Positions 1 to 33,422 of a stretch of 33,422 nucleotides of DNA are shown one piece after another; within the stretch, counting starts at the first letter, position 1; every line of letters starts with the position of its first letter. The notes beneath the pieces are model-generated. The model had not been told where the DNA came from and searched no databases. It saw nothing but the letters and a program-made list of their open reading frames with translations. Origin of the DNA: Paracoccaceae bacterium (GTDB lineage Bacteria > Pseudomonadota > Alphaproteobacteria > Rhodobacterales > Rhodobacteraceae); assembly GCA_013042605.1 (NCBI GenBank), contig JABDPT010000015.1, forward strand, positions 1 through 33,422. The letters run 5' to 3'. Both the position numbers and the translations under genes were made by a program.

Positions 1-350
1 CCTCGTCGATGATCCTCGTGCGCGAGCTTCTGCAATCCAACGACCGCCTGACGCTGATCTCCAGCGCCCAGGTGGCAGCAGAGGTCGAAAAGGGCGTGCT
101 CTTCGAAATCCCCGTCCCCCTCGACGACGCCCCGCGCCCCATCGGTCTGACCGTCCGCAAGGACTGGCACCCGACCGAAGCGCAGCGCGATTTCGTCGAT
201 GCCCTGCGCCGCAACGACTGGGCCGCGCCGTTCGGGGGAAAGCAAGACGTTGCCCAGAGCGTTGAAGGCTACCCTCGCTCACCCCAAACGGAAAGAGCCC
301 AGCTTCTGCCAGAGCCGCAGCCGGTCAAGGCGGCTAGCAGAACGCGATGA
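1..350 (+). CDS. LysR-family transcriptional regulator, C-terminal end (5' truncated by window)
   Basis: The frame is open at the window edge and reads through the ATG at 9, so the gene begins outside the window. Residues up to about 'DFVDALRRNDWA' (near position 228) resemble the end of a LysR effector-binding domain: a conserved 'RELL..NDRLTLIS' stretch, then 'GVLFEIPVPLDD..RPIGLTVR' and a closing helix. LysR proteins normally stop soon after that helix. The last 40 or so codons, rich in Pro, Gln and Arg, look unrelated, so the natural end may have been lost and the frame now runs into foreign DNA. The effector and target genes cannot be told from this part. Confidence 0.7.
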   Translation, partial: SSMILVRELLQSNDRLTLISSAQVAAEVEKGVLFEIPVPLDDAPRPIGLTVRKDWHPTEAQRDFVDALRRNDWAAPFGGKQDVAQSVEGYPRSPQTERAQLLPEPQPVKAASRTR

Positions 351-417
351 CCCGCCCCTGGCCGATCTGGCAAGGAAACCACGTATCGCACCGGATACCT
401 CAAAAGGCTTCACGATC

Positions 418-1032
418 TCACTCAATGATCCGGCATTTCTTCCAGCCCCAGACCGAGGCATGGATGCGGTTGTCCTTGATCGCGCGTTTGAGGCGGTCGG
501 AGAAGAAGAGGCGTTCGATAATGCTATTGTCCCACCAAAGGTCAGGGCCTTCCACGGCAGCAGGCGAGACAGCGAATTCGCCCTGTGAGAAATCAAGTGG
601 AAGATACTCGTCGTCCCAAGGCTTGATGCCGGTCGATTCTTCTGGCACCACCGCATCCTTCACGGCGTTCACCTGCATCACGAAATATCGCTCGGGGCGC
701 AGGGTGGTGCGGTCGTATTCGTAAAGCGGGACGTCGAAGAACTGGGTCGGGCCGAGGTCGAATTGTTGGAGGAGGTCGTGGAAGGCGGGGGAGATGACCA
801 GAATTCCACCGGTTATTGTGAATGCATCCGGCAGCTTCTTGATATCTTGATCTGTGTATTTTGCGGCCAAGTACAGGCTCTGCGGTGCCTTTTCCTTCGG
901 CACAGGTTCGCGCCGCCCGTAGAATTTGAAGTAGTCTTGCTCAGGGCTTGGGTCGACATAGCCAATGTAACGAATATTCCGAGTGATATTATGCGTCAGC
1001 GTCGAGGACCAGACGGCGGGTTTGCGGGCCAT
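418..1032 (-). CDS. Imm11 (DUF1629)-like immunity protein, orphan
   Basis: A 204-residue soluble protein with no signal peptide. The central part ('FFDVPLYEYDRTTLRPERYFVMQVNAVKDAV') and the acidic, aromatic-rich C-terminal half resemble the Imm11/DUF1629 immunity family, whose members neutralise polymorphic toxins delivered by type VI or related systems. The family call is by eye and moderate. The frame extends five codons upstream to a GTG at 1047, but the ATG at 1032 (MARKPAV) follows a G-rich stretch and gives a cleaner N-terminus. No toxin gene is present. Only a roughly 30-codon open stretch upstream on the same strand (about 1033-1125) might be a toxin tail. The surrounding accessory DNA fits acquisition or decay of a toxin-immunity pair. 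Confidence 0.55.
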   Translation of the reverse strand: MARKPAVWSSTLTHNITRNIRYIGYVDPSPEQDYFKFYGRREPVPKEKAPQSLYLAAKYTDQDIKKLPDAFTITGGILVISPAFHDLLQQFDLGPTQFFDVPLYEYDRTTLRPERYFVMQVNAVKDAVVPEESTGIKPWDDEYLPLDFSQGEFAVSPAAVEGPDLWWDNSIIERLFFSDRLKRAIKDNRIHASVWGWKKCRIIE

Positions 1033-1285
1033 CTCAAAGCCCCCCACGCGGCACGCAACACGCCCGCCGGGATCCCGCCCTGATCAAAGCTGGCGTCATT
1101 TACTGGAATTCTCCACGTCTTCAAATCACCTCAACCGTCCCGTGAAGTGTCCCGTCGGTCAACCCGGCTACCACACGTGGCCAAACTCCAACTTGAAGGC
1201 AGTACCAAAATGGCACGACGATTTAGCTCCATGCTCAAGTGTTCTGCGACACCAACACGGCCGTTCGGATCCCCGTGACTTTTCG

Positions 1286-2929
1286 TTACCTGCGCTGGAT
1301 GACTGCAATCTGGTGAGGCATTTCTTTCCGATACCCAACCTGGAATACAAAACAGGTAGCAATCAGATCTTTGATCTTGTTGAACGCTCTTTGAGTCTTC
1401 GTGTTCGAGTGCAGGAATTCCCTAGTGATTTGATAATTATAAAGCAAGTCTCCGGTCTTTGTAATTCCTTCGCGTTCTAGCTGCGGTGGCTGACGCCTCA
1501 GGTCTTCAATTATGTAAACACCACCTGACTTGAGTCTCGGAAAGAACTCTAGAAATGCGTCTTGCTGGTGATGGGAAGCATGAGAGGCGTCGTCGATAAT
1601 GACATCCATCTGCGGCAGGATTGATGCCGCGGTCGCGATTTGAGAACGCTCCTCCATGTCGCACCGATAGAAGGTGAAACGGGGGTCATAGAACCAAGAG
1701 AAGTCAGAAACGTCCAGTCCGTAGATTTGCGCTTTCTTCAAATAGGAAAGCCACATTCGAATAGAAGGGCAATCATCAGTTGGCCTTTCAGCAACCTCGC
1801 CGCCAAAATTGCGCCACCCCCCCTGCAACCCCATTTCAAGGAAATTACATCGCGTATTTCTGTATGGCTCCAGAATGAGCTGGTATAAATCTGTGTAGCG
1901 GTGACGTGTTGATCCTTTGTCGGTCCCAAACTTATCCGCCAAATACTCTAGATCCTTCGTCGGTGAATTTAGAGTTTCGCCATCAGAGTTCATAAGGCGC
2001 TGCCGCAGTCTGTTCTTGGGCGAGTGCCAGTCCAATTCATCGCCGTACTGAGTCACAAATTCGGTCAAGAACTTGGAGTCCAGGACAGCTTCCATGTTCT
2101 CAAGCGCCTCATATCCAAAGGGTAAGTGGTGCGTAAAAATTGTATTGAATTGGTGATAGTGGACGAGCTCGGCGCTGTCATATGACTTCGATCCATGCGC
2201 ACGAACATTGTAGTTTATCGTCTCGGGTGCCAACTTGAAGTTTACACCTAGCCGCTCAATGGTGACTGGTAGAACGACTTGATCGAGTGATTTCCATTCT
2301 GGAAATATCCCGGCTCGGTCGACGCTCATACAGTCCTGATACCTTGCCAGACCGAACTGTTCCTTTTTCTGGCCGATCTCTCCTTCTCGAAAGGCAACAA
2401 AACCACCATTGTAATATGGTGGTACTTCCAGTTTGCGACCCGCCAGGAGACGACGCCTCACGGAAGGGATATCTAATCCAAAATGGGCGTAGACGTCTTT
2501 CCAGTTTTCTGGACGCTCCAACCCCAGACCGCCCCCCATATAGTCGGCAGTCGCGGCCATAACTTCGCCATCTCCGAGAAGCCCCTCAAAGTCGATGTAT
2601 TTTCGAAAGAACATGTCGGTGTCCACAGCAACTGTAATCTCGCACTGCCGGTGTTCTGCAAGAGCAAGAATCTTATTCGCAACGGGCCAAGGTCGGGACC
2701 AGGGCCATGGATCGTTCGGTCCAGTGCCAGATAGCGTTCTAAGCTCGACATTGGTTTGTTCTAGTACATTTCTGACAAATTCAGATGGCTGATAATCAAT
2801 ACGATGATAGGCAACGCGGCTTACATCGGTGGGAAAGAAGCGATCGATCGAGGCTGCGAGGATGCAAGCTTGGGCTTCGATTTTTCGGCCATCAACTAAA
2901 AAAACGATGCAAACTGAGTCATTCGACAT
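1286..2929 (-). CDS. Two-domain glycosyltransferase (GT-A) / SAM-dependent methyltransferase
   Basis: This 547-residue protein has two enzymatic modules. Residues 1-300 look like a GT-A glycosyltransferase: a Rossmann-like start (SVCIVFLVDGRK), a DxD-type metal/nucleotide-sugar motif DTD at 103-105, and 'YYNGGFVAF' near 172-180, an acceptor-side pattern seen in family-8-like transferases. Residues about 330-547 form a class I methyltransferase of the macrolide/rhamnose O-methyltransferase (MycE-like) type: 'KFGTDKGS' near 333-340, the SAM loop 'FLEMGLQGG' near 363-371, 'GLDVSDF' near 404-410, metal-binding-like 'IIDDASH' at 444-450 and 'YIIED' at 472-476. It probably adds and methylates a sugar on a surface polysaccharide or secondary product. 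It stands alone, and its base composition is more AT-rich than the glp/dsr genes, which suggests transfer. Upstream, AGGCGGAAA gives only a weak ribosome-binding site. Confidence 0.75.
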   Translation of the reverse strand: MSNDSVCIVFLVDGRKIEAQACILAASIDRFFPTDVSRVAYHRIDYQPSEFVRNVLEQTNVELRTLSGTGPNDPWPWSRPWPVANKILALAEHRQCEITVAVDTDMFFRKYIDFEGLLGDGEVMAATADYMGGGLGLERPENWKDVYAHFGLDIPSVRRRLLAGRKLEVPPYYNGGFVAFREGEIGQKKEQFGLARYQDCMSVDRAGIFPEWKSLDQVVLPVTIERLGVNFKLAPETINYNVRAHGSKSYDSAELVHYHQFNTIFTHHLPFGYEALENMEAVLDSKFLTEFVTQYGDELDWHSPKNRLRQRLMNSDGETLNSPTKDLEYLADKFGTDKGSTRHRYTDLYQLILEPYRNTRCNFLEMGLQGGWRNFGGEVAERPTDDCPSIRMWLSYLKKAQIYGLDVSDFSWFYDPRFTFYRCDMEERSQIATAASILPQMDVIIDDASHASHHQQDAFLEFFPRLKSGGVYIIEDLRRQPPQLEREGITKTGDLLYNYQITREFLHSNTKTQRAFNKIKDLIATCFVFQVGYRKEMPHQIAVIQRR

Positions 2930-3421
2930 TTCTATTTGATTTCCGCCTAAACCTAAGACTGATGTTGTTAGTTGCGTGCTGTGGTCACGCCAACCAATGA
3001 AGTAAAGCGCATTTGGGTCGGTTGTTCACATGACCTGATCGGATACGACTGATCCATTTGGCGTCAGTCAACTATTATGGAAGAGCACCATCCACTTTGT
3101 CCCTAGCTCGTGTGTCCGAACGCGGTTCGGAGGAAACTTCGCAGTTGTTGGCCTCTTGGTGATGTGTTGGCGCTGACTGAGAGTCGAAACGACGGCAAAT
3201 ATCCTCTTCAACTAACTGTACACCCTCAATTCTCCAAATCTGCTTCGGGCATTGAGCTCCACTACACAGATGCTACACGTAACAGAGATTGAACCCGATA
3301 TAATACATTAATATTACTTAGATGTCCACTTAACCTTCTTTCCGTGCTATTTTGGGGAAGGAGGGACATCCCATGGGACGATCATCTACAGCGAAGAAGG
3401 CAGATTCCGGCGGTATGTGGC
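2930..3421. other. Gene-poor, AT-richer accessory DNA
   Basis: Between the glycosyltransferase start and the left end of IS6 copy 1 no convincing gene was seen, and the small open frames have no recognisable features. The interval holds the upstream region of the glycosyltransferase gene and, at about 3298-3345, an AT-rich stretch (TATAATACATTAATATTA) that could serve as a promoter for the interrupted start described at 3373. Confidence 0.5.
3373..3421 (+). pseudogene. 5' stub of a gene apparently cut by IS6 copy 1
   Basis: An ATG at 3373 is preceded by a strong ribosome-binding site (GGAGGG, 8-9 bases upstream) and an AT-rich promoter-like region. It opens a frame reading MGRSSTAKKADSGGMW before running into the left inverted repeat of the IS6 element at 3422. 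The good initiation signals and the abrupt entry into the IS suggest a disrupted gene. The product is not identifiable from 16 codons, and the coding sequence right of the IS does not obviously continue it. Confidence 0.4.
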
Positions 3422-4236
3422 GGTGGTGTCAGACCAATTCGAACCCATCTCTACATGGGCAGGATCACTGTCCCTTATTCCGCACAAAGGCCGCGCCACT
3501 GGGCCAGAGCGGCGGCACGGTTCAACTTGAAATTTGGTCTGGTGTAGAGACTGCGTTCCGAGTTGAAGAGGTTGTAAATAGAGGCATGAACGGCGGCGAA
3601 TTTCTGCAAACTTCGCATCCGCCGGAAACGGAGCATCGCCCGTTCTCGTCGTCGAAATGGCAGGTGTGAATTCTCTGCTCGGTTGTTCAGCCAACGACCG
3701 CATACCTGCCGGTTCACCGCACCGATCTCTTTCAGCGCGGCGCCATACGAGCGTAGCCGGTCCGTTACGATTACATCCGGCCGACCATGCTTACGCATTG
3801 CTTTCTTTAGAAATTTTAATGCGGCCTTCTTATCCCGTGTCTTCGTAACGAAGCTCTCCAGGACTTCGCCCTCGTGATCCACGGCCCTCCAAAGATAATG
3901 TCGCTGGCCGTTGATCTTCACGAAAATCTCGTCCAGATGCCAACGCCATCGGCTGGATTTCATACCCTCGATCCGTCGTTTCCGGATCTCCGCGGCGAAC
4001 ATCGGCCCGAACCGATGCCACCAATATCTCACCGCTTCATGACTGACGTCTATGCCGCGCTCGTGCAGCAGATCTTCGACATTGCGAAGAGACAGAGGAA
4101 ACCTGACGTAAAGCATCACCGCCAGGCGGATAACCTCGCGGCTCGTTTTGAAATAGCGAAACGGATCAGGTTTGGTCATCCAACGATGCTACGAAACCGC
4201 CCTGCCCGCCTCAAGCTGGTTTTGTCTGACAATGCC
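3422..4236 (-). mobile_element. IS6-family insertion sequence, copy 1 (815 bp)
   Basis: The ends are imperfect inverted repeats. The left end at 3422 reads GGTGGTGTCAGACCAA, and the right end, read inward from 4236, is GGCATTGTCAGACAAA; both fit the pattern GG-N3-TGTCAGAC-N-AA. The distance between ends is 815 bp, matching copies 2 and 3 (816 and 815 bp). No 8-bp target duplication is visible: flanks are TATGTGGC on the left and GCCACAAC on the right. Oddly, the flanks are nearly inverted copies of each other (TGTGGC inward on both sides), so the terminal repeat may be longer here. It holds one transposase gene. Confidence 0.85.
3475..4179 (-). CDS. IS6-family DDE transposase, copy 1
   Basis: A 234-residue transposase, full length for the family. 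An N-terminal helix-turn-helix-like part (about 15-55, 'LSLRNVEDLLHERGIDVSHEAVRYW') is followed by the catalytic core. The probable acidic triad is D83 in 'WRWHLDE', D140 in 'VIVTDRLRSYGAAL' and E169 in 'NNRAENSHLPFRRRER'. It catalyses replicative, cointegrate-forming transposition. By eye it differs from copy 2 at roughly 40 of 234 positions and from copy 3 at roughly 26, so the three are related but separately evolved rather than recent duplicates. The substitution 'NRQVCGRW', where copies 2 and 3 have 'DRQETGRW', is peculiar to this copy. It looks intact. Confidence 0.95.
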   Translation of the reverse strand: MTKPDPFRYFKTSREVIRLAVMLYVRFPLSLRNVEDLLHERGIDVSHEAVRYWWHRFGPMFAAEIRKRRIEGMKSSRWRWHLDEIFVKINGQRHYLWRAVDHEGEVLESFVTKTRDKKAALKFLKKAMRKHGRPDVIVTDRLRSYGAALKEIGAVNRQVCGRWLNNRAENSHLPFRRRERAMLRFRRMRSLQKFAAVHASIYNLFNSERSLYTRPNFKLNRAAALAQWRGLCAE

Positions 4237-4425
4237 GCCACAACTATTCGGGAGTTCATACGTCACATGGAAGACGAAGAGGAACCGGACAGCGCCCGAG
4301 CCAAACGAGAGATCGCTATGGCGGCGCGTGCGACAATCGAATTGTTCGGCAATGGCGCGTTAGCGAAGACCCGAGAACGGCTCTCCGAGGCAGAGGCGGA
4401 AGGATGCCCGTTTTCCAAAAGCGAC
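4237..4425 (+). pseudogene. Fragment of a small hypothetical protein right of IS6 copy 1
   Basis: Immediately right of the IS, the plus strand reads a coherent stretch 'TTIREFIRHMEDEEEPDSA' followed by 'RAKREIAMAARATIELFGNG' and 'ALAKTRERLSEAEAEGCPFS'. It is charged and helical, and looks like real coding sequence rather than a shadow frame. The frame runs backwards into the IS with no start of its own, apart from a possible ATG at 4267, and loses its character near 4425 where a recombinase fragment begins on the other strand. It is probably the remnant of a small alpha-helical protein interrupted by the IS or by a rearrangement. Function unknown. Confidence 0.4.
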
Positions 4426-4756
4426 AATCGCCCGGGCCAGAGGTGTTCCGATTCGACCATCAGCGTTTCCTGCATCCAGCGCGAGAGCGACCTGCGCGTG
4501 CCTTCTGTGATCTCAAAACGCACCGGTCGTTGGTCTTGCTCTGGATGATCGAGGCACGTTCCTTAACTTGGCCGGTCGCATTTTCCACCACAATGAAATT
4601 TTGTTCGCAGATCACCGCAAGAACCGCACAATGATTTGATCTGTCGAAGGCTGTAGGGGAAATATCGAACTCAGACTCGGCGAGCTCGCGTAGAATTTTA
4701 CCCTTCTAGTTTCCGTTCTTTGGGAGCGGCGACAACCGTACTAAAGTACTATCCGC
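4426..4756. other. Non-coding remnant DNA downstream of the glp operon
   Basis: Apart from the recombinase fragment, no gene was seen. At 4724-4729 and 4753-4758 the inverted pair GAGCGG/CCGCTC overlaps the end of the DUF2160 gene and encloses a small GTAC...GTAC palindrome. It could fold as the operon-terminal hairpin, but no clear U-run follows it on the minus strand. Confidence 0.35.
4435..4645 (-). pseudogene. Tyrosine recombinase (phage-type integrase) fragment, frameshifted
   Basis: On the minus strand one frame reads 'VVENATGQVKERASIIQSKT' (about 4532-4600). After a single-base shift another reads 'QRPVRFEITEGTRRSLSRWM' and then 'QETLMVESEHLWPGR' (about 4435-4535). Together they match the middle of a tyrosine-recombinase catalytic domain of the kind common in alphaproteobacteria (usual pattern 'Q.KTGRPVRFEIT...R.SL..W'). 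The catalytic HxxR and Tyr part is missing, as is the N-terminus. This is a dead integrase remnant beside an IS, consistent with an old integration site. Confidence 0.6.
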
Positions 4757-5161
4757 TCAGACCTTCCAGAAGCAAAAGGCCGCCCAAGTGACGGCGAGTC
4801 CCACGGGGCCCCAGAGTGGCATGCCGACCAAACCGAGCCAAGCCAAGAAGATATAGGCCGAGCCTAGAAGCGAGATGAAGAGTCGGTCGCCTCGGGTGGT
4901 GGTGAGGCCAAGGATCCCCTCTCGCTCGTCGCCTCCGGGACGGCGGATTTCCAGGATGGCCATCAAGGTGATGCTGGCGAAGATGAAGATGAAGAAGACA
5001 AGTGTGGACCGGTTCCAGGCCATCCAGAACCCGCCAAAGATCGGCTCGGTCCACCATTTGGTCCAGGAAAACACCTCTTCCTTTTGCTGGCCGACGTTGG
5101 CCCAGCCCTGCGCAATGGCGACGGCAGGTAGGGCGGCGATGAGGTAGATCAGCTTGCGCAT
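4757..5161 (-). CDS. glpU: DUF2160 small membrane protein of glycerol-type ABC transporter (GlpU-like)
   Basis: A 134-residue membrane protein with an N-terminal hydrophobic segment (LIYLIAALPAVAIAQ) that may be a signal peptide or anchor, and three further membrane segments ('STLVFFIFIFASITLMAIL', 'LFISLLGSAYIFLAWLGLVG', and the C-terminal 'VGLAVTWAAFCFW'). Its Trp-rich 'WTKWWTEPIFGGFWMAWNRST' region resembles the DUF2160 family, which accompanies GlpSTPQV-type glycerol transporters in Rhizobium and relatives. Its role is unknown; it is thought to be an accessory membrane component. The ATG at 5161 shares a base with the permease stop (TGATG), so translation is coupled. A GTG at 5164 is a possible alternative start. 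It is the last gene of the operon. Confidence 0.8.
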   Translation of the reverse strand: MRKLIYLIAALPAVAIAQGWANVGQQKEEVFSWTKWWTEPIFGGFWMAWNRSTLVFFIFIFASITLMAILEIRRPGGDEREGILGLTTTRGDRLFISLLGSAYIFLAWLGLVGMPLWGPVGLAVTWAAFCFWKV

Positions 5162-5958
5162 CACACCCTCCCCAGGGCGAAGCCCTTGGCGATGTAGTTG
5201 CGGACGAAATAGATCACGATGGCGCCAGGGATGATGGTCAAGACGCCCGCCGCTGCGAGCAGGCCAAGTTCGTAACCCGCGCTGGATGCGGTGCGGGTCA
5301 TGGTGGCGGCGATGGGCTTGGCCTCGACCGCCGTGAGGGTCTTAGCCAGCAGCAGCTCGACCCAGGAGAACATGAAGCAAAAGAACGCGGCGACGCCGAC
5401 GCCCGCCTTGATAGTGGGAATGAAGATCGTCGCGAAAAAGCGCGGAAAGGAATAGCCGTCGACGTAGGCTGTCTCGTCCAGCTCCTTCGGCACGCCGGAC
5501 ATGAATCCTTCGAGAATCCAGACCGCGAGCGGGATATTGAAGAGGCAGTGCGCCAGCGCCACGGCGAGGTGTGTGTCAAAGAGGCCCACGGCCGAATAAA
5601 GCTGGAAAAACGGTAACGCGAAGACCGCTGCTGGGGCCATGCGATTGGTCAGCAGCCAAAAGAACAGGTGCTTGTCGCCGAGAAACCGGTAGCGGCTGAA
5701 GGCATAGGCGGCAGGCAGGGCGGCAGCCAGCGAGATCACCGTGTTGATCGTCACGTAGAGGATCGAGTTGATGTAGCCCCAGTACCAGGTCGGATCGGTG
5801 AAGATCTCGCGGTAATTGTCCAGGGTCCATTCCTGCGGGAAGAGGCTGAAGCCACCGAGGATCTCGTTCGTGGTCTTGAAGCTCATCGCTACTAGCCAGT
5901 AGATTGGCAACAAGAGGAACAGGATGTAAATGATTGGGACGACGCTGCGGGGTCTCAT
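5161..5958 (-). CDS. glpQ: ABC transporter permease, glycerol-type (GlpQ-like)
   Basis: This 265-residue MalG-type inner-membrane permease has about six transmembrane segments. It starts MRPRSVVPIIYILFLLLPIYW and carries the cytoplasmic coupling-helix (EAA) motif around 'ELDETAYVDGYSFPRFFATIFIPTI'. It ends 'NYIAKGFALGRV', the usual tail of sugar/polyol permeases. With the GlpP-like permease it should form the translocation channel for glycerol or a similar C3 polyol. The start at 5958 overlaps the preceding stop as ATGA. The same frame stays open upstream to 6363, but that part is a shadow of the GlpP gene. The name follows Rhizobium GlpSTPQUV usage, not E. coli GlpQ. Confidence 0.88.
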   Translation of the reverse strand: MRPRSVVPIIYILFLLLPIYWLVAMSFKTTNEILGGFSLFPQEWTLDNYREIFTDPTWYWGYINSILYVTINTVISLAAALPAAYAFSRYRFLGDKHLFFWLLTNRMAPAAVFALPFFQLYSAVGLFDTHLAVALAHCLFNIPLAVWILEGFMSGVPKELDETAYVDGYSFPRFFATIFIPTIKAGVGVAAFFCFMFSWVELLLAKTLTAVEAKPIAATMTRTASSAGYELGLLAAAGVLTIIPGAIVIYFVRNYIAKGFALGRV

Positions 5959-6815
5959 TGTTCGTCCTTCGTCATTAGGGTGTAGAAGAGCCAGCTCACG
6001 GCTAGCGTGATCGCAAAGTAGATCAGTGACATCGCTGCTGCGGGACCAAGGTCGAATTGCCCCAGCGCGATCTTCACCAAGTCGATGGACAGAAGCGTAG
6101 TCGAGTTGCCCGGCCCGCCGCCGGTCAGCGTAAAGGGTTCGGTGTAGATGTTGAAGCTGTCCATGAACCGCAAAAGGATCGCGATGGTCAGCACGCGCTT
6201 CATTTTCGGCAGCTGGATATAGCGGAAGACCGACCAGTTCGACGCGCCATCGATCTTGGCGGCCTGGTAATAGGCGTCGGGGATCGACACGAGCCCAGCA
6301 TAGGCCAGGAGCACCACAAGCGACGTCCAGTGCCAGACATCCATGACGATGATGGTAATCCACGCCGCGACCGGCTGCTGGGTCATGTCGTAATTCACGC
6401 CCAGTACGTCATTAAGAAAATACCCCAACAGCCCGATCTCCGGCAAGGTGAAGATGTTCCACATCGAGCCCACGACGTTCCACGGGATCAGCATCGGCAG
6501 TGCCATCAGCACAAGGCAAACCGGTACCCAGAACCCCTTGCGCGGCATTGCCAGCGCTATGATGACGCCAAGTGGGATTTCGATGGCTAGGATCGTGAAG
6601 GTGAAGAACAGCTGCCGACCAAGTGCTGCGTGGAAGCGTTCGGACCGCAGGATGTCCTCGAACCAGCCCAGCCCGTGCCAGAAAAACTGGTTGTTGCCGA
6701 AAGTTTCCTGCACCGAGTAATTGACCACCGTCATCAGTGGGATCAGCGCGTTGAACGCGACGAGCAGCAGAACTGGCAGGACAAAGAGCCAGCCGCGCTG
6801 GTTTTCGGTTTTCAT
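5955..6815 (-). CDS. glpP: ABC transporter permease, glycerol-type (GlpP-like)
   Basis: This 286-residue MalF/UgpA-type permease starts MKTENQRGWLFVLPVLLLV. About six membrane segments are visible, with the coupling motif near 'SIPDAYYQAAKIDGASNWSVFRYIQLPKM' and the typical 'TEPFTLTGGGPGNSTTLLS' loop before the last helices. It pairs with the GlpQ-like permease. The ATG at 6815 overlaps the upstream ATPase stop (ATGA). An open frame continues upstream to 7142 in this phase but lies inside the GlpT-like gene and has no membrane-protein character, so the start at 6815 is preferred. Confidence 0.88.
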   Translation of the reverse strand: MKTENQRGWLFVLPVLLLVAFNALIPLMTVVNYSVQETFGNNQFFWHGLGWFEDILRSERFHAALGRQLFFTFTILAIEIPLGVIIALAMPRKGFWVPVCLVLMALPMLIPWNVVGSMWNIFTLPEIGLLGYFLNDVLGVNYDMTQQPVAAWITIIVMDVWHWTSLVVLLAYAGLVSIPDAYYQAAKIDGASNWSVFRYIQLPKMKRVLTIAILLRFMDSFNIYTEPFTLTGGGPGNSTTLLSIDLVKIALGQFDLGPAAAMSLIYFAITLAVSWLFYTLMTKDEQ

Positions 6816-7891
6816 GGCAAGGCCCTTTCGGTTGCGATCCAGCCGTCGGTGTAAAGCCGCGTCTGTTCTGGGTCGAAGCGCAGATAGACGTCGTCGCCGC
6901 GCTCTGGCACGGGGCCGTCGGTGATGGCACTGACTTGCGTGTTGCCGACCATGACCTCGACGACGGCATGGCGGCCGATATCCGCGGCCTTGCGCACGGT
7001 GCCCGGAATGCAGCCATTGTCGTCCATGATGACGAATTCCGGCCGGACCCCGATTTCGGTGCGGCCGTCTTTGGATTTGATCGGGCCCTCCAGCGGGATA
7101 TTGCAGCCGTGGAACCAAGCCGCGTTTTGGGCCACTTCGCACGGCAGGATGTTCATGCCCGGCGAGCCGATGAAATGACCGACAAACGTGTGCTGCGGGC
7201 GTTCGAAAAGCTCCACCGGCGTGCCTATCTGCACGATTTCTCCGTCCTGCATCACAACAACCTGGTCGGCAAAGGTCAGCGCCTCGGTCTGGTCATGTGT
7301 GACGTAGATCATCGTCACGGCGATCTTCTGATGCAGCTCCTTAAGCTTGGACCGAAGCTTCCACTTCAGCTCGGGATCGATCACCGTCAAAGGTTCGTCG
7401 AACATGATCACGTTCACATCGTCGCGCACCAACCCGCGGCCCATAGAGATCTTCTGCTTGCTGTCGGGCGTCAGGTGCGAGGCACGCGTGCGCAGGCTGT
7501 CCTCAAGCTCCAGCATCACGGCGATCTCGCGCACCCGCGCATCGACCTGCGCCTCATCGACGCCTCGATTGCGAAGCGGGAAGGCGAGATTGTCGTAGAC
7601 CGTCATCGTGTCGTATATCACCGGGAACTGGAACACCTGCGCGATATTGCGCTGGTCGGGCGGCAGATCGGTGACGTCGGTGTCGTCGAACAGGATGCGC
7701 CCCTCGCTCGGGGTTAGAAGGCCCGAGATGATGTTCAAGAGCGTGGTCTTTCCGCAGCCTGACGGACCCAAAAGCGCATAGGCGCCGCCATCGTCCCAGG
7801 CCAGGTTGATCTCTTTAAGTGCGTAGTCCTCTGCCGCCTTCGGAGACGGCAGGTAACTGTGCCGGAGGGATTTCAGCCGTATCTCAGCCAT
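6812..7891 (-). CDS. glpT: ABC transporter ATP-binding protein, glycerol-type (GlpT-like), altered signature motif
   Basis: This 359-residue MalK-type ATPase drives import with GlpS. Its Walker A (GPSGCGKTT), Walker B with catalytic Glu (VIMFDEPL) and switch histidine (YVTHDQTEAL) are canonical. The ABC signature is not: where LSGGQ is expected it reads 'LTPDSKQKISMGRGL'. The C-terminal third is a TOBE-type domain. The ATG at 7891 (MAEIRLK) is chosen because AAAGG lies about 9 bases upstream; the frame extends seven codons further to 7912. It overlaps the end of the GlpS-like gene by 8 bases. The altered signature pairs with an altered switch region in GlpS, pointing to one degenerate ATP site. 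This is not E. coli GlpT, the glycerol-3-phosphate antiporter. Confidence 0.88.
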   Translation of the reverse strand: MAEIRLKSLRHSYLPSPKAAEDYALKEINLAWDDGGAYALLGPSGCGKTTLLNIISGLLTPSEGRILFDDTDVTDLPPDQRNIAQVFQFPVIYDTMTVYDNLAFPLRNRGVDEAQVDARVREIAVMLELEDSLRTRASHLTPDSKQKISMGRGLVRDDVNVIMFDEPLTVIDPELKWKLRSKLKELHQKIAVTMIYVTHDQTEALTFADQVVVMQDGEIVQIGTPVELFERPQHTFVGHFIGSPGMNILPCEVAQNAAWFHGCNIPLEGPIKSKDGRTEIGVRPEFVIMDDNGCIPGTVRKAADIGRHAVVEVMVGNTQVSAITDGPVPERGDDVYLRFDPEQTRLYTDGWIATERALP

Positions 7892-8966
7892 TCCGGCGCC
7901 CTTTCGCGACAAGCTGGCCGTCTGGCCTGAAATAGAAGCAATCGTCGGGGGTCATGTGGAACTTACACATCTCTCCCACCCGGAATGGGAACACGCCGCG
8001 AGACATGCTCACCCAGATCTCTCCGTTGATCTCGAAGTGGGCGACGCTCTCGGAACCTGAAAGCTCGGTGATCTTAACGGGCCCGTGGATCTCGACAGAG
8101 GCCTGGTCGCTTTTGAACGGGGTGATGTGATGCGGGCGGATCGCAACGGTGAAAGGTCCGTCCGGCAGGGCCGCTACGTCCCCAGCCACCGGCCAGGTGA
8201 TCGATTCGCCCATCCAAATCTCGTCGCCTTTTTTGGTGACCGGCGCAAAGTTGATCGGCGGGTCCGAAAACACCCGCGCCGAGGTCAGATCTGTCGGCAT
8301 GTGATAAATCTCGGTGGTGCGGCCCACTTGCGTGACCCGCCCCTCATGCACCAGCGCCGTCTTGCCACCGAGCAGCAGCGCCTCCGTCGGCTCTGAGGTG
8401 GCGTAGACAACAACGGTGCCGCGTTCGCCCAAGATGTCGGGCAGTTGCTCGCGCAGTTCCTCGCGCAGCTTGTAATCGAGATTGGCGAGCGGTTCGTCGA
8501 GAAAGATCGCCTTTGATTCCTTGACGATGGCGCGGGCCAGCGCACAGCGTTGCTGCTGCCCCCCCGAAAGCTCCTGCGGCCGGCGATCAAGCATCGGGCC
8601 AAGCTGCAGGACGTCCGCGGCCGCACGTACCCGGGTCTCGATATCGCTGCGCGACATTCGCTGGACCCGAAGCGGCGAGGCTATGTTTTCGAAGACGGTC
8701 ATATGCGGGTAGTTAACAAAGAACTGATGCACTAACGCTATCTGCCGCTTTTGCGGCAAAACGCCGGTGACATTCTGACCCTCGACCCAGACCTCGCCGG
8801 TCGTTGGTTTTTCCAAACCCGCCATTAGCTTGATCAGGGTGGATTTGCCAGCGTTCGTGGCGCCCAGCAAGATGTTGAACCCGCCCGCCTCGAATTTCAG
8901 CGACGTCGGGTAGATATGTGTCTCGGCTCCGAGCGTTTTTGTGACGTCGCGAAGCTCAAGCGCCAT
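7884..8966 (-). CDS. glpS: ABC transporter ATP-binding protein, glycerol-type (GlpS-like), altered H-loop
   Basis: This 360-residue MalK-type ATPase is the partner of the GlpT-like subunit. It has a permissive Walker A (GATNAGKST), a canonical signature (LSGGQQQR) and Walker B (AIFLDEPL). At the switch, where 'THDQxEAL' is expected, it reads 'YATSEPTEALLL', so the conserved H-loop histidine is absent. A TOBE-type C-terminal domain follows. The ATG at 8966 has only a weak GGATGA upstream. A strong hairpin at 8998-9021 separates it from the substrate-binding protein gene, a common arrangement that lowers expression of membrane and ATPase genes relative to the binding protein. Confidence 0.88.
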   Translation of the reverse strand: MALELRDVTKTLGAETHIYPTSLKFEAGGFNILLGATNAGKSTLIKLMAGLEKPTTGEVWVEGQNVTGVLPQKRQIALVHQFFVNYPHMTVFENIASPLRVQRMSRSDIETRVRAAADVLQLGPMLDRRPQELSGGQQQRCALARAIVKESKAIFLDEPLANLDYKLREELREQLPDILGERGTVVVYATSEPTEALLLGGKTALVHEGRVTQVGRTTEIYHMPTDLTSARVFSDPPINFAPVTKKGDEIWMGESITWPVAGDVAALPDGPFTVAIRPHHITPFKSDQASVEIHGPVKITELSGSESVAHFEINGEIWVSMSRGVFPFRVGEMCKFHMTPDDCFYFRPDGQLVAKGRRNG

Positions 8967-8997
8967 CTGATGTCATCCGGATTTTAATGGGAAAGAA

Positions 8998-9021
8998 CCG
9001 GGGCACGCACAGGTGCCCCGG
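8998..9021 (-). promoter_or_regulatory. Intercistronic hairpin between binding-protein and ATPase genes
   Basis: A perfect 9-bp inverted repeat (CCGGGGCAC / GTGCCCCGG) with a 6-base loop lies in the 78-base gap between the binding-protein stop (9045) and the GlpS-like start (8966). On the transcribed strand it is followed by a mixed T/C stretch, not a clear U-run. It is therefore more likely a partial terminator or a 3'-end RNA stabiliser for the binding-protein message than a full terminator. Confidence 0.6.
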
Positions 9022-9044
9022 CCTCGTGTTCTCGGCTCAAGCAA

Positions 9045-10778
9045 CTACTGGTTCCAGCGCGCGACGAGTTCTTCGTATTTGACCGTCTCGCCCTGCGGCT
9101 TTTCGTTGTCCAGCTTTGCCTTCGGTGCACCGGGCTGGCCGAGCCAGTATTCGGCGTCACGTTCTTCGTTTAACCGCGGGCCGCAGCCGCCATAAACGCC
9201 CGCCGCTTCGTCCGCCGCCTGCATCCGCGCCATAGTGATGTCCATCTCGCCTGCGAGACGATCCATCGCTTCCTGCGGGGTGAAGGCGCCCGAGTTCACG
9301 TCGCCAATCTGCTGCCACCAGATTTGCGCCAGTTTCGGGTAGTCCGGCACGTTGATACCGGTGGGCGACCATGCCACGCGGTCGGGCGAGCGGTAGAACT
9401 CGACCAGGCCGCCCAGCTTCGGCGCACGCTCGGTAAACGACTCGTGATTCACAGAGCTGTCGCGGATGAAGGTCAGACCCACGTGACTTTTGCGCACGTC
9501 TACGGTCTTGGAAGTGACGAACTGGGCATAAAGCCATGCCGCTTGTGCCCGGTCTTCCGGGGTTGAGTTTAGGAAGGTCCACGATCCCACGTCCTGGTAG
9601 CCAACCTTCTGGCCTTCGGTCCAGTATGGGCCATGCGGGCTGGGCGCCATGCGCCACAGCGGGTTGCCGTCGGCATCGACTGTATTGTTGCCCTCTTCCT
9701 GGCTTTTGACCATGTCGGCGGTGAAGGCGGTGTACCAGAAGATCTGTTGCGCGACGTTGCCTTGGCTAAGCGCAGGCAGCGACTGGTAGAAGTCGTAGCT
9801 CGCCGCGCCCGGAGGCGCGTAGTTACGCAGCCATTCGTCCCATTTGCGGATCGCATAAACCGCTGCCGGGCCGTTTGCCGCGCCGCCGCGGGTGACGGAT
9901 GCGCCCACTGGATTGCAGGTGCCAGCTTCCATGCGGATACCCCATTCATCGACGGGAATACCATTCGGCTCGCCCACATCGCCCGCACCGGCCATCGACA
10001 GCCAGGCGTCTGTCATCCGCCAGCCTAGGTCCGGCGCGCGCTTGCCGTAATCCATGTGACCATAGATCGTGGTACCGTCGATTTCCTTCACGTCATTCGA
10101 GAAGAACTCGGCGATGTCCTCATAGGCCGACCAGTTGACCGGAACGCCCAGATCATAGCCATACTTTTCCTTGAATGCAGCTTGCAGGTCTTCGCGGTCA
10201 AACCAGTCTTTGCGAAACCAGTAGAGGTTCGCGAACTGCTGGTCGGGCAACTGATAGAGCTTGCCATCCGGCCCTGTGGTGAACTGGATGCCCATGAAGT
10301 CTTCGAGATCGAGCGTGGGCGACGTCACGTTGGCCCAGTCGCCCGCGATCTTGTCGCTGAGGGGATAGGCCAGCTGCAAACGCGAATGCGTACCGATCAG
10401 GTCGCTGTCGTTGACGTAAGCATCATAGAGGTTGCGCTGTGTTTGCATCTGGGTCTGAACCGCCTGCACGACTTCGCCCTCACCCAGGATCTGGTGGTTC
10501 ACCTTAATCCCCGTAATCTCCTCGAACGCCTTGGTAAGCACCTCGGATTCGTAGCTGTGCGTCGGAATGCCCTCCGACAGCACGTTGACTTCCATGCCCG
10601 CAAACGGTGCGGCGGCATCGATGAACCACTGCATCTCGGCCTTCTGTTCGTCAACCGACAGCACCGAGGGCTGGAACTCGTCGTTGATCCACCTCTCGGC
10701 AGCGGCCATGTCGGCCAGCGCTGGTGCGCCAGCAAACAAGGCAATCGCGGCCGTCGCGCCACATAAATGATTTCTCAT
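9045..10778 (-). CDS. glpV: ABC transporter substrate-binding protein, glycerol-type (GlpV-like)
   Basis: A large (577 residues) periplasmic binding protein. An N-terminal signal peptide (MRNHLCGATAAIALFAGAPALA, probable cleavage before DMAAAERW) is followed by a family-1/UgpB-like extracellular fold: 'LTKAFEEITGIKVNHQILGE', 'GPDGKLYQLPDQQFANLYWFRKDWF', 'YPKLAQIWWQQIGDV'. Length and motifs fit the GlpV group, longer than usual sugar-binding proteins because of extra N- and C-terminal parts. It captures glycerol or a related polyol; an altered ligand such as a sulfonated C3 polyol cannot be excluded. The start has an excellent ribosome-binding site (GGGAGG). The 102-base gap upstream contains a small hairpin (10833-10839 with 10848-10855). 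Confidence 0.88.
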   Translation of the reverse strand: MRNHLCGATAAIALFAGAPALADMAAAERWINDEFQPSVLSVDEQKAEMQWFIDAAAPFAGMEVNVLSEGIPTHSYESEVLTKAFEEITGIKVNHQILGEGEVVQAVQTQMQTQRNLYDAYVNDSDLIGTHSRLQLAYPLSDKIAGDWANVTSPTLDLEDFMGIQFTTGPDGKLYQLPDQQFANLYWFRKDWFDREDLQAAFKEKYGYDLGVPVNWSAYEDIAEFFSNDVKEIDGTTIYGHMDYGKRAPDLGWRMTDAWLSMAGAGDVGEPNGIPVDEWGIRMEAGTCNPVGASVTRGGAANGPAAVYAIRKWDEWLRNYAPPGAASYDFYQSLPALSQGNVAQQIFWYTAFTADMVKSQEEGNNTVDADGNPLWRMAPSPHGPYWTEGQKVGYQDVGSWTFLNSTPEDRAQAAWLYAQFVTSKTVDVRKSHVGLTFIRDSSVNHESFTERAPKLGGLVEFYRSPDRVAWSPTGINVPDYPKLAQIWWQQIGDVNSGAFTPQEAMDRLAGEMDITMARMQAADEAAGVYGGCGPRLNEERDAEYWLGQPGAPKAKLDNEKPQGETVKYEELVARWNQ

Positions 10779-10880
10779 ACTATTCCTCCCTTTTTTGACG
10801 TTCTTCTTTTAGTCTCAAGGCCCAAATCTTTCGGTACGCCAAAGACAGCGATACCAGTCTTTCTCACTGACGTGCGCAAG

Positions 10881-12161
10881 TCAACGCGCGTTGATTGACC
10901 CGGCGGCCGCCTGAACGGCCCCGTAGGCGGTCGCAATGGCCAGGCCCGCGCCGCAGCGCTGGCGGACCCAGTCCTGATGCGCCAGTACCACGCCGGCCGC
11001 GAACAATCGGTCGCTGGCCGGCACTCCGTCTGGTCCAAGCGGGCGGAATGCGGCGTCGATCTCGATACCGGCTTTGTTGACGGGATAGCCCGCCGGATCG
11101 AGATATTCCGCGCTGAACCATCCGTCCCGCGTTTCCGGCTGGCGGACGGGCAGATTTAACACCGTCTCTTTTACGCGGTAACGGTCGGATTTCAGGCCAC
11201 CAGAGAGGAAACGTCCGCTGGCGAGCACGGCAGCGGAGGCCTCAATCCTCAAATCGTCCAGCGCGCCTTGCACGGTCAGATCGACGCCGGTCGACCTCAG
11301 GATGGCCTCGGACACTTTGTTCTGAGGCTCTAGCAGCACGCCGCGCCGGGGCAATTCGCGCTCGAAGGCTTCGCGCAAACGGATGCCCGGAACACCGGGT
11401 GGGATCGTCGGGATCTCGAAAAGGGTAGCCCCGGTCAGCTGCTCCAGGCGGGCGCGGACGCGGTCGGGCGCCTGCAGTCCCAGGATCGCGGGTAGCCCGA
11501 TGGTTTCGGCGCCATTCAGGAGCGGTTGGATCAGATCAGCCAGTTGCTCTTGCGCCACCGGCGTTTCCAGCGTGCGGGCCATCACCTCGGGAAAAACCGG
11601 TCGCGCCTCGAGGCCCGGAAAGACCAGTCGGGCGGGCCTGAGACCGGGCCAAACAGAGGCCATGTTGGTGCAGAACTCGGTGGCACTAAAACCTTGGAGA
11701 CCCTCGAAATCGATGATTAGTGCGGGTGCGCGTCGATGCAGTGCGTCGCTCCCCGGCAGCATGGTGTCGGGGAGCGAAAGGGTCGGTTTCGTCGTCCCAT
11801 ACGGCAGCAGTGCGGACACGTTCCTGTCGCCCGGCGCGGTGTATCCAAGACCCATTTCGCCCAAGAGCCGGACAAACCGGTCAAACGCCGTCCGAATGTC
11901 GTGGTTTGTCATGCGTGCCAAGGGATGGCACGCGTCGGTGCTGCGCAATGCGTCCAGGCCGGACCAGGGATCGTCCAGCACCCGTCCGTCTAGCACTCCG
12001 AGCAAATCGATATAGCCGGTGGTGTAGGCCATTGCGCCGGAGTGACCGATCTGGGCGACCGTCAGCCCCAGATCGCGGGCGAAGATGCTGGCGGCGCAGC
12101 CAGCGATCCCGGTGCCGATCACCGCCAGATCGGCCGTGACGTGTCGGGTGTGGCGCTTCAT
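10881..12161 (-). CDS. glpB: Glycerol-3-phosphate dehydrogenase subunit B-like flavoprotein
   Basis: A 426-residue protein matching anaerobic glycerol-3-phosphate dehydrogenase subunit GlpB. An N-terminal dinucleotide-binding motif (ADLAVIGTGIAGCAASIFARDLG, about 10-32) is followed by 'YTTGYIDLLG' and 'ALLPYGTTKPTLSLPDTML', and it ends 'QDWVRQRCGAGLAIATAYGA'. In E. coli GlpB is the FMN-type subunit linking the GlpA dehydrogenase to GlpC and menaquinone. Here it overlaps the GlpA-like gene (ATGA), is transcribed with it, and precedes the transporter genes. Gene order (iron-sulfur subunit, then A, then B) differs from the E. coli glpABC order. The physiological substrate is inferred from family only. 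Confidence 0.85.
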   Translation of the reverse strand: MKRHTRHVTADLAVIGTGIAGCAASIFARDLGLTVAQIGHSGAMAYTTGYIDLLGVLDGRVLDDPWSGLDALRSTDACHPLARMTNHDIRTAFDRFVRLLGEMGLGYTAPGDRNVSALLPYGTTKPTLSLPDTMLPGSDALHRRAPALIIDFEGLQGFSATEFCTNMASVWPGLRPARLVFPGLEARPVFPEVMARTLETPVAQEQLADLIQPLLNGAETIGLPAILGLQAPDRVRARLEQLTGATLFEIPTIPPGVPGIRLREAFERELPRRGVLLEPQNKVSEAILRSTGVDLTVQGALDDLRIEASAAVLASGRFLSGGLKSDRYRVKETVLNLPVRQPETRDGWFSAEYLDPAGYPVNKAGIEIDAAFRPLGPDGVPASDRLFAAGVVLAHQDWVRQRCGAGLAIATAYGAVQAAAGSINAR

Positions 12162-13750
12162 TCTGGCTCGCCCGTTGTGCTGGAGCCCATCAGATCAAGT
12201 CCGGCCAGACCGCAATGCAGGATTTCCGCCAGCTCCGCCTGCGGCAGTTGCGCCCCCCACAGCACCGGACGGACGCCGCGATAACGCTCGGCCAAGAATG
12301 CGCGCATCAACTCCAAGCCTCCGCGGCTGTCATAGACGCCGGTATCGTAAAGATGCGAAGTGACTCGCATGGCGCAAAACGCCCCCTGGCAAGCGCCCTT
12401 TCCGATGCGGCTGCGTTGGGCGATCGCCTTGAGGCTCATATGCGACTCCGCCCCCGGCGCATCTGCGGTGATATCATCGACCGCGGACTGCGCGACCATC
12501 TCGCATTCGCACATGATCATGTCGGACGGGTCGGCGCGCCGGTACCAGTCGCGCGCGGCCAATCCAGGTTCGGTCCAGCGGATCGCATCTCCCTGGGGCA
12601 AAGGCGTGGTGGAGGTCGTGCTGGCAGCTGTGTTGCCAAGCCGCGCCGCGACCAGGTCAGCAGTTTTCTCGGCCATCAACCGAAAGGTCGTCAACTTACC
12701 ACCAGCAATCGTCACGAAATTCTTCAGCCCCTGGTCTTCGTGGTCAAACAGCAGGAACCGGCGGCTGGCGCGCCGGGCGTTGCCGCCAGCATCGGGCGCC
12801 GCGAGCAGAGGCCGCACCCCGGAAAACGCCCGGATGAAACGCGTGGTTTCCAGCACCGGCAACATTTGCGTGCCCTCTGCGAGGATGTGATCGATCTCGG
12901 CCACGGTCGGACGATTGTCCTCGATCCTCGGTACGGTCACCGATGACGTACCAAGAAGCGACACCGTGCCGCCTGGCGCCAAGATGTCGCCGTCACCCGG
13001 CACGCGCAGGCGGTTGATCACGCCCTTGCTGATCCGGGTGTTGCTCACTAGAAGGGTGCCCTTTGAATAGAGCAGCTTGACATCGGAACAGCCTGCACGC
13101 TGCGCGATGTCCATCGTCGAGGCACCGCCTGCATTGATCACCTGCCGCGCCCGAATTCTGGTCTCGGCACCGGTCCGGAGATCGCGGCACATCGCCATTT
13201 CGATGACGCCGTTCGCGATCTCGAAGACATCAACGGCGGTGTGGGGCAGATACGCGCTGTCGCCCAGATGAATCGCGTGATCGACATGTCCCAAGACAAG
13301 GGCGAAAGGGTCGATGGTGGCATCGGGAACCGCATAGGCGGCGATCACCGTTCCGGGCAGCGCCGGTTCCCGCGTGCGGGCGGCGTCAGTAGAGAGCTCT
13401 TTGCAGGGGAGACCGGCGTCCCGGCAATGATCGGGAAACCGCCGCGCAAAGGTCTCGTCGTCCCACTCGACCGCCACGAACATCCCGCCACAGTCGTCGA
13501 TACAATGTGGCGCAATCCGCTTGAGAATATCCGCCTCGCGATGGCATTCCGCGGCCGTTCGGGTATCTGCCGATACATAGCGCCCGCCGCTGTGCAACAA
13601 GCCGTGATTGCCCCCCGACGCACCTGCATTCAGGTCGCTGCGGTCGATCAGGATGCTGCTGATCCCACGCAGCGCCAGGTCGCGCATGACGCCGGCGCCT
13701 GTAGCGCCAGCGCCAATGATAAGGACGTCGGTCTCACGCAAGCTTGTCAT
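12158..13750 (-). CDS. glpA: FAD-dependent glycerol-3-phosphate dehydrogenase subunit A-like
   Basis: A 530-residue GlpA-type enzyme. An N-terminal FAD-binding motif (DVLIIGAGATGAGVMRDLALRG, about 8-29) leads into 'ASGGNHGLLHSGGRYV', 'GVRPLLA' and 'TIAGGKLTTFRLMAEKTADL', all typical of FAD glycerol-3-phosphate dehydrogenases. A C-terminal BFD-like [2Fe-2S] domain carries CEC near 'MIMCECEMV' and CxxxxC in 'GKGACQGAFC'. It oxidises glycerol 3-phosphate to dihydroxyacetone phosphate in known relatives. ATGA overlaps on both sides couple it to the iron-sulfur gene and to GlpB. There is no glycerol kinase gene in the window, so the phosphorylated substrate would have to come from elsewhere, or the true substrate may be a different G3P-like molecule. 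Confidence 0.87.
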   Translation of the reverse strand: MTSLRETDVLIIGAGATGAGVMRDLALRGISSILIDRSDLNAGASGGNHGLLHSGGRYVSADTRTAAECHREADILKRIAPHCIDDCGGMFVAVEWDDETFARRFPDHCRDAGLPCKELSTDAARTREPALPGTVIAAYAVPDATIDPFALVLGHVDHAIHLGDSAYLPHTAVDVFEIANGVIEMAMCRDLRTGAETRIRARQVINAGGASTMDIAQRAGCSDVKLLYSKGTLLVSNTRISKGVINRLRVPGDGDILAPGGTVSLLGTSSVTVPRIEDNRPTVAEIDHILAEGTQMLPVLETTRFIRAFSGVRPLLAAPDAGGNARRASRRFLLFDHEDQGLKNFVTIAGGKLTTFRLMAEKTADLVAARLGNTAASTTSTTPLPQGDAIRWTEPGLAARDWYRRADPSDMIMCECEMVAQSAVDDITADAPGAESHMSLKAIAQRSRIGKGACQGAFCAMRVTSHLYDTGVYDSRGGLELMRAFLAERYRGVRPVLWGAQLPQAELAEILHCGLAGLDLMGSSTTGEPE

Positions 13751-15045
13751 TGCGGATCGGGAAGGCCGATGGCGGCGAGCTCTGGCCCAAGGTATTTCCG
13801 CTCATCCGGCCCCAGGATGCCGAGCGAGATGCAGATCAGTGTCCAGAGATGTGTCACATGATAGGCGCCACCGTAATGCGCGCCGATGTCGTCGATCTGC
13901 GAATGGCAGTTGTGGCAGGGCGTCAGCACGTAGTCGGCCTTGGTGGTCACGATCTGGTCGAACTTGCGCTTGCCATAAGCCCGGCGCTCTTTCGACATCC
14001 CAGCCTGTAGAAATCCGCCGCCGCCGCCGCAGCAATAATTCGCGCTGCGGCAGGGCTGCATGTCGACGAAATTGTCCTTGCCGACCAACGTCTCGACCAC
14101 GAAGCGCAAATCGTCGGCCGCCGTATCGCCCAACGACTTCCGTACCAGCTGGCACGGGTCCTGCACGGTGAATTTGAGGTTGTCCACGTTCCAGTCGGAA
14201 TTGACCGGCAGTTTGCCCTCACGGATCCACTGGGCATAAAGGCTGACCATGCTGGCGGGCTCGAAATTGGCCTCTAGCCCGAACCTGTCGATCCCTTTCC
14301 AGAGCGTGTAGAACGAATGGCCGCATTCGGTATTGACCCAGATCTCGGCGCCGAGGTCGTTGATCGCATCGACGCGCGTCTTGACCATGTCACGCCATGC
14401 TTCGTCGTCGCCCGAGAACATGCAGAAATTCTCTGCCGCCCAGCCCTTTGAGGCATAAGTCCAGTCTGCGCCGACATAGTCGAAGATCTTCCAGATCGGC
14501 GCCATTTCCTCGGGCTCGACGGCGGGTTCACGCGAATTCTGGTTGATAATAAATTTAGCACCAGGCTTGTCGATCCGCACCTCGATCTCGGCGAACCGGG
14601 GATCGTTCTGGCGCAGTTCATCGGCTGTTTCCTCGACGATCTCGACGAAATCCTCTGACCGAAGGCCAATTGCACTGGTGCTTTCGTCCAGCATCTGCGC
14701 CGCACAGGACCGGACGATTCCCTTGGGCTTGTCTTCCTTCGCCCAGTTGCTTCGCGAAGCACCTACTAGCAACGACACGTCGATCCCCATCGGGCAGATA
14801 TAGGCGCACCGTTTGCACTGGGTGCAGGCCCAGACCCAGGGCGTTGTCGAGAGCTCCTCGTTCATGCCGAGCATCGCCATGTTAATGAACCGCCGCGGAT
14901 CCATGCCAAACATCCCCGACGCCGGGCAACCCGACGCACAAAGCCCGCAGCCAACGCAGGCGTCGTAACTGGCCCCCTCTGGCAAGAGCGCACGCGCCGT
15001 CGCGAGGAAGTCGATCGTGGCGGTTTCGGCGGATTTCTTCAACAT
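13747..15045 (-). CDS. HdrD/DsrK-like iron-sulfur subunit in the GlpC position
   Basis: A 432-residue soluble iron-sulfur protein. Two N-terminal [4Fe-4S] motifs are clear: 'CVGCGLCASGCP' (about 29-40) and 'CTQCKRCAYICP' (about 74-85). One complete CCG (heterodisulfide-reductase-type) motif follows: 'DPCQLVRKS', 'CRSANYCCGGGGGF' and 'TPCHNCHSQ'. The first CCG copy is altered and contains 'TECGHSFYT', a form I associate with DsrK/TmcB-type proteins rather than E. coli GlpC, which has two full CCG motifs. It should pass electrons between the GlpAB flavoproteins and a partner. HdrD/DsrK-family proteins act on thiol/disulfide substrates including DsrC, and a DsrC gene lies 1 kb away. GAGG precedes the ATG. 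It is the first gene of the minus-strand operon. Confidence 0.8.
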   Translation of the reverse strand: MLKKSAETATIDFLATARALLPEGASYDACVGCGLCASGCPASGMFGMDPRRFINMAMLGMNEELSTTPWVWACTQCKRCAYICPMGIDVSLLVGASRSNWAKEDKPKGIVRSCAAQMLDESTSAIGLRSEDFVEIVEETADELRQNDPRFAEIEVRIDKPGAKFIINQNSREPAVEPEEMAPIWKIFDYVGADWTYASKGWAAENFCMFSGDDEAWRDMVKTRVDAINDLGAEIWVNTECGHSFYTLWKGIDRFGLEANFEPASMVSLYAQWIREGKLPVNSDWNVDNLKFTVQDPCQLVRKSLGDTAADDLRFVVETLVGKDNFVDMQPCRSANYCCGGGGGFLQAGMSKERRAYGKRKFDQIVTTKADYVLTPCHNCHSQIDDIGAHYGGAYHVTHLWTLICISLGILGPDERKYLGPELAAIGLPDPQ

Positions 15046-15226
15046 GGTGATCCTCTACGCGTCGCCTGCGGATCCTACAGACCCAGTGGCACTGCGTTGT
15101 TGACACGGATCAAGGCACGAACCGGGGCAACCATGCATTATGCAATCGACGGGACCGAGCCAGCCGAGGGCCGGGTTTGGGGGGCGTATGCGGTTGGCGC
15201 GGCCCACAAGTGGAGGAGTGGGACGA
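15046..15226. promoter_or_regulatory. Divergent promoter region between the iron-sulfur operon and the dsrE2-like gene
   Basis: This 181-base gap separates two divergent start codons. It holds a perfect FNR-type palindrome (15100-15113) and the strong GGAGGAG ribosome-binding site of the plus-strand gene (15212-15218). No clear -35/-10 pair was assigned. Co-regulation of both transcripts is the simplest reading. Confidence 0.6.
15100..15113. promoter_or_regulatory. FNR/FnrL-type binding site
   Basis: TTGAC-ACGG-ATCAA matches the FNR consensus TTGAY-N4-RTCAA at all ten specified positions on both strands. It lies 55 bases upstream of the iron-sulfur gene start and about 113 bases upstream of the dsrE2-like start, so it could activate either or both under low oxygen. 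Site recognition is by consensus only. Confidence 0.65.
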
Positions 15227-15730
15227 ATGCTTGACGAGAACGATCTTGGCAATGCCAAGCAGATGACAATCATCGTGACGAAAGGCTCGCTCGACTGGGC
15301 CTATCCGCCGTTCATTCTGGGCACCACCGCCGCCGCCATGGACGTGGACGTGACCATGTTTTTCACTTTCTACGGCCTTCCGCTGTTGAAGAAAGATCTC
15401 AACCTCAAGCTCACCACACTCGGCAACGCCGCCATGGAAATGCCGATGATGGGCACCCACATCGCGATGCCCAACATCGTCGGCGCGCTTCCGGGCGTCG
15501 ACGCGGCTGCCGCAAAGATGATGAAGAACCTGATCAAGAAGAAGGGTGTTGCCTCGATCGAAGAGCTGCGTGAGGCGGCCATCGAATCCGAGATCAAGCT
15601 GATCGGCTGCCAGATGACGCTCGATCTGTTCGAGTACGAACGCGACGAGATGATCGACGAGATGGAGATCGGTGGCGCTGCGACCTACATGGCCAAGGCG
15701 TTGAAATCCGATATCAACCTGTTCATCTGA
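15227..15730 (+). CDS. DsrE2-like (DsrE/DsrF/DrsH-like family) sulfur-transfer protein
   Basis: A 167-residue protein beginning MLDENDLGNAKQMTIIVTKG, preceded by a strong GGAGGAG site with 8-base spacing. The open frame extends 29 codons upstream but lacks comparable signals. Features of the DsrE2/DrsE_2 family are the N-terminal beta-strand then 'SLDWAYPPFILGTTAAAMDVDVTMFFTFYGL', and the conserved cysteine in 'IKLIGCQMTLDLF'. Members accept and pass persulfide sulfur, often with TusA and rhodanese. Many DsrE2 proteins are membrane-associated; the segment 'TTAAAMDVDVTMFFTFYGLPLL' is hydrophobic but not clearly transmembrane. It is followed after 32 bases by tusA and probably co-transcribed with it. 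Confidence 0.85.
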   Translation: MLDENDLGNAKQMTIIVTKGSLDWAYPPFILGTTAAAMDVDVTMFFTFYGLPLLKKDLNLKLTTLGNAAMEMPMMGTHIAMPNIVGALPGVDAAAAKMMKNLIKKKGVASIEELREAAIESEIKLIGCQMTLDLFEYERDEMIDEMEIGGAATYMAKALKSDINLFI

Positions 15731-15762
15731 CCGCGTCAGGGCATTCCAGAGGAGGACCGCAG

Positions 15763-15987
15763 ATGGCCGACCAGACACTCGATGCAAAGGGGCTGAACTG
15801 CCCACTGCCGATCCTGCGGGCCAAGAAAGCGCTTAAGGGGATGGAGGCAGGCCAGGTTTTGGAGGTGCAGGCCACCGACCCCGGGTCAGTCGCGGATTTC
15901 GCGGCGTTCTGCAGCCACACGGGAAACGAACTGCTCAGCTCATCGAGCGAAGGCGATATCTACAGGTTCGAGATCAAACGCAGTTGA
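15763..15987 (+). CDS. tusA: TusA-family sulfur-carrier protein
   Basis: A 74-residue protein with the defining CPxP motif at the end of strand 1 ('GLNCPLPILRAKKALKGM'), so the persulfide-carrying cysteine is Cys13. The rest ('AGQVLEVQATDPGSVADFAAFC') matches the TusA two-layer fold. It shuttles sulfane sulfur between DsrE-type proteins and acceptors such as DsrC or tRNA-thiolation enzymes. The location beside dsrE2 and dsrEFHC points to a dedicated sulfur-trafficking role rather than tRNA modification. The ribosome-binding site GAGGAGG is strong. It converges on dsrC with 62 bases between stops. Confidence 0.93.
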   Translation: MADQTLDAKGLNCPLPILRAKKALKGMEAGQVLEVQATDPGSVADFAAFCSHTGNELLSSSSEGDIYRFEIKRS

Positions 15988-16049
15988 TCAGACCAACACA
16001 CCTGCCGTCAGCGCGGCTGGGTCCGGTGGCTTTCTGACTGCAACAGCGC

Positions 16050-16382
16050 TCAGATGCACCCGGTGGGCTTGGGCAGACCGGCAATCTTGCAGGCCTGCTT
16101 TGCCGGGCCGCCAGGGAACAGCCTATTCATATGGGAGTTATTGCCGATTTCAGGGCCCATTTCCTTCTTGATCGCCCGAACCAGAACCCGCACGGCCGGG
16201 GCGATCTGGTATTCGTCGTAGTAGTTGCGCAGGAACTCGATCACGGCCCAGTGCTCGTCGCTCATGTCGATGCCTTCGGCTTCGGCAATGACGTCCGCCA
16301 CGTCCGGCGACCAGTCGGACAGATCGTCGATATAGCCTTCTTCGTCATGCTCGACCGTCTGGCCGTTCACCTGATACGCCAT
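16050..16382 (-). CDS. dsrC: DsrC-type sulfur-relay protein with both redox cysteines
   Basis: A 110-residue DsrC/TusE-family protein. The C-terminal arm 'NRLFPGGPAKQACKIAGLPK' continues to PTGCI and carries two cysteines, C98 and C109 (penultimate), with ten residues between them. This is the spacing of true DsrC, in which the pair forms a disulfide or trisulfide. TusE proteins keep only the penultimate one. DsrC carries sulfur as a substrate and redox partner for HdrD/DsrK-type proteins. The upstream order on the minus strand (E, F, H, C) is the same as in the sulfur-oxidiser dsr operon, but no dsrAB is present. A GAGAGGG site precedes the ATG. It is probably in an operon with dsrEFH (44-base gap). 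Confidence 0.9.
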   Translation of the reverse strand: MAYQVNGQTVEHDEEGYIDDLSDWSPDVADVIAEAEGIDMSDEHWAVIEFLRNYYDEYQIAPAVRVLVRAIKKEMGPEIGNNSHMNRLFPGGPAKQACKIAGLPKPTGCI

Positions 16383-16426
16383 TTTGCAATCCCTCTCTTT
16401 TCACCGTCTGCGCCACGAACGCCAGG

Positions 16427-16732
16427 TTACAGCCAAGCCTGCGTGCGGTCATAGTTTACAACCAGATCGACGAAGCCTTCATAGTCCACGATTTCAACCT
16501 CACCCATCATTCTCCCGGCGATCCCACGTGCCTTAACATCGCCGTCGAGCGCAAAGATCGCCGCATCGGTGGCCGCCACACGGACGGGTTCGGCCACGGT
16601 TGAGGCGTCAAGTGCGCCATAGACGCCGTCTTCAATCAGCACTACCGCATCGCCGGGCTTGCAGTGATTGAGACAGCTCAAAAGGGCGCCGGTCTCAAAG
16701 GGCGATTTGTTCACGGTATGCAAGGTCGCCAT
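16427..16732 (-). CDS. dsrH: DsrH/TusB-like subunit of DsrEFH
   Basis: A 101-residue protein: 'MATLHTVNKSPFETGALLSCL' then 'GDAVVLIEDGVYGALD'. This is the DsrH/TusB pattern, with a cysteine at position 20, the site conserved in DsrH of sulfur oxidisers. It should form a heterohexamer with DsrE and DsrF that moves sulfur onto DsrC. Its ribosome-binding site (AGGAG, 8-base spacing) overlaps the dsrF stop region, and 11 bases separate the genes. Some TusB proteins share the fold, so the DsrH call rests on Cys20 together with the neighbours. Confidence 0.87.
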   Translation of the reverse strand: MATLHTVNKSPFETGALLSCLNHCKPGDAVVLIEDGVYGALDASTVAEPVRVAATDAAIFALDGDVKARGIAGRMMGEVEIVDYEGFVDLVVNYDRTQAWL

Positions 16733-16743
16733 ATCAACCGCTC

Positions 16744-17151
16744 CTAGAAACTCAGCACAACGTCTTGGTCCGCCATGATATCGGCCATCGCCGCCCGCGA
16801 TACGATCCGGATCGACGGTTTCTCGGCCCAGTCCTCGTGTTCGTCTTCATAGGTGATGTCTTGCAGGTCGGCCACGGTGAGACCGCGTTCGGCGAGCGAC
16901 TCCTTTTCAACGAAAAGCCGTGTTACCTCGTAGTCACCTAGCGCGAGGAACGCCTGCGAAAAATTCTTGACGCCAATCTCGCCGGTCTCCTGTCTCTTCG
17001 CCAGCTGGAACACCCCGTCGTCGAGAAAGGCGAGTGAGACGTCCTGATCGAACGCCGCGCCGATCAGCACGACCTCCAAGGCCTCCTGCGCATAGATCGT
17101 CCCATGCGGCGCCTTCCGGTTGACATAGAGAATTTTTTTCGTTGCCGGCAT
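16744..17151 (-). CDS. dsrF: DsrF/TusC-like subunit of DsrEFH
   Basis: A 135-residue protein from the ATG at 17151 (MPATKKILYVNRKAPHGTIYAQEALEVVLI), a typical DsrF/TusC opening with 'FDQDVSLAFLDDGVFQL' next. The frame extends 13 codons upstream to 17190, into dsrE, but GAGGGG lies 6-7 bases before the 17151 ATG, and that start leaves 8 bases after the dsrE stop. As in DsrF generally, no conserved catalytic cysteine was identified. It forms the middle subunit of the DsrEFH sulfur-transfer complex. Confidence 0.87.
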   Translation of the reverse strand: MPATKKILYVNRKAPHGTIYAQEALEVVLIGAAFDQDVSLAFLDDGVFQLAKRQETGEIGVKNFSQAFLALGDYEVTRLFVEKESLAERGLTVADLQDITYEDEHEDWAEKPSIRIVSRAAMADIMADQDVVLSF

Positions 17152-17159
17152 GATGCCCC

Positions 17160-17558
17160 TCAATCCCCAAACGTTACGATGCGGTCGCATTGGATCGCCA
17201 TTTCGATCATCTGGCCAAGGCCGGAGATCCGGAAGCCCTCCGCCAAAGTGTCAGAGTCCTTGCCTAGGCGCGCCGCCTCCTTGGCGTCCAAAACACCACG
17301 CCGTTGAGCCGCCGCCACACAGACGACCAGATCGATCCCTGCATCTTGCGCCAAGGCTGTCCAATTTCGCTGCACATTCCGCTCGTCCTGCGGAGGCACC
17401 TGCAGCCGGTTCGAAACGGCCACGCCGTCGTGGTAAAAGAACACGCGCGGCACGTCATAACCTTTTCGCAGCGCGGCCTTCACGAAATGATACGCCGTGT
17501 CTGCCGCCTGATGGGTGTAGGGTCCCACGCTCACGATGACGCCGATTTTGAGGTTCAT
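17160..17558 (-). CDS. dsrE: DsrE/TusD-like sulfur-transfer subunit
   Basis: A 132-residue DsrE-fold protein: 'MNLKIGVIVSVGPYTHQAAD' then 'YDVPRVFFYHDGVAVSNRL', followed by the active-site loop 'DLVVCVAAAQRRGVLD' with Cys80, equivalent to the persulfide-bearing cysteine of DsrE. The ending '..GLGQMIEMAIQCDRIVTFGD' is also standard. It is the first gene of the dsrEFHC set on the minus strand. No strong ribosome-binding site was seen. Its promoter should lie in the 17559-17900 region, which contains a perfect palindrome (17822-17840). Confidence 0.88.
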   Translation of the reverse strand: MNLKIGVIVSVGPYTHQAADTAYHFVKAALRKGYDVPRVFFYHDGVAVSNRLQVPPQDERNVQRNWTALAQDAGIDLVVCVAAAQRRGVLDAKEAARLGKDSDTLAEGFRISGLGQMIEMAIQCDRIVTFGD

Positions 17559-18018
17559 TGTGACAGATGAAGGAGTGAGCGTGAAACGCAGATCATCTCT
17601 AGTACCTGTGACTTACGCATGTGTTCGCCGCTCCAACCGCAGTGGATAACATTTTACCATTTCATGGCCCGCCTTCAATACAGCATCGCCAAATTGGCCA
17701 GGCGCCGAAATACTGTGACGCGCGGCTGGCCAGTACGGTCTTTTGGGGGCAAGAGCTTTCCATGCCATCCTAATCCTAGTCTTGCATTAGAGACGCCGCG
17801 AATGAAGGTATGGGTTTTTTTGTTCAGAGCAGCTCTGAACGACCGGATGGGTGAATATCGCTGCAGCGCAAAATTCCAGCTGCCGTAGGTGCGAACCTCG
17901 AAACACGTTTTCTGCATTCGCATCCGCTGTGGTGGCACGAGTCTGGAAGGTCCGCATAGCGGACCCTGATGCGCCTCACAGTGAATGTCCGACTTGCGGA
18001 CTTTTCCGACCTTCGACA
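17559..18018. other. Gene-free region upstream of dsrE
   Basis: No convincing coding sequence was seen; the small open frames on both strands lack recognisable features. Structure present: a perfect 9+1+9 palindrome (17822-17840), a short hairpin GGTCCGC-ATA-GCGGACC (17956-17972), and a GTCCG...CGGAC arrangement just after it. The last part resembles degenerate intergenic repeats seen elsewhere in the window (20659, 32022). Confidence 0.5.
17822..17840. promoter_or_regulatory. Perfect 19-bp palindrome, possible operator
   Basis: GTTCAGAGC-A-GCTCTGAAC is a perfect inverted repeat with a one-base centre, directly preceded on the plus strand by a run of T. It is not in terminator orientation for either strand: the T-run precedes it on plus, and an A-run follows it on minus. 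It could be a repressor operator upstream of dsrE, but it is about 265 bases from the start codon. Confidence 0.35.
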
Positions 18019-18184
18019 CTATTTCCCCTCGGCCCAAAGCAGCGCGTCTTCAAGACGATCGTCACCCCAAAACACTTCGCCGTCGACCACAAATGTGGGT
18101 GATCCAAATACGCCAAGCCCCATCGCTTCGTCGGTGGCTTGCGCGAGGGCATCAATAATCCGTTCGGACTGAGCCGCCGCCAAG
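18019..18184 (-). pseudogene. C-terminal fragment of a DsbA-family oxidoreductase (HCCA isomerase-like), cut by IS6 copy 2
   Basis: The minus strand reads 'LAAAQSERIIDALAQATDEA' then 'MGLGVFGSPTFVVDGEVFWG' and 'DDRLEDALLWAEGK', ending at TAG (18019-18021). This is the C-terminal end of the 2-hydroxychromene-2-carboxylate isomerase/DsbA-like thioredoxin fold: the cis-Pro region 'GVFGSPTFVV' and 'FWGDDRLE' are characteristic. The frame ends abruptly at the left inverted repeat of IS6 copy 2 (18185), and no N-terminal part was found right of the IS. The gene has lost its first half. Confidence 0.75.
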
Positions 18185-19000
18185 GGTGCTGTCAGACTAA
18201 TTCGAACTCGTCTCCACTAGGACAGCAGACCTGTCCCTTATGCCGCGCAAAGAGCGCGCCACTCGGCAAGAGCGGAGGCGCGGTTCTGCTTGAAGTGGTA
18301 TCGGCTGGAGAGGCTGCGTTCTGTGTTGAAGAGGTTATAGACTGAGGCGTGGACGGCGGCGAACTTTTGCAACGTTCGCATGCGCCGAAAGCGGAGCATG
18401 GCTCGTTCCCGTCGTCGGAAAGGAAGATGTGAGTTTTCCGCCCGGTTGTTCACCCAGCGGCCCGTTTCCTGGCGGTCGACCATGCCGAGATCCCTCAATG
18501 CTGCACCGTATGACCGAAGCTCGTCCGTGACGAACACGTCGGCCCGCCCATGCTTCTTCATTGTTTTCTTGAGAAATTTCAGCGCAGCCTTCCTGTCTCT
18601 CGTCTTCGTGACAAAGCTTTCCAGGACCTCGCCTTCGTGATCTACAGCGCGCCAGAGGTAGTGTCGCTCGCCATTGATCTTCACGAAAACTTCGTCGAGA
18701 TGCCAACGCCAGAGGCTCGATTTCATACCCCCGATCCGGCGTTTGCGGATCTCGGCGGCAAACATCGGCCCGAAGCGATGCCACCAGAAGCGTACTGTTT
18801 CGTGGCTGATGTCGATGCCGCGCTCATGCAGCAGGTCCTCGACGTTTCTCAGCGAGAGTGGGAAACGAACGTACAGCATTACGGCCAGGCGGATAATCTC
18901 TTCGCTCGAATTGAAGTATTTGAACGGGTCACGTTTCTTCATCCGGGGACACTACCCAGTCCCCCTGCCCCGCAGCAAGCCAAGTTGCTCTGACAACGCC
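18185..19000 (-). mobile_element. IS6-family insertion sequence, copy 2 (816 bp)
   Basis: The left end reads GGTGCTGTCAGACTAA and the right end, read inward, GGCGTTGTCAGAGCAA; they agree at GG-N-G-N-TGTCAGA-N2-AA. It has the same orientation as copies 1 and 3. Flanking 8-mers (CCGCCAAG and CGATTGCG) do not form a target duplication, so the element arrived or was left here by recombination, or the original flank has been deleted, as the truncated DsbA-family gene suggests. Confidence 0.87.
18238..18942 (-). CDS. IS6-family DDE transposase, copy 2
   Basis: A 234-residue, full-length transposase with the probable triad D83 ('WRWHLDEVF'), D140 ('VFVTDELRSYG') and E169 ('NNRAENSH'), plus the Arg-rich 'FRRRERAMLRF' segment. 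It is the most divergent of the three copies: its N-terminus reads MKKRDPFKYFNSSEE rather than MTKPDPF, and about 17 percent of residues differ from copy 1 by eye count. No frameshift or stop is seen, so it may be active. Confidence 0.95.
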   Translation of the reverse strand: MKKRDPFKYFNSSEEIIRLAVMLYVRFPLSLRNVEDLLHERGIDISHETVRFWWHRFGPMFAAEIRKRRIGGMKSSLWRWHLDEVFVKINGERHYLWRAVDHEGEVLESFVTKTRDRKAALKFLKKTMKKHGRADVFVTDELRSYGAALRDLGMVDRQETGRWVNNRAENSHLPFRRRERAMLRFRRMRTLQKFAAVHASVYNLFNTERSLSSRYHFKQNRASALAEWRALCAA

Positions 19001-19076
19001 CGATTGCGACGTGCTTGTCATTCCACCTTCGGGGACCGCGTGATCGTCGCCCCCACGGGGCGGTCACGCCCAGCGA

Positions 19077-20354
19077 TCAGTCTGCCACGTCGCGCTTGAC
19101 CATCAGCTTGTCGATCCGCTGGCCATCCATGTCGACGATTTCTATCCGCCAACCATCGACAACAACGGCCTGACCGACGCTCGGAACTTCACCGAGACGC
19201 TCCAACACCAGGCCGGCCACGGTTGCCGCTGTTGGCCGGCGCTGGATCGAAAGCTTGAGGCGTTCCGCGAATTCATCCGCGGGCATCCAGCCTGCGACAA
19301 GCAGCGAGCCGTCGTCGCGCTCGACGAATTTGGGCTCGTCGGTTGCCGTTTCGTCGAAGCCCCCCGCAATCGTGCCCAGCACATCCATAGGCGTGACAAT
19401 CCCCTCGAAATGCCCGAACTCGTCATAGACGAGCAGCATATGGCGCGGGGACTCTCGCAGCCTGTCGATCACGTCGAGGGCGGGCAGAGTCTCCTGGATC
19501 ACGGGGGCCGGGCGCATGAGCGCCAAGGCGTCGAACTCCGCATCCGTCGACGCGAGCAGATCGCGGCTGTGCAGGACGCCCACGATATCGTCCGGCCCGT
19601 CCCGCTGGAGCGGCAGGCGCGAGTGGCCTGATGTCTGGAAGCGCGCGAGGATTTCGGCGCGCGTTTCGTTAACTCTGGCCGTCTCGACCTCACGGCGCGG
19701 CGTCATCAGGCCCCGTGCGCGACGATCGGAGAATCGCATGACGCCCCCAATCAGCTCCTTCTCGGCCCGGTGGATGACGCCGGCGCGGGCGGCTTCGGAC
19801 AGCACCGAACGGATATCCTCGTCGCTGACCGAGGTTTCGCGCTTGCCCGACTGGCCGATGAACCGCAACACGAGCTTGCCCGAGCGGTCGAGCAGCCAGA
19901 CCACTGGCGCCGCAACGCGGGAAAGCACAAGCATCGCGGGAGCCACGGTGCTGGCCACGCGTTCCGGCGCGGCTAGTGCGATCTGCTTCGGGACAAGTTC
20001 GCCGACGATCAGCGACAGATAGGTTATGACGACGACCACGAGGCCCACGCCGAACTCGTTCGCCGCAGCCTCCGGTACACCGATTTCGGGGAGCACTTCG
20101 GCCAGCCGCAAGCCAATCGTGGCGCCGGAGAACGCGCCGGCGAGAACGCCCACCAGAGTGATGCCGATCTGGACAGTCGCAAGGAACTTTCCGGGATCTC
20201 CGGCGAGGCGAAGCGCGATCTCGGCGCCGCGGTCTCCGCGCTTGGCGCGCGATCTCAGACGCGCGGGTCGCGACGAGACCACCGCCAGTTCCGACATTGC
20301 CAGCAAGCCGTTCACGCCGACCAGAAGCAGTACGATGAAGATCTCCAGAAACAT
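19077..20354 (-). CDS. Hemolysin-family CNNM/DUF21-CBS-CorC_HlyC membrane protein
   Basis: This 425-residue protein has the standard three-part layout. An N-terminal DUF21/CNNM membrane domain (about 1-180) includes 'MFLEIFIVLLLVGVNGLLAMSELAVVSS', 'FLATVQIGITLVGVLAGAFSG' and 'VITYLSLIVGELVPKQIAL'. A CBS-domain pair (about 200-320) includes 'RARGLMTPRREVE', 'SRLPLQRDGPDDIVGVLHSRDLL' and 'FGHFEGIVTPMDVLGTIAG'. A C-terminal CorC_HlyC domain (about 335-420) includes 'SLLVAGWMPADEF' and 'WRIEIVDMDGQRIDKLMV'. Relatives are implicated in Mg/Co or Na homeostasis; the haemolysin name is historical. It is a single gene between two IS6 copies. Ribosome binding upstream is weak. Confidence 0.9.
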   Translation of the reverse strand: MFLEIFIVLLLVGVNGLLAMSELAVVSSRPARLRSRAKRGDRGAEIALRLAGDPGKFLATVQIGITLVGVLAGAFSGATIGLRLAEVLPEIGVPEAAANEFGVGLVVVVITYLSLIVGELVPKQIALAAPERVASTVAPAMLVLSRVAAPVVWLLDRSGKLVLRFIGQSGKRETSVSDEDIRSVLSEAARAGVIHRAEKELIGGVMRFSDRRARGLMTPRREVETARVNETRAEILARFQTSGHSRLPLQRDGPDDIVGVLHSRDLLASTDAEFDALALMRPAPVIQETLPALDVIDRLRESPRHMLLVYDEFGHFEGIVTPMDVLGTIAGGFDETATDEPKFVERDDGSLLVAGWMPADEFAERLKLSIQRRPTAATVAGLVLERLGEVPSVGQAVVVDGWRIEIVDMDGQRIDKLMVKRDVAD

Positions 20355-20807
20355 GATAGGGCCCAGTGCGAATTCGTTGTCATGGCGCAGATAACCGAGA
20401 GCATGTTATAGCCTGACGGCGCGCCGGGCGCATTCAGCTATTGGCTTGAGGCAGCTGACATCGGACGTAGCTCAATTACTGGAAAGTACCGGCCTTGATT
20501 GTTGAAACGGGCTTCCGCGAAGAGCCCGATTGGAATCCGCGGGATTCGGCACGATTGAATGACCGTTCCGGGGAAATCAGCTGCACCGCCAATATCTCGC
20601 CATTGCAAGCGCGAACGGCTTATGCACCAGCATTCGCCGCGCCGGCAAAGTCTGGAAAGTCCGCAACTCGGTCATAGACACTTCGAAACTCGCTGCGGCC
20701 ACAACGAACGACTGCTTTTCTAGCTGCAGCGCGGCGTGTTGTCCGGGTCGTTTGTGGCGGCCATTTTCTGCAGTCGCACGAGTGGCAATCGGACCATGTC
20801 GGCATTG
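20355..20807. other. Gene-free region with degenerate repeat
   Basis: No gene was identified between the CNNM/CBS gene start and IS6 copy 3. Positions 20659-20675 (GTCCGCAACTCGGTCAT) nearly match 32022-32038 (GTCCGCATCTCGGTCAT), one mismatch in 17. The preceding 'GTCTGGAA(A/G)GTCCGCA' also recurs at about 17948-17962. This looks like decayed intergenic repeat DNA. Confidence 0.45.
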
Positions 20808-21622
20808 GGTGCTGCCAGACGAATGCGAACCCGTCTCCGCTAGGACAGTGACGCTGCCCCTTATGCCGCGCCAAGTGCGCGCCACTCGGCAAGAGCAGCG
20901 GCTCGGTTCAGCTTGAAATTTGGTCTGGTGTTGAGGCTGCGTTCCGAGTTGAAGAGGTTGTAAATCGAGGCGTGGACCGAGGCGAACTTCTGCAGACTTC
21001 GCATGCGACGGAAACGAAGCATCGCCCTCTCGCGTCGTCGAAACGGCAGGTGCGAATTCTCCGCCCGATTGTTCAGCCAGCGACCCGTTTCCTGCCTGTC
21101 AGCTGCACCTATCTCCTTCAGCGCCGCGCCGTATGAGCGCAGCAGATCCGTGACTAAAACATCGGGACAACCATGCTTACGCATTGCTTTCTTTAAGAAC
21201 TTTAATGCCGCCTTCTTATCGCGTGTCTTCGTCACGAAGCTTTCGAGTACTTCACCTTCGTGATCAACAGCCCGCCAAAGATAGTGTCTCTCGCCGTTGA
21301 TCTTCACGAACATCTCGTCCAGGTGCCACCGCCATCGACTGGATTTCATGCTTTCGATCCGGCGCTTGCGGATCTCAGCGGCAAACACCGGACCGAAGCG
21401 ATGCCACCAATACCGGACCGTCTCGTGACTGACATCGACGCCGCGCTCGTGCAACAGATCCTCGACATTCCGAAGCGACAGCGGGAACCGAATGTACAGC
21501 ATCACTGCCAGGCGGATGATTTCCGGGCTGCTTTGAAAGCCCTTGAATGGGTCAGGTTTGGTCATGCAGAGACGCTAAGAGGCCGCCCTGCCCGTCTCAA
21601 CCATAATCTTTCTGACAAGACC
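20808..21622 (-). mobile_element. IS6-family insertion sequence, copy 3 (815 bp)
   Basis: The left end reads GGTGCTGCCAGACGAA and the right end, read inward, GGTCTTGTCAGAAAGA; both are variants of the GGTGCTGTCAGAC end seen in the other copies. Its length matches copy 1. Orientation is the same as copies 1 and 2. No 8-bp duplication is visible (CGGCATTG and ATTGCCGG). The flanks are again roughly inverted relative to each other. Confidence 0.85.
20861..21565 (-). CDS. IS6-family DDE transposase, copy 3
   Basis: A 234-residue full-length transposase, closest to copy 1 (about 26 differences by eye). The probable triad is D83 ('WRWHLDEMF'), D140 ('VLVTDLLRSYG') and E169 ('NNRAENSH'). It starts MTKPDPFKGFQSS. 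The C-terminus reads 'AEWRALGAA' where copy 2 has 'AEWRALCAA'. It appears intact. Confidence 0.95.
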   Translation of the reverse strand: MTKPDPFKGFQSSPEIIRLAVMLYIRFPLSLRNVEDLLHERGVDVSHETVRYWWHRFGPVFAAEIRKRRIESMKSSRWRWHLDEMFVKINGERHYLWRAVDHEGEVLESFVTKTRDKKAALKFLKKAMRKHGCPDVLVTDLLRSYGAALKEIGAADRQETGRWLNNRAENSHLPFRRRERAMLRFRRMRSLQKFASVHASIYNLFNSERSLNTRPNFKLNRAAALAEWRALGAA

Positions 21623-21934
21623 ATTGCCGGGATTAATTCGATAATTCAACTGGTTGAGCGGCGTCGTGTGCAGCAAGTGTTCACCTGCCGATTGCTGGAT
21701 TTCGTATTGTTTAGCGTTCTTTCGCAGGATTGTCCGGTGAACAATATCTCGCGTTTTCAGTTGCGTCTCATACGACCCGATTGGCCAGGCCATTCTTGTT
21801 CTGGCACCGATCCTTAGGGTTTAGCAGCAAGGCGCATGAGGGAGATACGCCATAGCCCCGCAACGCCCAGAGGACAGCTTCATACTATTGGTATCGTTGT
21901 ATTGGCTGCCGAACCGATGGACCGATGCGATATG
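21623..21934. other. Region between IS6 copy 3 and the dipeptidase gene
   Basis: No separate gene was seen. It should contain the dipeptidase promoter. The dipeptidase frame remains open back to an ATG at 21836, but that N-terminal extension does not resemble the family. Confidence 0.4.
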
Positions 21935-23053
21935 ATGGACTATCACAAGGTGCGATCCACCTTTGGGGTGACTAAAGGGCAAGATTTATTGTCAGCTTCG
22001 ATTGGTTTCTTTGACGGGCACAATGATTTCCTTCTCCGCCTGATGAGAGCGGCCACTCCGCGGGAGGTGACCTGGCTCGGTGGCGGCTGTGGCGGGCACC
22101 TCGACTTGGCTCGCATGAAGAAGGCTGGGTTCATCGGAGGCCTGTTCGCGATCTTCGTGCCAACGGCCTCTTCTGGTTCGCCTCCGGACTTCAAGGCGCT
22201 AATGGCCCAGCAGCCTTTCGCCCTTCCGATGCCGCCTGAGATGGATGCACGCACCGCTCAACCGACTGCGCTGGCGATGGCTGGACTCATGCACTGGATG
22301 GCACGTGTCGCGCCCAATGATTTCGCTGTTTGCCGCTCCGTTCCCGAAATTCGGTCGGCTATTGATTCAGATCGGATCGCAGGCGTCATGCACATGGAGG
22401 GGGCAGAGCCGATAGCGCCCGACCTTGATGTGCTATATCTCTTTCATGAAATGGGGCTCCGATCGCTTGGCCCTGTCTGGAGCCGACCGACAGCTTTCGG
22501 ACATGGGGTACCGATGGCCTTCCCCGGAACGCCTGATACTGGACCCGGGTTGACCGGTGCGGGAAAGGACCTGGTCCGCCTCTGCAACTCGCTCGGAATA
22601 CTTGTGGACCTCTCGCACATGAACGAGGCCGGTTTCAACGACGTCGCGGCGATCTCCGATGCACCGCTGGTCGCGACACATTCCAATGCGCATGCGCTCT
22701 GCCCGTCGACGCGGAACCTGACAGACCGCCAGCTGAGCATCATTCGCGAGAGTGGCGGGATGGTCGGTCTGAACTTCTCGACCTTTTACTTGAACGCAAA
22801 CGGTACCTCTAATCCCAACACAGAGTGGGACACGATCGCGCGCCATCTTGATTATCTGATAGCGAAATTGGGCGAGGACCACGTTGGGCTCGGCTCGGAT
22901 TTCGACGGCTGCGTGGTGCCCGATCTGATAGGTGATGTGACCGGCGTACCGCGAATGTTCGAGGCGCTTGCGGAGCGCGGGTACGAGGACAGCCTCCTAA
23001 GGAAACTCGCGCGCGAGAACTGGCTCGCATGCCTTGACCGGATTCAGCGGTGA
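21935..23053 (+). CDS. Membrane dipeptidase-family (peptidase M19) metallohydrolase
   Basis: A zinc-dependent M19 (renal dipeptidase-type) hydrolase. Metal-ligand motifs are visible: HxD in 'FFDGHNDFLLRL', the bridging Glu in 'GVMHMEGAEPI', His in 'LVDLSHMNEAGF' and 'VATHSNAHAL', and Asp in 'VGLGSDFDG'. These enzymes cleave dipeptides and related amides, including beta-lactams in some cases. The chosen ATG (MDYHKV) gives about 372 residues, near the usual 350. The frame is open to an ATG at 21836 (405 residues), and a GTG at 21968 is also possible; none has a strong ribosome-binding site. It converges on the AroM gene. Its place beside hydantoinase-type genes suggests hydrolysis of an N-acyl or dipeptide-like intermediate. 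Confidence 0.85.
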   Translation: MDYHKVRSTFGVTKGQDLLSASIGFFDGHNDFLLRLMRAATPREVTWLGGGCGGHLDLARMKKAGFIGGLFAIFVPTASSGSPPDFKALMAQQPFALPMPPEMDARTAQPTALAMAGLMHWMARVAPNDFAVCRSVPEIRSAIDSDRIAGVMHMEGAEPIAPDLDVLYLFHEMGLRSLGPVWSRPTAFGHGVPMAFPGTPDTGPGLTGAGKDLVRLCNSLGILVDLSHMNEAGFNDVAAISDAPLVATHSNAHALCPSTRNLTDRQLSIIRESGGMVGLNFSTFYLNANGTSNPNTEWDTIARHLDYLIAKLGEDHVGLGSDFDGCVVPDLIGDVTGVPRMFEALAERGYEDSLLRKLARENWLACLDRIQR

Positions 23054-23129
23054 CGCAAGGCTCGCATGACCGTCCAATTGGGTGGGCCACTCAGAGTGGG
23101 CTCTCCATTTCCGCCCAACAAATCAGAAA

Positions 23130-23804
23130 TTATGATGCCAGTTCGTCAAGCACTCGACCGGATGCCGACATGGCTGTCAGAATCGGTCCGGAATAGACCG
23201 AACGCACAAGCGTCCTTTCCGCAGCCGTGTAGGCCATGCAATCCATCAATATCAGGTCGGGCATTCTCTGTGCGAGAGCGCTGGCGGCGGCAGTGATGTT
23301 CTCGGGACTGGAGCCCGGGGCTACGGCCTCGCCAACTACCTCGATATCGTCCCTTCGCCATTTCCCAGTGATACTCTCGATCTGTTCGGGCAGCGGCAGC
23401 AGCAGGCCCAAGCGCCCCTTTGGAAGGACCGCTTGCACCAGGCCGGATAGAACGCGCGACGGCTGTAGCAGCCGCACTTTGCTTTCGAAGTCGGGAAACC
23501 TGCTGGAACAACACAACAGCGCCGCGGAGACGCTACGTTCATGAAGTTTGTCCAGACAGCGGTGCACCAGCCGGTAGGTTTCCTGCTTGGATACCTTGAT
23601 ATCCGAGCCGTCTGGCAGCGTGGTGAATAGGGTGTCCTTGTCATCTTTTGGGCTCAAGGCGGCGATTTCGGCAGGGGATAATCCGTCGAGCGTTCCTATT
23701 TGCACGATCTGCCGGACCGGCGCGCACACCTGCATCAGTTCATTGGTCAACTTGGGGCGGGGAGTCTGGCTGATCACGATAAAGCCGATCGCTGCTTCTT
23801 GCAT
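23130..23804 (-). CDS. AroM-family protein (Asp/Glu/hydantoin-racemase-like)
   Basis: A 224-residue AroM-family protein: 'IGFIVISQTPRPKLTNELM' opening, 'GTLDGLSPAEIAALSPKDDK' motif, then cysteines at the two positions expected for a racemase-like active site, C98/C99 in 'ALLCCSSRFPDF' and C189 in 'LILMDCMAYTAAER'. AroM itself has no established function; by fold it belongs with aspartate/glutamate and hydantoin racemases. It is the last gene of the transporter operon, starting 5 bases after the ATPase stop, with GGAG 8 bases upstream of its ATG. A racemase or isomerase acting on the imported or hydantoin-type compound is the natural guess, not shown. Confidence 0.82.
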   Translation of the reverse strand: MQEAAIGFIVISQTPRPKLTNELMQVCAPVRQIVQIGTLDGLSPAEIAALSPKDDKDTLFTTLPDGSDIKVSKQETYRLVHRCLDKLHERSVSAALLCCSSRFPDFESKVRLLQPSRVLSGLVQAVLPKGRLGLLLPLPEQIESITGKWRRDDIEVVGEAVAPGSSPENITAAASALAQRMPDLILMDCMAYTAAERTLVRSVYSGPILTAMSASGRVLDELAS

Positions 23805-23809
23805 TCGAA

Positions 23810-24868
23810 CTACTCCTTCAACAAAACCAGGTCAGTTTGTGCCCAGGACAACGCCACGGCTGTGCCAACGGTCATCGGGGGCGTACCAGTTGCATTGGCG
23901 GCTTGAGCCAGGAGGCGGTGGGCAGACCCTTCCAACCTGACACGATAAAGCGTTGCACCGCCAAGGTAGTTGACGCTTTCAATGACACCGTGAACGCCAT
24001 TAGAAAGGCCGGCGGCAGGACGGACATCAACCCGTTCTGGGCGCAGCGCAACCACACAAGCACCTTTCCCCCCTGATATCGGCGGGATCGGGGTTCCATC
24101 TTCCAACTCCCAACCCTCACTCCCCGGGGAAGGCCTGCAGGTCATGACGTTGGCGTCGCCGATGAAATCGGCAACGAAACGGCTTTCTGGCGTGTTGTAG
24201 ATCTCCGCAGGGGTTCCGATCTGTTCTACTTTTCCGTCGTTCATGACCGCCAGTCGATCGGACATCGCCATGGCTTCTTCCTGATCGTGCGTCACGAAGA
24301 CCGTCGTCAGGCCCAGATTTCGTTGCAGTTCCTTCAGTTCGAACTGCATCTGCTGGCGCAGCTTCTTGTCGAGCGCCCCAAGTGGTTCGTCGCAGAGCAG
24401 CACGGTGGGCTCGACCACGATGGCGCGCGCCAGCGCAACCCGTTGCTGCTGACCGCCAGACAACTGGTCGGGGCGTCGGTCGCCGTACCCTCCAAGAGAG
24501 ACAAGTTCCAGCGCCCAAGCCACCTTGCGCGCGATCTCGGCCTTGTCCATGCCCCGCATCCGAAGACCGAATGCCACGTTCTGATTGACCGAACGGTGCG
24601 GGAAAAGGGCATAGTTCTGAAAAACCATACCCATGTCGCGCTTGTGAGCTGGCACCCCAGTGATGTCGCGCTCACCAAGCAGAATCTGCCCGGAACTCGG
24701 TGTCTCGAACCCAGCGATCAAGCGTAGGGTCGTCGTCTTCCCGCATCCGGAAGGACCAAGAAGCGAAAAGAACTCTCCGGCCTCGATCCGGATGTCCACA
24801 GCATCGACGGCGCGCACGGCGCCGTCGAAGACCTTGGTTGCTTTCTTCAAGCTGATGCTTGCGCTCAT
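23810..24868 (-). CDS. ABC transporter ATP-binding protein, polyamine/PotA type
   Basis: A 352-residue PotA-type ATPase with every canonical motif: Walker A GPSGCGKTT, Q-loop 'MVFQNYALFPH', signature LSGGQQQR, Walker B 'VLLCDEPLGALD', switch 'FVTHDQEEAMAMSD', and a C-terminal TOBE_2 region ('VVALRPERVDVRPA'). It energises the adjacent two-permease importer. Its ATG overlaps the binding-protein stop (ATGA). Substrate cannot be set from the ATPase: PotA-like systems carry polyamines, but also amino-acid derivatives and other organic solutes. Confidence 0.93.
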   Translation of the reverse strand: MSASISLKKATKVFDGAVRAVDAVDIRIEAGEFFSLLGPSGCGKTTTLRLIAGFETPSSGQILLGERDITGVPAHKRDMGMVFQNYALFPHRSVNQNVAFGLRMRGMDKAEIARKVAWALELVSLGGYGDRRPDQLSGGQQQRVALARAIVVEPTVLLCDEPLGALDKKLRQQMQFELKELQRNLGLTTVFVTHDQEEAMAMSDRLAVMNDGKVEQIGTPAEIYNTPESRFVADFIGDANVMTCRPSPGSEGWELEDGTPIPPISGGKGACVVALRPERVDVRPAAGLSNGVHGVIESVNYLGGATLYRVRLEGSAHRLLAQAANATGTPPMTVGTAVALSWAQTDLVLLKE

Positions 24869-25917
24869 GCGCGGAAGATCCGGGCCACCCGCGCGTCGAT
24901 GGCATCCTTGTTAGCATTGTACCACTTCCAGTCGACCTGCACGAGCGTTGCCACCTTTTCCGGCGTGGTCAGCAGACGCTCCTGGTACTGGTCAGCCAGA
25001 ACCACCTTGCTGTTGGCCGGCGAATACCAGACGGCCTCCGCCATGGTCTTCTGCACGTCGGGACGCAGCATGAAGTCGATGTAGGCGTAGGCCAGTTCCT
25101 TCTTCTGACTGCCCGCGGTCACGCTCAGCACCTGCTCCAGCGCGAGCACACCCTCATTGGGAGACGCGAATTCGAGGTCCGGGTTCGCCTCGAGGTTACG
25201 CAGGACACCGCTGTCGTGGATGATGCCAAGCGCCACCTCGCCGCCGAGCAGCATCTTCTCCATCGAGCCGGTGAAGTCCACGAGCTTGACGGGCTTGAGT
25301 TTCTCCAGCGCGGCATAAGCAGCCTCAAGATCGTCGGGTCCCGATCCGTAGATTGAGGCCGTCATGGTCAGGAAGGCCTGGCCGAGGCTGTTGACCGAGA
25401 TCACGTAAGCGCCGCGCCTGTTCGCGTATTCGTCGAGCCACATGTCCGTCCAGGACGTCGGAGGCGCCGAGACGAGATCCTTGCGGTAGCCAATTCCGAT
25501 CGCGGAGGTAAACATCACCACGCCTGCGACCTTGTCGCTCTTGGCGTAGTCGTAGAGGTCCCCCATGTTCGGCACCTGATCGGACGGTACCTCGGGCTCG
25601 ATGAGGCCCATCTCTGACGCCGCCCATTGCTCGTTGTTGTTGGTGTGGAGCACGTCGTAGATCGGGTCACGGCGCGAACTGGCCTGCAGCTTCGGCAGAA
25701 AGGGGAAGCTGGTGTCGCGCTGCAGCTTCCCGCCGGTTTCGGCTTCGAACATCGCAGTCAGGTTCTTGTCGAACTCGTCGCCCCATTTGCCGCCCCAGCC
25801 GGTCACGTTCAGCGTGACGGCCTGGGCGTTGGCGATTTGCGGCGCTGCAAGCGCCATCGCACCCGCGGCAACTCCGGTCGAGAGCATTGTGCGTCGCGTC
25901 AGGTTCTTGTGGGTCAT
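24865..25917 (-). CDS. ABC transporter substrate-binding protein, polyamine/PotD-like
   Basis: A 350-residue exported binding protein. The chosen ATG at 25917 gives MTHKNLTRRTMLSTGVAAG and a signal ending ANAQA; the 'TRRTML' motif suggests Tat export. The ribosome-binding site AGGAGAG precedes it. The frame is open 18 codons further but has no such signal. The mature part ('VTLNVTGWGGKWGDEFDKNL', 'GIGYRKDLVSAPPTSWTDMW', 'GGEVALGIIHDSG') matches extracellular solute-binding proteins of the spermidine/putrescine group. Substrate uncertain. The neighbouring hydantoinase, DUF917 and dipeptidase genes hint at a cyclic amide or amino-acid derivative rather than a polyamine. Confidence 0.9.
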   Translation of the reverse strand: MTHKNLTRRTMLSTGVAAGAMALAAPQIANAQAVTLNVTGWGGKWGDEFDKNLTAMFEAETGGKLQRDTSFPFLPKLQASSRRDPIYDVLHTNNNEQWAASEMGLIEPEVPSDQVPNMGDLYDYAKSDKVAGVVMFTSAIGIGYRKDLVSAPPTSWTDMWLDEYANRRGAYVISVNSLGQAFLTMTASIYGSGPDDLEAAYAALEKLKPVKLVDFTGSMEKMLLGGEVALGIIHDSGVLRNLEANPDLEFASPNEGVLALEQVLSVTAGSQKKELAYAYIDFMLRPDVQKTMAEAVWYSPANSKVVLADQYQERLLTTPEKVATLVQVDWKWYNANKDAIDARVARIFRA

Positions 25918-25942
25918 TTGTTCTCTCCTGTTGGTGGGTGGG

Positions 25943-26725
25943 TCAAAGTTTCGCATAGGTCCGAAGCCCAACCGTCCGGTCGAGCCCGATTACGACGAGG
26001 ACGGCCAGAAGGATCGACACAATCGAGGCTGCGGCGATCGTCCCGTCGAGCGCAAAGCGTAGGTAGTTGAAGAGCGTGATTGGAAGGGTCTCGGTTCCTG
26101 GTCCGACAAGGAACAGCGAGACGGGAAACTGGTCGAACGAGACAATGAAGGCAAAGATACCGCCTGCAATCACCCCGGGTTTGATCAGAGGAAGTGTGAT
26201 CTCGAAAAAGACCCGAAGCGGCGAAGCGCCAAGATTGGTGGCCGCTTCTTCGAGCCTGGTATCGAAGTTCGCGAGCACCGCCAGCGTCGTCCGCACAACG
26301 TACGGCGTCGTGACGATCGTATGCCCCATCACCAGCCCCCACAGGGGACGCCCGACATCGATCAGCACGTAGGTTTGGAACAGCGCAAGCCCGGTGAGGA
26401 TGGCGGGCAGCATGAGCGGGGAGAGGACAAAGGCGGTTATCGTGGACGCACCCGGCAGATTCCCGCGGGCCAGCGCCAGCGCCGCCGTGGCGCCGAAGAA
26501 TACCGCCAGGACGGTTGTGTAGGCAGCGACCTTGAGGCTGAGCATCAAGGCTCCTGTGAAATCCGGAGAGTTGAAGAACTCCCGAAACCAGATCAACGAT
26601 ACACCCACGGGTGGGAAGTCGATGTAGGGAGAGGGATTGAGTGCAAATACGAAGACGATGGCAATCGGCGCGAGCAGAAAGATCATCGCTAGCACGTTGA
26701 TCGTCATGTAAAGAACGCGGCCCAT
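25943..26725 (-). CDS. ABC transporter permease, PotC type
   Basis: A 260-residue permease: 'MGRVLYMTINVLAMIFLLAPIAIVFVFALNPS' opening and the PotC-like 'WFREFFNSPDFTGALMLSLKVAAYTTVLAVFFGATAALALARG' segment, with six predicted membrane segments in all. The coupling motif lies in 'RLEEAATNLGASPLRVFFEITLPLIKPGV'. It forms the channel with the upstream PotB-type permease, from which it is separated by 4 bases. About 25 bases follow before the binding-protein gene. Confidence 0.92.
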   Translation of the reverse strand: MGRVLYMTINVLAMIFLLAPIAIVFVFALNPSPYIDFPPVGVSLIWFREFFNSPDFTGALMLSLKVAAYTTVLAVFFGATAALALARGNLPGASTITAFVLSPLMLPAILTGLALFQTYVLIDVGRPLWGLVMGHTIVTTPYVVRTTLAVLANFDTRLEEAATNLGASPLRVFFEITLPLIKPGVIAGGIFAFIVSFDQFPVSLFLVGPGTETLPITLFNYLRFALDGTIAAASIVSILLAVLVVIGLDRTVGLRTYAKL

Positions 26726-26729
26726 CGGA

Positions 26730-27644
26730 TCACTTCCTCCTCGTGACCGATACCAGCGCGCGATTGTACGCGGCGACCAGTATGAGCGAGATGGTCAGCA
26801 GGATCATGCCGAGGGCCGCGGCGTAGCTGACGTTGAACGACGACGACACCTGCTGGTAGATCATCACCGGCAGGGTCGTGACCTGGAAGCCGCCCATGAG
26901 GATCGGAGTCACGTAGCTGGAAATCGCCAGCGAGAAGACAAGCAGCGACCCCGCAACGATCCCCGGCAGCGACAGCGGGAGCGTCACCTCGAGGAATGCG
27001 CGAAACGGTGAAGCCCCAAGGCTGACTGCGGCTTGCTCCAGGCCGGAATCGATTCGTCCGATGACTCCCGTGAGAGTCAGCACCATGTAGGGAATGAAGA
27101 TGTGGGTGAGGCCGACGACGATGCCAAACTCATTGTACATCAGCGGTAGCGGTGACTCAATCCAGCCCAGAGCGGCAAGTGTCTGATTTATCACGCCATT
27201 ATCGGCCAGAAGCGTCATCCACGCGAAGGTCCGAACCACAATGCCCGTGAGCATTGGCGTCAGCACCGCCATGAGCAGGATTGCGTGGAGCGCCCGGCTG
27301 TGCACGCGCGCCATCAGATGCGCAATCGGATAGCCGATCAGGAGCGCTGCCACTGTTGTCCAAAGTCCAATGCGCAGCGTCGCCCAGAGAACCTCCCAGT
27401 TGTACCAGTCCCCGGCAAAGCGTGCATAGTGGCTGGCGGTGAACGTCACATCCTCTTCGACCACGGGGTTGCCGGTCAAGACGCTCATCACCGCCATCAA
27501 ACCGATCGGCAGCACGAAAAACAGCGCGAACAAGATCGCACAGGGCAAGATAAGCAGGCCAATCAAGCTGCCGGCGTCCGAACCGGACGCCGCTCGCAGG
27601 GGAGGCTCCGTCGGTTTGGATCCGGATGCGGGGGAAAGCGTCAA
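26730..27644 (-). CDS. ABC transporter permease, PotB type (TTG start)
   Basis: A 304-residue permease with a hydrophilic N-terminus followed by six membrane segments ('LIGLLILPCAILFALFFVLPIGLMAVMSV', 'VLWATLRIGLWTTVAALLIGYPIAHLMARV', and others) and the coupling motif 'GLEQAAVSLGASPFRAFLEVTLPLSLPGI'. The start at 27644 is TTG (MTLSPASG), supported by GAGGGG about 9 bases upstream; the nearby ATG at 27652 is out of frame and stops at once. It is the first gene of the transporter operon. A pseudo-palindrome at 27826-27842, shared with the promoter region of the DUF917 gene, lies about 180 bases upstream. Confidence 0.9.
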   Translation of the reverse strand: MTLSPASGSKPTEPPLRAASGSDAGSLIGLLILPCAILFALFFVLPIGLMAVMSVLTGNPVVEEDVTFTASHYARFAGDWYNWEVLWATLRIGLWTTVAALLIGYPIAHLMARVHSRALHAILLMAVLTPMLTGIVVRTFAWMTLLADNGVINQTLAALGWIESPLPLMYNEFGIVVGLTHIFIPYMVLTLTGVIGRIDSGLEQAAVSLGASPFRAFLEVTLPLSLPGIVAGSLLVFSLAISSYVTPILMGGFQVTTLPVMIYQQVSSSFNVSYAAALGMILLTISLILVAAYNRALVSVTRRK

Positions 27645-27825
27645 GACGGCATTCCCCTCACTCCATCTTCAAAACTGGGACGATGGCAAACCCGGTACAT
27701 TCTACCATCCTCGAAAGGCGGCATGGATTCCGTGGTGCGGGCAAATGTGGGTTGGTGGGCCGTGGTCATCGCAACTCCGACGTATCGGACATGGTACAAG
27801 GCTACAGGTGCAGAGACATCGTTCA

Positions 27826-27842
27826 ATACGGGTGATCCCCTA
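27826..27842 (-). promoter_or_regulatory. Candidate operator 1 (TAGGGGATCACCCGTAT)
   Basis: On the minus strand this 17-mer matches the one at 29259-29275 (TAAGGGCTAACCCTTAT) at 13 positions, including the GGG...ACCC arms. It lies upstream of the transporter operon, and the other copy upstream of the DUF917/hydantoinase operon. Shared placement suggests a binding site for the AroM-LuxR regulator encoded between them. Confidence 0.45.
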
Positions 27843-28142
27843 GTCCCGCGGCTGTTGTCCTGGATTGCGTCTCGTCGGATTGCCGTGCATGTGCCATTTC
27901 ATTCGGTGTGCCGGACGCCGTTGCAAAGGTTGCGGCACGAAGCATCAAACCCAGCCATTCGAGAGTGGCGCATTGGGAGGCTGGCCCACGTCCGGCTTGT
28001 CCGGCAACGAGCGTGGGGTTTCCATGCGGCAGGTGTTGGAGGCCTTGCGGCTCTTGGGCGTGACGACGTGGTGACAACGGTGCGGCTTTAGAGTGGGACG
28101 CGGTCGCCGGGGGGGATTTTGGGCATATCTCGGGGCGTTGCG

Positions 28143-28184
28143 GTCCGGCACCCCAGCGGAACGGCCGGACCACGCGTGCCGGAC
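28143..28184 (-). terminator. Possible hairpin downstream of the AroM-LuxR gene
   Basis: A perfect 9-bp inverted repeat GTCCGGCAC / GTGCCGGAC (28143-28151 and 28176-28184) with a 24-base loop lies about 30 bases after the regulator stop. No U-run follows on the minus strand, so rho-independent termination is doubtful. Confidence 0.35.
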
Positions 28185-28215
28185 TCACGCCGGAATGCAA
28201 CCGCCTTACAAGTCG

Positions 28216-29136
28216 TCAGGCGTAGCCGGCTTTCACCATCATGCGGATCAACGCACCGGACGAGGAAACCTGCATCTTCCTGAGAATACTCGAACGATGG
28301 ATTTCCACGGTTTTGTGGCTGATTTCCAGTTGCCGGGCGATTGCCTTGTTCGAAAGACCTTCGCAGACAAGTGACATGACCTGTCTCTCGCGTGACGTGA
28401 GCGCATCGACCTTGGACCGAAGCTCGCTCGAGGCAGCGATGGCCGACGTCTTGACCATGCTGCTGAGGATCAGTTGCACGGAGTTTGATACGATCCGGCG
28501 GGGCAGAATGACAGGTTTACCCGTCAGTTGGGCGACGAGCTGCCGGTCGGCTTCGCTATATCCGACCGAGTTCAATACGATGTACACGCAGTCCTTTAGC
28601 GACTTCGCGGCTTCGCGGAACTGATCGATGTCCTGGTGGGCGGCGTATGCGGACCGGGTTTCGAACAGCGAAAGCCCTGGCATCTCCATCTCGTGTATCT
28701 GTTGTTCGAGAGGAAAGATGATCCCAACCAAATCACCTTCCACCGCGACTGAGATTACCGCGGCATCAAGAGCGCGCTGCGCGTTCACCGAAGGGAAGGA
28801 GTTTTCAAAATCCCGAAAGATCCCGGTCGACATCAAGACGATGAGATCGAATTCATCGTCGGGTATCGCCGACAGCCGATCCTCTGCAAGTCGGCTGATC
28901 TTTCGTCGCGAGAGCTTGACCCACGACTTGTTCGAAAGCTGCGCGATGACAGTCGTATGGTTCGGTTCGGTCAACAGTGCATCGATTTCAGAAGCGCCTA
29001 GGCCGTCGAGAAGGCCCATTTCCCTGATTGCCGCCTGGGCACCCAACCCGCCTGCGATTTCGGACAACAAATCGGGCCTCGGCGATTGGCCTAGGGTGAC
29101 AAACAATATCCGTGGGCGCTGCGTCTCACTTTGCAA
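28216..29136 (-). CDS. AroM-domain / LuxR-type HTH fusion regulator
   Basis: A 306-residue two-part protein. Residues 1-230 are an AroM-family domain ('[18 protein letters not shown]', '[15 protein letters not shown]', '[16 protein letters not shown]', '[13 protein letters not shown]', '[18 protein letters not shown]'). Residues about 243-304 form a LuxR/GerE helix-turn-helix ('[20 protein letters not shown]' then '[20 protein letters not shown]'). The conserved AroM cysteine, present as C189 in the neighbouring stand-alone AroM ('LMDCMAY'), is serine here (S190, 'LNSVGY'). This suggests a catalytically dead domain reused as a ligand sensor. The start is TTG, with GAGG 7-8 bases upstream. It lies between the transporter operon and the divergent DUF917-hydantoinase operon and probably controls both. 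Confidence 0.87.
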
Positions 29137-29327
29137 ATTGCGTCCTCAACACGGTTCTGTTGGATGCCTCAAGGAGGATTTCTCTCCCTCTGCAGCCGTG
29201 TTTTTTCAAATGGACGTTCCCATAGTTGCCAGATGCGCGCAACTCGCACCTCTGGCTCTAAGGGCTAACCCTTATACCCGTCCTGCCTCCACTAGGCTAC
29301 CGTCACGCAAGTAGTGCGGAGGCAGAC
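29137..29327. promoter_or_regulatory. Divergent promoter region between the AroM-LuxR gene and the DUF917 gene
   Basis: A 191-base gap with no gene. It contains the inverted repeat TAAGGG-CTAA-CCCTTA at 29259-29274 and the GGAGG ribosome-binding site of the DUF917 gene just before 29328. Autoregulation plus control of the hydantoinase operon is plausible. Confidence 0.5.
29259..29275 (+). promoter_or_regulatory. Candidate operator 2 (TAAGGGCTAACCCTTAT)
   Basis: A perfect 6-bp inverted repeat (TAAGGG / CCCTTA) with a 4-base centre, 53 bases upstream of the DUF917 start. It is related to the 17-mer at 27826-27842. Symmetric GGG-N4-CCC sites suit dimeric LuxR-type helix-turn-helix proteins. Confidence 0.5.
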
Positions 29328-30407
29328 ATGGCAACAGAATTCGCTGAGGAGAGCATCGATGCACTGGCCATCGGTGCCTGGATCCTTGGTACCGGAGGCG
29401 GAGGAAGCCCCTATCTTGCGCAACTCAACCTCAAACGACTATACGAACAAGGCCGTCGTTGCAGTCTGATCCAGCCAGAAGACCTTGCAGATGATGATCT
29501 GGTTGCCGTCGTCTCTCAGATGGGCGCTCCGCTTGTCGGGCAAGAAAGGCTGGTGGATCCGGCGACCCTCGCCCGCGCCGTGCGCCTGATGGAGGAGTTC
29601 ATCGGTCAGCGCTTTGCCGCAATCATGACGGTCGAGATCGGAGGCGGGAATGCGCTGTCGCCGTTCCTCGCCGCCGCGTTGCTGGACCTGCCCGTTGTGG
29701 ACGCAGACTCGATGGGTCGAGCCTATCCCGAGGCGCAGAACACAAGCTTTGCAATCGGCAACCTGAAAATGTATCCGCTCAGTCTTGTCGACTGCCGAGA
29801 CAGCGAAGCGATCGTTTCGAAGGTTCCGTCTTGGGTCTGGATGGAACGGATTTCCCGCAAGATCACAACTGAGGTCGGCTCGGTCGCGTCGACGTGCAAG
29901 GCACCGCGTACCGGGGCGGAAGTGAAAGAGTGGGGCATCCTGCACACCGTCACCAAGTCGATCCGGATTGGCGAGGCTGTCCTGGAGGCTCGGCGCGCCC
30001 ACACAAACCCAATCTCTGCTATACTGAAACTGGAAGGAGGCAAGGAGCTGTTCGTCGGAAAGATCGTTGACGTTGACCGCGTCGCGACAGGAGGCTTCTT
30101 GCGCGGCAAGGCACGACTGGCAGGGCTTGGCGACAAACAGGGCGACGAACTGGTGCTGGAATTCCAGAACGAATGGCTGGTTGCCATGCACGGTTCCAAC
30201 CCGATCGCGATGTCACCCGATCTTATCTGCCTGCTCGACACAGACAGCGGCGAGGCCATCGGGACCGAGACCGTGCGCTATGGGCAGAGAGTGACGGTCG
30301 TTGCGCTTCCCTCGCCCGAAGTGCTCAGGACGGAGCAGGGACTGCGAAACGTTGGCCCGCGCGCGTTCGGCTACGATTTTGACTTCAAATCGGTGTTTGA
30401 GCGATGA
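29328..30407 (+). CDS. DUF917 family protein (S-methyl thiohydantoin desulfurase-like family)
   Basis: A 359-residue DUF917 protein: 'AIGAWILGTGGGGSPYLAQL' near the N-terminus, 'GAPLVGQERL', 'TVEIGGGNALSPFLAAALLDLPVVDADSMGRAYPEAQ' (the family hallmark) and 'GNPIAMSPDLICLLDTDSGEAIGTE' (approximate wording of the C-terminal part). DUF917 genes usually sit beside hydantoinase/oxoprolinase genes. One characterised branch is linked to S-methyl thiohydantoin breakdown, so ring-opening or desulfuration of a hydantoin-like compound is possible, but the precise reaction is unknown. A strong GGAGG site precedes the ATG. The stop overlaps the next start (ATGA). Confidence 0.88.
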   Translation: MATEFAEESIDALAIGAWILGTGGGGSPYLAQLNLKRLYEQGRRCSLIQPEDLADDDLVAVVSQMGAPLVGQERLVDPATLARAVRLMEEFIGQRFAAIMTVEIGGGNALSPFLAAALLDLPVVDADSMGRAYPEAQNTSFAIGNLKMYPLSLVDCRDSEAIVSKVPSWVWMERISRKITTEVGSVASTCKAPRTGAEVKEWGILHTVTKSIRIGEAVLEARRAHTNPISAILKLEGGKELFVGKIVDVDRVATGGFLRGKARLAGLGDKQGDELVLEFQNEWLVAMHGSNPIAMSPDLICLLDTDSGEAIGTETVRYGQRVTVVALPSPEVLRTEQGLRNVGPRAFGYDFDFKSVFER

Positions 30408-31957
30408 GACGGATCGGAATTGATGTCGGGGGAACGAACACGGACGCCGTGCTACTCGACGGCCATCGCGTCCTTGCCTCGGTCAAGGTCCCTACCACTG
30501 CGGACGTAATGACCGGGGTCGTCGGAGCGACCCGTCGCGTGCTTGAGGGTGACCAGAGCCCTCGAAACGGCGCTGCGACCGCCATAGATGCGGTGATGCT
30601 GGGGACGACGCATTTCACGAATGCAGTCGTTGAGCGCGCCAATCTCGAACGCATCGCCGTTATTCGTATTTCGCTGCCGGCTTCGGCTTCCCTGCCACCG
30701 ACAGTCGACTGGCCAGCCGATATCCGACACGCGGTGGATCCGATGATCTTCATGGTCGCGGGGGGACACGAATACGACGGTCGGCCGCTTGTCCCTCTGG
30801 ACCGCCAGGCTGTCGTTGAGGCTGCTCATAAGATCGGCGAGGCCGGGATTCGCAGCGTTGCAATCAACGCACTCTTTTCCCCTCTAACGACCGAGTGCGA
30901 GGACGAGGCCGCTGATATCGTTCGATCGATCGTTCCCGAGGTGCGCATCACCCGGTCCAACACACTGGGGCGCATCGGCCTTCTTGAACGAGAGAACGTC
31001 GCCATGCTGAATGCGGCGCTACAGAGCATCGGTCGTAAGACCGTCGACGCATTCGGACAGGCCTTGACGGAAGCAGGAATAGACGCGCCGTTCTATCTGA
31101 CACAGAATGACGGGACTGTCGTGATGGCCGAGATTGCCGCGCAAAGCCCGGTCTACTCCTTCGCTTCCGGACCAACAAACTCCATGCGGGGCGCGGCCCT
31201 CCTGACCGGCCTGCACGATGCCATGGTCGCGGATGTCGGAGGGACCACGACGGACATCGGTTGTCTGATCAACGGTTTTCCGAGAGAGGCGAACAACATC
31301 GTCGAAGTGGGCGGTGTGCGGACGTTGTTCCGAATGCCTGACCTTCTGCCGATCGGATTGGGGGGTGGCTCCATCGTCGATCCTGAGAACGATCGGATCG
31401 GGCCGCGCAGCGTCGGATACCGCATCACGCAGGAGGCGCTTGTGTTCGGCGGCTCGACGCTGACCGCGACTGATCTCGCCGTTGCGACCGGCCACGCCGA
31501 CATTGGCGACCGGTCACTTTTGCGGAACCTGGACCTCGCACTGGTTCGACACCTTCTCGCACGGACGGTCACAATGCTGGAAGAGAACGTTGACCGCATG
31601 AAGACTTCCCCCGAAGCAGTGGATCTGATCGCCGTCGGCGGCGGTGCGTTTCTGATCCCAGACAAACTCGCCGGTGTCGCACGGGTCCATCGGGTCGAGC
31701 ACGCTGACGTTGCCAATGCAATCGGTGCTGCCATGGCGCAAGTCTCGGGCGAAGTTGATCAGGTCTTCAGCGGCGTATCGCGCGACGAGGCCCTGTCCGA
31801 AGCCGAACGCATTGCGAACGATCGAGCTCGGGAGGCCGGCGCACGCCCAGAGAGCCTGAAGACAATTGAGGTCGATGATATCCCAATTGCCTATCTTCCA
31901 GGCGGGGCCCGCAGGGTCCGCGTTCGCGTCGTCGGGGATATTGCTCCACAAGAATGA
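30404..31957 (+). CDS. Hydantoinase/oxoprolinase family protein (HyuA-like)
   Basis: A 517-residue protein with the ASKHA-type ATP-binding signatures of hydantoinase A/oxoprolinase: N-terminal 'RIGIDVGGTNTDAVLLDG' (4-21), 'MLGTTHFTNAVVER' and 'NALFSPLTTECEDEAADIV', then the second phosphate motif 'AMVADVGGTTTDIGCLING' and 'PIGLGGGSIVD'. It is the short form (about 520 residues) that pairs with DUF917 rather than with a HyuB subunit. ATP-dependent opening of a cyclic amide (hydantoin, oxoproline or similar) is the family reaction. Translation is coupled to the DUF917 gene by ATGA overlap. No HyuB is in the window. Confidence 0.9.
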   Translation: MRRIGIDVGGTNTDAVLLDGHRVLASVKVPTTADVMTGVVGATRRVLEGDQSPRNGAATAIDAVMLGTTHFTNAVVERANLERIAVIRISLPASASLPPTVDWPADIRHAVDPMIFMVAGGHEYDGRPLVPLDRQAVVEAAHKIGEAGIRSVAINALFSPLTTECEDEAADIVRSIVPEVRITRSNTLGRIGLLERENVAMLNAALQSIGRKTVDAFGQALTEAGIDAPFYLTQNDGTVVMAEIAAQSPVYSFASGPTNSMRGAALLTGLHDAMVADVGGTTTDIGCLINGFPREANNIVEVGGVRTLFRMPDLLPIGLGGGSIVDPENDRIGPRSVGYRITQEALVFGGSTLTATDLAVATGHADIGDRSLLRNLDLALVRHLLARTVTMLEENVDRMKTSPEAVDLIAVGGGAFLIPDKLAGVARVHRVEHADVANAIGAAMAQVSGEVDQVFSGVSRDEALSEAERIANDRAREAGARPESLKTIEVDDIPIAYLPGGARRVRVRVVGDIAPQE

Positions 31958-32339
31958 CAACGCCCCGTTCAATGGCTCGCAACGTTGGGCTGGCGGTTGA
32001 CCCAAGCTGTACGTCGGCATGGTCCGCATCTCGGTCATTAAGCCTGATCTGGTGGGTGTCTGCTTTCGCCTTAAGTCGACGTTCGCTCCCACGGCTATGA
32101 TATGGAGGCCTTCTAACGTCCGCTTCCACCAAGAACCGGACGCTCGCCAAAATTCGGTCAATGACCGGACTGCGGGACTTTCCCGACATTGATGTTCGGG
32201 CATGTTGCTGACGCAGCATTTGTTCGCAGTCGCAGCGGCCTGTTTGTTGCGGTGCAGCGGGTTTCGCCAGAGCGGCCATTCAAATCTGCTTTCCGGCACC
32301 AAATCCCAAACTGTCTTTTCGCTGCGAAGAGATCAAACT
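31958..32339. other. Gene-free region with degenerate intergenic repeats
   Basis: No gene was identified. It holds the near-repeat GTCCGCATCTCGGTCAT (32022-32038, compare 20659-20675) and a perfect palindrome CGGTCA-A-TGACCG (32155-32167). The character matches the decayed repeat DNA near 17950 and 20650. Confidence 0.5.
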
Positions 32340-32462
32340 AGCACCCACCGCCGCGTCGGCGCTCACTTCGCTAAAGCGATCCCCAGTGACCGTGGTCGGC
32401 AACGTTAGCGAGAGCCCAGCTGCCGCCACAGCGACGGCGCCGAGCAAAGCACGTATTAACAC
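32340..32462 (-). pseudogene. 5' remnant of a c-type cytochrome gene downstream of cytochrome c'
   Basis: A GTG start at 32462, with GAAGGA about 10 bases upstream, opens a frame with a signal-peptide-like N-terminus (VLIRALLGAVAVAAAGLSL) followed by 'TLPTTVTGDRFSEVSADAAVG'. Genes for small c-type cytochromes with this kind of opening often follow cytochrome c', and their haem motif comes soon after the 'DAA.G' stretch. Here the sequence loses that character near 32340, no CxxCH follows, and the frame ends at 32280 in repeat-like DNA. The gene appears to have lost its 3' part. Confidence 0.45.
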
Positions 32463-32480
32463 AGACCGGCGTCCTTCGGG

Positions 32481-32963
32481 TCAGTTATTGGGCTGGCGGA
32501 ACGCTTCATGACAAGTACCGCAGGACTGACCGACGGGCCCAAGTGCGGGCCCGATTGCAGCTTGGCCTTCACCAGCGACTGCTGCCAGCGCGACCGCAGC
32601 CTCCGACAGCTGCGCGCCGATCTCCTGCGCACGCGCGAAGCCACCTTCTTCGAACAGTGCCGGAAGGAGGCGGGTCTCGTCGCCCAAGTCGGCGTTCGAG
32701 GTTTCAGGGGCCCAATAGCCCCGTTGGCTGACCTGTGAGAGCAAAACAAGGTTGTCAGCGGCGGCTTGAGCCGCACCAGCGTCATACTCGATATTGCCGC
32801 GCGCCATGTTGCCAAGAACGCCGAGATTGTGCCCGTAAAGCGTCATGTGCGACTGACGTGCCTTCACGGCGGGGTTGCCATCTCCATGCCCGCCAGCCAA
32901 GGCGGCGGATGCCATGGCTGCAATTCCTAAACCGCCACAAATTCTAAACACTGCCGATTTCAT
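32481..32963 (-). CDS. Cytochrome c' / c-556 family protein
   Basis: A 160-residue periplasmic cytochrome. A signal peptide (MKSAVFRICGGLGIAAMASAALA) precedes a four-helix-bundle sequence, with the single haem motif CGTCH (148-152) near the C-terminus, the hallmark of the class II cytochrome c'/c-556 family. Met40 in 'RQSHMTLYG' is a candidate axial ligand, which would favour c-556. Roles include binding of nitric oxide or electron transfer. The ribosome-binding site GGAGGAAAG is strong. A divergent LysR gene lies 92 bases away, and a broken cytochrome gene follows after 18 bases. Confidence 0.88.
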   Translation of the reverse strand: MKSAVFRICGGLGIAAMASAALAGGHGDGNPAVKARQSHMTLYGHNLGVLGNMARGNIEYDAGAAQAAADNLVLLSQVSQRGYWAPETSNADLGDETRLLPALFEEGGFARAQEIGAQLSEAAVALAAVAGEGQAAIGPALGPVGQSCGTCHEAFRQPNN

Positions 32964-33055
32964 GCGCTTTCCTCCAAAAAATTTAGTTTCAAACGTAGTC
33001 TAGCTATGCAAAAAATCAAAAGAAGTGGGATTATTTGCAGAGAGTCCATTATTTT

Positions 33056-33422
33056 ATGCACACCTCGAATTGGGACAATCTGAGATACGTTCTGTCTGTG
33101 GTTGACGCTGGGTCGGTTAGTGGCGCTGCCCGCGAACTTGGCGTCAATCATGCGACAGTTCTGCGCAGGATCGCCGCGTTCGAATCCGAATATGGTACTG
33201 TAATATTTGACAAGAGCGCCAATGGCTATCGACCAATACCAAGTCAAGCAGCTGTAATAGAAGCAGTTCGAGAGGTCGAAACCAGCATACTGGCGGTGCA
33301 ACGGTTGATGCGGGGAGCCAATCCCCTCCTCAGTGGGATCGTTCGAATCTCATCAACAGATACAATCTGCCAATACCTGCTTCCTGACGTTTTGTCCGCC
33401 TTGTTGGTGAACTCACCGCAGC
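33056..33422 (+). CDS. LysR-family transcriptional regulator, N-terminal part (runs off window)
   Basis: From the ATG at 33056 the frame reads 'MHTSNWDNLRYVLSVVDAGS' then 'VSGAARELGVNHATVLRRIA' and 'AFESEYGTVIFDKSANGYRP', a standard LysR winged helix-turn-helix. The start of the effector domain ('LLSGIVRISSTDTICQYLLPDVL') continues to the window edge with no stop. It is divergent from the cytochrome c' gene and may regulate it. Ribosome binding is weak (GCAGAGAG). The 92-base divergent gap is AT-rich and should contain both promoters. Confidence 0.88.
   Translation, partial: MHTSNWDNLRYVLSVVDAGSVSGAARELGVNHATVLRRIAAFESEYGTVIFDKSANGYRPIPSQAAVIEAVREVETSILAVQRLMRGANPLLSGIVRISSTDTICQYLLPDVLSALLVNSPQ

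Follow-up and report, generated by a model that had tools for sequence, protein, structure and literature searches.

Within the window (the whole stretch of 33,422 nucleotides that was analysed), a minus-strand gene joins an N-terminal AroM domain to a C-terminal GerE helix-turn-helix and lies between a divergent DUF917-HyuA gene pair, from which only a short intergenic region separates it, and an operon encoding an ABC transporter together with a stand-alone AroM protein (Table 1). The original prediction had assigned precisely these two domains to the gene, and Pfam matches both: the AroM profile scores 143 bits (curated cut-off 23.8) with its positions 3-215 of 219 covered, and the GerE profile PF00196 scores 74 bits at the C-terminus. 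AroM is the sole N-terminal Pfam match, i.e. the fusion has neither a receiver nor an acyl-homoserine-lactone domain in this place, and in a PDB sequence comparison FixJ (1x3u) matches its GerE domain with E=7.8e-14. The M19 dipeptidase gene further along possibly belongs to the same pathway.

Table 1. Genes, domains, residues and predicted regulatory elements of the window
Feature	Position	Strand	Basis
M19 dipeptidase	21836..23053	+	PF01244
Stand-alone AroM with C99 and C189	23130..23804	-	PF07302 E=6.7e-58
ABC ATPase, PotA-like	23810..24868	-	PF00005 + PF08402; TIGR01187 above cut-off
ABC solute-binding protein, polyamine-type	24865..25971	-	PF13416
ABC permease 2	25943..26725	-	ORF; family by eye
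ABC permease 1, opening the operon that follows operator 2	26730..27644	-	ORF; family by eye
-10-like TAGCCT, 22 nt after operator 2	27799..27804	-	
Operator 2 (predicted), TAGGGGATCACCCGTA (minus strand), ahead of the ABC-AroM operon	27827..27842	-	
AroM-GerE fusion gene, 306 aa, TTG start	28216..29136	-	Pfam AroM + GerE; >50 homologous fusions
GerE/LuxR-type helix-turn-helix, residues 245-300, FixJ/NarL-like	28237..28404	-	PF00196 E=6.4e-21
Ser190 of the fusion, second predicted catalytic Cys position (C189 in stand-alone AroM)	28567..28569	-	
Ser103 of the fusion, first predicted catalytic Cys position (C99 in stand-alone AroM)	28828..28830	-	
AroM domain with racemase fold (residues 12-220), predicted sensor	28477..29103	-	PF07302 E=9.8e-42
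Operator 1 (predicted), TAAGGGCTAACCCTTA, 7-2-7 inverted repeat	29259..29274	+	fixed place in 39/44 loci
-10-like TACCGT, 23 nt after operator 1	29298..29303	+	
DUF917/S-Me-THD-like protein, divergent from the fusion	29328..30407	+	PF06032 + PF20906
Hydantoinase/oxoprolinase A-like protein (HyuA)	30404..31957	+	PF05378 + PF01968

Could such a fusion be a product of the assembly? Whole-protein searches were dominated by GerE-only matches, and the AroM part was therefore used as the query in later searches. An assembly or sequencing artefact is ruled out by a full-length paralogue (65% identical) that the genome carries on another contig, C159, by full-length fusions on the complete plasmids of Neorhizobium sp. 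NCHU2750, Ketogulonicigenium vulgare and Shinella sp. HZN7, and by the fusions that one contig scan returned from 38 named genomes (Rhizobiaceae, Mesorhizobium, Sulfitobacter, Microvirga, Methylobacterium and MAGs). Homologues with the AroM + GerE architecture, on whose existence the original prediction depended, thus occupy more than 50 Alphaproteobacterial loci; both domains are present in all 25 members scanned with Pfam, and the existing annotation of these fusions reads just 'AroM family' or 'hypothetical'. One of the 38, that of Mesorhizobium sediminum (L115, 6869-7839), is split over two overlapping frames by a frameshift or sequencing error. The AroM domain is sporadic in the class (15 of 385 genomes in unbiased samples) and, among 248 genomes of the window's own family, has a match above the Pfam cut-off in the window genome only; since, in addition, the closest tree neighbour of the window protein comes from Mesorhizobium sp. 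Z1-4, horizontal transfer of the fusion is suggested. The paralogous cluster (L057 1040-5142, on contig C159) adjoins integrase- and relaxase-like genes, as judged by eye, suggesting a mobile element, and parts of the window itself are flanked by three very similar 234-aa IS-transposase-like ORFs (3475-4179, 18238-18942 and 20861-21565).

In its AlphaFold model (pLDDT 83.6) the fusion adopts the two-subdomain alpha/beta racemase fold: residues 7-228 match both the Pyrococcus hydantoin racemase 2eq5 (Z 16.7 over 190 residues) and the allantoin racemase 5lg5 (Z 15.6), while the C-terminus matches the DNA-binding domains of StyR and NarL, the latter in the NarL-DNA complex 1je8 with Z 13.2 and an rmsd of 1.0 over 67 residues. 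For the model of the stand-alone AroM (pLDDT 91.8), 2eq5 is likewise top by Z (17.0). The fusion is thus predicted to share the fold of the hydantoin/allantoin/Asp-Glu racemases, at an identity of about 15%, but it lacks the catalytic cysteine pair of that superfamily, both predicted positions being serine. That the stand-alone protein's C99 and C189 would form this pair is suggested by the weak profile alignment in which C99 falls on a 2eq5 cysteine (E=0.13), by the position of both residues after corresponding strands and by their invariance. Searching the PDB by sequence with the one stand-alone AroM as query gave no matches, and a comparison of sequence profiles with the Shinella racemase yielded too faint a signal to be usable.

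What might the fusion bind on the DNA? Two DNA sites had been proposed along with the domains, and both are real, operator 1 being a perfect match to the 16-bp inverted repeat TARGGG-N4-CCCYTA and operator 2 deviating from it by one mismatch. Before DUF917, the repeat occupies one position in 39 of the 44 core loci (the window, its paralogue, G104, three plasmids and 38 contigs) with 11-12 of 12 matches, as against a mean best score of 8.1 in shuffled regions, and the intergenic regions between fusion and DUF917, which are otherwise unalignable, share essentially the operator, a -10-like element and the ribosome-binding region. A TANNNT element follows the operator at +23/24 nt in 37 of these 39 loci (background in these regions, 0.0086 per position), and in most of them the DUF917 ATG follows at +53/54. 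Second copies of the operator precede the stand-alone AroM gene in most Rhizobiaceae, Microvirga, Methylobacterium and G104, and the M20 hydrolase gene in Ketogulonicigenium; operator 2 of the window, before the ABC-AroM operon, has a counterpart in Mesorhizobium Z1-4, and all 17 second-copy sites examined have TANNNT at +22-24. The two Methylobacterium loci carry the motif before AroM and have no copy before DUF917, and it is missing from the intergenic regions searched in Shinella, two MAGs and the deepest fusion branches. Deep-branch (f41) loci L037, L132 and L134-L136 share a conserved sequence of another kind, GTAAGGGCTYTTACGTAT, in the intergenic region that separates a fusion from a divergently oriented stand-alone AroM; it may represent a variant operator. 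The relaxed motif TANGGGNNNNCCCNTA occurs at three places in the 3.54-Mb genome, a count that is at chance level, given that a reversed control pattern likewise occurs three times; its significance lies in the places, namely the two window sites and the region before the DUF917 gene of the paralogue, with no copy elsewhere. Symmetrical control of both divergent genes is unsupported, as in none of the 39 loci does a -10-like TANNNT lie at equal spacing towards the fusion gene.

The layout just described bears comparison with NarL, which binds inverted heptamers 2 bp apart ('7-2-7'), e.g. TACCCCTAAAGGGGTA (PMC4549865), and which alone activates ogt1052 from a site centred 32 bp upstream of the -10 element, at position -44.5 (PMC9314961). 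The likeness to NarL/FixJ extends from the GerE domain to the 16-bp 7-2-7 repeat with its TA...TA ends and to the spacing, the centre of the repeat lying 30-32 bp upstream of the -10-like element. The half-site, by contrast, is TARGGG rather than the TACCCC of NarL, and the fusion has AroM in place of a phosphorylated receiver, which would make it a one-component regulator that needs no kinase. An alternative interpretation of the same layout is that the fusion is a repressor relieved by ligand, covering the -35 region and blocking RNA polymerase until the compound arrives. The operator does overlap the expected place of the -35 element, and NarL and other such LuxR-family proteins are also able to repress (PMC4549865); we nevertheless consider repression unlikely, because the fixed spacing between site centre and -10 element is that of NarL class-II activation and because the aligned consensus holds no conserved -35 hexamer apart from the operator, so that the promoter looks activator-dependent.

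The fusion is divergent from DUF917-HyuA in all 44 core loci and, among the 10 fusions found at nine loci of deeper branches, in nine (once across a gap of ~1.9 kb), the tenth being divergent from a stand-alone AroM. Transporters vary by locus (polyamine-type ABC, peptide ABC, OPT), as do the M19/M20 peptidases. In the window, about 560 bp (27650-28215) hold no clear gene where most relatives have a stand-alone AroM of the 'HCMGY' type, which would fit a loss or replacement of that gene. A stand-alone AroM also belongs to 40 of the 44 core loci, and enzymes of the AroM/racemase fold are often dimeric. Is it then conceivable that the AroM part of the fusion responds to no free ligand at all and instead heterodimerises with the stand-alone enzyme, whose state would control the DNA-binding part? 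We regard this as improbable, since no AroM with which the fusion could pair lies near it in Ketogulonicigenium, in Shinella, in Sulfitobacter or at several loci of the deep branches.

The original prediction had noted the replacement of a conserved cysteine by serine in the fusion, which is correct but understated, as both predicted catalytic cysteines are serine. Among 133 distinct AroM domains, both cysteines are present in 63 of the 72 stand-alone proteins, and seven of the enterobacterial type have just the second; of the two stand-alone records left over, one (L046) is degenerate and the other is the front half of the broken L115 fusion. Cysteine is absent from both positions in all 61 fusion records, the residue pairs being SS (53), TS (3), MS (2) and SA (2), plus one fragment with Ser. 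The first position is thus Cys in every non-enterobacterial full-length stand-alone AroM and in no fusion, and the second is Cys in every full-length stand-alone AroM except the degenerate L046 and Ser or Ala across the fusions. One of the contig-scan patterns ended in 'ST' at the first Cys position, and the fusions obtained with these patterns are therefore no independent sample for the Cys pattern; the 25 fusions found without patterns touching the Cys site likewise have no Cys at either position. When non-redundant sets of 28 fusions and 33 non-enterobacterial stand-alone AroMs were compared column by column, S103/C99 and S190/C189 were the sole conserved columns that switch cleanly. P163, M187 and M190 (stand-alone AroM numbering) are conserved in the stand-alone proteins and lost in the fusions, and the G16-Q17-x-P19-R20 motif, G41, L43, D44, G105, G138, P142, Q146 and P208 are retained. 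The enterobacterial proteins (L066-L072, the E. coli type) have Ser at the first Cys position and keep the second Cys, and to judge from this pattern they too may differ from ordinary two-cysteine racemases. That the fusion domain is still an enzyme, working through other residues as part of a bifunctional trigger enzyme, is very hard to credit: the active-site framework is mostly conserved in fusions and the first Cys is missing in enterobacterial AroM too, but no fusion retains either cysteine, and in several Ala or Met stands where the others have Ser.

How often did this change occur? In a tree of 61 AroM domains, including 26 representative fusions and calculated with the two cysteine columns left out, a single branch (99/96 support, 98% of bootstrap trees) separates all 26 fusions from the rest, the fusion state maps onto the tree with one change, and the fusion clade adjoins the stand-alone 'HCMGY' type. 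By this phylogeny, the fusion arose once and both cysteines are missing throughout its clade; because all fusions descend from one event, the correlation between fusion and cysteine loss counts as a single evolutionary observation and not as 61. Pfam assigns the N-domain to AroM and the tree places it inside the family (PF07302; E. coli AroM), from which it differs in having lost both cysteines and gained a DNA-binding domain. The fusion is, on these comparisons, an AroM descendant, yet no ordinary AroM enzyme.

With a probability of roughly three in four, we read the fusion as a one-component activator with a dead-racemase ligand sensor, the DUF917-HyuA and ABC-AroM operons being its predicted targets. 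This reading follows from the NarL-like length and symmetry of the repeat, from the distance between its centre and the -10-like element and from the FixJ/NarL-like GerE domain. What the ligand is, that it induces dimerisation, that the protein binds the site and that it activates instead of repressing are inferences on our part, and the proposed sequence of events would be as follows. The AroM-derived N-domain, deprived of both catalytic cysteines and retaining the rest of the active-site framework, would bind, without converting it, a compound that enters the neighbouring AroM/DUF917/HyuA pathway as substrate or leaves it as product, probably a hydantoin-like or another cyclic amide. The ligand held in the dead-racemase domain would free or order the GerE dimer, the FixJ/NarL-type domains would dimerise on the 16-bp repeat, and the bound dimer would recruit RNA polymerase from about position -43. 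The divergent DUF917-HyuA operon would thereby be activated, and the ABC transporter-AroM operon likewise through the second site. The genes presumably controlled would serve the uptake and processing of a ring-shaped compound. The earlier proposal of an enzyme-derived ligand sensor that governs genes for the same compound thus gains comparative support from the clade, the cysteine loss with the remaining active-site framework retained, the linkage to DUF917, HyuA and AroM, and the operator-promoter unit.

LuxR-type one-component regulators are an already known kind of protein. Enzyme-derived sensors are known as well from MocR/GabR (PMC6917764, PMC8739950), which likewise combine a metabolic enzyme fold with a DNA-binding domain and control genes for related compounds. 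These, however, consist of an aminotransferase fold and a GntR-family winged helix, whereas the fusion consists of a racemase fold and a LuxR-type helix-turn-helix in the reverse domain order, and among the papers searched none describes AroM joined to LuxR/GerE. Both DUF917 and AroM are described as experimentally uncharacterised, their hydantoinase and racemase functions being predicted (PMC11055893).

On balance, we favour the wider view that a racemase stripped of both cysteines became, in a single origin, the sensor of a group of LuxR-type one-component activators, that this sensor recognises the substrate handled by its living enzyme relative within a cluster for hydantoin-like catabolism, and that its inducer would reveal the substrate of AroM/DUF917. 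The fusions offer a clean case of a transition from enzyme to sensor, with one origin and exactly two clean switches among the conserved positions, in which the surviving AroM enzyme apparently remains in the predicted regulon of its sensor relative. With a regulator made from AroM and an exactly located operator-promoter unit at hand, the question of what AroM binds becomes a reporter assay, and the inducer should name the substrate of the AroM family.
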